Below, in pieces: positions 1 to 48,929 of a stretch of 48,929 bases of DNA. Location of the stretch: assembly GCA_902633335.1 (NCBI GenBank), contig CACPFY010000009.1, positions 1 through 48,929 of the forward strand, in the 5' to 3' direction. The notes below the pieces were generated by a model. The model ran no database searches. It worked only from the letters and a program-made list of their open reading frames with translations, and was not told the DNA's origin. The translations under genes were made by a program, and so were the position numbers. Numbering within the stretch: the stretch's first letter is position 1; each line of letters opens with the position of its first letter. The stretch is from an uncultured Pelagibacteraceae bacterium (GTDB lineage Bacteria; Pseudomonadota; Alphaproteobacteria; Pelagibacterales; Pelagibacteraceae).

Positions 1-2
1 TT

Positions 3-227
3 GGTGATTTTTTTACTAATTTTATTTTTCATGAAGATATAGCTCCTAAGGTTTTTAAAATATTAAATCTAAAAGGAATAATAAATTTTGGTGGAAAATC
101 TCAAAGTGTTTTTAAATTTGCAAAAAAATATAATCCAAAAATTAAAAAAATTTCATGTAAAAAGTTTTTTGGAAAATCTTATCCTTCAAATACCTCGATG
201 AATTTAAGAAAATTCAAAAAAATTTAA
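3..227 (+). CDS. RmlD-like sugar-nucleotide reductase, C-terminal fragment
   Basis: An open frame enters from the left edge and stops at 225-227, leaving about 74 residues. The remnant contains INFGGKSQSVFKFAKKYNP followed by a basic tail ending in a serine/proline segment (YPSNTSMN). This resembles the C-terminus of RmlD-type NAD(P)-dependent dTDP-4-dehydrorhamnose reductases, where a conserved N-x-G-G turn precedes the last helices. The N-terminal Rossmann motif lies outside the window, so substrate and exact family cannot be fixed. It reads towards tauA but is separated from it by 142 bases with several hairpins, so it probably belongs to an unrelated upstream surface-sugar operon. Confidence 0.6.
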   Translation, partial: GDFFTNFIFHEDIAPKVFKILNLKGIINFGGKSQSVFKFAKKYNPKIKKISCKKFFGKSYPSNTSMNLRKFKKI

Positions 228-246
228 AAAAATTAGTATTATTTTT

Positions 247-336
247 AATTGCAACCTGCAATTGATTAATTGTTCAAACACCGCCTATTATTGAACACTC
301 TAGGTATTTACTTACGATTAAAATTCATTTTTAATC
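247..336 (+). promoter_or_regulatory. Inverted-repeat-rich leader upstream of tauA
   Basis: Three inverted repeats sit in the 142-base gap before tauA. They are AATTGCA/TGCAATT at 247-263 with a 3-base loop, TGTTCAA/TTGAACA at 271-297 with a 13-base spacer, and GATTAAAA/TTTTAATC at 316-336 with a 5-base loop. An AGGAG ribosome site follows at 361-365, just ahead of the ATG at 370. The first repeat could end the upstream transcript, and the second has the shape of a dimeric operator. No riboswitch family is recognised. Roles are inferred from symmetry only. Confidence 0.4.
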
Positions 337-369
337 TTCATTAATTAACAAACTATATATAGGAGAACT

Positions 370-1308
370 ATGAAAAAAATAATAAGCACAGTTCTTGGAA
401 TGGTTTTGGCTTTTTCTCTTTACTCTTCAGTTGCAAATTCTGCTGCTAAGGAAGTTAGAGTTGCGTACTTTTTAGAGTGGCCATCTCCAAATCTTGAGGA
501 CATGAATAAGAAAGCATATTCAAAAGCACTAGGTGTGCCAGTGAAATGGACTAATTTTACTAATGGTGTAGCTATGACAGATGCTATGTTAGCAGGAGAT
601 ATTGATATCTCTTACTCACAAGGTTTAATGCCTTACATTAACGCTGTTAAAGCAAAAGCACCTATCAGTTTAGTTGACGTTGCTATGGAATACGGTATGG
701 GGGGAACAACATGTGTTACTTCTAATAAATCTGGTATTACAAAAGCAAATGCTTCAGAGCTTGAAGGTAAAAAAGTTGCAGTTCCATTAGGAACTATGGC
801 TGAGTATGTTTTTACTGAGAGTATGAAAATAGTTGGAGCTGACAGAAAAAAAATGAATATTATTGCTATGGATCCTGAAGAGGGTGCAGCTGCATTAGTA
901 AGCGGTGATGTAGTGATGGCATGTTTATTTGGTGGTAATTCTATAAAGTCTGCAACATCAGTTGGAAAAAGACTTCTAACAGTTGATGAAGCACGTGCTG
1001 GTGGAATTATGGGTATTGATATCGTTTCTGTTACTAACAAGTTCATGAAAGAAAACCCAGGAATGTTAAAATCATTCGTTGAGTTAACTCATGAAGCTAA
1101 CGAAAGATACAGAAAAGGTGGAAGTGATATGAAAGCTATGTCTAAAGAGTCAGAAATGAAAGTTGCTGACATGAAAGATACTTTAAGTGGCTTTAAATTC
1201 TTAACACCAAAAGAAACAAAAAAATCTATGAAGAGTGGAAACCTTGCTAAGTTTTTAAAAGGATTTGACACTCCAAGAGGTACGGTAACTACTAAGTTTT
1301 TACCGTAG
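370..1308 (+). CDS. tauA: Sulfonate/taurine ABC transporter substrate-binding protein
   Basis: This 312-residue periplasmic binding protein has a clear Sec signal peptide in residues 1-25 with cleavage near NSAA. The mature part follows the NMT1/TauA/SsuA fold, including a DGVAMTDAML-like ligand-loop region, with AGDIDISYSQG near residue 80 and VPLGTMAEYVF near 140. An AGGAG ribosome site sits five bases before the ATG. The gene is followed by a strong hairpin with a T-run and then tauB and tauC, so the binding protein is probably made in excess of the membrane parts. Downstream sulfonate-degrading genes make taurine or a related sulfonate the likely ligand. The family also includes nitrate and thiamine-precursor binders, so the ligand is inferred. 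Confidence 0.85.
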   Translation: MKKIISTVLGMVLAFSLYSSVANSAAKEVRVAYFLEWPSPNLEDMNKKAYSKALGVPVKWTNFTNGVAMTDAMLAGDIDISYSQGLMPYINAVKAKAPISLVDVAMEYGMGGTTCVTSNKSGITKANASELEGKKVAVPLGTMAEYVFTESMKIVGADRKKMNIIAMDPEEGAAALVSGDVVMACLFGGNSIKSATSVGKRLLTVDEARAGGIMGIDIVSVTNKFMKENPGMLKSFVELTHEANERYRKGGSDMKAMSKESEMKVADMKDTLSGFKFLTPKETKKSMKSGNLAKFLKGFDTPRGTVTTKFLP

Positions 1309-1325
1309 TTTAAGAAATCAAATTA

Positions 1326-1362
1326 ATAGGCGCCAATTTATATAATTGGTGCCTATTTTTTT
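1326..1362 (+). terminator. Intra-operon terminator/attenuator between tauA and tauB
   Basis: A 13-base-pair stem (1326-1338 with 1344-1356, one G-U pair) closes on a five-base TATAT loop and runs into seven T residues at 1356-1362. This is a textbook Rho-independent shape. Because tauB starts at 1389 in the same direction, partial read-through would give more TauA than TauB and TauC. Confidence 0.85.
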
Positions 1363-1388
1363 AACAAAATATCTAATATAATTATTTT

Positions 1389-2186
1389 ATGAGCGACTTA
1401 ATTTCACAAAACTTAAATATGATTTTTAAAACTCCAAAAGGAGAGACTGTCCATGCGCTCAAAGATTTAAATTTCACAATAAAAAAAGGGGAATTGCTAA
1501 CTGTTCTTGGTCCCTCAGGATGTGGAAAAACAACTTTATTAAATATAACAGCAGGATTTATAAGACCGACTTCAGGAAAAATTACTCTTAATAATAAAGA
1601 AATCAATGGACCAGGTGTTGATAGAGGAATGGTTTTTCAGCAAGGTGCATTATTTGAATGGTTAACTGTTGCTGAGAATGTAAATTTTGGATTGAGAATG
1701 AAGGAAGAAGACGCTGCTCAAACACAAAAGAAGGTTGATGAGTGGTTGGATATAGTTGGTTTAAAAGGTTTTGGTAATACACCTACTTACCAATTATCTG
1801 GGGGTATGCAGCAAAGAGTAGCTTTGGCTAGATGTTTAATAAATGATCCTGATTTAATTTTAATGGATGAACCTCTAGGAGCTTTAGATGCATTAACGAG
1901 GGAAAAAATGCAGTCGTTAGTTCTTAAAATTTGGAAAGAAACAGGAAAAACAATTATTTTAATAACTCACTCGGTTGAAGAGGCATTATTGCTTGGAGAA
2001 AAAGTTTACGTTATGGCTCCAAGACCTGGAAGAATTCATAAAGAATACAAGTTACCATTTGCATCAATGGGTCTTAATGGAGACTTGAGAGAAATTAAAA
2101 ATAACAAAGAATTCGTTTCAAAAAGAGAGGAAATTCTCTCTATGATTTGGGATATGGAAGAAGAAATAATGGGTAAAGATAATTAA
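1389..2186 (+). CDS. tauB: Sulfonate/taurine ABC transporter ATPase
   Basis: This 265-residue ATPase energises the TauC permease at the inner membrane. All ABC motifs are visible: Walker A GPSGCGKTT near residue 41, Q-loop in MVFQQGALFEW near 80, signature LSGGMQQR near 136, Walker B LILMDEPLGALD near 155 and switch histidine in LITHS near 192. The shape matches the nitrate/sulfonate/taurine subfamily (SsuB/TauB). Its stop codon shares a base with the tauC start at 2186, indicating translational coupling. No missing residue is seen. Substrate comes from context. Confidence 0.88.
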   Translation: MSDLISQNLNMIFKTPKGETVHALKDLNFTIKKGELLTVLGPSGCGKTTLLNITAGFIRPTSGKITLNNKEINGPGVDRGMVFQQGALFEWLTVAENVNFGLRMKEEDAAQTQKKVDEWLDIVGLKGFGNTPTYQLSGGMQQRVALARCLINDPDLILMDEPLGALDALTREKMQSLVLKIWKETGKTIILITHSVEEALLLGEKVYVMAPRPGRIHKEYKLPFASMGLNGDLREIKNNKEFVSKREEILSMIWDMEEEIMGKDN

Positions 2187-4096
2187 TGATCACAGCTTTT
2201 TTAACTTTTGTATTTTTCTTTGCTATCGTTGGATGTGTTTTATACGGTAGAAAATTAATCAAAACAGAAAAAGTAGACGCTGTTTTTGGAAATCCAGAAA
2301 GAGCACAGGGTGGAATTCATTGGGTAATTGTTGGAAGTAGTTTCTTATTATTAGTTTGGCTTTACTACTCTTGGGACATTGCAAAATCTTTCTTTCCAAG
2401 ATCGGCTAATGAACTTTGTCAAGTTGGAAAGGTAAACGAATCCCTTCTTTCTCTTAAGTATCTTTTTCCAATTGAAGAGCGTCAACTAAAAAGTACTTCT
2501 GTAATTGAAACTGAAAAAGAAAATTTAAATAAAATAATTATTGAAATTAAAAAATCAGAAGAAGTAAAAAGTCAAGATAGAAACAAATTATTAAATTTTG
2601 TTTCACAAACTAAAAACACAATTCCTTTACTGACTAATGAAAAGCTTTTAAATAATGAAACAAAAAAGCAAATTAAAATAATTAATAATAAAATTATAGA
2701 TTTAACTAAAAATTTTAGAAAAAAGGATTATCCAAATGAGAGTGCTGAACAAGAAACAGAAAGAATTGAAGCTGCTAAAGAGGAAGGCAGTTGGAAAGCT
2801 TCAAGTACATCAATTGAAAACACTATTGAAATTCCCTCGATACCAAAAACAAAACGAGGTTTAAAATTTCAAGCAGCTGCTGAGGAGCTTAATTTGATTA
2901 GTGACGAGTTCTTTGAACTCCGAAACCATAATAGTCAATATACTTCAGCATTAGAAAAACTAAAAAAAGAGATTAAGGATTTCAGAACTAATCTTGGCTC
3001 TTCAGAGGAAATTTCTTCCTCGTTCGCAAAAGATATCTTAAAAATTGCACGAAGAATTGAATACGCAAGTATTTTTCCACCAAATACTTTGAAAGACATG
3101 CAGCTTTCAATAATTAATTTTGATAAAGCGCAGAAAAAAGAACAAGGCACTTTAAGATGGGTCGATATACTTTTGTTTCCGTCTGGTACCATTATTTCTA
3201 GCGGACCAAGTTGTTCAGAGCAAGGTTCAGGTAGATGGCTACCGAAGCCTTCAGATACAATTAATAAATTTACATTAATGCTTAACCCTAGTGTTGGTTA
3301 CAAACAAATTCCATTAATTTGGTATGAAATGATGGACGTGAGTAAGATTATTGGTTTCTTAATTCCTGATTGGTTTGCAGATATTTTACCTGGTGAATAC
3401 CCAGTTCATAACGAGCAGGGAGAAGTTAAACCCAACTTTAAAAGTAAAGTATTAAGTTTTGTTACAGGAGACTTCAATTTATTTAAAATTCCAATTCCAA
3501 CTGGTCATATATGGGACTCATTTTTAAGAGTCTTCCTTGGTCTTGTAGCGGGAATTATTGTAGGCGTGCCATTAGGATTGTTCATGGGTTTAAATAGATT
3601 TGCAAAAGGATTTTTTGATCCTTTAATTGAACTTTATAGACCTGTGCCACCATTAGCTTGGGCACCTTTAGTTATTTCAGTTTTAGGTATTGATAACCTT
3701 GGCAAAGTGTTCTTGTTATTTATGGTCTCGCTATCAATAATGATTATTTCGGCTAGAGCTGGGGCTTCAGGAACTCAATTATCCAAAATTCACGCCGCAC
3801 ATTCTCTTGGCGCATCTAAATGGCAAATATTAAGACATGTTATTTTCCCAAATTCTTTACCAGAAATTCTTACTGGTATAAGAGTGGCAACAGGAATGTG
3901 TTGGGGAACTTTAGTAGCTGCAGAATTTTTAGCAGGAACGACTGGCGTTGGATTTGTAGAAAATGTCGCTAAAAAATATTTCCAATATGAAGTAATATGG
4001 ATAACTATATTTATTATGGGAATGTTAGGTTTATTATTTGATATTACAATAAGAAAAATTATTGATAAAACTATTCCTTGGCGAGGAAAAGGTTAG
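2186..4096 (+). CDS. tauC: ABC permease with large N-terminal coiled-coil extension
   Basis: The protein has 636 residues, more than twice the usual 250-280 of TauC/SsuC permeases. Two hydrophobic segments (about 3-21 and 44-64) precede a charged, lysine/glutamate-rich region of roughly 90-320 predicted to be helical or coiled coil. A linker with more hydrophobic stretches follows, and the canonical permease domain begins near residue 430. The EAA-loop HAAHSLGASKWQILRHV lies near 535 and fits the ATPase-contact motif. The last part carries five or so membrane helices. The reading frame is unbroken, so this is a fusion or insertion and not a frameshift artefact. The extension may project into the periplasm and contact TauA or the envelope, which is inference. 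Confidence 0.85.
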   Translation: MITAFLTFVFFFAIVGCVLYGRKLIKTEKVDAVFGNPERAQGGIHWVIVGSSFLLLVWLYYSWDIAKSFFPRSANELCQVGKVNESLLSLKYLFPIEERQLKSTSVIETEKENLNKIIIEIKKSEEVKSQDRNKLLNFVSQTKNTIPLLTNEKLLNNETKKQIKIINNKIIDLTKNFRKKDYPNESAEQETERIEAAKEEGSWKASSTSIENTIEIPSIPKTKRGLKFQAAAEELNLISDEFFELRNHNSQYTSALEKLKKEIKDFRTNLGSSEEISSSFAKDILKIARRIEYASIFPPNTLKDMQLSIINFDKAQKKEQGTLRWVDILLFPSGTIISSGPSCSEQGSGRWLPKPSDTINKFTLMLNPSVGYKQIPLIWYEMMDVSKIIGFLIPDWFADILPGEYPVHNEQGEVKPNFKSKVLSFVTGDFNLFKIPIPTGHIWDSFLRVFLGLVAGIIVGVPLGLFMGLNRFAKGFFDPLIELYRPVPPLAWAPLVISVLGIDNLGKVFLLFMVSLSIMIISARAGASGTQLSKIHAAHSLGASKWQILRHVIFPNSLPEILTGIRVATGMCWGTLVAAEFLAGTTGVGFVENVAKKYFQYEVIWITIFIMGMLGLLFDITIRKIIDKTIPWRGKG

Positions 4097-4102
4097 TCAT
4101 TA

Positions 4103-4540
4103 ATGAAAAGGCTTTTGATCATAATATTTATTTTTCTTCTTCCAGCATCTCTCTTAGCTGATGAAAAGATAAAAGAAAAAAAAGTAGCTAAATATATCAT
4201 GGAAAACATTCAAAAAGATTATTTAAATTGTTACAGTTTCTATAAGGTTGCAGCAGAGAGCTTTAAGAAGGCTGGGAAAGATCAGGGAATTATAAAAAAT
4301 TTAGAAAATAGTGCAGATGTTTCATTAAAGTATAACTATGATTTAGGGGAAATTATGGGGTTAAATCCTGAAGTTATGGCTGAGATGACTAAGACAAAAA
4401 TAGATACGTTTGTGAAAATGGCAAACAAAGATTTTTCATCTTTAGCTAAAAAATATGGTCTCATGTGTAAGAGTTTGGTTGAGAATCCAGAGCAAAGAAC
4501 AAATTACTGGGAACAAAAAGGTTCTAAAATAATTAAGTGA
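4103..4540 (+). CDS. Small secreted protein of unknown function in tau operon
   Basis: I do not recognise this 145-residue protein. A signal peptide covers residues 1-19 (MKRLLIIIFIFLLPASLLA), and the mature part is helical, charged and about 125 residues long. Two cysteines, in LNCYSFYKVAAESF and LMCKSLVENP, are placed to form one disulfide and so support a periplasmic location. It begins six bases after tauC and its stop overlaps the next start as GTGA, so it belongs to the same transcript. It could be an accessory to the transporter or a general envelope protein. A second secreted protein of similar build, also with two mature cysteines, lies at 8846-9217. Confidence 0.75.
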   Translation: MKRLLIIIFIFLLPASLLADEKIKEKKVAKYIMENIQKDYLNCYSFYKVAAESFKKAGKDQGIIKNLENSADVSLKYNYDLGEIMGLNPEVMAEMTKTKIDTFVKMANKDFSSLAKKYGLMCKSLVENPEQRTNYWEQKGSKIIK

Positions 4541-5547
4541 AAAAAAAAGTAATACTTTCAAAACTTCAGAGAATTTTTAAAAAACATAATCTTCCAAACA
4601 ATCACTCCAGGATTTGTGCTGATTATTTACTTAAAGCTGAATTAATAAATGCACAGTCCCATGGTTTAGCAAGATTAAAGATGTATTGTGATAGACTGAA
4701 AAAAGGTCTTATAAATTCAAAACCAAAAATAAAAATAAAAAAAATCAGTTCATCTATCTCGCACATTAATGCAGATAACAGTATTGGTTTTGTTGCTGCT
4801 GATATAGGTATTAAGGTAGCTATTAAAAATGCAAAAAAAACTGGAATTGGTCTTGTGGCTATTAAAAAAAGTGGTCATTACGGATTATCTAGTTTTTATG
4901 CCGAGCAAGCTGTAAAGAAAAATTTAATAGTATTTTGCTTTACTAATGCTCCTCCTGCGTTAGCGCCATATGGAGCAAAAAAATCTTTGTTTGGAACTAA
5001 TCCTATTTGCTTTGGAGCACCAACAGGTAATACACCTTTTATATTCGACTCTTCAACTTCTTTAATTAATCGAGGTAAAATACGAAGAGCAGAAAAGTTG
5101 GGTTTAAAAATTCCTTTCGGCGTTGCTCTTAATAAAAAAGGAAAAATAACGACAGATGCTAAACAAGCCTTGCAAGGTACGCAACTACCTATGGCAGGAT
5201 TTAAAGGTTCAGGTTTAGCTTGGATGGTTGATATACTAAGTGGTGTTTTGACTGGAAGCAGCCATGGTGGAAAAACAAAAGATCCTTTTGATGACTTTTC
5301 AGGACCACAAAACGTAGGACATCTATTTATTACGATTAATCCTAATGTTTTTTCGGGAAATAGTTTTTTAAAAGAGATGAAAAAAAATATCAAATTAGTT
5401 AAAAAACTTCCTAAAGCAAAAGGATTTAGCTCAATAATGTATCCTGGAGAAAGAAAAAATAAGATATATAAAAAAAATATAAATAAAGATATATCTATAC
5501 CTTCAAAAATACTGAAAGAAATGGAAGACCTTGATGCTAACGAATAA
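4537..5547 (+). CDS. Ldh2/ComC-type NAD(P)-dependent 2-hydroxyacid dehydrogenase
   Basis: This 336-residue protein belongs to the malate/L-lactate dehydrogenase type-2 family (ComC, YiaK, AllD). The family's N-terminal SHGLARLKMY sits near residue 40 and KSGHYGLSSFYAEQA near 110, the latter carrying conserved histidines. The nucleotide-contact region FIFDSSTSLINRGKIRRA is near 170, and PMAGFKGSGLAWMVDILSG near 226. Start is GTG at 4537, overlapping the previous stop. Between tauABC and pta, with SuyAB elsewhere in the window, the best guess is a sulfolactate dehydrogenase like ComC, interconverting sulfolactate and sulfopyruvate. Malate or another hydroxyacid cannot be excluded from the sequence. 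Confidence 0.75.
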   Translation: MKKKVILSKLQRIFKKHNLPNNHSRICADYLLKAELINAQSHGLARLKMYCDRLKKGLINSKPKIKIKKISSSISHINADNSIGFVAADIGIKVAIKNAKKTGIGLVAIKKSGHYGLSSFYAEQAVKKNLIVFCFTNAPPALAPYGAKKSLFGTNPICFGAPTGNTPFIFDSSTSLINRGKIRRAEKLGLKIPFGVALNKKGKITTDAKQALQGTQLPMAGFKGSGLAWMVDILSGVLTGSSHGGKTKDPFDDFSGPQNVGHLFITINPNVFSGNSFLKEMKKNIKLVKKLPKAKGFSSIMYPGERKNKIYKKNINKDISIPSKILKEMEDLDANE

Positions 5548-6442
5548 AAACATAGTTTGTCCTGAAAATCTTTTAAACATTGCAAAAGGTAAAGGTCCAG
5601 TAAAAGCTGTAATAGTAAACGCTGTAAAAAAAGTTGCAATAGAGTCGGCTAAGCAAGCAGTTGAGGCAAATTTAATAACACCATTGTTTGTTGGAGATAA
5701 GTCAATAATCGAAAAAATTTCAAAAGAAATTAATTGGGATATTTCAAAATATGAAATTGTTCATGAGCCTAATGAAAATAGTACTGCTCCGATTGCTGCA
5801 AAATTAGCTAGTGAAGGAAAAGTAAAAATAATAGTTAAAGGTCATATTCACACAGATGTTTTAATGAAAGCAGTACTTAAAAGAGATTTAAATCTAATAG
5901 GTAAAAAAAGATTGAGCCATGTATGGCATATGACATTAGAAAAAAATGATAAGCCATTCATTATTACTGATGGTGCGTTAAACGTGTTACCTAAATTAGA
6001 AACTAAAATGCATATTCTAAAAAACTCTGTAGATTTTGCAAATAGGATAGGTATTGAAAAACCTAAAGTTTCAATTTTATCTGCCACAGAAGAAGTTTTA
6101 GAAAGTGTTCCAAGTTCTGTTGAAGCTAAAGAATTAACAAAGAGAGCTAAAGAGGAAGGTATTAAAGCTGATGTTTTTGGTCCTATGGCATTTGATAATT
6201 CGGTGTCTGAAAAAGCTGCCCAAATAAAAGGAATAAAAAATGCTGTTGCAGGAAAAACAGATATTCTATTGGTGCCTAATGTAGAAGCGGGTAATGGATT
6301 AGTTAAAATGATGATATTTTTTATGGGCGCTTGTGCTGCGGGAGTAGTTGTGGGCGGTAAAGTACCAGTTGTAATTACAAGTAGAGCAGATGATACTCAA
6401 GCAAGATTAGCCTCGATGGCGGCTGCTGTAGTAGCACTTTAA
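5534..6442 (+). CDS. pta: Phosphate acetyltransferase (short Pta form)
   Basis: Pta moves the acetyl group of acetyl-phosphate to CoA, completing the sulfoacetaldehyde branch after Xsc makes acetyl-phosphate. The 302-residue protein has the phosphate acetyl/butyryltransferase fold only, without the long regulatory N-terminus of E. coli Pta. Recognisable segments are VKGHIHTDVLMKAVL near 110, RLSHVWHM near 130, VPNVEAGNGLVKMM near 248 and PVVITSRADDTQARLASMA near the end. The TTG at 5531 is followed directly by an ATG at 5534, which I take as the start. It overlaps the preceding gene by 14 bases. Phosphate butyryltransferase is the alternative, but Xsc nearby favours acetyl transfer. Confidence 0.85.
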   Translation: MLTNKNIVCPENLLNIAKGKGPVKAVIVNAVKKVAIESAKQAVEANLITPLFVGDKSIIEKISKEINWDISKYEIVHEPNENSTAPIAAKLASEGKVKIIVKGHIHTDVLMKAVLKRDLNLIGKKRLSHVWHMTLEKNDKPFIITDGALNVLPKLETKMHILKNSVDFANRIGIEKPKVSILSATEEVLESVPSSVEAKELTKRAKEEGIKADVFGPMAFDNSVSEKAAQIKGIKNAVAGKTDILLVPNVEAGNGLVKMMIFFMGACAAGVVVGGKVPVVITSRADDTQARLASMAAAVVAL

Positions 6443-7149
6443 TGCAACCTTTAAAAAATTGGGACAATAAAACTTGGTTATCATCTAAAAAATATATTTT
6501 ATATTTTCACAAATTTTTAAATAAAAAATTTAAATTTAATTCAAATACTAAAATTTTAGATATAGGTTGTGGTAGAGCACATATAATAAGTTTTTTACAT
6601 AGAAAATACAAATTTAAAGAACAACCTATCGGTATAGATATAATAAAAAACAAAAATATAAAAAAAAACATTACTTTTATAAAAACAGACGCAAATAAAT
6701 ATTTAAAAAAAAATAAAAGGTTTGACTTAATCATTATTAAACAAACTGTTCATTTCTTTAATAAAAAAAAAATAACTTTCTTACTTGAGAAAATTAAAAA
6801 AAGTTTAAATCCAAGGGGTAAACTTTTAATTTTATCACTTAAAATAAAAAATAACAGGATTCCGTGCTTTAAAAAGATGAAACTTAAGTTAAATGAAAGT
6901 TTAAAAAAAGATAAAAAATTAATAGATTTTATTAAAAAAAATCTACCAAATTACAAATTATCCTATTTCAAATTTAAAGTAAGTATTACAAAAAAAAGAT
7001 ATTTAAGAATGATTAAAGACCGATATATTTCATGCTTATTGAAATTTTCAAATCAGGATATTAAAAATGGTATAAGTGAAATTAATTTAAGATATAGTAG
7101 AAAAATTCAATTTATAGATACTTTATTATGTATCTCATTTAGAAAATAA
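6442..7149 (+). CDS. Class I SAM-dependent methyltransferase
   Basis: This 235-residue protein has a SAM-binding motif I, ILDIGCGRAHIISFL, near residue 35. An acidic strand IGIDI follows near 65, and FDLIIIKQTVHFF near 94 replaces the usual post-II motif. It is extremely lysine-rich and AT-driven. It starts at the last base of the pta stop (TAATG), so it is translationally coupled to pta. The C-terminal third has no recognisable specificity domain. The substrate is unknown. Coupling to the sulfonate genes could be functional or merely compact genome packing. Confidence 0.7.
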   Translation: MQPLKNWDNKTWLSSKKYILYFHKFLNKKFKFNSNTKILDIGCGRAHIISFLHRKYKFKEQPIGIDIIKNKNIKKNITFIKTDANKYLKKNKRFDLIIIKQTVHFFNKKKITFLLEKIKKSLNPRGKLLILSLKIKNNRIPCFKKMKLKLNESLKKDKKLIDFIKKNLPNYKLSYFKFKVSITKKRYLRMIKDRYISCLLKFSNQDIKNGISEINLRYSRKIQFIDTLLCISFRK

Positions 7150-7842
7150 ATGACTGCAATAACTCGATCCAGACCAAACTTTTTTATAACCTTTCTCCAC
7201 TAAAAACTTATATATATAATTTTCTTTAATCTTTTTCTCTCTATCATCTGTTTCAAGCATTCCATAACCCAAAATTTCAACACAAATTAAAGATGGATCA
7301 TATTGTTTAAAATCTAATTTTTTTAAGACCTTCATTTCAGCTCCTTCTACATCAATATTTAAAAAATCTATTTTTCTTGCTTTATATTTTGAATTATTTA
7401 ACAAATTGTCAATAGAATTACATTTTATAGATTTTTCTTTAAAAATTCCATTAAAGTGCTGGATAGCAAGTTGTTTATTTGTAGTGTTTAGCTGACTGAA
7501 ATTTTTTTGATAATAAAAAATTATTTCGCCTTCTTTATCTGAAATAGCAGTCAATATATTTAAATCATTTGGTCTTAAAAAATTAAATAAATCTATGGAA
7601 AAATTATTAATATCAATATTTATTCCTTCCCACCCCTTTTGAAATAATAGTTGGGTGTTGTTCCGTTGAATCGGGTGGTGGGCTCCTATATCAACATAAA
7701 AACCTTTACTTTTTTTTTTGATATATTGCTCAATTGCAATATCCTCTCCATCCATAGAATAAGATTTCTTCTTTAAAAAATATTTATTTTTTAGATAAAT
7801 GTTTTGAAGTATATGAAGTTTGTTAAATATTTTACCCAACAT
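7135..7842 (-). CDS. FkbM-family methyltransferase
   Basis: A 235-residue FkbM-type SAM methyltransferase. The diagnostic features are the early SMDGEDIAIEQYI segment near residue 29, FYVDIGAHHP near 48 (SAM motif), WEGINIDIN near 70, and IDFLNIDVEGAEMKVLKKL near 158. Members usually O-methylate sugars, glycans or natural products. It converges with and overlaps the preceding plus-strand methyltransferase by 15 bases, so two different methyltransferases meet tail to tail. There is no signal peptide. The target is not predictable; surface polysaccharide modification is the commonest role in this family. Confidence 0.8.
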   Translation of the reverse strand: MLGKIFNKLHILQNIYLKNKYFLKKKSYSMDGEDIAIEQYIKKKSKGFYVDIGAHHPIQRNNTQLLFQKGWEGINIDINNFSIDLFNFLRPNDLNILTAISDKEGEIIFYYQKNFSQLNTTNKQLAIQHFNGIFKEKSIKCNSIDNLLNNSKYKARKIDFLNIDVEGAEMKVLKKLDFKQYDPSLICVEILGYGMLETDDREKKIKENYIYKFLVEKGYKKVWSGSSYCSHLFSK

Positions 7843-7879
7843 GATTTTTTTTAAACCATGTTGGATAAATTTAAAATAA

Positions 7880-8203
7880 CTATTTTCCTGGTTCTTTATA
7901 AGAACTAGCCATCTTTTGAGCAGTTTTAGCTATTCCGTTTAGATCGACATCTTCTAAAATAGTAAAATCTGATACTGCACCACTTGATACAGCAACCATT
8001 GCAGCAGCTGCTGCTTGTTCAAAAGTTCCTTCTATCTCTGCCATGAAATCATATTTTCCTCTTAGACCGGCATATCGAGTAACTTTTGCTCCTACTGAGG
8101 CAGCAAGTGCAGATGTAGCAGCTTTTCTATCTGTTGACGGGTTACTTACAAACCCACCAAGACCTTTTGCTGTGTAGCATCCTAATGTATAAAATTTAGC
8201 CAT
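7880..8203 (-). CDS. GYD-domain small protein
   Basis: The protein has 107 residues from the ATG at 8203, which has a GGAG ribosome site; a longer frame from 8227 lacks one and adds only eight charged residues. The body contains GLRGKYDFMAEIEGTFEQAA, matching the GYD domain named for its Gly-Tyr-Asp turn, here G-K-Y-D. GYD proteins have a ferredoxin-like dimeric alpha/beta fold. The catalytic role is unknown. It is the last of three small minus-strand genes that appear to share this fold, and lies downstream of the sulfopropanediol dehydrogenase genes. Confidence 0.65.
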   Translation of the reverse strand: MAKFYTLGCYTAKGLGGFVSNPSTDRKAATSALAASVGAKVTRYAGLRGKYDFMAEIEGTFEQAAAAAMVAVSSGAVSDFTILEDVDLNGIAKTAQKMASSYKEPGK

Positions 8204-8216
8204 TGTTTCTCCTTTC

Positions 8217-8510
8217 TTATTTTTCAACTACTACTGTTCCAGAATGAGGATCTGTAACACCTAATTCGGGAGACAGTTCATCTAAAGTATGTCTTAGCGT
8301 ATCCAAGAAACCAATCATCTTTGGTCTTGCCTTAGCTATATCATCTTCAGAATTCCATTCACCAATCATAAAAAATTCATTGGGTTTAGTCTCAACGTAC
8401 TTTGCAGAAATTTGTCCATCAAAGTTTGGCATTTCATTTATTTTTTTTAAATATTCATCTCTGCTAGATGGTTTTACTTTACATCTAACGATATTCATAA
8501 ATTTTGCCAT
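8217..8510 (-). CDS. Antibiotic-biosynthesis-monooxygenase-like dimeric barrel protein
   Basis: A 97-residue protein with an IVRCKVKPSSRDEYLKKINE opening strand-helix and FFMIGEWNSEDDIAKARP in the middle. This pattern is typical of ABM-like dimeric alpha/beta-barrel proteins. The start at 8510 has AGGAAGGCG upstream. Such proteins can be monooxygenases, isomerases or heme-degrading enzymes, and the active-site residues are not conserved enough to choose. It lies between the GYD and DUF1330-like genes with 13-14 base spacings, so the three are probably co-transcribed. Confidence 0.55.
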   Translation of the reverse strand: MAKFMNIVRCKVKPSSRDEYLKKINEMPNFDGQISAKYVETKPNEFFMIGEWNSEDDIAKARPKMIGFLDTLRHTLDELSPELGVTDPHSGTVVVEK

Positions 8511-8524
8511 TCGCCTTCCTCTTT

Positions 8525-8830
8525 TTAATATGTATCAGACTCTTCACAGATCACTATTGGACTTGATGGGTCTGTTGCAGCTCTTCTATGAACTACTATT
8601 TTTTGATGCTCTGAAGAATTATACCATCCAAGAGCTTTGTCCTTACTAGGAAATTCAATAACTACTGTGAGAGATTTTTCATCCCCTTCTTTAACTAGTT
8701 TATTTGGAGTTCTCACAAGAAATTTTCCTTCAAATGGTTTTAAAGTATCAGCTACTTTACTTGCATATTCTTTTGCAAACATGTCATTGTCTTTTATTGT
8801 AGGCATAGCTACTAAATAGGCTTTTGTCAT
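8525..8830 (-). CDS. DUF1330-like dimeric barrel protein
   Basis: This 101-residue protein starts with KAYLVAMPTIKDNDMFAKEY and contains PFEGKFLVRTPN and VVIEFPSKDKALGWYNSSEH. These match the DUF1330 pattern of a strand, a glycine-arginine turn, then V-I-E-F-P-S and a W-Y-x-S-x-E helix. The ribosome site AAGGAG precedes the ATG at 8830. DUF1330 proteins are dimeric ferredoxin-like fold proteins of unknown chemistry. It is the first of the three-gene small-barrel set described with its neighbours. Confidence 0.75.
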   Translation of the reverse strand: MTKAYLVAMPTIKDNDMFAKEYASKVADTLKPFEGKFLVRTPNKLVKEGDEKSLTVVIEFPSKDKALGWYNSSEHQKIVVHRRAATDPSSPIVICEESDTY

Positions 8831-8845
8831 TTAAACTCCTTTATT

Positions 8846-9217
8846 TTAGTATAATGTTTGAATTACTTTTTTAATTCTTTCAGCTCCATTAGGAATTAAA
8901 GCTTCAACAAAAGAATGGCATTTTTCGGTTTTGGTTTTATCGTATTTTGAACCGTAATGTTTATCAACTGCTTTGTTTACTTCGTCATCCCATTGTTTTT
9001 CTGGTATTCCTATTTCTAAAGCATATGCTTTCAAGACCTTTACAGTTGAGATGGATTTTTCTTTCATGCCGTATTCAAATTTTTCTCCTGAAGGTAGAAA
9101 GTAATTAGCCATGTAAATCCCAACACAATCCAATGCTTTTGATTTATCTTTATCATTCATTCCTGCATTAGCAGAGGTGAAGATTAAAAAAGTCAGTAGT
9201 AAAATAATTTTTTTCAT
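8846..9217 (-). CDS. Secreted small protein of unknown function
   Basis: This 123-residue protein has a signal peptide (residues 1-18, MKKIILLLTFLIFTSANA). The mature region has two cysteines, in ALDCVGIYMANY and EKCHSFVEALIP, about 69 residues apart, compatible with a periplasmic disulfide. Helices dominate. I do not recognise a family. It stands 16 bases upstream of the DUF1330-like gene on the same strand and so may lead that set. Its layout recalls the secreted protein at 4103-4540, also a helical cysteine pair, but the sequences do not obviously align. Confidence 0.65.
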   Translation of the reverse strand: MKKIILLLTFLIFTSANAGMNDKDKSKALDCVGIYMANYFLPSGEKFEYGMKEKSISTVKVLKAYALEIGIPEKQWDDEVNKAVDKHYGSKYDKTKTEKCHSFVEALIPNGAERIKKVIQTLY

Positions 9218-9302
9218 AACTAATTTTAATAAATTTAACGATAGATTAACTATGTTTAAATGTGGTTTCAGGTATGCAATTTGTCTACAACTATAAGATG
9301 AA

Positions 9303-10307
9303 CTATGGAATAAGAATGATTTTTGGTGCTACGCAGGTCCCGTTATGTATTTCGTTGAATGCTTCAGAACCTTTTTTAAGATCTCTATATTCTATCCAAC
9401 CTAGATCACCTAGTTTTTTATTAGAGAGAATATCTAAAGTATTTTTAAAATCTTTGTTTGTGTAGCAGTAAGTTCCAACAAGAGTAACCTCTTGAATAGT
9501 TAATTTTTTAAAATTAAAATCTCCTGTCGGTTGAGTTAATCCAATATGTATTATAGTACCCCCCGGAGCGATTGATTTTATTGCCTGCAGACGTGTAACT
9601 TCTAAACCCACAGACTCTAATATTAAATCAAAGTTATTTTCTTTTATAGATTTGTCATCAGGAGAAACAAAACTTGCCGAAAGGTATTTTTTGCACTCAT
9701 TAAGTCTTTTTTTATTTGGATCAGACATAATGATATTTTTGGAATTTTTTTCTTTGTTAAGAATTAAACCACAAAGAAGACCTATAGCCCCTGCTCCTTG
9801 AATTAAAATTTTACTTTCCGATAAAGGTTTTTTAAGATTTTGTTCAGCTAATAGAACAGCATGAAGAGCAACTGCTGTTGGTTCGGCTAGTGCCGCCTCT
9901 TTAATATTTAGTTTTTCTGAAATCTGAAAAATATTCTTTTCTGGAACAGAAACTAATTCGGCTAATCCACCTTCTCTTTTAATTGGTGTGCTCATACCAA
10001 TCATTGTTCTTTCAGGGCACAAATGTTCTCTATTATTTTTACAATATTCACATTTATCACAACTTATAAGTGGATTAACGACAACATTTTTATCTTTTAA
10101 TTTGCCATCTAAAGCTTTGCCACTTATCTCGTGTCCAAGAATTAATGGTGGAACTCTTCTTTCATCTTGTCCATGGAAAGCATGCATATCAGATCCACAA
10201 ATACCTGAAGCCTGAACTTTTATAATACTTTCACCAGGTTTTGGTGTTGGGTCTTTTTCTTTTCTGTAATCTATTTTTTGTGTTCCAGTGTAAACTAATG
10301 CATGCAT
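9303..10307 (-). CDS. Zinc-dependent medium-chain alcohol dehydrogenase
   Basis: The 334-residue protein has the catalytic zinc site CGSDMHAFHGQ near 37 with GHEISG near 60, and the four-cysteine structural zinc site CDKCEYCKNNREHLC near 78-92. The Rossmann glycine motif GAGAIGLLCG is near 172. It resembles threonine/sorbitol dehydrogenases. Its start overlaps the hpsN stop by one base (TAATG), tying it to DHPS oxidation. In characterised DHPS degraders two extra dehydrogenases (HpsO, HpsP) interconvert DHPS enantiomers through the 2-keto form, and this gene is a candidate for one of them. That role is inferred from position. Confidence 0.8.
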   Translation of the reverse strand: MHALVYTGTQKIDYRKEKDPTPKPGESIIKVQASGICGSDMHAFHGQDERRVPPLILGHEISGKALDGKLKDKNVVVNPLISCDKCEYCKNNREHLCPERTMIGMSTPIKREGGLAELVSVPEKNIFQISEKLNIKEAALAEPTAVALHAVLLAEQNLKKPLSESKILIQGAGAIGLLCGLILNKEKNSKNIIMSDPNKKRLNECKKYLSASFVSPDDKSIKENNFDLILESVGLEVTRLQAIKSIAPGGTIIHIGLTQPTGDFNFKKLTIQEVTLVGTYCYTNKDFKNTLDILSNKKLGDLGWIEYRDLKKGSEAFNEIHNGTCVAPKIILIP

Positions 10308-11593
10308 TAATTTGAGAAACCGTATTTCCTTAATCTTATGTCAGCTGTTCGCGCGTGAGCTTCCATTCCTTCAGCTCTACCTAGTCTTGCTGCTGTTGCT
10401 CCAACAACTTTTGTTGCGTCTTTTGTCATTCTTTGGAAAGTTAATGTTTTAATAAATTTTCCAACGAATAGTCCGCCAGTATACCTTCCGCCACCTTTTG
10501 TTGGTAATATATGGTTTGTTCCTGAACACTTGTCTCCGTAAGCTACTGTAGTCTCTTCACCTAAAAATAACGAACCATAGTTTCTTAATCTCTTTAACCA
10601 CCAGTCTAATTTTTCTGCATGAACTTCTAAGTGTTCAGAAGCATATTTATCACTCACTTCTGCCATTTCCTCATTAGTATCGCAAAGAATTACTTCACCA
10701 TAATCTTTCCAAGCAGCAGTAGCATTTACTTTTGCAAGTTCAGGTAATTCATTAATCAACTCTGGTACTCTTTTCATCGTAAAGTCTGCTAACTCTTTAT
10801 CCGTAGTGAATAACCATGCTGGAGAATTATATCCATGCTCCATCTGACCAACTAAATCAACTGCAACAATTTCTTTGTCAGCAGTCTTGTCTGCAATTAT
10901 TGCAATTTCAGTAGGTCCAGCAAATTGATCGATTCCTACTTTTCCATAAACAATTCTTTTAGCTTCAGCTACATATTGATTTCCAGCTCCAACAAGAAAA
11001 TCAACTGGAGGGTTTTTGAAACAACCATGTGTCATTGAACCTATTGCTGCAACTCCTCCTAAATTCATAATTACATCAGCGCCGCAATGATTAGCAGCAA
11101 AAATAATTCCTGGATTAGCTCCATCTTTATCTTTTGGTGGACTTGCACAAATTATAGTTTTAACACCAGCTACTTTAGCAGGAGTAATGGCCATCACAGC
11201 CGATGAAATATGCGCGTATCTTCCGCCTGGAATATAACAACCTGCTGTATCAACTGGAATTAATCTTTGTCCAGCGAATAATCCTTTGGACAGCTCAACT
11301 TCAAAATCGTTATTCATGCTTTTCAATTGATGCTCCGCGAATTTTCTAATTCGTTCGTGAGCAAATTTAACATCGTCTTTTGTCTTTTGATCAACTTTTT
11401 TGATTGCTTCTTCAATTTTTTCTTTAGAGACAATTACTTCTCCATCGTATTTATCAAATTTTTTATTAAGCTCTTTAATTGCCTCTTCTTTACGTTTTGC
11501 AATATCATTTAGAATATCTTGCACAGCTGCCTGTGTTTTGTGATCATCCGTTTCCGGAGTTTTAGAAGCTTTTTTAATATATTTAGTTGCCAT
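10307..11593 (-). CDS. hpsN: Sulfopropanediol 3-dehydrogenase (histidinol-dehydrogenase family)
   Basis: HpsN oxidises (R)-2,3-dihydroxypropane-1-sulfonate to (R)-sulfolactate with NAD+ in two steps. The 428-residue protein, taken from the ATG at 11593, belongs to the histidinol dehydrogenase superfamily. VDTAGCYIPGGRYAHISS lies near residue 118, GNQYVAEAKRIVYG near 203, DQFAGPTEIAIIAD near 221, the zinc-site region VDLVGQMEHGYNSPAW near 245 and ASEHLEVH near 320. The genome context (TRAP transporter upstream, SuyAB in the same region) argues for HpsN over HisD, and no his genes flank it. It overlaps the TRAP large permease by 11 bases. The upstream alternative start at 11620 has no support. 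Confidence 0.82.
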   Translation of the reverse strand: MATKYIKKASKTPETDDHKTQAAVQDILNDIAKRKEEAIKELNKKFDKYDGEVIVSKEKIEEAIKKVDQKTKDDVKFAHERIRKFAEHQLKSMNNDFEVELSKGLFAGQRLIPVDTAGCYIPGGRYAHISSAVMAITPAKVAGVKTIICASPPKDKDGANPGIIFAANHCGADVIMNLGGVAAIGSMTHGCFKNPPVDFLVGAGNQYVAEAKRIVYGKVGIDQFAGPTEIAIIADKTADKEIVAVDLVGQMEHGYNSPAWLFTTDKELADFTMKRVPELINELPELAKVNATAAWKDYGEVILCDTNEEMAEVSDKYASEHLEVHAEKLDWWLKRLRNYGSLFLGEETTVAYGDKCSGTNHILPTKGGGRYTGGLFVGKFIKTLTFQRMTKDATKVVGATAARLGRAEGMEAHARTADIRLRKYGFSN

Positions 11594-12917
11594 AAAGTAA
11601 AGTTGGTAACCACAAAGCAATTTGTGGAAACAGTACTATTAATACTAATCCAATTAATTGCAAGACCATAAATTGCATCATTCCGTAATAAATATCCTTT
11701 AAATCCCATTCAGGCACAACGCCTTTTAAAAAATAAGCAGAAAGTGCTACTGGCGGTGAGAGCCAACAGGTCTGGAGATTTACTGCGACTAGTATGGCGA
11801 ACCAAGTTAAGTTAAAGCCAAGTGCTTCAACTAAAGGTAAAATAATTGGAATTATAATCATAACTATTGGAACCCATTCTAAAGGCCAACCAAGTAAGAA
11901 AATCATCGCCATAATCATTGCTAAAATTAAATACTTATTCATTTCAAGACCAAGTAGAAACTCAGTTAGTAAAGTAGGTGTACCCAATCTAGCAAATACA
12001 GCTCCGAAGAAGTTTGAGGCAGCTACAAGAACCATTATTAGAGCTGTTATTTCTAAAGTTTTCACAAGAGCCTCTTGTAATTTAGGGAGAGTTAATTTTT
12101 TATAAGCAAGTGATAATAAAAGTGCACCCATTGCACCGCAGCCTGCAGCTTCAGTTGGTGTTGCAAAACCTAATAATATACTTCCAAGCGCTGCAAAAAC
12201 TAATGCTGCTGGAGGAACTAATCCTAAAAGAAATTCAATCCAAACAGTTTTCATACTGGTAGGTCTCATGTCTTCAGGTAATGGTGGACCTAGTTCAGGA
12301 TTTAACATACATCTAATTGTTGTGTATGCAGCAAACAACGAAGCTAAAAGTATTCCTGGTAATATTGCAGCTGCAAATAAATCTATAACTGGAATTTCCA
12401 TAATTGGTCCCATCACAACAAGCATGATGCTTGGTGGTATTAAAATTCCTAAAGTACCACCTGCCGTAATTGTTCCCGCAGCAAGCTGAACATTATAACT
12501 AGATCTATTCATAGATTTAGCAGCCATAATTCCTAAAATCGTTACTGAAGCTCCAACTATTCCTGTCGCTGCAGCAAAAATCACAGAAACAAATAAAACA
12601 GCATAATAAAGTGATCCTCTAACTCTAGCTAACATAAGTTGGAATGATGAAAACAACCTTTCCATTAAACCAGCTTGCTCCATCATAATTCCCATGAAGA
12701 CAAAGAGCGGTACGGCGGCCAGAGTTTGTTCGGTCATGACCATCGAAAATTGTAAGGTCATCAAATAGAAAACTAGTTTACCAAATCCTAGATATCCAAA
12801 TACAAAACCTAAAAAAATTAATGTAAAAGATATTGGAAATCCAACGAAGATAGCAAAAAGCATTACTCCAACTAAAATAATGCCTAATACTGCTGGATCA
12901 ATTAATTCTGCTATCAT
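11583..12917 (-). CDS. TRAP transporter large permease (DctM type)
   Basis: This is the 12-helix proton/sodium-coupled channel subunit of a TRAP transporter, 444 residues from the ATG at 12917. That start sits in an ATGA overlap with the DctQ stop and has a GGAGAAG ribosome site. Hydrophobic helices alternate with the DctM signatures GIVGASVTILGIMAA near 125 and GTLGILIPPSIMLVVMG near 157. Direction is TRAP genes first, then hpsN and the zinc dehydrogenase, so sulfonate import is the likely role, with DHPS or isethionate as ligand. HpsKLM and IseKLM are the named counterparts in other bacteria. Confidence 0.85.
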   Translation of the reverse strand: MIAELIDPAVLGIILVGVMLFAIFVGFPISFTLIFLGFVFGYLGFGKLVFYLMTLQFSMVMTEQTLAAVPLFVFMGIMMEQAGLMERLFSSFQLMLARVRGSLYYAVLFVSVIFAAATGIVGASVTILGIMAAKSMNRSSYNVQLAAGTITAGGTLGILIPPSIMLVVMGPIMEIPVIDLFAAAILPGILLASLFAAYTTIRCMLNPELGPPLPEDMRPTSMKTVWIEFLLGLVPPAALVFAALGSILLGFATPTEAAGCGAMGALLLSLAYKKLTLPKLQEALVKTLEITALIMVLVAASNFFGAVFARLGTPTLLTEFLLGLEMNKYLILAMIMAMIFLLGWPLEWVPIVMIIIPIILPLVEALGFNLTWFAILVAVNLQTCWLSPPVALSAYFLKGVVPEWDLKDIYYGMMQFMVLQLIGLVLIVLFPQIALWLPTLLYGN

Positions 12918-13531
12918 TTTTTTTCTTCTCCAGGCCACTCACCTTTTTTAGCAGCCCAATAGCTTTTAAGTAATTCTGATACACCTTGAATTAAAAGAAA
13001 TATTATACCTATCAATAAACATGATTTTATAGGCCACATAAATGGCATCCAAGTTGTATCCATTCCCCTTTCGCCTCTACGAATTGATTCTTCGACATAT
13101 CCTATAGTCATGTAAAGAAAGACGGTTAGTCCCGGAAAATAAAATAAAATATATAACCAAAAATCTACGAGACCTTGATTTTTAGTTTTGAAATTTCTGT
13201 ATAAAAAATCTGCTCTTATGTGAACTCCTTTAGAGAGAGCATACCCTGCTCCTAACATAAATAGAGCCCCATATAAAAATCTACTCATATCGTAAGCCCA
13301 AATTGTTGGAGCTAAAAATAATTTTCTCATTATAACTTCATAAGTCATTGCTAAAATTAAAGGCACAAGGATCCAACAAACTATATTACCTACACGTTTG
13401 CTGAATTTATCTATTGAAGTTATAGTGCTCGCCATCCATGCTGGCATATCGGCTGGCATTTTACCTGAACCGCCGCGCCTTTCAGCAATCATTTCATCTG
13501 AGATGTCTATTTTTGGTGGCTTGTCATTCAT
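12914..13531 (-). CDS. TRAP transporter small permease (DctQ type)
   Basis: A 205-residue small permease subunit with a soluble N-terminal segment (to about residue 45) and four transmembrane helices. The DctQ-like patterns YEVIMRKLF near 65, GAGYALSKGVHIRADFLY near 95 and WMPFMWPIKSCLLIGIIFLL near 160 are visible. The protein pairs with the large permease at the inner membrane. The N-terminal tail is longer and more charged than in many DctQ proteins. A stem between this gene and the binding-protein gene (13548-13576) suggests different expression levels. Confidence 0.85.
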   Translation of the reverse strand: MNDKPPKIDISDEMIAERRGGSGKMPADMPAWMASTITSIDKFSKRVGNIVCWILVPLILAMTYEVIMRKLFLAPTIWAYDMSRFLYGALFMLGAGYALSKGVHIRADFLYRNFKTKNQGLVDFWLYILFYFPGLTVFLYMTIGYVEESIRRGERGMDTTWMPFMWPIKSCLLIGIIFLLIQGVSELLKSYWAAKKGEWPGEEKK

Positions 13532-13547
13532 AGTTCATCCTAAACAA

Positions 13548-13576
13548 TTAGAGCGGACTTTAAAAGCCCGCTCTAA
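13548..13576 (-). terminator. Intercistronic stem between TRAP binding-protein and permease genes
   Basis: The 9-base-pair inverted repeat TTAGAGCGG/CCGCTCTAA lies between the DctP stop and the DctQ start, with an 11-base inner region that can extend the stem. On the minus strand it is followed by a short T-rich stretch, too weak for a full terminator. It is more likely an mRNA-stabilising or partial-termination stem, giving more binding protein than permease. Confidence 0.55.
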
Positions 13577-13595
13577 TACTTCTTTAATTATTTTA

Positions 13596-14690
13596 TTACT
13601 TTAATGTCGCTGCGTGAGCCATTCCTAGCTTAGCATTTGACATTTGTGCACCACTCCAGAATGGAACAGCAATATCAGCAAATTCTTTCATTGAATTGTA
13701 AACTTTAGCGAAAAATTTATTTTCTGCTGCGTTTTTGTTCAATGTTTTCTTCGCTGCTGCCATATATTCTTTAAAGTAGTCTGTAGGAGTGTCTTCTAAA
13801 ATTACTCCGTGCTTAGTAGTTAATTCTCTTAAAGCTTTTCCATTTTCATAGATTCTGTAGCTTAAAGATTTAGCTAATGAAGCATTTGCAGCTACTTCAA
13901 GAGATTTTTTCTCATGAGCAGTCATTTTTTTGTAAGTTTTTCCAGTAATATAAAAGTCAGCATTTACTACTACTTGGTGTAAGCCTTGTAGATAGTAGTG
14001 TTTTAATACCTTTTGGAAACCAAATGTTAAATCTGGTTTAGGGCAACACCACTCTGCTGCATCGATAGTTCCTGCTTGTAATGCTGGTAAAATATCTCCA
14101 CCACCCATTGCTACAGATGCAATACCGATATCTTTATATGTTTGACCAGGAATTCCTGGAGGAGTTCTGAATTTATATTTTCTAAAGTCAGCCATATCTT
14201 TAATTGGTTTTGGAAACCAACCTAAAGCTTCTGGTCCAACTGGTTGAAGCATAAATCCTTTAATGTCTCTTCCCATTTCTTTCCATAATTGGTCGTACAA
14301 CTCTTTTCCACCACCGTACTGAAACCATGATAAAAATGCTAAATTGTCTATACCTACTCCACCACCTGCTACTGGCGAACCAAATAACATAGCTGCTGGA
14401 TGGTCACCTGACCAATAGTGTGTCCAGGCAAAACCACAATCGATTAATCCTTTATCAACTGCGTCTAATGTTTCTTTTACTCCTACAACAGCACCTGCTG
14501 GTAAAATTTCAAATTTTAATGAACCATCAGTTAATTCTGTTACAGTGTCAGTAAAGTCCTTTAACATTTTCACTTCATCAGCTTTAGTGTTAAGAACGGT
14601 CTGACATTTTAATGTCTTAGCGTTTGCTGAAGTTATAGAAAAACCTACAAATACAGCTAAACCTAAAACAATTGATAATAGTCTTCTCAT
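13596..14690 (-). CDS. TRAP transporter substrate-binding protein (DctP type)
   Basis: This 364-residue periplasmic binding protein has a signal peptide over residues 1-24 ending at SANA. The family's ligand arginine lies in FRKYKFRTPPG near 172, followed by GGGDILPALQAGTIDAAEW near 200. An unusual pair of cysteines (EWCC) follows that segment. The ribosome site GGGGGATAA is strong. The neighbours point to an alcohol sulfonate such as DHPS or isethionate as ligand. The binding pocket cannot be read from the sequence, so ligand identity is inferred. The promoter must lie in the 14691-14826 divergent gap. Confidence 0.85.
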   Translation of the reverse strand: MRRLLSIVLGLAVFVGFSITSANAKTLKCQTVLNTKADEVKMLKDFTDTVTELTDGSLKFEILPAGAVVGVKETLDAVDKGLIDCGFAWTHYWSGDHPAAMLFGSPVAGGGVGIDNLAFLSWFQYGGGKELYDQLWKEMGRDIKGFMLQPVGPEALGWFPKPIKDMADFRKYKFRTPPGIPGQTYKDIGIASVAMGGGDILPALQAGTIDAAEWCCPKPDLTFGFQKVLKHYYLQGLHQVVVNADFYITGKTYKKMTAHEKKSLEVAANASLAKSLSYRIYENGKALRELTTKHGVILEDTPTDYFKEYMAAAKKTLNKNAAENKFFAKVYNSMKEFADIAVPFWSGAQMSNAKLGMAHAATLK

Positions 14691-14826
14691 TTATCCCCCG
14701 TTAGGTTTGTTTATTTTTCGGTAGTATGTTGGATTGAAATGATAGAGTCAAACACTAGTCTTTAAACCATAGGTTGTAGTAGACTTATTGGTAATATTAA
14801 ATTTTCTAATTTATAAGATAAATATC
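14691..14826. promoter_or_regulatory. Divergent intergenic region between TRAP and GMC transcripts
   Basis: This 136-base gap separates the minus-strand TRAP/hpsN transcript from the plus-strand GMC/TerC/SDR transcript, so it must hold both promoters. A short AACC-ATA-GGTT dyad is at 14765-14775. I could not fix -10 and -35 boxes with confidence, and no riboswitch or known operator is recognised. Confidence 0.4.
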
Positions 14827-16446
14827 ATGGAGGAATTCGATTATATCATCATTGGTGCAGGATCAGCAGGATGTGTTTTAGCAAACAGACTTACTAGTAA
14901 GGAAGAGAATAAAGTTTTGCTACTCGAGGCTGGAGGTAAAGATAATTATCCGTGGATACACATTCCTGTTGGATATTATAAAACAATGCATAACCCAAAA
15001 GTAGATTGGTGTTTTCATACAGAAAAAGATGAAACCATGAATAATAGGTCAATTAGATATCCAAGAGGTAAAACTTTAGGCGGAAGTTCTTCTATTAATG
15101 GTCTTTTATGGATTAGAGGTCAAAGTAATGACTATGATAATTGGAGACAAATGGGAAATAGCGGATGGGGATGGAATGATGTTCTGCCTTATTTTTTGAA
15201 ATCTGAAAATAACGAATTAGGTAAAAGTGAATTTCATAACGATAGCGGACCAATTATGGTTTCTAATAAAAAAATTAATCTAAAAATGTTAGATGAATTT
15301 CAAAATGCAGCAGAAGAATGTGGAATTCCAAAAACTAATGATTTTAATACTGGAGATAATACTGGGATAGGTTTTTTTCAATTTACTACAAATCATAACA
15401 AGTCTTTACTAAAATTAAGATGTAGTGCTGCAAAGGGATATTTAAATCCTGTAAAAAAAAGAAACAATTTAAAAATAATAACTAATGCGCACGTTCAAAA
15501 AATAAACTTTGACGGAAAAAAAGCGGAAAGTGTAAGTTTTTATCAAGGTAATGAAGTTGTTACGATAAAAGCCCAAAGAGAGATTATATTATCGGCAGGT
15601 TCAATAGGATCGCCTCATATACTTCAGGTTTCTGGTGTAGGAGATTCAAGTAAACTTAAAAAAAACGGTATACAAACTATTCACGAATTAAAAGGTGTTG
15701 GTAAAAATTTGCAAGATCACTTAATGTTTAGACCGGTTTATAAAGTTAAAAATTTAAAATCGTTAAACGGTAAAATAAATAGTTTATTTGGTAATTTTTT
15801 AATTGGTTTAGAGTATCTGTTTAAACAAAGTGGGCCCATGACAATGGGAGCTAGCCAAGTTTGTGGATTTGCTAAAAGCGATCCATCAAAAGAAACTCCA
15901 AATTTACAATTTCATGTTCAACCAATTAGTACAGATATTTTAGGAGCATCAAAACTTCATGACTTTGACGGTATTACTCCAACTGTTGCAAATATTAGGC
16001 CTTCAAGCAGAGGAGAAATTTCAATAGTAAGTAACGACAGTAGAGTAAATCCCAAGATTAAAATGAATTATTTGTCTACACAAGATGATCGAATAGTTGC
16101 GGCTCAAGGACTAAAACTTGTAAGAAAAATTATGTTAGAGACTGAAACTTTTAAAAAATATGAACCAGAAGAGTATAGACCTGGTGTTCATATTACTGAC
16201 GATGAAGAATTGGTAAAAGCTGGTAGCGAGTTTACCCAAACTATTTTTCACCCCGTGGGTACGTGTAAAATGGGTAAAGATGATAATGCAGTTGTTAATG
16301 ATAAATTATATATGCATGGACTTAAGAATTTAAGAGTGATAGATGCTTCAATAATGCCAAATATTACTTCAGGAAATACCAACGCTCCAACAATAATGAT
16401 TGCTGAAAAAGGTGCAGAATTTATTTTGAATAATCAAACTCAATGA
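14827..16446 (+). CDS. GMC-family FAD alcohol oxidoreductase (IseJ or choline-dehydrogenase like)
   Basis: A 539-residue GMC flavoprotein from the ATG at 14827. The FAD-binding motif [18 protein letters not shown] starts near residue 4, [19 protein letters not shown] is near 80, and the GMC signature [20 protein letters not shown] is near 256. The catalytic HPVGTCKMG is near 477 and [14 protein letters not shown] near the C-terminus. There is no signal peptide. It is divergent from the TRAP operon. Isethionate dehydrogenase (IseJ) is a GMC protein that makes sulfoacetaldehyde, the substrate of Xsc, so that role fits. Choline or DHPS alcohol oxidation are alternatives. An upstream in-frame start at 14788 adds 13 hydrophobic residues and is less likely. 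Confidence 0.8.
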
Positions 16447-17015
16447 CAGAAGAATTAATAATTTTAACACAGATAATATTTATTGATCTGGTCTTAGCTG
16501 GTGATAACGCAATTATTATTGGTATGGTTGCCTCAAAGTTTGACCCTGACAAAAGAAAAAAAATAATTTTTTGGGGTATTAGTGCTGCAGTCATTTTAAG
16601 AATATTATTTACATTAATTACTACTTATTTATTAATGATCACCGGCCTTAGATTAATTGGAGGTATTTTACTTCTTTATATTTGTTACAAATTATACATT
16701 GATGTAATTAAGGGCCAAATTGAAAAGAAAGATATTAAAGTTGATAATAGTTCATTTAGCAGAGCAATTTTTACAATTATTATGGCCGACGTTACAATGA
16801 GTCTTGATAATGTATTGAGTGTTGCAGGAGCAGCAAAAGGTCATTTTATGTTATTGATATTTGGCTTAGCTTTATCTATTGCGTTAATGGCATTCGCAGC
16901 TAATTTGATAGCTAGATGGATTGAAAAATATAAATGGATTGGATGGTTGGGTTTATTAGCTATACTATTTGTAGCAATAGATTTAATATACACTGATTTA
17001 AAATTGATTTTATAA
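16443..17015 (+). CDS. TerC/YjbE-family membrane protein
   Basis: A 190-residue integral membrane protein with about six hydrophobic helices. The TerC-family acidic motifs are [16 protein letters not shown] near residue 16 and [19 protein letters not shown] near 115. The spaced aspartates in these helices are thought to bind a cation, and some TerC proteins export manganese. It overlaps the GMC gene by four bases and precedes an SDR by two bases, so it is on the same transcript. A metal- or sulfite-related efflux role within the sulfonate operon is conceivable, but the sequence itself only supports the family. Confidence 0.8.
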
Positions 17016-17017
17016 GT

Positions 17018-17785
17018 ATGTATCTAAAAAAATATAATTTAAAGGGAAAATATTCATTAGTAACTGGAGCTGGTAAAGGTCTAGGAAGAGCTTGCGCCAT
17101 AGCTTTGGCCGAAGCGGGTTCAAATTTGATTTTAATTAGTAGAACACAAAAAGACTTAGACTCGGTATCGAAAATAGCCAAAAAATACAAAGTAAAAAGT
17201 AAAACCTATGTATGTGATTTAACAAATTATATGAAGCTTAAAAAAATAGTTGAAGAACAAAAAAAAATTGATGTTTTAATAAATAATGCAGGGACAAATA
17301 TTCCTGAACATTTTTTAAAAATTCGTAAACAAGATATGGAAAAGGTTGTTAAGATAAACACAATTGCAGCATTTAACGTTGCAAATTTAGTTGCATTGAA
17401 AATGGTGGAAACAAAAAACAGAAAAAAAATTGGAGGAGCAATAGTCAATATGTCATCTCAAATGGGCCATGTAGGAGGTCCCATAAGAAGTGTTTATAAC
17501 ATGACAAAATTTGGAATTGAAGGGTTAACAAAAGGGATGGCAATAGATTTGGCCAAGTATAATATAAGAGTAAATAGTATTGCACCCACATTTGTTGTTA
17601 CTCCAATGACAAAAAAATTCTTTAAAAATAAAAATTTTAGAAAAGAAGTTTTGGGCAATATTCCTTTAGGAAGATACGCAGAATTATCTGAAATATCTTC
17701 TGCGGCAGTTTTTTTAGCTTCAGATGCAGCTTCTATGGTAACTGGAACTTCATTATTGGTAGATGGTGGATGGACAGCAAGATAA
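17018..17785 (+). CDS. Short-chain dehydrogenase/reductase
   Basis: A classical 255-residue SDR. The cofactor motif VTGAGKGLGRACAIALAEAG lies near residue 16, NNAG near 91, the catalytic serine in VNMSSQMG near 145 and the Y-x-x-x-K pair in YNMTKFG near 161-165. The end has the usual DGGW. There is no acidic residue immediately after the second strand; instead ISRTQ appears, which suggests a preference for NADP(H). Given hpsN nearby, an HpsO-type DHPS 2-dehydrogenase is a reasonable guess. Gluconate-5-dehydrogenase-like or fatty-acid reductase roles are equally compatible with sequence alone. Confidence 0.8.
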   Translation: MYLKKYNLKGKYSLVTGAGKGLGRACAIALAEAGSNLILISRTQKDLDSVSKIAKKYKVKSKTYVCDLTNYMKLKKIVEEQKKIDVLINNAGTNIPEHFLKIRKQDMEKVVKINTIAAFNVANLVALKMVETKNRKKIGGAIVNMSSQMGHVGGPIRSVYNMTKFGIEGLTKGMAIDLAKYNIRVNSIAPTFVVTPMTKKFFKNKNFRKEVLGNIPLGRYAELSEISSAAVFLASDAASMVTGTSLLVDGGWTAR

Positions 17786-18576
17786 TAAGATTACTATTCT
17801 TCTTTTTTTTACTACCTATAAATTCTAACGCAACTGAATTTCAAGGAAGTTTTAAACAAGGTTCGTTTATTCTAGGAAAAACTAATCAAAATTCAGAGGT
17901 TTATATCGATAAAAAAAAAGTTAGAGTAACAAAAGATGGGTACTTTGCTTTTGGAATAGATAGAGACAGAAAAAATAATGTAATAATTAAAGTAATAAAT
18001 AATGGAAAAACAGAGATTATAGAAAAAAAGATATTTAAAAAAAAATATATCATTCAAAGAATTGATGGTTTGCCTCCTAAACAAGTTACACCCCCCAAAG
18101 AAGTTTATGATAGAATTAAAGCTGATAATGTTTTGATTGGTAAAGCTAGATCTATAAATAGTAATTTAACATTCTTCAAAAATAAGTTTAAAGCTCCATT
18201 AAAAAATTCAATTGTTACCGGAGTTTATGGAAGTCAAAGAATACTTAATGGCAAACCTAGAAGACCACATTACGGATTGGATTTTGCCTCACCAGAGGGT
18301 ACCCCAATTAAAGCTATGTTAGACGGTGTAGTTACTCTCGCAGAAGACGATCTATATTTTACTGGAGGTACAATTATCTTTGATCACGGGCATGGGGTTA
18401 GTACATTATATATGCACTTAAAAGATGTAGATGTAAAAATTGGGCAAAAAGTAAAACAAGGTGAAAAAATTGGAACGGTTGGAAAAACAGGAAGATCAAC
18501 CGGGCCACATTTAGATATAAGATTAAATTGGTTTAATGTAAAACTAGATCCAGCTAGTGTTTTAAAATTAAATTAA
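17770..18576 (+). CDS. M23-family zinc metallopeptidase (LytM-like)
   Basis: A 268-residue periplasmic peptidoglycan hydrolase homologue with a signal-like hydrophobic segment at residues 7-17. The catalytic domain contains RRPHYGLDFASPEGTPIKA near 157 (H-x-x-x-D) and STLYMHLKDV near 213. The last active-site motif is TGPHLDIRLNW near 243, where the usual H-x-H has an aspartate at the second position. An H-L-D motif is, as I recall, a recurrent proteobacterial variant rather than a broken site. The start overlaps the SDR stop by 16 bases. No link to sulfonate use is evident, so position may be coincidental. Confidence 0.8.
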   Translation: MDSKIIRLLFFFFLLPINSNATEFQGSFKQGSFILGKTNQNSEVYIDKKKVRVTKDGYFAFGIDRDRKNNVIIKVINNGKTEIIEKKIFKKKYIIQRIDGLPPKQVTPPKEVYDRIKADNVLIGKARSINSNLTFFKNKFKAPLKNSIVTGVYGSQRILNGKPRRPHYGLDFASPEGTPIKAMLDGVVTLAEDDLYFTGGTIIFDHGHGVSTLYMHLKDVDVKIGQKVKQGEKIGTVGKTGRSTGPHLDIRLNWFNVKLDPASVLKLN

Positions 18577-20354
18577 TTAAGATTTTTTTGAGGTTTCATA
18601 TCAGATTTTTTAATACCAGCTACCCTCACAGGTTTTTTCATAGCATCTCTTCTGAACGGCTCACCTAATTCTTGATTTAGTATAATTTCTATAAAAGTAG
18701 TTATCCCTTTTTTTTGATCCTCACACGATTGTTTAATTGCTTTAGTAGTTTCTTCCATTGACTTAACTGTTACACCTTTTAAACCACATGCATCAGCAAC
18801 TTTGGCAAAGCTTAACTCTGGATCAAGCTCCGTGCCTATAAAGTTATTGTTAAACCATAATGTCGTATTTCTTTTTTCTGCTCCCCATTGGTAATTTCTA
18901 AAAATTACCATTGTTATTGCTGGCCACTCTTCTCGCGCACAAGAGCTCATTTCGTTCATGCTGATACCAAAAGCTCCGTCCCCAGCAAATCCAATTACCG
19001 GCACATCTGGGCAACCAATTTTTGCTCCAAGTATAGATGGAAACCCATAACCACAAGGACCAAACAAACCTGGTGCTAAATATTTTCTTCCCTTTTCAAA
19101 AGTAGGGTAAGCATTTCCAATAGCACAATTGTTTCCAATATCACTTGAAATTATTACATCCTCTGGCATTCCTGCTTGAATTGCTCTCCAAGCTTGGCGA
19201 GGTGACATTCTATCTTTATCTCTTGATCTAGCCTCTTTATTCCACACAGTTCCTGGATCATCTTCTTCATGATCTAAGCTTGATAACTTTTGAAGCCATG
19301 CAGACTTAGTTTGATGTATTAAATCTTTTCGTTTTTGTCTATCAGTATCACCTGCTTTTTTAGAAAGTTTATTTAGTAGTTGTTGTGCCACTAATTTAGC
19401 GTCACCACAAATACCAACTGTTACTTTTTTGGTTAAACCAATTCTATCTGAATTCATATCTACTTGAATTATTTTTGCATTTTTTGGCCAGTAATCAATT
19501 CCATATCCAGGCAAAGTAGAAAATGGATTTAATCTTGTGCCCAAAGCTAAAACTACATCTGCTTTAGATATCAATTCCATTGCTGCTTTCGATCCATTGT
19601 ATCCTAAAGGTCCAACGGCTAAAGGATGGCTTCCTGGGAAACTATCATTATGTTGATAGCCTGAACAAACTGGAGAGTCTAATTTTTCAGCTAATTTTTT
19701 ACAATCTTCTATAGCTCCACCTATTACGACTCCAGCTCCAGATAAAATTACTGGAAACTTAGCGTCAGATAATAATTGTGCTGCTTTATCAATTGCTTCT
19801 GCTCCACCTGCCTGCCTCTCTAATCTAACGATTGGTGGTAATTCTATATCAATGACTTGAGTCCAATAATCTCTTGGAACATTAATTTGTGCAGGGGCAG
19901 ATCCTCTTATCGCTTTTTCTATTACTCTATTTAAAACCTCTGCAATTCTTGAAGGATCTCTAACTTCTTCCTGATAACAAACCATGTCTTTAAATAAATT
20001 CATCTGCTCTACTTCTTGAAAACCACCTTGTCCCATAGTTTTGTTGGCTGCTTGAGGTGTTACCAAAAGTAATGGTGTATGATTCCAGTAAGCAGTTTTG
20101 ATTGGAGTTACTAATCCAGTAATTCCTGGTCCATTTTGAGCAACAACCATAGACATTTTTCCAGTAGCACGAGTGTATCCATCGGCTATAAGACCACCAT
20201 TAGTTTCATGAGCGACGTCCCAGAAAGTTATTCCAGCATCTGGAAAGATATGAGAAATAGGCATAAATGCTGAACCTATAATTCCAAACGCGTGTTCAAT
20301 ACCGTGCATTTGTAAAACTTTTACAAAAGCTTCTTCTGTGGTCATTTTAGCCAT
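18573..20354 (-). CDS. xsc: Sulfoacetaldehyde acetyltransferase
   Basis: Xsc is a thiamine-diphosphate enzyme converting sulfoacetaldehyde plus phosphate into acetyl-phosphate and sulfite. The 593-residue protein follows the family's layout. The N-terminal catalytic part includes IEHAFGIIGSAFMPISH near 15, and the ThDP/Mg motif GDGAFGISMNEMSSC lies near 455. The matching YQWGAEKRNTTLWFNNNF segment follows. This combination is characteristic of Xsc rather than acetolactate synthase. It is divergent from suyAB across a 74-base gap and converges on the M23 gene with a four-base overlap. Substrate sulfoacetaldehyde could come from taurine or isethionate. Confidence 0.92.
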   Translation of the reverse strand: MAKMTTEEAFVKVLQMHGIEHAFGIIGSAFMPISHIFPDAGITFWDVAHETNGGLIADGYTRATGKMSMVVAQNGPGITGLVTPIKTAYWNHTPLLLVTPQAANKTMGQGGFQEVEQMNLFKDMVCYQEEVRDPSRIAEVLNRVIEKAIRGSAPAQINVPRDYWTQVIDIELPPIVRLERQAGGAEAIDKAAQLLSDAKFPVILSGAGVVIGGAIEDCKKLAEKLDSPVCSGYQHNDSFPGSHPLAVGPLGYNGSKAAMELISKADVVLALGTRLNPFSTLPGYGIDYWPKNAKIIQVDMNSDRIGLTKKVTVGICGDAKLVAQQLLNKLSKKAGDTDRQKRKDLIHQTKSAWLQKLSSLDHEEDDPGTVWNKEARSRDKDRMSPRQAWRAIQAGMPEDVIISSDIGNNCAIGNAYPTFEKGRKYLAPGLFGPCGYGFPSILGAKIGCPDVPVIGFAGDGAFGISMNEMSSCAREEWPAITMVIFRNYQWGAEKRNTTLWFNNNFIGTELDPELSFAKVADACGLKGVTVKSMEETTKAIKQSCEDQKKGITTFIEIILNQELGEPFRRDAMKKPVRVAGIKKSDMKPQKNLN

Positions 20355-20428
20355 AAAAATCCTTTTAAATATATAATTAATCTTTCTTCCAATATATCAA
20401 AATTTAGTCTATATCCATTAAATATTTT

Positions 20429-20716
20429 ATGTCACAGCCTGATTTAATTATACACGATGAGAAAGATAATGTTGGTGTAGTTGTAATTGAAACCACAAAA
20501 AAAGGCCAAGATTGCAGTGCCTGGATCATGGAAAATGATAAAACTGTTAAAGTTAGCTCGATGAATGAAGTTCCATTAGGTCATAAAATTGCTCTACAGG
20601 ATTTAAAAGAAGGCGATACCATACTTAAATATGGTCACGATATAGGCAAAGTAGTAAAGCCTATAAGAAAAGGTGAACATGTTCATGTTCATAATGTAAA
20701 AACAAAAAAATGGTAA
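20429..20716 (+). CDS. suyA: (2R)-sulfolactate sulfo-lyase, small subunit
   Basis: This 95-residue SAF-domain protein is the small subunit of sulfolactate sulfo-lyase, which splits (2R)-3-sulfolactate to pyruvate and sulfite. It has the UxaA N-terminal-type pattern VPLGHKIALQDLKEGDTILKY near 50 with YGHDIGKVVKPIRKGEHVHVHN downstream, the conserved histidine-rich end. The partner gene starts four bases after its stop. A 74-base gap separates it from divergent xsc. The altronate dehydratase small domain is the alternative, but it is normally fused or paired in sugar-acid operons, which are absent. Confidence 0.9.
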   Translation: MSQPDLIIHDEKDNVGVVVIETTKKGQDCSAWIMENDKTVKVSSMNEVPLGHKIALQDLKEGDTILKYGHDIGKVVKPIRKGEHVHVHNVKTKKW

Positions 20717-20720
20717 TTAG

Positions 20721-21887
20721 ATGGATATCCCAAAGAGTTTTTTAGGTTATAAAAGAGAGAATGGCAGAGCGGGAACAAGAAATCACGTAATTATTCTTCC
20801 AGTTGACGATATTTCAAACGCATGTGCTGAAGCTGTGGCCAATAATATCAAAGGCACGATTGCCTTACCTCACTCATATGGAAGGTTGCAGTTTGGAGCA
20901 GATTTAGAATTACATTTTAGAACAATGATTGGAACTGGAAAAAATCCTAATGTTGCAGCAGTAATTGTAATAGGAATTGAACCTAAATGGACAAAAAGAA
21001 TTGTAGATGAGATAGCAAAAACAGGAAAACCTGTGGAAGGGTTTCATATAGAGAGAACTGGAGACATAGGTACAATAATGAAGGCCTCAAAAAAAGCACA
21101 AGAATTTTCTCAATGGGCTTCGGAAAAACAAAGAGAAGAATGTCCTTTAAGCGATTTATGGATTTCTGTTAAATGTGGAGAGTCTGATACAACATCTGGC
21201 TTAGCATCAAACCCAACGGTAGGAAATTTAATGGAAAAACTAGAGCCTTTTGGAGTTCATCTGTGCTTCGGAGAGACTTCAGAATTAACAGGTGCTGAAA
21301 AGGTTTGTGCAGCTAGAGGGGCAACTCCTGAGGCTAAAGAAAAATTTATGAAAACTTGGAGCGCTTACAACGATTTTATTTTAAAAGAAGCAACTAATGA
21401 TCTTTCTGAAAGTCAACCAACAGCTGGAAATATTGCTGGAGGTTTAACAACTATAGAGGAAAAAGCGTTTGGAAATTTTCAAAAAATTGGAAATTTAAAA
21501 TTTATAGATGTCTTGGAGCCAGCTGAAGAACCTAAAAAAGGTAAGGGATTATATTTTATGGATACTTCGTCAGCTGCAGCAGAGTGTGTAACTTTACAAG
21601 CTGCAGGAGGATTTAATATACACTTGTTCCCTACAGGACAAGGTAACATTATAGGTAATCCTATTGAGCCTGTAGTAAAGTTAACAGCTAATCCTCTAAC
21701 AGCAAAACTTATGAAAGAGCACGTGGATTGCGACGTTTCAAAAATTTTATCTAGAGAGATGAACTTATCTCAAGCAGGAGATGAACTTATTAAAACTATG
21801 CTAAGAGTTGCTAACGGACGATTAACTTGCGCTGAGGCTTTAGGTCATAGGGAATTTGTGATGACTAAGTTGTACAGAAGCGCATAA
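20721..21887 (+). CDS. suyB: (2R)-sulfolactate sulfo-lyase, large subunit
   Basis: The large subunit of the two-component sulfo-lyase, 388 residues, belongs to the UxaA/altronate dehydratase C-terminal family. Key segments are [19 protein letters not shown] near 14, [11 protein letters not shown] near 50, [17 protein letters not shown] near 151 with the likely metal/iron-sulfur cysteine, and [18 protein letters not shown] near 305. Four further cysteines are scattered through it. It converges with the TauE-like exporter gene, 13 bases away, so sulfite release and removal are encoded side by side. This shows the C3 sulfonate branch ends in pyruvate. Confidence 0.9.
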
Positions 21888-21900
21888 CAATAAAAGTATA

Positions 21901-23031
21901 TTATTTTTCCGGAAATTTAACTTCGTCTTCTTTTTTAACTTCTTTTTTTCTAAAATCACTTAGCATTTTCCTAATGATTGGACTTAAAACTTTTCTCATA
22001 AATGCTATTAATGCCCCAAGAGCTACAGCTAATAAAATTGCAAGAGTTCCGTATAAGAAAGGCGCATCACTTGCAAAGTTTACAGTAAATTCTGCTAAAG
22101 CGTTTAAATCTGTTTTTATAATTTTTTCTCCATTAAAATTGGATTTGTCTCTAAAGAAAGAGTCATAACCAATTGCAATTGCTACCGAAATCAAAAGCAT
22201 TGCAAATAAAGATTTTAATTCTGTGCTATCTAAAAACTGACCAAGTTTTTGACCAAGTTGAACACCAACTATAGAACCAAGTATGAGTGGGACAACTAAA
22301 AATAAATCGATAGACCCATAGTTGAATGCATGTAGCACTGTTACTATTGCACTTATAAAAATAGTAACAAATAATGAAGTTCCTGGTATCAATTTAACTG
22401 GCATTCCAACAATATAAATCATAGCTGGAACCATTAAGAATGCGCCACCAATACCCATCATTGCAGCTACAAAACCAACAACTAAACCTAATAAAATTGG
22501 AGTTAAAGCGCTTTCATATAATTTTGATTTCGGAAATCTCATTCTTATTGGTAATCCTTGTAGCCAATTATGTTCATGAAGTTTTTGTTTAATTGAAGTT
22601 TTTTTTCTTTGAAGAACTTTTTCTCTATAGGTTTGAATTAACATTAATGTTCCAACCATTGCGAGTAGATACATATATAATAAGGAAATTATTATGCTTA
22701 TTTTTCCTATATCAGAAAAAAATGTAAACGTTGTTATTCCTAAAATTGTTCCTATTACACCGCCAGAAACAATCATTAACCCCATTTTGTAATCTAAAGT
22801 ATTTTTGTACCAATGTGTTAGAGATCCAGAGACGGATGTTGCTAATATATTATTAACTTCATTTGGTACAGCATAAACTGGGGGTATTCCCATAAATATT
22901 AAAAATGGTGTCATTAAAAAACCCCCACCTACACCAAATAAACCTGATAATACACCAACGGCTAAACTTAAGAATAATAATAGAAAGATGTCTATATTGA
23001 CCTGCGCTATTGGAAGATATATTTCCAGCAT
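21901..23031 (-). CDS. tauE: TauE/SafE-family sulfite/organosulfonate exporter
   Basis: A 376-residue membrane protein with about eight hydrophobic helices and the duplicated TauE/SafE motif, GVLSGLFGVGGGFLMTPF near 26 and FVAAMMGIGGAFLMVP near 200. The two halves are linked by a charged cytoplasmic loop (about 137-175), and a basic-acidic tail follows the last helix. TauE and relatives (TauZ, SuyZ, CuyZ) are thought to export sulfite released by sulfonate degradation. It ends the apr-cluster direction, 36 bases after the small unknown gene. Other anions are transported by relatives, so sulfite is inferred from the neighbourhood. Confidence 0.85.
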   Translation of the reverse strand: MLEIYLPIAQVNIDIFLLLFLSLAVGVLSGLFGVGGGFLMTPFLIFMGIPPVYAVPNEVNNILATSVSGSLTHWYKNTLDYKMGLMIVSGGVIGTILGITTFTFFSDIGKISIIISLLYMYLLAMVGTLMLIQTYREKVLQRKKTSIKQKLHEHNWLQGLPIRMRFPKSKLYESALTPILLGLVVGFVAAMMGIGGAFLMVPAMIYIVGMPVKLIPGTSLFVTIFISAIVTVLHAFNYGSIDLFLVVPLILGSIVGVQLGQKLGQFLDSTELKSLFAMLLISVAIAIGYDSFFRDKSNFNGEKIIKTDLNALAEFTVNFASDAPFLYGTLAILLAVALGALIAFMRKVLSPIIRKMLSDFRKKEVKKEDEVKFPEK

Positions 23032-23067
23032 AAGTCTAAGTATGCTTGAAAATTGACCTTGTCAATA

Positions 23068-23418
23068 TTAATAAATTGTGGCTCCAAATACTTTTACTAA
23101 GTCGCCTTCAACTCCCAAAACTAATCTACCTAGAAATTCCCCTTTAACGGTATCGCTTTTTTGCTTATACAAAACAGTAATAAAATTATCTCTTCTTATA
23201 CAGCCTAAAACTTCTTGTTGCTCAGAAAGACTTGTTAGTAGTTTATTGCTAGCCCATTGCTTTCCTAGCTCTACCTCATTTGCACCGTAAAGCATCTGTG
23301 ATGAGAAATCCTTTGTAAAACCTCCGTAGTCTTTAATATTAGAAGATTTAACTAAATTAGACCAAATAGGACTAGCGATCTTAATGATTTCATCATCGCT
23401 TTTCTCTAACAAGTTCAT
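23068..23418 (-). CDS. Conserved-looking small protein downstream of aprA
   Basis: I do not recognise this protein. From the ATG at 23418 it has 116 residues; the open frame reaches back to 23460 but would overlap aprA further. It begins with acidic helices (NLLEKSDDEIIKIASPIW), and the second half contains QQEVLGCIRRDNFITVLYKQ and GEFLGRLVLGVEGDLVKVFG, likely a small beta-rich domain. There is no signal peptide or membrane helix. It is the first gene after aprA and overlaps no other, so a role with AprBA, for example as an accessory or regulator, is possible but unsupported by any motif. Confidence 0.6.
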   Translation of the reverse strand: MNLLEKSDDEIIKIASPIWSNLVKSSNIKDYGGFTKDFSSQMLYGANEVELGKQWASNKLLTSLSEQQEVLGCIRRDNFITVLYKQKSDTVKGEFLGRLVLGVEGDLVKVFGATIY

Positions 23419-23428
23419 TTTTATAAAT

Positions 23429-25288
23429 TTAAGAGGCCTTTTTTTTCTTGTCGTCGCCAACTATGTGATAAACAGGCATTTTTTCCAATGTAAATTTGCC
23501 GGTCTTAGGATCTCTTCTTGATACAGTTAAACAATGCCAATTTTCATCATCAAGCTTTAACTTATCACCCCTGTAATAATATCCAGGCCAACGTGTCTCT
23601 TCTCTATAAAGAGTATGTTCAGTAACGCATTGTGAAGTTAAAGTTCTGTGTTTTAATTCCCAAGCTCTCATTAATTGGTGGTAATCTTCTGCTCCAACAT
23701 TTTCTAAATCTTCTTGCAACCAATCTAATAATTCTAAACCTTTTTTAAGCAAATTATCGTTAGTCATATAATTTGCTGTTATACCTCCGACATATTCGTC
23801 CATTATTTTTTGAAGTCTTTGTAATCCTTGGATAGGTGATATATAACTTGGTGAAACTGTGCCTCCTGTTATCTCATTTCTTCCAATGGTGTAATTATCT
23901 AATGGTTTATATATTATATTTTTTAAGTTTTCACATTGGTTATCGCTAACTTTAATATCGTCTGCTTTTTTGTCTTCGATATATTTTACTGCAGCTTTGG
24001 CTGCTAGCCTTCCTTCAGTAAAAGAGCCAGATGAAAATTTATGTGCACTACCTCCTACAGTATCACCAGCGCCAAATAAACCTTCAACTGTAGTCATTCT
24101 ATTATAACCCCAAAAATATTCAGGTGGCGCAATATCCTCGGGACCACTGACCCACGCACCTGAGCAAGTAGCATGAGATCCCATAACATATGGTTCTGAT
24201 GTAGTTAATTCTGGATTAGTATACTTTGGGTCAATATTTTGCGATGCCCACACAACCGCTTGCCCTACTGTCATTCCTAAGAAATTTTCCCATCCAACAG
24301 TTTCAAGGTGTGGATCTTGGAAAGCTTCTTTTGTTACCATGTGGATTGGTCCTCCTCCAGCCATCACTTCTTGAATAAACGCGTGATTTCTTAAACAAGT
24401 AGGAGTTGGGTGGTGATCAATATACTCACCTACTAATTCTTTTGTCTTATCGTACCATTTCTTCTCATAGTTTTCGCCATTAGCATTTTGAGTGTAAGTT
24501 TTTAAATGTAAAAAATAAGCACCTACAGGACCATAACCGTCTTTGAATCTGCATAATACAATTCTATTTTCCATTTGAGTCATTTTAGCACCTGCTGCAA
24601 TTGGTAAAGCATATGCTGATCCATTGCTCCACGGAGCATACCAAGTTCTACCCATGCCTTCTCCAACTGCTCTAGGTTTAAAAATATGTGAAGCTCCGCC
24701 CGCAGCTACTATAACAGTTTTTGCTTTAAACACGTGGTAGTCTCCGGTTCTCATATTAAAACCTACTGCACCACCCACTCGATTTGGATTGTTTTCATCC
24801 ATAAGTAAATGTGTAACCATTATTCTATTATAAATTTTATCTGCGGATTTTTTTGCAGCTTCAGCAACAATTGGTTTGTAGCTTTCTCCATGAATCATAA
24901 TTTGCCATTTACCTTCTCTTTGGTATCTTCCAGTTTTTTTATCTTTCATCATAGGTAGACCCCATTCATCAAACATATGAACTGTGGAATCAACGTGACG
25001 AGCCATATCGTAACCAAGATCTTCTCTCACAAGTCCCATAAGATCGTTTCTTGCGTATCTAACATGATCTTCAGGTTGATTTTCATTCCATCTCATACCC
25101 ATATAACAGTTGATAGCGTATAAGCCTTGAGCCACTGCACCACTTCTATCTATATTGGCTTTTTCTACACAGATTATTTTTAAATCTCTTCCCCAGTGTC
25201 TAGCTTCAAATGTAGCACCTGTTCCAGCCATACCTCCGCCTACTACAAGAACATCGCAATTTTCGTGAACAGTTTTTCTTTTTGGCAT
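23429..25288 (-). CDS. aprA: Adenylylsulfate reductase, FAD subunit alpha
   Basis: This 619-residue flavoprotein catalyses APS reduction or, in the reverse direction, sulfite plus AMP oxidation to APS. The FAD motif DVLVVGGGMAGTGATFEA lies near residue 13, and NIDRSGAVAQGLYAINCYMG near 45 is a strongly conserved AprA segment. FRDMNPI-type sulfate motifs are not seen, but IVLCRFKDGYGPVGAYF near 248 and GDTVGGSAHKFSSGSFTEGR near 405 match the family. The stop-start overlap with aprB (25288) shows coupling. The context, namely sulfite-producing Xsc and SuyAB and no dissimilatory reductase, suggests sulfite oxidation or detoxification. Confidence 0.92.
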   Translation of the reverse strand: MPKRKTVHENCDVLVVGGGMAGTGATFEARHWGRDLKIICVEKANIDRSGAVAQGLYAINCYMGMRWNENQPEDHVRYARNDLMGLVREDLGYDMARHVDSTVHMFDEWGLPMMKDKKTGRYQREGKWQIMIHGESYKPIVAEAAKKSADKIYNRIMVTHLLMDENNPNRVGGAVGFNMRTGDYHVFKAKTVIVAAGGASHIFKPRAVGEGMGRTWYAPWSNGSAYALPIAAGAKMTQMENRIVLCRFKDGYGPVGAYFLHLKTYTQNANGENYEKKWYDKTKELVGEYIDHHPTPTCLRNHAFIQEVMAGGGPIHMVTKEAFQDPHLETVGWENFLGMTVGQAVVWASQNIDPKYTNPELTTSEPYVMGSHATCSGAWVSGPEDIAPPEYFWGYNRMTTVEGLFGAGDTVGGSAHKFSSGSFTEGRLAAKAAVKYIEDKKADDIKVSDNQCENLKNIIYKPLDNYTIGRNEITGGTVSPSYISPIQGLQRLQKIMDEYVGGITANYMTNDNLLKKGLELLDWLQEDLENVGAEDYHQLMRAWELKHRTLTSQCVTEHTLYREETRWPGYYYRGDKLKLDDENWHCLTVSRRDPKTGKFTLEKMPVYHIVGDDKKKKAS

Positions 25289-25758
25289 TAATAATAAACT
25301 CCCTTTTTAAAAGAGTCTTTACTAATTGTAGGTAAATCTTTCTTAGTATCTAGTCCCTCAGGCTCTGAGTAAAGAACTTGTGAATTCATTTCACCTTGAC
25401 GAGGTTTATCTCCCTCAGCTAATTTTGGAATAAATTTTCCCCATGGTTTTGTTGTAATAGGAGAAACAAAATCTTTTTCCGTTCCATTTCTAAATTTAAT
25501 TTTCCAAGATATTGTCCCCTTTTCTTCTTCTCTTCTTACTCTTACACTGTGGCCCATGGGTGCGAAATCTGCATATCCTCTGACATCAATAGCATGGTTT
25601 GGACAAGCCTTTACGCAAGAATAACATTCCCAACAAAAATTTGGTTCAATATTTTTAGCTCTTCTGATGGTTTCATCAATGTGCATGATGTCTGAAGGAC
25701 AAATATCAACACAATGTCCGCATCCGTCACATCTTGTCATATATACAAAAGTAGACAT
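25288..25758 (-). CDS. aprB: Adenylylsulfate reductase, iron-sulfur subunit beta
   Basis: A 156-residue electron-transfer subunit with two 4Fe-4S cluster motifs, CDGCGHCVDICP near residue 10 and CWECYSCVKACP near 42. After the clusters there is a beta-rich region containing GHSVRVRREEEKGTISW, and a C-terminal tail that wraps AprA in known structures. It passes electrons between AprA and the membrane, presumably through AprM. It overlaps aprA by one base and follows aprM by 63 bases. Confidence 0.93.
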   Translation of the reverse strand: MSTFVYMTRCDGCGHCVDICPSDIMHIDETIRRAKNIEPNFCWECYSCVKACPNHAIDVRGYADFAPMGHSVRVRREEEKGTISWKIKFRNGTEKDFVSPITTKPWGKFIPKLAEGDKPRQGEMNSQVLYSEPEGLDTKKDLPTISKDSFKKGVYY

Positions 25759-25821
25759 AATTATTTCCCCTCAATTACTATATTAGCTTTTAATAATATA
25801 CTAGTTTTATTAATCATTATG

Positions 25822-26613
25822 TTAATAATGTTTTGGTTGTTCTCTTTTAATACCAAGGCCAAATTGCTCAGGTGCATCCGCTGGTGGAGGCAAATTGTCT
25901 CTAGAGCCGTCAGCCTCTGCTAAATTTTTTTGTATAGCAGCACCTGGTTTATAAAACATATGTGCAAATTTAGACCAGTAAACCCCTCCAAATAAAACTA
26001 GATTTGAAATAATAAATAAAGTTAGAAATAAATAACTCAATCCAAACATATCTGCTGACTGAGTGAATGACCAAGCGAGTCCAAATGTAGCACAAGCAAG
26101 TAAAGCCAAAACAAATAGATCTGCAGTTATAATTCTATACCAAGGGTGTGCTTCTGCAGAAACATCTACTCTTAAAAAAAACCAAAACCAGTATCCACCT
26201 ATACATGTCATAATCGCTCCAACATGCCAAATAATTGGAATATAAGTTGGTGCAGCAACTCCATCAGAATATTTAAAAATTAAAACTACAGAAGCAATCC
26301 AAAAAAAGATTGTTCCGTACATTCCTAAAACGTGAGCCAGTCTTCTCTTTCCAAAGCCTAGCTCGGATGTCGTTGCAATATCACTAGCTACTGTTTTTAG
26401 AATTACGGCTGTTTTTTTTCCTGTGCTTAATTCAGTTTTAGCAGATTTTTTTGCTTTTTGGGCGTTTCTAAAAAAATAAACTACATTCTTTTTGTGTAGC
26501 ATATCCAAACCAGTTCCAATGATAATTAACAATATCATTGCAATAACAAAAAATTGCAAAAAAGAAGGAGGAATTATTACTGAGAGTTCCGCGAATGGAT
26601 TAATTGATAACAT
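25822..26613 (-). CDS. aprM: AprM-like membrane protein of the apr cluster
   Basis: A 263-residue integral membrane protein with about six hydrophobic helices (roughly 14-34, 87-107, 119-140, 160-180, 195-215). Histidines are in RLAHVLGMYG, IIWHVGAIM and AEAHPWYRI. The histidines in helices suggest haem or quinone contacts as in NarI-like subunits. Its place directly upstream of aprB matches aprM, described in sulfur oxidisers that lack QmoABC. It should link AprBA electrons to the quinone pool. No QmoABC genes are seen here. Confidence 0.85.
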   Translation of the reverse strand: MLSINPFAELSVIIPPSFLQFFVIAMILLIIIGTGLDMLHKKNVVYFFRNAQKAKKSAKTELSTGKKTAVILKTVASDIATTSELGFGKRRLAHVLGMYGTIFFWIASVVLIFKYSDGVAAPTYIPIIWHVGAIMTCIGGYWFWFFLRVDVSAEAHPWYRIITADLFVLALLACATFGLAWSFTQSADMFGLSYLFLTLFIISNLVLFGGVYWSKFAHMFYKPGAAIQKNLAEADGSRDNLPPPADAPEQFGLGIKREQPKHY

Positions 26614-26664
26614 AAATAATTTTATTAGTTTGAACTATGCAGGTCAAGTGCGAACAATTCGCAA

Positions 26665-27057
26665 TTATTTTAACTTTCCATCCTTTCTCATTTGTTCTCT
26701 TATTTTTGTTGCAGAAATTTGCTGCGTCTTTTCGTCAAGAACAATTTCCTCCATCTTATAACCAACGCCTCTTCCATAACAAATATTTGTAATATTAGGC
26801 ACTAGAGAAACTTGAATTCTACCTTTGTAATCTTTTAACGCCTCTAAAATATTTTTTTTAACTGTTTCAAAGTTAAAGGGATTGTCATCAACTCCTTGAA
26901 CATCACGGACCATAATATTTACCTGGCCAGTTTTTTTTAATATTTCTTCAAACAGTTTCTGATGTCCTGCATGCCACGGTTGCCATCTTCCAAGCATTTG
27001 AGCGGTCGGTTTCTTATTATCCCAGACATGACCATCATTTTTCATTTGGTCTGCCAT
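26665..27057 (-). CDS. Small HxGH-motif nucleotidyltransferase in the apr operon
   Basis: A 130-residue adenylyltransferase-superfamily protein. GRWQPWHAGHQKLF has the nucleotide-binding H-A-G-H at residues 29-32, RD at 51-52 lies in MVRDVQGVDD, and ISATKIREQM with the late IS-x-T-x-x-R motif is at 114-120. ATP sulfurylase shares these elements (HxGH and a late SGT-x-x-R), although it is far longer. The gene sits ten bases after the CADD-like gene and 51 bases before aprM. It could process adenylylsulfate in place of a missing sat, or be a nucleotide-cofactor enzyme. The superfamily is clear; the substrate is unknown. Confidence 0.75.
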   Translation of the reverse strand: MADQMKNDGHVWDNKKPTAQMLGRWQPWHAGHQKLFEEILKKTGQVNIMVRDVQGVDDNPFNFETVKKNILEALKDYKGRIQVSLVPNITNICYGRGVGYKMEEIVLDEKTQQISATKIREQMRKDGKLK

Positions 27058-27066
27058 AGAAATTCT

Positions 27067-27732
27067 TTAAGCAGCGGCTTGTATTTTATGCTTTGTAGAC
27101 ATTCCGCTTAGGAAATTCCAAAGATATCTTGCTGTCAGCATAGAAGCTTTTTCTGCTTTGATTTTTTCTTCATCTGTTAAAGCGTCCAATAGCTTTTCAC
27201 ACTCTTTTCTATGTATTACATCAGCAGCTTTATGAGCTTCAAAAAACTCTAAACCTTCTTTTGATGTAACTCCATAAAAATTTTTTAGTCCTCTTATTTT
27301 TGTTTCAGCAATTTCAGGGATTTGCCTTTCATAAGTATACAAAGAAGCTAAACCTTCAGCATATGATTTTCTCGCTTGATGAAAAAAGTTTTCAATCATA
27401 TCATTAGTAAACCATTCTCTCTTTACATCTTCGATTTTATCTTTGTCAGCTCCCATTGCCAATGCAAAGTTTTTCCACAGCTTTGGATGGTCTGCGTTAG
27501 GATTTTCTTCATCTTGAAGATTTTCCAAAAGAATTTTTCTTTTTTCAATGTCTTCACAAATTGAATGTGTAGCGCTTATGTATCTTGGAAATGCTTTTAC
27601 GTGTTGGTAATATTGTTCTGCGTAATCTCTGATTATCTCTCTTGTTAACTTTCCCTCATTCCAAGACTTATAGAATGGGTGATTTAATAAATGGTACTGG
27701 TCTAATTTTTTGTTAAGATCTTGTGAAAACAT
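27067..27732 (-). CDS. CADD-like haem-oxygenase-fold di-iron protein (candidate 4-aminobenzoate synthase)
   Basis: A 221-residue member of the PqqC/TENA-like HDO superfamily. The six candidate iron ligands are all visible: E75, H82, E135, H167, D171 and H174. Residues reported as needed by Chlamydia CADD are also present: Tyr21 in HPFYKSW (matching the sacrificed tyrosine), Tyr134 before E135, and Lys145. Spacing agrees with CADD as I recall it. CADD makes p-aminobenzoate from its own tyrosine, feeding folate. It is the first gene of the apr transcript, downstream of a terminator and a likely promoter, starting with an AAGGAG site. PqqC is less likely because no pqq genes are present. Confidence 0.8.
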   Translation of the reverse strand: MFSQDLNKKLDQYHLLNHPFYKSWNEGKLTREIIRDYAEQYYQHVKAFPRYISATHSICEDIEKRKILLENLQDEENPNADHPKLWKNFALAMGADKDKIEDVKREWFTNDMIENFFHQARKSYAEGLASLYTYERQIPEIAETKIRGLKNFYGVTSKEGLEFFEAHKAADVIHRKECEKLLDALTDEEKIKAEKASMLTARYLWNFLSGMSTKHKIQAAA

Positions 27733-27811
27733 ATATCTCCTTGGTTAATTAACATTATTAAACTGTTTAATCTTAGGGAATAGAATAATGATTTATCCAC
27801 ATCAAGTATAC

Positions 27812-27848
27812 AAAAAAAGGTGCGATGTTCTCGTTTTGATTCACCTTT
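27812..27848 (-). terminator. Terminator after the MFS gene
   Basis: On the minus strand, AAAGGTG pairs with CACCTTT across a 23-base interior that can itself form CGA/TCG, and the stem runs into an uninterrupted T-run. It lies about 30 bases past the MFS stop and about 80 before the CADD-like start, so the apr transcript probably begins in between. Confidence 0.65.
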
Positions 27849-27876
27849 GATTCTAATTTAGACTCAAAATACAACC

Positions 27877-29103
27877 TTAAATTGTTGCTTCAAATCTCTG
27901 AATAGGCCGTTCGTTTATAGGGTAATGAACAATAGTTGCAAATATCGATAAGGCAATAGCCATGTAGAAAGCATAATCATAAGAACCAAATTGATCATAA
28001 AAATATCCTCCCAGATACGCTCCTATGAAAGCTCCAACTTGATGACTCAAAAATACAATGCCAAAAAGGGAGCTTAAATATTTAGTTCCAAATATTTGCG
28101 CCACTATTCCATTAGTTGGAGGAACAGTAGATAACCATAATAGTCCAAAAGAAATTCCAAAAACTATAGACATTATATTCGATGGAGGTGAAAAAATGAA
28201 AATAGCTATCGATACAGCTCTCAAGGCATAGAGAATACAAAGTAAACTTTTTTTTCTATATTTAGTTCCTAAATAACCCATGCCCAATGTTCCTATAATA
28301 TTAAATAATCCTATAAGTGCTAAAATAATAGTTGCTGACCAACCTCCCATACCCCTTTCTTGCATATATCCAGGTATATGTGTAGCGATCAACGTTATTT
28401 GAAACCCACAAACAAAAAAACCTGCATTAAGTAAAAGATATCCTTTATGAGAAAAAGCTTCTTTTAATGCTTCAAAAAAAGTTTGATCTTTTACAACTGG
28501 CTGATTTTGATCAACTAGGTTTTTTGGGGAAAATATAAATAATGAAACTATTGAGCCAAATAATATAAAATATAGAAAATATTTTAAAGTTTCTTCCCAG
28601 CCAAATTCTCCTAAGGAATATTTTGTAAACAGAGGTGCAATAAAATATCCGACTGATGCTGCAGCAGTAACGAGACCTGAGGCTATTGTTCTTTTTTCGT
28701 TTGGAAAATGTTTGCTAACTTCAGATACGGGTACACTAATTGCGGTAGCTCCTAAAGCAATACCGATTAAAACTCCAAGACTAATTTGAAAATAAACACC
28801 TGTATTCGGTCCAGAATAAAGCATAAATATACCTGCACCAAATATTAGAAAACCTATGAAAACTGCTTTATTTCCACCAAACCTGTCTGCGACTAATCCA
28901 AACAAAGGTGAAAACATTCCCCAAAAAATCATTTGAATACCAATTGCTAAACCAAATTCTGTACGCGTGCATCCTAGTCCTTCTTCAAAAGCTTGAAAAA
29001 AAAGACCAAAGGTCTGTCTTAGACCCATAGAAATCATTATCACTACACAAGCAGAAATAAGTACAATAAGTGTTAATCTATTTTGTATGAATTTTTCTGA
29101 CAT
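27877..29103 (-). CDS. MFS transporter (OFA/monocarboxylate-like)
   Basis: A 408-residue, twelve-helix major facilitator. The N-terminal half includes GLRQTFGLFFQAFEE near residue 27 and the loop motif GLVADRFGGNKAVF near 64; the second half repeats YLGTKYRKKSLLC. The pattern recalls oxalate/formate antiporters and bacterial monocarboxylate carriers. It has its own terminator at 27812-27848 and begins two bases before the metC-like stop, so it shares a transcript with that gene. Substrate not predictable. Confidence 0.8.
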   Translation of the reverse strand: MSEKFIQNRLTLIVLISACVVIMISMGLRQTFGLFFQAFEEGLGCTRTEFGLAIGIQMIFWGMFSPLFGLVADRFGGNKAVFIGFLIFGAGIFMLYSGPNTGVYFQISLGVLIGIALGATAISVPVSEVSKHFPNEKRTIASGLVTAAASVGYFIAPLFTKYSLGEFGWEETLKYFLYFILFGSIVSLFIFSPKNLVDQNQPVVKDQTFFEALKEAFSHKGYLLLNAGFFVCGFQITLIATHIPGYMQERGMGGWSATIILALIGLFNIIGTLGMGYLGTKYRKKSLLCILYALRAVSIAIFIFSPPSNIMSIVFGISFGLLWLSTVPPTNGIVAQIFGTKYLSSLFGIVFLSHQVGAFIGAYLGGYFYDQFGSYDYAFYMAIALSIFATIVHYPINERPIQRFEATI

Positions 29104-29104
29104 T

Positions 29105-30280
29105 TTATTTAATATGCTTCATCGCATTTTTTAAATCATCAATAAGATCTTTAGGGTCTTCTAAACCAATATGGAGTCTTACAATGTGTTCATCTTTTTT
29201 CAAATTTAAATAGTTTCTGTATCCTCTCTCAACTATTTCTTGGTGTAGTGCTAAACTTTCAAATCCACCCCAACTATAACCATACCCAAAGAGTTTGAGA
29301 GAATTAACAAATTTTTTAATAGAATTTTTATTTTTTGATTTTATTCTTAAACCCATAAGACCCGAAGCTCCTTTAAAATATTTTTTCCACATTCTAAAAT
29401 TAAAAGAATCTTTTTTATAAGGGTAAAGCAATGTGACTTTTTTGTTTTTTGATAGAAATGCAGCAACCTTTTTTGCATTTGCTTGATGTTTTTCCAATCT
29501 AACGTCTAAAGTTCTTAAGCCTCTTAAAATTAAGTATGCATCATCGGGACTAAGTCTTAATCCCGTTATTTTATTAGTTTGTTCAACTAATTTAAAAGTT
29601 TTTTTGTTAACAGCTAAACTACCACCCATTACGTCTGAATGACCAGAATAATATTTCGTCGCTGAAACAATCGACATATCAAATCCTAATTTTATTGGTT
29701 TGAAAAAATACGGAGTTGCCCATGTGTTGTCGATTGCTGTAAAAATTTTTTTTCTTTTTGCAATTTTAATTATTTTTGATAAATCTTGAAATTCAAAGGT
29801 GTTGCTACCTGGACATTCTACAAAAATAAGTTTTGTTTTACTTGTTATATTTTTTGAAATAGTTTTTAAATCATGTGGATTGTAAAATTTAGTTTTTATT
29901 TGAAAATCTTTTAAAAATGTTTCTGTAAAAAGGCGCGTTGGAAAGTAAACTGGGTCTGCTACTAAAATTTCATCTCCTGGACGCACTACACTAAAAATAG
30001 CTAAAAAGACTGATCCAAAGCCAGTTGGAGTTAAAAAAGTGTGATAGCTTTCTTCTAATTCTGATAAAATTTTTTGTAAAATATGTGTTGTTGAAGTCCC
30101 TTGTCTACCATAATCAAAGTGACCTCCTCTCGGGTCTTTCTTATATTTTTTTTGCATCTTACGTATATCTTGTAAAGATTTAAAAATAATTGTAGATGCC
30201 CTCACAACCGGGGGATTGACTGACTGATTATGAAAGTCCTTAGCGGTGTGTTTTAGAAATGTGTTTATAGACTTTTTCAT
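29105..30280 (-). CDS. metC: Cystathionine beta-lyase-type PLP enzyme
   Basis: A 391-residue Cys/Met-metabolism PLP enzyme. The phosphate-binding YGRQGTSTT lies near residue 52, the cofactor aspartate in AIDNTWATPYFF near 186 and the Schiff-base lysine in SATKYYSGHSDVMGG near 208. Members cleave cystathionine to homocysteine or related C-S bonds. MetC is the best fit, but gamma-lyases and gamma-synthases of this fold cannot be separated by eye. It shares a direction with the following MFS gene, two bases apart, suggesting the transporter moves a related sulfur compound. Confidence 0.78.
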   Translation of the reverse strand: MKKSINTFLKHTAKDFHNQSVNPPVVRASTIIFKSLQDIRKMQKKYKKDPRGGHFDYGRQGTSTTHILQKILSELEESYHTFLTPTGFGSVFLAIFSVVRPGDEILVADPVYFPTRLFTETFLKDFQIKTKFYNPHDLKTISKNITSKTKLIFVECPGSNTFEFQDLSKIIKIAKRKKIFTAIDNTWATPYFFKPIKLGFDMSIVSATKYYSGHSDVMGGSLAVNKKTFKLVEQTNKITGLRLSPDDAYLILRGLRTLDVRLEKHQANAKKVAAFLSKNKKVTLLYPYKKDSFNFRMWKKYFKGASGLMGLRIKSKNKNSIKKFVNSLKLFGYGYSWGGFESLALHQEIVERGYRNYLNLKKDEHIVRLHIGLEDPKDLIDDLKNAMKHIK

Positions 30281-30345
30281 AAAAAGAGTATAAGTGAACT
30301 TTATATAAGTTTATTTAATTAAGATATAAAAAAGGAGGCAAAAAT

Positions 30346-30429
30346 ATGGGTTACCCTAAAAAACATAGAGGTAGACGAAAAATAGGATCAAAAAAAAGAA
30401 GAGCAAGAAAAAGAAACAAACGAAAATAA
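30346..30429 (+). CDS. 27-residue arginine/lysine-rich protein
   Basis: A 27-codon frame with an excellent ribosome site (AAAGGAGGC, about seven bases ahead of the ATG). It encodes a very basic peptide starting MGYPKKHRGRRKIGSKKRR and ending in lysine and arginine; about 60 percent of residues are lysine or arginine. Composition and size resemble tiny ribosomal proteins such as Thx or bS22, or an RNA-binding peptide. It is divergent from the metC-like gene and 11 bases ahead of the next membrane-protein gene. The family is unknown to me. Confidence 0.6.
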   Translation: MGYPKKHRGRRKIGSKKRRARKRNKRK

Positions 30430-30440
30430 TTCTAATTATC

Positions 30441-31145
30441 ATGACTGAAACTACTAAGATTCGTAAACTTAGTTTATGGATATTTTTTTTACCGTTAATA
30501 GCTATTAACCTGTGTTTATTTATATCTGTAAATTATTATCTCTTAGAAAATACAATATTTATGGTAGATCAAATAGGTAGATCCGGATTCACAATACCTT
30601 ATTTTGATGGAAGTGTTTCAATTAGCAGGGCTTCAAGAACTTTTCCGCAATATTTAATTTTTAAACCTTCGATGATTATTACCGGTATACTTTTATTTTA
30701 TTATTGGAATTATAATAATAATTTAATTTGTAAACTAAGAGGCACAGAAAATAAAAAATACAAGTTTCGAATGTTCGGGATTTTATCGGCAATATTTTTG
30801 ATAATTCACTCAATATTTTTAGGTGTAAAATTTGATATTCAGCTTTATAAATTATTTAGAAGAGTAGTTTTGCTGCTTTTTATTATATTCGAGTTAGTGG
30901 CTCAAGGAATACTTGTCTACTATTTATACAATATAAAAAATAAAATATTAGAAATAACTAATAAAAGAGTTTTAATTGCAAAGATAATATTGGTTTCAGT
31001 TCTAGTAATTGTAGCTTTCGCTAGTTTGCCAATATTAGTTACAAAAGGTAATACTCATTTTAAACATGCCCTTGAATGGAATTATTTTGTTGGGGTGATT
31101 ACTTTTTATTTATTGACATTTTTCTTCTGGAAGAGAACCACATAA
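30441..31145 (+). CDS. Integral membrane protein of unknown function
   Basis: A 234-residue hydrophobic protein with about six helices (roughly 10-30, 72-90, 108-127, 136-160, 175-197 and 212-230). A polar outer segment contains ISRASRTFPQYLIFKP near residue 55, and HALEWNYFVGVITFYLL lies near the end. The arrangement loosely recalls Frag1/DRAM/Sfk1 proteins, but I cannot confirm it. It shares a probable transcript with the 27-residue protein. The stop is one base inside the candidate noncoding RNA on the opposite strand. Confidence 0.6.
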   Translation: MTETTKIRKLSLWIFFLPLIAINLCLFISVNYYLLENTIFMVDQIGRSGFTIPYFDGSVSISRASRTFPQYLIFKPSMIITGILLFYYWNYNNNLICKLRGTENKKYKFRMFGILSAIFLIIHSIFLGVKFDIQLYKLFRRVVLLLFIIFELVAQGILVYYLYNIKNKILEITNKRVLIAKIILVSVLVIVAFASLPILVTKGNTHFKHALEWNYFVGVITFYLLTFFFWKRTT

Positions 31146-31312
31146 ATTTCTAGGCTTTCGCCCAGAAATTTAGTAGTTTTGGTTCGTCGTTGTAGGCGCT
31201 ACCGCCGAACCCACCCGATCAACCATTTTAGCGCTACTCAGTTGACCTTTCTGCCCCTTAAGCTTGAACCTCTCGGTTTTTCCTTAATTGGCCAGTTAAG
31301 AGTTGCCTCTTA
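31144..31312 (-). ncRNA. Candidate structured RNA with GNRA-loop hairpins
   Basis: This block is clearly GC-richer than its surroundings and carries no gene. Read on the minus strand it gives hairpins with GNRA tetraloops: GCAA at 31297-31312 (6 bp), GAGA at 31267-31278 (4 bp) and GAAA at 31144-31171 (8 bp plus 3 bp). Also visible are a 7 bp stem at 31217-31247 and a compound stem at 31181-31211 (GGTTCG/CGAACC with an inner GTAG/CTAC). On the plus strand these loops are not GNRA, so minus is favoured. It lies downstream of mnmA in the same direction. I could not match it to tmRNA, 6S, SRP or RNase P. Confidence 0.45.
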
Positions 31313-31382
31313 ATTAATTACATTAAATCATATTAAAAAAAAATATGTATCACTTATTAGTTGACTTAAATTTACTTGTGGA

Positions 31383-32513
31383 TTAGGTGGATAAATTTTT
31401 ATTAAATGTCTTGTCTATCCATCCCCCACCTAAAACTTTATCCCCAGATTCATCATTTAAATAGAACACACATGCCTGGCCTGGTGAAATGCCACTTTCA
31501 CCATCTAAAATATTTACCTCAGCCTTATTAGAATTTATTTTCACTTTGGCTCTAAGTAACTTTCCAGTGGATCTAACTTTAATCTTGATTTCATTTTTAA
31601 GCTCATACTCACTTCCTAAAATATTTAATTCTCTCAAAATTATTTTATTTACTTTTAAGGCCTCCTTCGGACCAACAATTATCGTATTATTATTATTGTC
31701 TATTTTTATTACATAAAGAGGGTCTTTATCAGAGATTTTAATTCCCCTTCTTTGTCCAATAGTATAATTTATAATTCCGTCATGTTGTCCAATTACCTTT
31801 CCTTTAATATCTATTATTTTTCCAGGATTGAAAGACTCTGGTCTAAATTTTTTTATTACTGAGCTATAGTCACCGTTAGGGACAAAACAAATGTCTTGGC
31901 TATCCGGTTTTTCGGCTACGTTAAGATTAAGTTTTTTTGCAATATTTCTTGTTTCTGTTTTTTCAATGTCTCCTAAAGGAAATCTTAAAAAATCAAGTTG
32001 GTCTTGAGTTGTATTAAATAAAAAATAGCTTTGATCTCTAGAAAAATCCTTAGCTCTATACATAGAGCTTTTTCCATTAGTTTGAATTCTTTTAATATAA
32101 TGACCGGTTATTAAAGCGTCGGCTTTTAGATCTTTAGAATATTTAAACAAATCTCTAAATTTGACTGTTTGGTTGCATTGTACGCAAGGTATGGGAGTTT
32201 CACCTGAAGAATAGCTCTCTATAAAATTATCTATAACTTCTTGCTTAAATTTTTTTTGATAATACAAAATCTCATGATTTATATTTAACTGCTCAGATAC
32301 TCTTTTAGCATCCAAAATATCCTGTCCCGCACAACATTGCCTTCCCTCTTTGGATTGCTTGGCCTCATCGTATAGTTTTAAAGTAATTCCTGTAACGTTA
32401 TACCCTTCTTCCTTCATTAAGCCTGCTACTACAGAAGAGTCTACTCCTCCAGACATAGCCACAACCACTTTTGTTTTTTTTTCCGGTTTATTTATTCCTA
32501 GTGAATTGATCAT
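31383..32513 (-). CDS. mnmA: tRNA-specific 2-thiouridylase
   Basis: MnmA makes 2-thiouridine at the wobble position of Glu, Lys and Gln tRNAs. The 376-residue protein has the PP-loop [15 protein letters not shown] near residue 19, and the two catalytic cysteines in [13 protein letters not shown] near 110 and [13 protein letters not shown] near 206. [17 protein letters not shown] near 240 is a strong family marker, and a C-terminal beta-barrel ends in SPGQACVFY. Length is normal. It is divergent from DUF3553 and cysQ. Confidence 0.95.
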
Positions 32514-32550
32514 ATAAAGTATATATTATATATATTATTTAATTTCCATA

Positions 32551-32730
32551 ATGCAATTTGATCTTGAACCAGGCGATTTCGTTATAAACCCTAAGAATAA
32601 AGAGTGGGGAACAGGACAAATACAATCGGTTATAAAAAATAAAATAACAGTAAATTTTCAGAATAGTGGTAAACAAGTTATTGATGTAAATCATATAATT
32701 TTAGAAAAGGTTAAAATAAATGAAAATTGA
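32551..32730 (+). CDS. DUF3553 small protein
   Basis: A 59-residue protein whose sequence fits DUF3553: LEPGDFVINPKNKEWGTGQI near residue 5 and KITVNFQNSGKQVI near 31, a small SH3-like barrel pattern common in Alphaproteobacteria. It overlaps the start of cysQ by 11 bases. No function is established that I know of; related KOW-like barrels bind nucleic acid or protein. Confidence 0.8.
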   Translation: MQFDLEPGDFVINPKNKEWGTGQIQSVIKNKITVNFQNSGKQVIDVNHIILEKVKINEN

Positions 32731-33496
32731 TTATAAAAAAATTGCTGAAGAACTAATTCCTATTTTTGAAGAAGCAGGCCAAGAGTCGATAAATTTATAT
32801 AATAAAGGATTAAAGATTGAAATTAAAGAGGATGGATCGCCAGTTAGTAATGGAGATTTAAAAGTCAATGAAATCATTAGTAAAAAGATTGAGCAACTTA
32901 CACCGGATATTCCTATTATTTCAGAGGAAACTGTTAATTTAGAGGAGAAAAATAAAAATTCTGTGTTTTGGTTAATTGACCCTATTGATGGAACGAAAGA
33001 ATATATTTCTGGGAAAGATGAGTACACTTTAAACGCAGCATTAGTAATTGATAAAAAACCTATTTTAGGCTTGGTGGGAGTCCCTAAAAAAAAACAACTA
33101 TTTTATTCCTATGCTATAGGTCAAAGTTTTATAAGACAAAATGGTGATGATAAAAAAATAGAATGTAAAAAAAAGGATGATAGAAATACTATTATTGCAG
33201 TTTCTAGTATGAGTAAACCACCAGAAATAATAATGAAAAAATTAAATGAGTATAAAGTTTCTTCAATCACAAAAGTCGCTAGTTCTTATAAATTTTGTCT
33301 AATTGCAGATGGTACTTTTGACATTTATGCTGCAAGAGAGAGAGCTAACGAATGGGATTATGCTGCAGGTCACGCTGTTGCTAAAAATGCAGGGGCAATC
33401 ATAACTACTTTAGATAATAAGCCTTTTTTGTATGGTAAAGAAGATTATAAAAATCCAAGTTTATTAATACTTAGGTCCAAAAATTTAAATGACTAA
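32720..33496 (+). CDS. cysQ: 3'(2'),5'-bisphosphate nucleotidase CysQ
   Basis: A 258-residue inositol-monophosphatase-fold enzyme removing the 3'-phosphate of PAP/PAPS. The metal-site motifs are SEETVNLEEK near residue 74, WLIDPIDGTKEYISGKDEYT near 90 and the late ANEWDYAAGHAVAKNAGA near 212. KEYISGKDEYTLNAALV is the CysQ-specific pattern versus inositol phosphatase. It hydrolyses PAP from sulfotransfer, useful even where sulfate reduction is missing. It overlaps DUF3553 and the small membrane protein on both sides. Confidence 0.88.
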   Translation: MKIDYKKIAEELIPIFEEAGQESINLYNKGLKIEIKEDGSPVSNGDLKVNEIISKKIEQLTPDIPIISEETVNLEEKNKNSVFWLIDPIDGTKEYISGKDEYTLNAALVIDKKPILGLVGVPKKKQLFYSYAIGQSFIRQNGDDKKIECKKKDDRNTIIAVSSMSKPPEIIMKKLNEYKVSSITKVASSYKFCLIADGTFDIYAARERANEWDYAAGHAVAKNAGAIITTLDNKPFLYGKEDYKNPSLLILRSKNLND

Positions 33497-33626
33497 AACA
33501 ATTTTAATTATAATAATATCTGTTGCAATTTTTGGTTTAATTGTTTTTGTCTTAGTAAAAAATGCATTAAAAAGAAAAATAGATCAATTGGTTGAAGAAG
33601 AAGAAAAATCAAATAATTTTGATTAA
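33489..33626 (+). CDS. Small single-helix membrane protein
   Basis: A 45-residue frame starting with ATG at 33489, eight bases before the cysQ stop ends. One transmembrane helix (about 4-25, ILIIIISVAIFGLIVFVLV) is followed by a charged lysine and then glutamate-rich tail (VEEEEKSNN). No family is recognised. It overlaps the recX end by 18 bases tail to tail. It may be a short anchored factor or a nonfunctional readout; the clear helix-and-tail layout makes it more likely real. Confidence 0.5.
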   Translation: MTKTILIIIISVAIFGLIVFVLVKNALKRKIDQLVEEEEKSNNFD

Positions 33627-34172
33627 TTTTTGGAATTCCTCTTGCTCCAAATTTAGAACTCTTTTTGATAAATCATAATCAAATCCTGCTCTAGCTAAAA
33701 CTCCCATATCTTTTTTATAAAATAACTCCCTATTTGCATTTGGTCTTATAGCTCCTATACGTCTTCTTTTACATAACTTTAGAGCAGATACGAAATCTGG
33801 CTCTATTTCTTTATTCTTAATTTTTTCTATACTTTGTTTAATAAATTTTTGATCTATTCCTTTCATTCTTAGAGATTGATTAATCTTATTTAGTGAATAG
33901 CCTCTTCTTAATAAAGTTCTTGATTTTGAGTCTGAGTACAATTCGTCATTTAAAAATTTATTTTGTTCTAGACTTACCAGAACATTATCAATTAATTCTG
34001 ATATTTCTTTTTTTGACTTTGTGGTTTTAAATTTAATTAAAACTTTTTTCATTAAATAGACTTTTAACTGTTGTTTAGAGGGACTATATTTTTCAATATA
34101 TGAGTAGGCCAAGTCTTTTAAGGCTGTGCTTAGTTCGTCAAAATCTTTTTTATTAGATGTGGGATTCATCAA
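33609..34172 (-). CDS. recX: RecX-type regulatory protein
   Basis: A 187-residue all-helical RecX-like protein that modulates RecA filaments. The three-helix repeats are visible: LAYSYIEKYSPSKQQLKVYL near 20, LRRGYSLNKINQSLRMKGI near 95 and RRIGAIRPN with LARAGFDYDLSKRVLNLE near the end. RecX usually has 140-260 residues. recA is not in this window. It is divergent from the ABA4-like gene with a 23-base gap. Confidence 0.75.
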   Translation of the reverse strand: MMNPTSNKKDFDELSTALKDLAYSYIEKYSPSKQQLKVYLMKKVLIKFKTTKSKKEISELIDNVLVSLEQNKFLNDELYSDSKSRTLLRRGYSLNKINQSLRMKGIDQKFIKQSIEKIKNKEIEPDFVSALKLCKRRRIGAIRPNANRELFYKKDMGVLARAGFDYDLSKRVLNLEQEEFQKLIKII

Positions 34173-34195
34173 TCTAATATACTATATTATTCAAA

Positions 34196-34666
34196 ATGAT
34201 AAATAACTTTGAAGAATATTTAACTGTAGAAAATATATTTCTTTTTTCTAATTGGGGGGTAATCCCTTTTTGGTTGCTTTTATTATTTTTTCCAAATAGT
34301 CCTTTTACACGTTTTTTAGTGCATTCAATTTTAATTCCTTTATTACTTGGTATTGCTTACATATTTATTGTTTATCAAATTTTTTTAAACGATAATTTTT
34401 TAGATGGTTTTGGTTTGTATTTGGGTATTGAAAATCTTTATGCTGTTTTTTCTGACGAAAATTTTCTTCTAATATTTTGGTTACATTTTCTCTCACTAAG
34501 TCTGTTTGTTGGAGCATGGATCGCACGGGATTCAACTAGATATTCTATTCCGAGGATTTTAACGGCGCTATCCTTGATCATAACTTATTTTACAGGTCCG
34601 CTTGGTATATTTTTATACTGGGTCATTAGAATTTTCTTTGCTAAAAAAATTTCTTTAAATGAATAA
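34196..34666 (+). CDS. ABA4-like (DUF4281) membrane protein
   Basis: A 156-residue, four-helix membrane protein. NWGVIPFWLLLLFFPNSP near residue 18, GAWIARDSTRYSIPRILTAL near 107 and TGPLGIFLYWVIRIFF near 133 match the ABA4-like family, whose plant member ABA DEFICIENT 4 is needed for neoxanthin formation. In bacteria the role is unknown, possibly carotenoid related. The stop overlaps the next start by eight bases, so it is coupled to the DsbA-fold isomerase gene. Confidence 0.75.
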   Translation: MINNFEEYLTVENIFLFSNWGVIPFWLLLLFFPNSPFTRFLVHSILIPLLLGIAYIFIVYQIFLNDNFLDGFGLYLGIENLYAVFSDENFLLIFWLHFLSLSLFVGAWIARDSTRYSIPRILTALSLIITYFTGPLGIFLYWVIRIFFAKKISLNE

Positions 34667-35246
34667 ATCTTTTGATTTTTATTTCGACTTTATAAGCCCT
34701 TATGCTTTCATTGCGCATAATAAGATTAAAAAAATTGAAAAAGAATATATGTTTAAAATAAATTATCAGCCTATTCTTTTGGGTGGGCTACATAACCTTC
34801 ATGATATAAAAGCCCCTGCATTTATACCTTCTAAAGCAAAGTTTATGATTAGAGATTGTAAGATGGTTGCTGAAAAAAATAAAATAAATTTTAGGTTTAA
34901 TTCTTACTTTCCTATTAAAAGTTTAAATCTAATGAGAGGAGTTTTTGTAGCAGCAGAAGATGGTATAAAAGATTTGTATATCGATAAAATATTTAATGCA
35001 GTATGGGTTGATGGTCTTAATATGAATGATCAAGTCGTAATTGAAAAAGTTTTAAAGAATATAGATATAAATCCAAAAACGTTTGTTTTGAGGGCACAAA
35101 GTCAAAATATTAAAGATCAACTGAGATCAAAAACAAATGATGCTTATAAAAAGGGAATTTTTGGAGCTCCTACTTTTATTGTAAAGGATAAAATTTTTTG
35201 GGGTCAAGATAGACTTCAATACGCTATTGCGGAAGCAGTAAAATAA
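34659..35246 (+). CDS. 2-hydroxychromene-2-carboxylate isomerase-like (DsbA fold)
   Basis: A 195-residue kappa-class-GST/DsbA-fold protein. FDFYFDFISPYAFIAHNKI starts near residue 5, with the active serine S-P-Y replacing the CxxC of DsbA. QPILLGGLHNLHDIKAPA is near 37 and GIFGAPTFIVKDKIFWGQDRL near 165. The pattern is that of NahD-type glutathione-dependent isomerases. It follows the ABA4-like gene by overlap and converges on the rhodanese gene, one base away. Substrate unknown. Confidence 0.82.
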   Translation: MNKSFDFYFDFISPYAFIAHNKIKKIEKEYMFKINYQPILLGGLHNLHDIKAPAFIPSKAKFMIRDCKMVAEKNKINFRFNSYFPIKSLNLMRGVFVAAEDGIKDLYIDKIFNAVWVDGLNMNDQVVIEKVLKNIDINPKTFVLRAQSQNIKDQLRSKTNDAYKKGIFGAPTFIVKDKIFWGQDRLQYAIAEAVK

Positions 35247-35645
35247 TTATTTTTTTTCTTTGCTCACTACTTCAAGTCCTGCATTTTTTAAAGCATCAAA
35301 TCCGCCAGCGGCATTTGCAACATTTTTAAAACCCATTTCTTTCAGTGCTTTAGTTGCGAGTGCTGATCTAAAGCCCAAAGCACAGAACAAAACGATATTT
35401 TTCATTTCACCAATTTTTTTTTCTTGAAAATAAGAGCTTTGTGGATCTAACCAAAACTCTAACATACCACGAGGAATATGAATTGAGTTTTTGATAGTTC
35501 CCTCTTTCCATAATTCTCTAATATCTCTTATATCTATTAATGTTATATCTCCTTTTTCATAAGAGGACTTGACTTCCTCAGCGCTTAAAACTTTTATTTC
35601 CTTGTTTGCTTCATCAACAAGCTCTTTAGATGACTTTATATTCAT
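35247..35645 (-). CDS. Rhodanese-domain sulfurtransferase
   Basis: A 132-residue single-domain rhodanese. DIRDIRELWKEGTIKNSIHIP near residue 38 carries the usual strand-helix, and the active-site loop CALGFR has the catalytic cysteine near residue 88 followed by AATK-like helix (SALATKALKEMGF). No signal peptide is seen. Such proteins move sulfane sulfur or, in some genomes, detoxify cyanide. A role in handling sulfur is suggested by context but not shown. Confidence 0.82.
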   Translation of the reverse strand: MNIKSSKELVDEANKEIKVLSAEEVKSSYEKGDITLIDIRDIRELWKEGTIKNSIHIPRGMLEFWLDPQSSYFQEKKIGEMKNIVLFCALGFRSALATKALKEMGFKNVANAAGGFDALKNAGLEVVSKEKK

Positions 35646-35678
35646 GATAGTAAGATATTAGATTAAGATTAGATTGCA

Positions 35679-36701
35679 ATGAGACAAATAGAAAAAACTT
35701 ATAAAAAAGGTGTTCTGAGAAAACTCTTAATCAAAATATGTAGATTGTTGGGTTATGAACTTATTGACCAATCAGATATGTCATTTATTACGTCATTAAA
35801 TAAAGAAAATGCATCGATGATCGGTAAAAAATCGATAACTTTACCCTTAGGAGAAATAAAAATTAAGCGAAAAATACGTAGTCTAGAAATTATCTTGAAA
35901 ACATGCACAGGAGTTAATTTGGTTTCTCAGAATAAAAAGAGAATATTTGAGCTCAAAAAATCGGAATATACATTCAGAACAATAAATTCACTAATAAAAA
36001 GTTTAAAGAAATCTAAACAGAATATAAATAATATTGATTTTCAGATTACAATTATAGACGCAGGATCCTCAAAAGAAGACAAAGAAAAAATGTGTGAGAT
36101 CTTAGAAAAATCAAAATTTAAATTTAATTTCATTGAATTAAACTTAAGCAATTATTTACAAAGAATAAAAGTTGTAAAAAAAAATAATACTCAAATTGAA
36201 AATAATATGAAATCAACGATGGCAAGTATTATTAAGTCTTTTGAAATATCAAAAAATTCTGATGATTTAGTTTATTTTGTTGAGGATGATTACATCCATA
36301 GTGATGATTGTATTTCTGAAATGCTGTCGGTCTATGAAAAATTTTCGACCATTCTAGAAGATGAAATTTTTATTGTACCAGTTGATTATCCATATTTATA
36401 TCAAAAAAATCAGTCTACCAACGTACTCGTAGGTCAAAAATATCACTGGAGGTCTGTAAAAGAGTCATTGTTAACATTTTTAACAAGTAACAAAATGATA
36501 AATAAATATTATGACGAACTAATAAAAATGGGTGAAATTGAACATGAACCGTATGAAACGATACTGCATAATATTTATGACAAAGAAAAATGTTTTTCTC
36601 CTATTCCCTCTCTGGCACTACATTGCACCAATGTAAATTCTATTTTTGGATTATCTCCAACAATAGATTTTAAAAAGTTATGGGAAGATAGTAAATTATA
36701 A
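35679..36701 (+). CDS. Glycosyltransferase-like protein
   Basis: A 340-residue protein with family-2-type features. FQITIIDAGSSKEDKEKM near residue 127 resembles the nucleotide-binding N-terminus (D-A-G-S instead of D-x-S), and LVYFVEDDYIHSDDCI near 197 carries the acidic D-D-x metal motif. The first 30 residues are basic and nonmembrane. There are no signal or membrane helices. Glycan target unknown. It ends at a strong bidirectional hairpin facing amtB. Confidence 0.65.
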   Translation: MRQIEKTYKKGVLRKLLIKICRLLGYELIDQSDMSFITSLNKENASMIGKKSITLPLGEIKIKRKIRSLEIILKTCTGVNLVSQNKKRIFELKKSEYTFRTINSLIKSLKKSKQNINNIDFQITIIDAGSSKEDKEKMCEILEKSKFKFNFIELNLSNYLQRIKVVKKNNTQIENNMKSTMASIIKSFEISKNSDDLVYFVEDDYIHSDDCISEMLSVYEKFSTILEDEIFIVPVDYPYLYQKNQSTNVLVGQKYHWRSVKESLLTFLTSNKMINKYYDELIKMGEIEHEPYETILHNIYDKEKCFSPIPSLALHCTNVNSIFGLSPTIDFKKLWEDSKL

Positions 36702-36729
36702 ATAAGGCCCGATTTCTCGAACCTTATTT
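36700..36729. terminator. Bidirectional hairpin between glycosyltransferase and amtB genes
   Basis: AAATAAGG and CCTTATTT form an 8 bp stem with an inner CGA/TCG; seen from the minus strand the inner loop is GAAA. It is 22 bases beyond the amtB stop and abuts the glycosyltransferase stop, so it can end both converging transcripts. T-richness on either side is modest. Confidence 0.6.
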
Positions 36730-36751
36730 AAATAACAAACTATTAGAAAAA

Positions 36752-38035
36752 TTAATCTCTAATGGAATAAGCTGATACACCGACTTCGGCTTTATCAGTT
36801 CCTAGTCTTTCAGCAGATTTGCTTATTCTTAAGCCAATTGTTTCTTTAAGAATTCTAAAAACTGCATACGATAATACAAAGCTAAAAACACAAACTGAAA
36901 TTACGCCAGTTAACTGCGTTAAAAAATTTGTATCATTGTTGCTTAGTGGTACAACTAAAGTTCCAAAAATACCTGCAAACATATGTACTGGAATAGCTCC
37001 AACAACATCGTCTAGGGCTTTACTTTCTAAAAATTTAGTTCCGAAATACATTATAACTGCACCCATTGCCCCAATGCACATAGCAAGTATTGGACCAGGT
37101 GTTAGTGGCTCAGCTGTTATAGCAACTAATCCTGCTAGAGCACCGTTTAACATCATAACAATATCAGTTTTTCCATTTAATAAACGGGTTAAAGCTGCAC
37201 CAGCTACTGTCCCTGCCGCTCCAGCTAAGTGAGTGTTAACTGCAATTTTACTAATTGCATTTACATCATCAAAAGTTCCCATAGCTAATTGACTGAAACC
37301 ATTAAATCCGAACCATCCAAACCATAATAAGAATGTTCCTAAAGTTACTAATGGAATACTAGAAGCTGCGAAAGGTTCCATAGATCTTTTTTGTCCTCTT
37401 GGACCAAATCTTCCTTCTCGAGCACCTAATACAATTACTCCTGCTAAAGCTGCAGCACCACCACATGCATGCACAAGAGTTGACCCGGCAAAATCAGAAA
37501 AGCCAGCTGTGCTTAACCAACCACCTCCCCATTGCCATCCCATTGAAATTGGATAAATTAAACCTGCCATAAAAGCCGCAAATATGAAAAATGGCCAAAT
37601 CTTTATTCGCTCAGCTACTGCACCTGAAACTATTGATGCTGTTGCACAAACAAACATGGTTTGAAAAAACCAATCAGAATGCCCAGAATAACCAGTTCCC
37701 ATTTCAGTACCATCGCTCCATATTGAGAATGAACCAATATATCCGCCTTCAGGAATTCCATATGCTAAATTATATCCGACTAAGAAAAATACTATTGAGC
37801 ATATTGCAAATTTACCTATATTTTTAGCTGCTATTGTAGAAACACTTTTTGTTGTAACAAGTCCACTTTCTAACATGCAAAATCCAGCGGCCATGAAAGC
37901 AACCAAAACTCCGCCAATGTAAAATGCCAATGAATTGAAAATATATTGACCTTCTTCAGACATTGTAGTTTCGGCAAAACTTGATGTCGTTAAAATTGAT
38001 AAAAATATTAAAATTAAAATTAAATTTTTTTTCAT
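36752..38035 (-). CDS. amtB: Ammonium transporter, copy 1
   Basis: A 427-residue Amt-type channel from the ATG at 38035, which has a GAGGGG ribosome site; an upstream frame to 38104 has no ribosome site and gives an unlikely N-terminus. A signal-like first helix is followed by eleven helices with Amt signatures: AGFCMLESGLV near 42, DFAGSTLVHACGGAAALAGVIV near 187 and the pore histidines in LVHACGG and VHMFAGIFGTLVVP near 345. The C-terminal tail is SKSAERLGTDKAEVGVSAY, as in copy 2. It imports ammonium. No GlnK gene is adjacent. Confidence 0.93.
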   Translation of the reverse strand: MKKNLILILIFLSILTTSSFAETTMSEEGQYIFNSLAFYIGGVLVAFMAAGFCMLESGLVTTKSVSTIAAKNIGKFAICSIVFFLVGYNLAYGIPEGGYIGSFSIWSDGTEMGTGYSGHSDWFFQTMFVCATASIVSGAVAERIKIWPFFIFAAFMAGLIYPISMGWQWGGGWLSTAGFSDFAGSTLVHACGGAAALAGVIVLGAREGRFGPRGQKRSMEPFAASSIPLVTLGTFLLWFGWFGFNGFSQLAMGTFDDVNAISKIAVNTHLAGAAGTVAGAALTRLLNGKTDIVMMLNGALAGLVAITAEPLTPGPILAMCIGAMGAVIMYFGTKFLESKALDDVVGAIPVHMFAGIFGTLVVPLSNNDTNFLTQLTGVISVCVFSFVLSYAVFRILKETIGLRISKSAERLGTDKAEVGVSAYSIRD

Positions 38036-38121
38036 TATTCCCCCTCGTTGACACGCATATTTCATTTTTAAGTAAGTTGTAAAATAGTGACTATGGCATA
38101 ACACATATGTAAAATTTGCAT

Positions 38122-38151
38122 AAAAAAAAGGCCCAACGGGGGTTGGGCCTT
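38122..38151 (-). terminator. Terminator after amtB copy 2
   Basis: On the minus strand AAGGCCCAAC pairs with GTTGGGCCTT (10 bp, four-base CCCC loop) and is followed by eight T residues, at 38122-38129 on the given strand. It lies 46 bases past the stop of the second amtB, so the two amt genes are separately terminated and the first copy needs its own promoter in the next 86 bases. Confidence 0.85.
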
Positions 38152-38196
38152 AATTTTTCTCCAACTAACGAGGGAGGAGATAAGTTAGAAACGTTA

Positions 38197-39489
38197 TTAG
38201 TCTCTTATACCGTAAGCTATTACACCGACTTCTGCTTTGTCAGTTCCTAGTCTTTCAGCTTCTTTACTAATTCTTAATCCAATTGTGCTCTTTATAGCTT
38301 GGAAAACAATTAGTGAGACTACAAATACGAATACAACAACTGAAATTGTTCCTAAGAATTGGGCTCCAAAAGAAACATCTCCATTTGTTAACGGTACTGC
38401 TAATGTACCCCATACACCAGCTACTAAGTGAGCAGGTATGGCTCCAACAACATCATCAATTTTCAATTTGAATAATAGTTTTGTTGAGAAATACATTAAT
38501 ATTCCTGCTATTGCTCCGATGAAAATTGCAGCTAATGGACTTGGTGTCAATGGTTCAGCAGTGATACCTACTAATCCTGCGATAGCTCCATTTAACATCA
38601 TAACCACATCAGTTTTACCACCAATTAATCTTGACATTGTTGCAGCAGCTAATACTCCACCACCTGCAGCCAAATTCGTATTGATATAAATTGTTGCGAC
38701 TGAAGACACATCTTCAAGTGTTCCAGCGGCCAATTGCGATCCACCATTGAAACCAAACCAACCTAACCAAAGTATAAATACTCCTAAGGTTGCTAATGGA
38801 ATTGATGATGCCGCAAACGGTGCCATCGGTTTAGCCTCGCCTTTTCCTGAGAATCTACCAGTTCTAGCACCTAATATTATTGCACCTGCAAGAGCCGCAG
38901 CTCCTCCAGCAGCATGTACTAATGTTGAACCAGCAAAGTCTGAAAATCCAGCAACCGATAACCATCCGCCACCCCACTGCCAACCCATTGAAATTGGATA
39001 AATAATTCCAGTTAAAATAGCTGCAAATAGGAAGAATGGCCAAATTTTAATTCTTTCTGCTAACGTACCAGAAACGATAGACATTGTAGTTGCACAAAAC
39101 ACCATTTGGAAGAACCAATCAGAACCATCAGAATATCCTGTATCTAATGATGAATTATCACTCCATGGTGTGAATGAACCTATATATCCACCTTCTGGGA
39201 TACCGTAAGCTAAGTTGTAACCAACCAACCAGAACATAACTCCGGCGATTGAATAAAGACCTATATTTTTTGCACAGATTGCTGATACAGATTTTGATGT
39301 TACCAATCCTGACTCTAACATTGCGAAACCTGCGGCCATCCACATGACCAAGAAACCTGACATTAAAAATAATAGGGTATTAAATATATATTGTACTTCT
39401 GCTGATACAGTTGTTTCCGCGTAACCTAATCCAGCGAAACCAAAGTATAGTGCTGCTCCAGCAAAAAAGTAACCTAAGTATTTTTTCAT
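38197..39489 (-). CDS. amtB: Ammonium transporter, copy 2
   Basis: A 430-residue paralogue of the neighbouring Amt, colinear along its whole length. A signal peptide-like N-terminus (MKKYLGYFFAGAALYFGFAG) is followed by AGFAMLESGLV near 57, GWQWGGGWLSVAGFSDFAGS near 172, and the pore histidines in LVHAAGGAAALAG and AHLVAGVWGTLAVP near 355. The C-terminus SKEAERLGTDKAEVGVIAY nearly matches copy 1. An ACAAGGGAGTG ribosome site precedes the ATG. Copies differ mostly in loops, so they may differ in affinity or regulation. Confidence 0.93.
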   Translation of the reverse strand: MKKYLGYFFAGAALYFGFAGLGYAETTVSAEVQYIFNTLLFLMSGFLVMWMAAGFAMLESGLVTSKSVSAICAKNIGLYSIAGVMFWLVGYNLAYGIPEGGYIGSFTPWSDNSSLDTGYSDGSDWFFQMVFCATTMSIVSGTLAERIKIWPFFLFAAILTGIIYPISMGWQWGGGWLSVAGFSDFAGSTLVHAAGGAAALAGAIILGARTGRFSGKGEAKPMAPFAASSIPLATLGVFILWLGWFGFNGGSQLAAGTLEDVSSVATIYINTNLAAGGGVLAAATMSRLIGGKTDVVMMLNGAIAGLVGITAEPLTPSPLAAIFIGAIAGILMYFSTKLLFKLKIDDVVGAIPAHLVAGVWGTLAVPLTNGDVSFGAQFLGTISVVVFVFVVSLIVFQAIKSTIGLRISKEAERLGTDKAEVGVIAYGIRD

Positions 39490-39589
39490 AACACTCCCTT
39501 GTTAAATTAAAGTGAGCTTATAAAATTTTAAAAATTAAATGAGGAGTGATTTGTCTTAAAATGAGCTATGCATTTTTTGCAAGTAGTTT

Positions 39590-39620
39590 AGCCCTTATTT
39601 GATTTTTTCAAATAAGAGCT
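39590..39620. terminator. Hairpin downstream of HU gene
   Basis: AGCCCTTATTTGA and TCAAATAAGAGCT form a 13 bp stem (one G-U pair) with a five-base T loop, 12 bases past the HU stop. On the minus strand no T-run follows directly, so it may be a terminator or a stabilising stem for the HU message. It separates HU from amtB copy 2. Confidence 0.5.
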
Positions 39621-39631
39621 AAAAATAAGAT

Positions 39632-39907
39632 TTAACGATTGAACATTTCTTTTAAGCTTTTAGCTGGTAAAAACTTAACTTTTTGAGATGCAGCTATTTG
39701 AATTGACTCTCCTGTTCTTGGATTTCTTCCTACTCTAGCTTTTCTTTTAGCTACTTTATAAGTACCAAAACCCGCGATTTTCACAGTATCGTCGTTCTTT
39801 AGCGCGTCTAAAATAATTGTCGTTATTGAGTCAAAAGTTCTTTCAGCATCAGCTTTGCTTTGGCCCAATGTGGACGATATTTTTGCTACTAGTTGTTTTT
39901 TATTCAT
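39632..39907 (-). CDS. HU-family DNA-binding protein
   Basis: A 91-residue HU/IHF-type histone-like protein. The dimerising helices come first (NKKQLVAKISSTLGQSKADA), then the beta-arm region GFGTYKVAKRKARVGRNPRTG near residue 47, with the arginine/proline tip that kinks DNA. The proline-bearing R-N-P-R-T-G motif is intact. It is preceded by a 142-base AT-rich gap with a short AACAC/GTGTT repeat likely to hold its promoter. Copy count elsewhere is unknown. Confidence 0.93.
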   Translation of the reverse strand: MNKKQLVAKISSTLGQSKADAERTFDSITTIILDALKNDDTVKIAGFGTYKVAKRKARVGRNPRTGESIQIAASQKVKFLPAKSLKEMFNR

Positions 39908-40049
39908 TTTTGCCCCTAGGTTAATTCTAATCTCAACAAAAACTGAGTAAAATCAACATTATTTTTAGTATTAAACAAAAATATTAACACTAAATATGGT
40001 GTTTAAAAAAGTGTTGAATTTACTTGCTTTTTTGAGGGTAAAAAGTGGC

Positions 40050-41165
40050 TTAAAATAAGCCTAAATCTTTAAGATCGTTAAATGTCGTAAAAAACATAAG
40101 AGAAAACAGCAAAAATAACCCGATTCGAAAAAAACCTTCTTGAGTTTTTTGGGAAAGTGGTTTTCCTAGAATTTTCTCAAACGCATAAAACATCAGATGT
40201 CCGCCGTCTAAAAGAGGAATTGGAAATAAATTTATTAAACCTAAACTTATAGAAATATAAGCCATAATACTTAAAAAGGCTATTAGGCCGAATTGAGCAA
40301 CCTGACCTGTTATTTTTGCTATTCGTATAGGTCCACCTAATTGTGAACTATCTCCTTTTCCTTGAAACATTGATCCTACAAATTTTAAAGTGGTTTTCGT
40401 TACAAACCATGTTTCTCCCACCGCATAATATACGGCTTTGGTTGGCCCTAATTTTTGTTTATCAAATTCATTATTTAGAGGAGATATTTTTATACCAATA
40501 ATTTTCCTTTTAACTTTATTGCCTAAATTATCTTCGCTCATTACTTCTTTAGGTTCTATAATAAATAACAATTCTTGCTCGTTTCTTAAAACTTTAATTT
40601 TGACATTTTCATTTGTTGTTGCATTAATATGTGTAGAAACCTCTAAAACACTACTTATTTTATTATCATTAATTTCCGTAATAACATCATTAACTTTTAA
40701 TCCTGATGAAAAGGCTGGGCTATTTTCTTGTACTTCAGATATTTTAGCTGGAGTGAAATCTTTACCAGAAAACATATATATAAAAGCAAAAATGATGATA
40801 GCCAAAATAAAATTTGCTAATGGACCTCCGAAGACAATTAATGATCTTTGGTAAAGAGGTTTTACAACAAAAAGTTTTTTTCTATCACTCTCATTATATC
40901 TTTTTAAAAGCTCCGCTTGTTCAGCTTGACTAAAAACGTTTCTGTCACCAAAAAACTTAACATACCCGCCTAAAGGTATTAAACAAAATTTCCATCTCGT
41001 TCCATTTTTGTCATTAATACCGAATAATTCTCTACCAAAACCTATTGAGAAATCAGTGACACCTACACCGTATTTTCTAGCAAAATAATAATGGCCGTAT
41101 TCATGAACGAATACAACTATGGTAAGTAAAACAATAAATGGTATTATAAAATTTAAAATTTCCAT
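40050..41165 (-). CDS. rseP: Site-2 intramembrane zinc protease RseP
   Basis: A 371-residue membrane metalloprotease. The zinc-site HEYGHYYFARKYGVGV starts at residue 22, GGYVKFFGDRN is near 67, a PDZ domain covers about 127-210 (KISEVQENSPAFSSGLKVND), and the third motif NLFPIPLLDGGHLMFY sits near 315. It cleaves anti-sigma or signal-peptide remnants in the membrane. The usual neighbours dxr, cdsA and bamA are not seen; here it is downstream of a LysR gene and overlaps it by 13 bases, an unusual placement. Confidence 0.92.
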   Translation of the reverse strand: MEILNFIIPFIVLLTIVVFVHEYGHYYFARKYGVGVTDFSIGFGRELFGINDKNGTRWKFCLIPLGGYVKFFGDRNVFSQAEQAELLKRYNESDRKKLFVVKPLYQRSLIVFGGPLANFILAIIIFAFIYMFSGKDFTPAKISEVQENSPAFSSGLKVNDVITEINDNKISSVLEVSTHINATTNENVKIKVLRNEQELLFIIEPKEVMSEDNLGNKVKRKIIGIKISPLNNEFDKQKLGPTKAVYYAVGETWFVTKTTLKFVGSMFQGKGDSSQLGGPIRIAKITGQVAQFGLIAFLSIMAYISISLGLINLFPIPLLDGGHLMFYAFEKILGKPLSQKTQEGFFRIGLFLLFSLMFFTTFNDLKDLGLF

Positions 41166-42043
41166 TCATTTACCTTACTAAAAAGAAAATTTCTGAACGC
41201 AACTAATCTAGCATTATTTTTAAGTGATTCAGGATAAACAAAATGTGTTTCTGTTGGTTTACCAGGCTCAGTTGGTAAAACTTTTGTAATACCGCTTATA
41301 TTGTGTGCTATATAGTCTGGTAATGCTGCTAAACCAACTCCACTTTGAACTGCTAATAATAGTCCGTAAACGCTATTTACTTTTAATAAAGACTTTCTTT
41401 TTTTTCCATCTTTTGTACCTACTTTTAATACCCAATCTGGATTATAAACAGGAGATGGTGCGCCTTTACCGTAAGTAATAAATTTATGTTTATCTAAATC
41501 CTTTAAAGTTTTTGGATAACCATTTTTTTCTAAATATTCATTTGACCCATAAATATGATAGTTGAAATCAACAAACTTTTTTTGAATTAGATTAAGTTGT
41601 TTTGGTCTTCTCATTCTGATGGCCACGTCAGCTTGACGAGTTGCTAAATCAAGTTCTTTATCATCAAATATCAACTCTATTTCAATTCCAGGGTTTAAAT
41701 CCATAAACTCTTTTATTCGAGGGGTTAACCACGTGGTCCCAAAGCTTACAACAGTAGTGACAACAAGTTTACCGCTCAATTTATCTTTTTCTTCGCTTAA
41801 ATTAGACTCTACATCTTTAAGTTTTGAAATTACCTCGTGCGCTGTCTTAAAAAGGTATTTGCCATTATCAGTGAGGGCTAATCCCCTAGCATGTCTCTCA
41901 AAAAGCTTTATTTTAAGGTCGCTTTCCAAAGATTGGATTTGTCTACTAATAGCTGATTGACTTAAATTTAAAATTGTTGATGCTTTAGTAAAGCTACTAG
42001 CCTCAGCAACTGTGTGAAATATCTTTAATTTATCCCAATCCAT
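41153..42043 (-). CDS. LysR-family transcriptional regulator
   Basis: A 296-residue LysR regulator. The N-terminal winged helix is intact: LKIFHTVAEASSFTKAS near residue 6 and LNLSQSAISRQIQSLESDL near 25, with ARGLALTDNG near 55. The effector domain begins near 95 with KLVVTTVVSFGTTWL. It follows acuI by 16 bases on the same strand, so it may respond to acrylate or a related ligand, or be coincidental. It overlaps rseP by 13 bases. LysR proteins often autoregulate from divergent promoters, but here the gene is within an operon. Confidence 0.88.
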   Translation of the reverse strand: MDWDKLKIFHTVAEASSFTKASTILNLSQSAISRQIQSLESDLKIKLFERHARGLALTDNGKYLFKTAHEVISKLKDVESNLSEEKDKLSGKLVVTTVVSFGTTWLTPRIKEFMDLNPGIEIELIFDDKELDLATRQADVAIRMRRPKQLNLIQKKFVDFNYHIYGSNEYLEKNGYPKTLKDLDKHKFITYGKGAPSPVYNPDWVLKVGTKDGKKRKSLLKVNSVYGLLLAVQSGVGLAALPDYIAHNISGITKVLPTEPGKPTETHFVYPESLKNNARLVAFRNFLFSKVNEWKF

Positions 42044-42059
42044 GAGAAAAGATTATAAA

Positions 42060-43061
42060 TTATTTGTTAGGATTTACTATAGCTCTTCCAAAGAACTTGC
42101 CTTCTAAAAGCATTGGATATGTGTCTAAAAGTTCGGAAAATGAAAGAGATTTTGTGAATGATTTTAATTTATTAAAATCTATAAGTTTAACAGCTTCGTT
42201 CCATAGAAATTCCCTTCTTCTAATTGAAGCACCAGAGGAGTCGATTCCCCATAATTTTACTCCTCTAATTATGAAAGGCATAACAGTCGTGTTTATTTTA
42301 ATTCCTCCAGCATTTCCACAAGACGCTACGATACCATTTGGTTTTACTTGAGCTAATATTTTTGTAAGAGATGATCCACCTACAGTATCAACGACACCGT
42401 CCCATGTTCCTTTTTCTAATAACTTACTTTCTCCTTCAAATTCTTTTCTATCAATAATATTTTTTGCACCTAAATCTTTTAAATAATCATTTTTATCTTT
42501 TTTTCCTGTTACAGCATGAACATTGTAACCCATTCTTGATAAAATCATTACCGCTATACTTCCTACTCCACCAGTGGCTCCTGTCACAAGAACATCGTTT
42601 ACTTTTTCGCCTAAAAGAAGTTCCTCTCTTGCTTTAATTGCAAATGAACATTGTAAAGCTGTAAACCCTGCAGTTCCTAACATCATAGATTTTTCAGCAT
42701 CAATGTCTTTGGGATTTTTAATTAAAAAATTTGAGTCTACTTTTGCGTATTGTGAAAACCCACCATAATACATTTCTCCAACTCTAAATCCTGTACAAAT
42801 TACAGTTTCATCTTTTTTAAATTTATCATCACCGCTTTCAACAACTTTACCAGAAAAATCAATGCCAGGAACAAATGGAAATTTTCTAACTATTTTTCCA
42901 CCATCTTTAAGGATTAAAGCATCCTTATAATTTAAACTTGAGTAATCAATTTTGATTAAAACATTTCCATCTTTAAAATGGCTGCTATCGATTTCTTTAA
43001 TATCTCTTGTAAATTTCTCGTTTTGGTTATCTATAACTACTGCTTTAAATTTTACAGTCAT
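42060..43061 (-). CDS. acuI: Acrylyl-CoA reductase / YhdH-type oxidoreductase
   Basis: A 333-residue medium-chain dehydrogenase/reductase without zinc ligands. Motifs are SSLNYKDALILKDGGKIVRK near 40, FPFVPGIDFSGKVV near 62, and the NADPH-binding VLVTGATGGVGSIAVMILSRMG near 155. It resembles AcuI/YhdH, which reduces acryloyl-CoA in DMSP and 3-hydroxypropionate metabolism. It overlaps the folE stop by one base. It would detoxify acryloyl-CoA from DMSP cleavage, consistent with a marine lifestyle; other quinone-oxidoreductase roles are possible. Confidence 0.8.
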   Translation of the reverse strand: MTVKFKAVVIDNQNEKFTRDIKEIDSSHFKDGNVLIKIDYSSLNYKDALILKDGGKIVRKFPFVPGIDFSGKVVESGDDKFKKDETVICTGFRVGEMYYGGFSQYAKVDSNFLIKNPKDIDAEKSMMLGTAGFTALQCSFAIKAREELLLGEKVNDVLVTGATGGVGSIAVMILSRMGYNVHAVTGKKDKNDYLKDLGAKNIIDRKEFEGESKLLEKGTWDGVVDTVGGSSLTKILAQVKPNGIVASCGNAGGIKINTTVMPFIIRGVKLWGIDSSGASIRRREFLWNEAVKLIDFNKLKSFTKSLSFSELLDTYPMLLEGKFFGRAIVNPNK

Positions 43062-43669
43062 TATTTTCCGATATGTTTTAAATATCTATTTTGAAGTGAA
43101 AGATCTTCTTTAAATGTTCCTAAAAAATAATTTGTAAGAGTCATCGCTTTTTCTTTTTTAATACCTCGCATAGTCATGCACTGGTGGGAAGCATCTATAG
43201 TTACAGCTACACCTTTTGCTTCTAATCCACTCATTAAAGTCTTAGCTATTTGCATATTTAATCTTTCTTGAGTTTGTAATCTCTTAGCATAAACTTCTAC
43301 AGTTCTAGCTAATTTACTTAAACCAACAACTTTTTTATTTGGAATATAAGCGATATGAATTACACCGATAATTGGAGCCATGTGATGTTCACAATGGCTC
43401 TCAAAAGAAATATTTTTTTCTAAAACCATGTCATCATATCCGTCAACATCTCCAAAAGTTTTATTTAGAACTTTGTTGGCATCTTGATGATATCCACTAA
43501 AATACTCTTTAAATGCTTTAACGACTCTTTTTGGTGTTTCTTTAAGACCCTCTCTATCTGGATTTTCGCCTATCCACCTCAGAATAGTCTTGAAAGCATC
43601 TTCTGCTTCTTTATCAGTGACTCCGCTCTGATTTATCGATGATTTTTCTAAATCTTTGACTAATTTCAT
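43061..43669 (-). CDS. folE: GTP cyclohydrolase I
   Basis: A 202-residue FolE, catalysing the first step of the pterin/folate pathway from GTP. NPDREGLKETPKRVVKAFKE lies near residue 36, the zinc-binding CEHHMAPIIGVIHIAYIP near 92-95, and QTQERLNMQIA with HQCMTMRGIKKE near 165 complete the set. It is first in a minus-strand series with acuI, lysR and rseP. Its presence matters because the CADD-like protein elsewhere may supply the pABA half of folate. Confidence 0.95.
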   Translation of the reverse strand: MKLVKDLEKSSINQSGVTDKEAEDAFKTILRWIGENPDREGLKETPKRVVKAFKEYFSGYHQDANKVLNKTFGDVDGYDDMVLEKNISFESHCEHHMAPIIGVIHIAYIPNKKVVGLSKLARTVEVYAKRLQTQERLNMQIAKTLMSGLEAKGVAVTIDASHQCMTMRGIKKEKAMTLTNYFLGTFKEDLSLQNRYLKHIGK

Positions 43670-43747
43670 AATTTTTCAAACATTATTATAGGACATATGT
43701 TGTTAATGCAAATTGCTATTTTGTCTTTTTTTCACTATTTTAGCTAC

Positions 43748-44215
43748 ATGTTTAAAAAAAGGGACAGTGTTTTTGAAGTTGAGGAAGGAAAATTTTTATC
43801 TCCTAAATTTGATAACCAAGGCCTAATTCCGGTAATCACTACAGACAATAAAACTGGAGAAGTTCTAATGCATGGATATATGAATTCTGAAGCTTTAAAA
43901 AAAACTATAGAAACAAAAGAAGCTTATTACTGGAGCAGGTCAAGAAAATCTATTTGGCACAAAGGAAAAACAAGTGGTTTTACTCAAAAAGTAATTCAAA
44001 TAAGAATAGATGATGATCAAGATTCTGTTTGGTTAAGTGTTGATATAGGAAACGGTGCTAGTTGTCATGTGGGTTATAAATCATGTTTTTATAGATCGAT
44101 ACCATTGGGTAAAATAGATCAGTCTGAAAAAGTTGAAATGAAATTTGAGGAAAAAGAGAAAAAATTTGATCCAGAAAAAGTTTATAAAGGACAACCTAAT
44201 CCAACTAAACTTTAA
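43748..44215 (+). CDS. hisI: Phosphoribosyl-AMP cyclohydrolase
   Basis: HisI opens the purine ring in histidine synthesis. From the ATG at 43748 the protein has 155 residues; the open frame to 43697 adds a hydrophobic 17-residue stretch that is unlikely to be translated. GEVLMHGYMNSEALKKTI lies near 40, YYWSRSRKSIWHKGKTSGF near 60 and the zinc-site cysteines in ASCHVGYKSCFYRSI near 100. It is divergent from folE, 78 bases apart. Other his genes are not in the window. Confidence 0.9.
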   Translation: MFKKRDSVFEVEEGKFLSPKFDNQGLIPVITTDNKTGEVLMHGYMNSEALKKTIETKEAYYWSRSRKSIWHKGKTSGFTQKVIQIRIDDDQDSVWLSVDIGNGASCHVGYKSCFYRSIPLGKIDQSEKVEMKFEEKEKKFDPEKVYKGQPNPTKL

Positions 44216-44217
44216 AG

Positions 44218-44595
44218 ATGTCTAAAGAAACTCAGAAAAATGTTTTTGGTGAACCTCTAGAACCTTGTTCAAATGAACCTTTAACAGGTTGGTTTAGGGA
44301 TGGATGTTGTAATACTGACGAAAAAGATCGTGGAGTTCATACTGTGTGTGCAAAAGTTAATAGTGAATTTTTAGAATGGTCCAAAAAAGTAGGAAATGAT
44401 TTAATCACTCCACATCCTGAATTTGGTTTTCCCGGTCTAAAAGATGGAGATTGTTGGTGTGTATGTGCCACTTGGTACGCGAGGTCTATTGAAGAGAATA
44501 AAGCTTGTACTATTTTTTTGAAGAAAACAAATATCAAAACACTCGAATTAATACCTTTGGAAAAGTTAAAAAAATTTGCTGCTGATTTATCTTAG
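44218..44595 (+). CDS. DUF2237 protein
   Basis: A 125-residue protein of the DUF2237 family. NVFGEPLEPCSNEPLTGWFR near residue 8, DGCCNTDEKDRGVHTVCA near 28 and DGDCWCVCATWYARSIEEN near 80 place six conserved-looking cysteines, possibly for a metal site. It begins two bases after hisI and overlaps the convergent TPR gene by four. The function is unknown, though the cysteine clustering is strong. Confidence 0.85.
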   Translation: MSKETQKNVFGEPLEPCSNEPLTGWFRDGCCNTDEKDRGVHTVCAKVNSEFLEWSKKVGNDLITPHPEFGFPGLKDGDCWCVCATWYARSIEENKACTIFLKKTNIKTLELIPLEKLKKFAADLS

Positions 44596-45080
44596 TAAAT
44601 TTTCGAACCTCGAGTTTTAATTATTAACTCAAGTTCTTGAAATTCTTTGCAGTTACAGTTTTTAAGGACTGCCAGTCTTTCTTTTGCTTTTTCAATTCTA
44701 TTTGTTTGAACATAAAGTTCACCTAAATATTCATTAATTCCATTATGCTTTGGATCTAAGCTTAAGCCTTTTAAATAAAATTTTTCTGCTTCTTCAAAGT
44801 TTCCAGACTTTCGTGATGTGTAACCCATATAATTTAATATATCTGGATTATCTTTATCTTTTTTATTCGCTTTCTCTAGTTTGATAAAAGCTTGTTTGTA
44901 AAGTTTAACAGCTTTATCAGTGTTATCTTTTTTTTCTAGCTTTCCTGCTCTTTTAATTAATTTTACAGCTTCATCGTACACTGAAACTTTTGTCGTACTA
45001 CTTCCACTATCTCCGCCGGCAGCTAAAGTTATATTGTTTATTAAAATTAAGGCAGATACTAAAATTATTATTTTTTTCAT
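44592..45080 (-). CDS. Secreted TPR-repeat protein
   Basis: A 162-residue protein with a signal peptide (residues 1-20, MKKIIILVSALILINNITLA) followed by about two to three tetratricopeptide repeats. These include DEAVKLIKRAGKLEKKDNTD near 36 and ILNYMGYTSRKSGNFEEAEK near 84, then NGINEYLGELYVQTNRIEKA. Likely a periplasmic protein-protein adaptor. It converges with DUF2237. No specific function. Confidence 0.82.
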   Translation of the reverse strand: MKKIIILVSALILINNITLAAGGDSGSSTTKVSVYDEAVKLIKRAGKLEKKDNTDKAVKLYKQAFIKLEKANKKDKDNPDILNYMGYTSRKSGNFEEAEKFYLKGLSLDPKHNGINEYLGELYVQTNRIEKAKERLAVLKNCNCKEFQELELIIKTRGSKIY

Positions 45081-45111
45081 ATTTTTATAATAACGATTTC
45101 ATTTAACTTTA

Positions 45112-45822
45112 TCATGCGACAGATGATCTTCCTCCATCAACTCCTATAATCTGACCTGTTATCCAAGAACTATTTTTACTTAATAAAAAGTTCACTAAAG
45201 AAGAAAAGTCATCGCCCTCACCAATTCTTTTTAATGCATGCATCTTTGCAATACTTTCAGCCATCTTTTCATTTTTTAACATTGATCCAGCCATCTTTGA
45301 TTTAGATAGACTTGGCGCGATACAATTTACTCTTACATGTGGTGCAAACTCAGCTGCCAATGCAAACGTTAAGCCCTCTACGGCTGCTTTTGCAGAACTT
45401 ATAATACTATGATTTAAAAATCCTTTTCTAGCAGCAACGGTTGAAAATAAAACTATGGAACCTTTATTTTTTTTTAATTTATCATAAGTCGCTCTTATAA
45501 TTTCTGTTGCAGATATAAGATTTAAATTAAAGCACTGCATGTAATCACTTTTTTTTGTAAGTTTTAAAGGCTTTAGATCTATTGACCCTACACAAAAAGC
45601 TAAACCATCAATTTCTTCATTTCCTAAGTCGCTAATAATTTTGTCGCTAAAATTTTCATTTAATACGTCAGCCACAGTAAAGGAAGAGCCAAGTTCATTT
45701 GCTAAACTTGAGATTTCTTTCTCATTCCTTCCTACTAAATGAGTTTTTCCACCATTTTTTTGGATATTTCTTGAGACTGCGGATCCAATAGAACCAGTAG
45801 CACCTATGATTAATTTTTTCAT
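45112..45822 (-). CDS. Short-chain dehydrogenase/reductase
   Basis: A 236-residue SDR from the ATG at 45822. The cofactor motif is IIGATGSIGSAVSRNI near residue 4, an unusual T-G-x-x-G-S-A start. The serine in VLFSTVAARKG near 128 and S-x-x-K in HSIISSAKAAVEGL near 142 carry the active site, but the usual tyrosine Y-x-x-x-K is S-S-A-K here, so it may lack catalysis or act differently. The end is GVDGGRSS. It lies 86 bases from the divergent photolyase gene; SDRs of this kind often neighbour marine photolyases. Confidence 0.75.
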   Translation of the reverse strand: MKKLIIGATGSIGSAVSRNIQKNGGKTHLVGRNEKEISSLANELGSSFTVADVLNENFSDKIISDLGNEEIDGLAFCVGSIDLKPLKLTKKSDYMQCFNLNLISATEIIRATYDKLKKNKGSIVLFSTVAARKGFLNHSIISSAKAAVEGLTFALAAEFAPHVRVNCIAPSLSKSKMAGSMLKNEKMAESIAKMHALKRIGEGDDFSSLVNFLLSKNSSWITGQIIGVDGGRSSVA

Positions 45823-45907
45823 AAGGTTAAATACCATGATCTGAGAAATTGGACAGCCTAATAATGACGCGTGTATTTTGTAATAAAAACACTATAAATT
45901 GATATTT

Positions 45908-47389
45908 ATGAAACTATTCATCATTCTAGGAAATCAGCTGTTTCACCCAAAGTATTTAAGCCCGTATAAAGATCATCTATTTTTTATGGCTGAAGATTAT
46001 AACCTTTGCACCTTTGAAAAACATCACAAACTAAAAATACTTCTTTTTTTATCATCCATGAGATCTTTTAAAGATGAATTAAAATCCAAAAATTTCAATG
46101 TTTTTTATAGAGATGGAAATAAAGACTTTAAACTTTCTTATGAAAAAAAACTTGAAAAAGTAATTAAAGAAAAAAAAATAAAAGAAATATCTTTTTTTGA
46201 AATAGAAGATAAATTTTTTGAGAAAAGAATTTTGTCATTAACCAAAAAAAACTCTTTAAAAGTAAATCAAATAAAAACGCCAATGTTTTTAATTAATAGA
46301 GATGAATTTAAAAGCTATCTTACAAAAAATAAAAGGCCTTTTATGGCTAATTTTTATAAAATAGTAAGAACAAAAATGAATTTACTAATGAATAAGAATG
46401 GCACACCAAAAGGGAATAAATGGAGTTTTGATGAAGAAAACAGAAAAAAATTACCAAATTCGATAAAGATTCCTAAAATTTCAAAAGTTAAAGAGACAAA
46501 GGAAACTGTAGTGCTTAAAAAATTTATAAGCTCTAATTTTAAAGATCATCCCGGAGATCTTGGTAAATTTTGGTTTCCAACGACTAGAAAAGATGCAAAC
46601 AAATGGCTTGATGAATTTTTAAAAGAGAGAATAAAATTGTTTGGTGATTACGAGGATGCAGTAACTGATAAATCTAATACTGTATTTCATAGTGCCCTAA
46701 GTCCATTAATTAATTTGGGATTAATAACTCCAAATGAGATTATAGAAAAATTAAAAAAGATTGAGAATAAAGTTCCAATAAATTCTTTAGAAGGTTACAT
46801 AAGACAAATTATTGGTTGGAGAGAATTCATGAGAGGAATCTATCAAAATTTTGACCAAAGATTAGAGAAAACAAATTTTTTTAATCATAAAAGAAAAATG
46901 AAAAATACTTGGTATAATGGAGCCACTGGTTTAGATCCTCTCGATCACGCAATTAATAATGCAAAAAACTTTGGATGGTCACATCACATAGAAAGATTAA
47001 TGATATTAGCAAACATCATGAATCTCTGTGAAATTCATCCTAAACAAGTTTATAAATGGTTTATGGAAATGTTTGTAGACTCTTCTGACTGGGTAATGTC
47101 CCCCAACGTTTATGGTATGGGTTTATTTAGTGACGGCGGTATATTTGCTACAAAACCATATATTTGTGGATCTAGTTATTTTTTAAAGATGATGCATTTT
47201 AAAAAAGGTCCTTGGTGTGATGTAATGGATGGATTGTATTGGAAATTTATCGACAGGCATAAAACTTTTTTTTTAAAAAATCCTCGCCTCGCGATGATGG
47301 TTAGAATTTCAGAAAAAATGAATAAAGAAAGAAAAACAAGAATATTTAAAGCAGCAAATAATTTTATAAAAGAAAATACAAATGGTTAA
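45908..47389 (+). CDS. FeS-BCP-type photolyase/cryptochrome (deoxyribodipyrimidine photolyase-related)
   Basis: A 493-residue protein of the prokaryotic iron-sulfur photolyase (6-4 type, CryB/PhrB) group, with an N-terminal Rossmann-like domain (LFIILGNQLFHPKYL) and a helical FAD domain. The FAD-domain segments are LEGYIRQIIGWREFMRGIY near 297 and WSHHIERLMILANIMNLC near 355. Known members hold a 4Fe-4S cluster with four cysteines. Here only three cysteines lie in that part (NLC near 372, YIC near 417, PWC near 435) and the usual paired cysteines of S-D-Y-C-x-x-C are absent. I take the ATG at 45908 as start; TTG at 45899 is an alternative. Confidence 0.85.
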   Translation: MKLFIILGNQLFHPKYLSPYKDHLFFMAEDYNLCTFEKHHKLKILLFLSSMRSFKDELKSKNFNVFYRDGNKDFKLSYEKKLEKVIKEKKIKEISFFEIEDKFFEKRILSLTKKNSLKVNQIKTPMFLINRDEFKSYLTKNKRPFMANFYKIVRTKMNLLMNKNGTPKGNKWSFDEENRKKLPNSIKIPKISKVKETKETVVLKKFISSNFKDHPGDLGKFWFPTTRKDANKWLDEFLKERIKLFGDYEDAVTDKSNTVFHSALSPLINLGLITPNEIIEKLKKIENKVPINSLEGYIRQIIGWREFMRGIYQNFDQRLEKTNFFNHKRKMKNTWYNGATGLDPLDHAINNAKNFGWSHHIERLMILANIMNLCEIHPKQVYKWFMEMFVDSSDWVMSPNVYGMGLFSDGGIFATKPYICGSSYFLKMMHFKKGPWCDVMDGLYWKFIDRHKTFFLKNPRLAMMVRISEKMNKERKTRIFKAANNFIKENTNG

Positions 47390-47732
47390 AGTTTTTTTTA
47401 ATAATTCTTGTAATATCTGTAGAACAGAGATCAACCATTATAAAAAACATAGTGATGAAAATATTAATTGGATTGATGTTACAGACAATAAGGAAGCGCA
47501 AAATATTACTTCGAAATCTTATCGGGAACTTTTAAGAAGAATGCATGTTGTACAAGACGGTAAAGTTATTGATGGTGCTGAGTCATTTTTAATTATATGG
47601 AAAAATATTCCAAAATATAATTTTTTATATAAAATTTTCAAAATTAAACCCTTATTTTTTTTTCTAAATATTTTTTATGAAATTGCTGCTTATTTTTTAT
47701 TTCTTAAAAATAAACACCTTTTAAAAAAATGA
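47382..47732 (+). CDS. DUF393 (DCC-family) thiol protein
   Basis: A 116-residue DUF393 protein. The N-terminal FNNSCNICRTEINHYKKHS has the C-x-x-C of this thioredoxin-like family, and the second half carries RRMHVVQDGKVIDGAESFL near 65 and a hydrophobic C-terminal stretch. It overlaps the photolyase by eight bases and the DUF2256 gene by four (ATGA), all three on one transcript. A redox role with the photolyases is inferred. Confidence 0.8.
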   Translation: MVKVFFNNSCNICRTEINHYKKHSDENINWIDVTDNKEAQNITSKSYRELLRRMHVVQDGKVIDGAESFLIIWKNIPKYNFLYKIFKIKPLFFFLNIFYEIAAYFLFLKNKHLLKK

Positions 47733-47863
47733 AAAAAAACCAGCTTCCAAAGAAGGTTTGCCCCGTTTGTAATAAATCTTTTAATTGGCGCAAAAAATGG
47801 AGACTTAATTGGGAAAAAGTAAAATATTGTTCTAAGAAATGTTCTAAATCTAATTCAATTTAA
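47729..47863 (+). CDS. DUF2256 small zinc-ribbon-like protein
   Basis: A 44-residue protein with QLPKKVCPVCNKSFNWRKKW and YCSKKCSKS, giving C-x-x-C pairs that would bind zinc. It matches DUF2256, which I recall recurring beside photolyase/cryptochrome genes. The start overlaps the DUF393 stop, and the end overlaps the convergent second photolyase by 14 bases. Function unknown. Confidence 0.85.
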   Translation: MKKNQLPKKVCPVCNKSFNWRKKWRLNWEKVKYCSKKCSKSNSI

Positions 47864-48929
47864 AAGTAGATAATATTATTGGTATATTTGTCTTAAAATT
47901 AAAATAACCTTTATTAGAAAACTTCCAACAAAACTCATCTTCATTTCGGGTAATAAAATTTATAGTTAAGTCATTATTCTTTATCAATCTCTTCAAAAAT
48001 GAAAGGTTTTCTCCAATAGAGGGGTATACAACATCAAATTTTTTTGAGTTTTTAATTAAATTTATTAAACCATTTTCATCTAATAATTCAGCCTTAAATT
48101 GATATTCATTAAATTGTGATTTAACAACAGCTTTTTTATAGTCTATAACTTTTGAAGATAACTTTAGGGATCTATTTTTGTTATCCAATAAAACAAAGTA
48201 AATTTTTTTGTATTTTTTTAGATCAAAAAAATCAATGTGCATTTCATTTTCGAATACAATTAATTGTTCGTTTATTTCCTCACTTTTATTAATTTGAAAA
48301 GGTGAAATTTTATACTCTCTTTTGTCAGTAATCGGTAAGGCAGTCTCATTCAACTTAACATTTTTATATTTATTATTTGTAAATTTACTTATATTCCATG
48401 ATTGGGCTAAATAATTTTTTCCCTTTGTTTGTATTCCAGCAACCCATCGCCAACTTAATGTATTGGAAGCTGCATCACCATCAAATAAATATTTCATAAA
48501 AAACTCTGCTCCTTTTTGCCAAGGTAATCCTAATGTAAATATCCAAATACTAGCAAACAACATGCGCGTGTGATTATGAAGATAATTAAAATTTTTAAGT
48601 TCGTTTACCCAATCATTAAAACATTCAATTTCGGTTTCTCCTTTTACTGCTTTAAGATAATTTTCGTCTTCTTTAATCGTCTTAAGATCTTCTATAAAAT
48701 CAGTCCAAACTTTTGGTCTTAGTTCGAGCCATCCTTTCCAGTATACTCTCCAAAATATTTCTTGAATAAATTTATCTACTTTTTGGAAAGGATATTTCTT
48801 TAGTACAAGTTTTGCAGTTTCATATTCGTTAATTAATCTATGAGTTATATATGGAGATAAACAAGAAACATTACTCCTATTATCTACACCAAAATCGAAA
48901 TTTCTTTTTGAATTATAATTTGAAATATC
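47850..48929 (-). CDS. Photolyase/cryptochrome, C-terminal part (cut by window edge)
   Basis: A 359-residue open frame continues to the window's right edge, so the N-terminus is missing. The FAD-binding helical domain is clear: SNVSCLSPYITHRLINEYE near the edge, FIQEIFWRVYWKGWLELRP, NYLHNHTRMLFASIWIFTL and DGDAASNTLSWRWVAGIQT. The DGD-A-x-N-T-L-S-W-R-W element and WR-type FAD contacts mark it as photolyase/cryptochrome, perhaps DASH- or plant-type. A C-terminal extension of about 160 residues after this domain (starting near KNYLAQ) looks unlike the catalytic core. An internal ATG at 48563 is not the start. Confidence 0.88.
   Translation of the reverse strand, partial: DISNYNSKRNFDFGVDNRSNVSCLSPYITHRLINEYETAKLVLKKYPFQKVDKFIQEIFWRVYWKGWLELRPKVWTDFIEDLKTIKEDENYLKAVKGETEIECFNDWVNELKNFNYLHNHTRMLFASIWIFTLGLPWQKGAEFFMKYLFDGDAASNTLSWRWVAGIQTKGKNYLAQSWNISKFTNNKYKNVKLNETALPITDKREYKISPFQINKSEEINEQLIVFENEMHIDFFDLKKYKKIYFVLLDNKNRSLKLSSKVIDYKKAVVKSQFNEYQFKAELLDENGLINLIKNSKKFDVVYPSIGENLSFLKRLIKNNDLTINFITRNEDEFCWKFSNKGYFNFKTNIPIILSTFKLN

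Follow-up and report, generated by a model that had tools for sequence, protein, structure and literature searches.

The present analysis concerns one small gene in the apr operon of a 48,929-nucleotide stretch of DNA from an uncultured Pelagibacteraceae bacterium (the window, meaning that whole stretch). Its product, a 130-residue nucleotidyltransferase referred to here as NT, is probably a minimal sulfate adenylyltransferase of the ATP-sulfurylase type on an NMNAT/PPAT-like HxGH core, a reading in which substrate and direction are taken from context. The wider interpretation, to which we give about an even chance, is that a further family of sulfate-activating adenylyltransferases came from the NMNAT/PPAT branch rather than from Sat or CysDN, that with a shortened APS kinase it would form a PAPS synthetase of about 258 residues in phages, SAR86 and SAR11, and that one SAR11 genus shed the kinase and may use what is left to form ATP at the end of sulfite oxidation by AprBA, which would answer where SAR11 APS goes. 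SAR11 is among the most abundant ocean groups and carries AprBA. If the proposal is right, a small APS adenylyltransferase completes SAR11 sulfite oxidation to sulfate with a gain of ATP, so that NT might close a recognised gap in the sulfur metabolism of SAR11, and the fused family gives many marine phages and SAR86 a PAPS supply of their own. P. ubique is described in passages of PMC5069961 as lacking sat and cysDNCHIJ and as possibly using AprBA to detoxify sulfite, and SAR11 sulfur pathways were still called incomplete in 2025 in part of PMC12636525.

The NT gene opens with ATG on the minus strand, and the plus strand across the same interval is interrupted by stops. The genes on which the argument draws are listed here.

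18573-20354, minus strand: xsc, sulfoacetaldehyde acetyltransferase (973.8 bits, cut-off 676.4)
20429-21887, plus strand: two genes, a SAF-domain protein (20429-20716) and a galactarate dehydratase-like protein (20721-21887), likely SuyAB, which we take to be sulfolactate sulfo-lyase
21901-23031, minus strand: TauE/SafE-type exporter (159.8 bits)
23068-23460, minus strand: small protein following aprA, unmatched in Pfam and NCBIfam
23429-25288, minus strand: aprA, adenylyl-sulfate reductase alpha subunit (TIGR02061, 1002 bits)
25288-25758, minus strand: aprB, adenylyl-sulfate reductase beta subunit (TIGR02060, 187.7 bits)
25822-26613, minus strand: aprM-like membrane protein (weak TcuB/QmoC-like matches; named after the first-pass annotation and passages of PMC2211403)
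26665-27057, minus strand: NT, minimal HxGH nucleotidyltransferase and candidate sulfate adenylyltransferase (motifs GRWQPWHAGH, RD, NPF, YGRGVGY and ISATKIR; conserved columns, structure model and selection)
27067-27732, minus strand: CADD-family protein (TIGR04305, 301 bits)
32720-33496, plus strand: CysQ-like 3'(2'),5'-bisphosphate nucleotidase (212.2 bits, just below the cut-off of 228.8)

The run from the CADD-family gene through NT and aprM to aprB and aprA is co-directional, with NT starting 9 bp after the CADD-family gene and ending 51 bp before the aprM-like gene. The first-pass annotation had placed NT between these genes, and the TIGR04305, TIGR02060 and TIGR02061 matches confirm that placement, with only the weak resemblance to TcuB/QmoC for aprM. 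It had also located HAGH at residues 29-32, RD at 51-52 and ISxTxxR at 114-120, all of which were found. AprBA of lineage I is described as aprM-linked in passages of PMC2211403, and suyAB is reported in Pelagibacteraceae in part of PMC12636525. The TauE exporter, the SuyAB-like pair and xsc around the operon are tied to sulfonate breakdown that releases sulfite, and the CysQ-like gene lies about 5 kb upstream of the CADD-family gene on the opposite strand. Counts of promoters and terminators in the operon showed no excess over shuffles. The genome that holds the window (949 kb in 21 contigs, 81% complete) is judged to be of SAR11 type from Pelagibacteraceae and SAR11-like relatives that share its gene order, and the genome-wide search for sat that the first-pass annotation had proposed returned no match there to Sat (PF01747), nor did CysD (TIGR02039) match in that 81% of a genome.

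NT is more than a chance open reading frame, because matches occur in 151 of the 197 sampled genomes of the order (the window's genome among them) and because dN is low against dS: compared with 11 congeners dN is 0.02-0.09 and dS about 2 or not computable, which shows strong purifying selection. Outside the order the protein is rare: at 1e-8 eight of the 398 Pseudomonadota genomes sampled have a match, one of them the window's own, and the sole other strong match is in G566. Among 43 diverse members the invariant columns are G23, R24, Q26, P27, H29, G31, H32, L35, Q45, V46, N88, G95, R96, V98, G99, I114 and R120, and R51, D52, N59, P60, Y94, Y100, S115 and T117 are among those conserved at 90% or more. 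HxGH and ISxTxxR on a Rossmann-like core place NT in the HxGH nucleotidyltransferase superfamily, where the Pfam CTP_transf_like model (PF01467) is barely reached (21.4 bits, cut-off 21) and a second, sub-threshold Pfam match is to ATP-sulfurylase (E 0.016, residues 72-128). NMNAT and PPAT, rather than Sat, are the nearest relatives in both sequence and fold. The first half is similar to archaeal NMN adenylyltransferase (PDB 1f9a, E 1.7e-9), and an AlphaFold2 model (pLDDT 87.5) superimposes on PPAT (CoaD) with Z 11.4 and on NMNAT (NadM) with Z 10.4 over 113-114 residues at an rmsd of 2.6-3.0. NadM is the closest in sequence, sharing GRxQPxHxGH and NPF, but NT is shorter, has a second half with a YGRxVGY motif of its own and falls far below the NadM models (22.9 of 181.2 bits for TIGR01527, 27.6 of 127 for NF002243).

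Of the earlier statement that NT and Sat share a superfamily, the broad part stood, with the HxxH fold class and an ISxT/S-x-x-R type motif in common, and any closer kinship did not. NT stays below the Sat gathering score (15.1 bits against 24.3 for PF01747), and where SAR11 Sat has the consensus QTRNIPHxGH and VGRDHAG, with its QTRN and GRDHAG signatures, NT has GRWQPWHAGH and VRDVQG. Direct homology was considered and is not supported, since alignment of the NT profile with three SAR11 Sat proteins by hhalign gave a probability of 10% (E 0.003) over 22 columns around HxGH. No Sat appeared among the 50 VIA matches listed for the NT model, a result that is compatible with Sat kinship. The first-pass annotation was also right that NT is far shorter than Sat, at 130 residues against about 335-345 in those three proteins. 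The proposed reaction is nonetheless that of Sat (EC 2.7.7.4), and AprBA, APS kinase and sulfotransferase, the genomic partners of Sat, are of the same kinds as those of NT.

One indication of substrate comes from a partner gene. In Pelagibacter-type genomes a 136-residue P-loop kinase precedes NT with a 4-bp overlap (L045), in family f2 a 164-residue kinase precedes it (L047, L048), and phages and other lineages have them as a single fused protein of about 258 residues, the kinase half taking about 135; the kinase is adjacent or fused to NT in Pelagibacter-type, f2, gammaproteobacterial and phage relatives alike. This partner is APS-kinase-like, its nearest solved relatives by sequence and by fold being APS kinases. 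The Pfam APS_kinase gathering score (PF01583, 21.1 bits) was reached by eight of nine kinase copies scanned (24.0, 37.9, 45.5, 28.9, 45.0, 28.9, 52.5 and 38.1 bits), with L043 falling short at 17.7, and the TIGR00455 equivalog cut-off of 138.7 bits was reached by neither of the two copies scanned (L045, 36.2; L391, 48.4). A profile of 48 fused proteins placed APS kinases in the 14 best positions against the PDB (best E 1.2e-12), and the fused-protein model (pLDDT 94.7), whose VIA list was filled by kinase matches, gave best fold Z scores of 18.5 for APS kinases and 16.1 for gluconate kinase. The kinases of a planctomycete MAG (L159) and of G566 carry NAD-x-VR-x-x-IN-x-x-LGF-x-x-ADR, which closely resembles the DGDNxR ... 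LGF motif that SAR11 genomes have in their CysC domains. The fusion resembles PAPS synthetase and bifunctional Sat-APS kinase in having an APS-kinase-like domain and an adenylyltransferase in one chain, but differs in its total length of about 258 residues and in an adenylyltransferase half that is NMNAT/PPAT-like, not Sat-like. In human PAPSS the kinase is N-terminal, the same order as in the NT fusions.

An alternative explanation could be that NT is an adenylyltransferase for NMN or another cofactor and its partner a nicotinamide-riboside-type kinase, a NadR-like salvage pair whose proximity to apr and sulfotransferase genes is incidental. The nucleotide-cofactor role that the first-pass annotation held in reserve keeps the support of NMNAT/PPAT as nearest relatives in sequence and fold, and in phage Suzuki the fusion has a NADAR-domain gene next to it. 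This would not account for a kinase half that matches APS kinases best, nor for sulfotransferase, CysQ and AprBA contexts that recur in unrelated lineages. It is further weakened because, among 41 genomes of the window's genus, 28 have an ordinary NadD that scores over the cut-off, NT carriers (G106, G108) and genomes without NT (G113, G118, G186) alike; NadD had no match in the window's own genome, which is 81% complete. Taken together we consider this salvage role quite improbable.

The neighbours of the kinase-NT pair are consistent with sulfate activation. Phages commonly carry the fusion, a relative being encoded in at least 590 of the 600 candidate IMG/VR stretches. Among the 80 best phage loci (L062-L141), 15 had a sulfotransferase no more than three genes away (adjacent in 13), compared with 0/80 and 0/80 in control loci around a TagD-like and a UvsX-like phage gene (p 3e-8). 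The counts from the phage and genome scans are not random samples, because the best 80 of about 600 candidate stretches were kept by similarity to one phage protein, and each control set shares one contig with the test set (L222/L064 and L302/L071). The sulfotransferase HMM was built from test-locus proteins and therefore favours the test set; all sets were also searched by motif, and a Pfam survey of neighbours serves as an independent check. In that survey of 126 adjacent co-directional neighbours, phage and cellular, distinct at 50% identity, Sulfotransfer_1 was found in 11 and Sulfotransfer_3 in 10 (overlapping sets), the next commonest family having three members, and among 55 control neighbours there was no sulfotransferase in the 25 families listed, with 22 unlisted families of at most one member each. 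Pfam assigned Sulfotransfer_3 or Sulfotransfer_1 to three of the phage neighbours scanned and Sulfotransfer_2 to the one in L096; the neighbour in L064 had a sub-threshold Stf0 match only and that in L063 no Pfam match. After deduplication at 80% identity a sulfotransferase was no more than three genes away in 6 of 41 phage clusters and DUF2061 in 12 of 41.

Cellular loci agree. In eight gammaproteobacterial loci (five titled SAR86) the gene directly upstream has the sulfotransferase motif and belongs to one cluster, of which one member was Pfam-confirmed at 136.7 bits, and Pfam likewise identified a sulfotransferase directly upstream in the planctomycete MAG (48.9 bits) and in a MAG labelled as archaeal (79.8 bits). 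G196 (L382), a member of the window's genus, serves as a positive control, with a sulfotransferase directly upstream of CysD-CysNC. In 19 loci of one alphaproteobacterial clade cysQ directly precedes kinase-NT (285 bits, over the cut-off, for the copy tested, L174), and xsc lies a further two or three genes upstream in L164, L166 and L174; open reading frames were called greedily by length, and in 18 of the 19 loci an antisense ORF masks the kinase frame, which is taken from the tblastn span. The NT family thus shows the recurrent linkage to PAPS-using or PAP-removing genes by which a PAPS synthetase-like family would be recognised. The association of the kinase with PF13469 across the 197 sampled genomes of the order (p 2e-5 overall) reflects differences between groups, since it is not significant inside f1-other (p 0.09) or f2 (p 0.33).

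DUF2061 was considered as a further marker of sulfate activation. It occurs no more than three genes from kinase-NT in 14 of the best 80 phage loci against 0/160 controls, and directly after cysNC in three of seven SAR11 CysD loci, L384 (10051-10278), L425 and L427, all from genomes of one SAR11-related genus, and not after cysNC in L382, L385, L424 or L426. We give it little weight because in 30 DUF2061 loci of other Pseudomonadota there was no cysD, cysNC, cysC or sat within 1.5 kb. The L384 CysD (6686-8158) is itself unusual at 490 residues, with an N-terminal extension of about 195 residues, the CysD model starting at residue 197.

It could also be argued that kinase-NT makes some other activated small molecule, such as an ADP-linked glycan precursor, near sulfotransferases in surface-glycan clusters, and that NT in the apr operon handles it or another adenylate. 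Several viral and SAR11 copies do sit among sugar-nucleotide genes, and an NT paralogue (44% identical) is found in a SAR11 glycan cluster (L049, 7827-13564). We think this improbable, as it predicts neither the linkage to aprMBA in two different arrangements, nor the loss of the kinase by itself in the apr-linked genus, nor the absence of NT from CysD genomes. The L049 paralogue overlaps by 4 bp a 1793-residue ORF whose C-terminus matches APS_kinase (47 bits) and which has no Pfam match elsewhere along its length.

Co-occurrence was counted across the 197 sampled genomes of the order as raw numbers, phylogeny and linkage being ignored in the statistics, with an aprA set of 155 genomes (152 over the curated cut-off; weaker matches, at 8e-13 and above, were taken as other flavoproteins). 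NT and aprA occurred together in 140 genomes, NT only in 11, aprA only in 15 and neither in 31; for NT and the kinase the corresponding numbers were 135, 16, one and 45. Either AprA or the kinase is present in 149 of 151 NT carriers, the exceptions being G038 and G106. CysD was found in none of the 151 NT genomes and in 10 of the 46 others (p 2e-7, unadjusted), and all ten lack both NT and aprA. CysDN, whose proteins are unrelated to NT, is its proposed functional counterpart, and in G196 CysD-CysNC likewise has a sulfotransferase upstream. Sat was present in 10 of 197 genomes, seven with NT and eight with aprA (odds ratio for Sat and aprA 1.1), so that the matching distribution of a classical sat, named in the first-pass annotation as a result that would tell against NT, was not seen. 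Fourteen of 14 gammaproteobacterial kinase-NT genomes (10 titled SAR86) showed neither Sat nor CysD. The suggestion that NT stands in for ATP sulfurylase has therefore gained support from APS-kinase-like pairing and fusion, from neighbouring sulfotransferase and CysQ genes, and from the lack of NT in genomes with CysD.

Several observations count against a sulfate adenylyltransferase, among them NMNAT/PPAT kinship and the non-significant kinase-PF13469 association inside f1-other and f2. NT is missing from 15 of 155 aprA genomes, including G030, G044 and G078 at 96-98% completeness, and of these 15 only G156 has Sat and none has CysD. G038 (98% complete) has lost aprM, aprB, aprA and the following gene and keeps CADD, NT and tauE; neither aprA nor the kinase, Sat, CysD or PF13469 had a match there, and G106 has NT without aprA or kinase. 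Sat and NT occur together, as in G611 and G615, and CysD and kinase-NT, never together in the 197 genomes, do so in one SAR116 genome, G614.

Arrangement of the operon differs among lineages. In the window's genus (18 genomes in the sample) NT lies upstream of aprA and co-directional with it, and 11 of 11 aprA genomes have NT beside aprA on the same contig; in f2 NT is also beside aprA but downstream and convergent (L047, L048, L051, L052), and in those Pelagibacter-type genomes whose coordinates were compared NT and aprA lie tens of kb from each other or on separate contigs. The kinase had no match in any of the 11 aprA genomes of the window's genus and is absent from 17 of the 18 genomes, and among the 11 only G127 shows a PF13469 match, a weak one (6e-5). 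The best reading of the window's stand-alone NT is a fusion protein from which the kinase has been lost, because in a related lineage (L151, L153, L155) this operon contains the unbroken fusion followed by CADD. These same observations could mean that NT is a catalytically idle remnant kept by hitch-hiking, which we regard as very improbable given strong purifying selection among congeners, retention of the conserved motifs and the presence of NT in all 11 aprA genomes sampled from the genus.

A minimal sulfate adenylyltransferase would account for these patterns with the chemistry ATP + sulfate <-> APS + PPi, an interconversion that fits both settings. The GR-x-QP-x-H-x-GH and ISATKIR motifs would hold the ATP phosphates, and the family-specific R51, N88 and YGR-x-VGY may offer an oxyanion pocket. 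With the APS-kinase-like partner the enzyme would lead to PAPS for sulfotransferases in phages, SAR86 and other SAR11, and in the window's genus, the kinase gone, it would run in reverse after AprBA, sulfite and AMP giving APS and then APS + PPi giving ATP + sulfate. A second possibility downstream of AprBA is an APS:phosphate adenylyltransferase (APS + Pi -> ADP + sulfate), which shares the operon logic that the APS made by AprBA must be cleaved in a genome in which Sat and CysD were not found. It is improbable in our view, since it leaves unexplained the APS-kinase-like and sulfotransferase pairing in phages, where APS must be made, and since HxGH enzymes of this superfamily normally use PPi or NTP.

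The patterns suggest that the sulfate adenylyltransferase family proposed here was previously unrecognised and that labels such as "kinase" and "cytidyltransferase" hide the proposed route; no paper assigning the NT protein was found in the portions of the literature searched. The phage family phrog_10255 matches NT through its C-terminal half (E 4.4e-25), and its phage members here are kinase-NT fusions, but it is annotated only as "kinase" with no substrate assigned.

Other genes of the operon also recur. The CADD (TIGR04305) gene adjoins NT in the apr operon of the window's genus and of the L151 lineage (L034, L151, L053, L392, L393); it has no obvious role in sulfur metabolism and is kept with NT in G038, where aprMBA is gone. 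Relatives of the small protein at 23068-23460 follow aprA in other SAR11 lineages, the convergent f2 arrangement included. Between CADD and aprM in L151 (5415-5717) there is a 100-residue cytochrome c resembling SorU, the cytochrome subunit of sulfite dehydrogenase (80.8 bits, cut-off 100).
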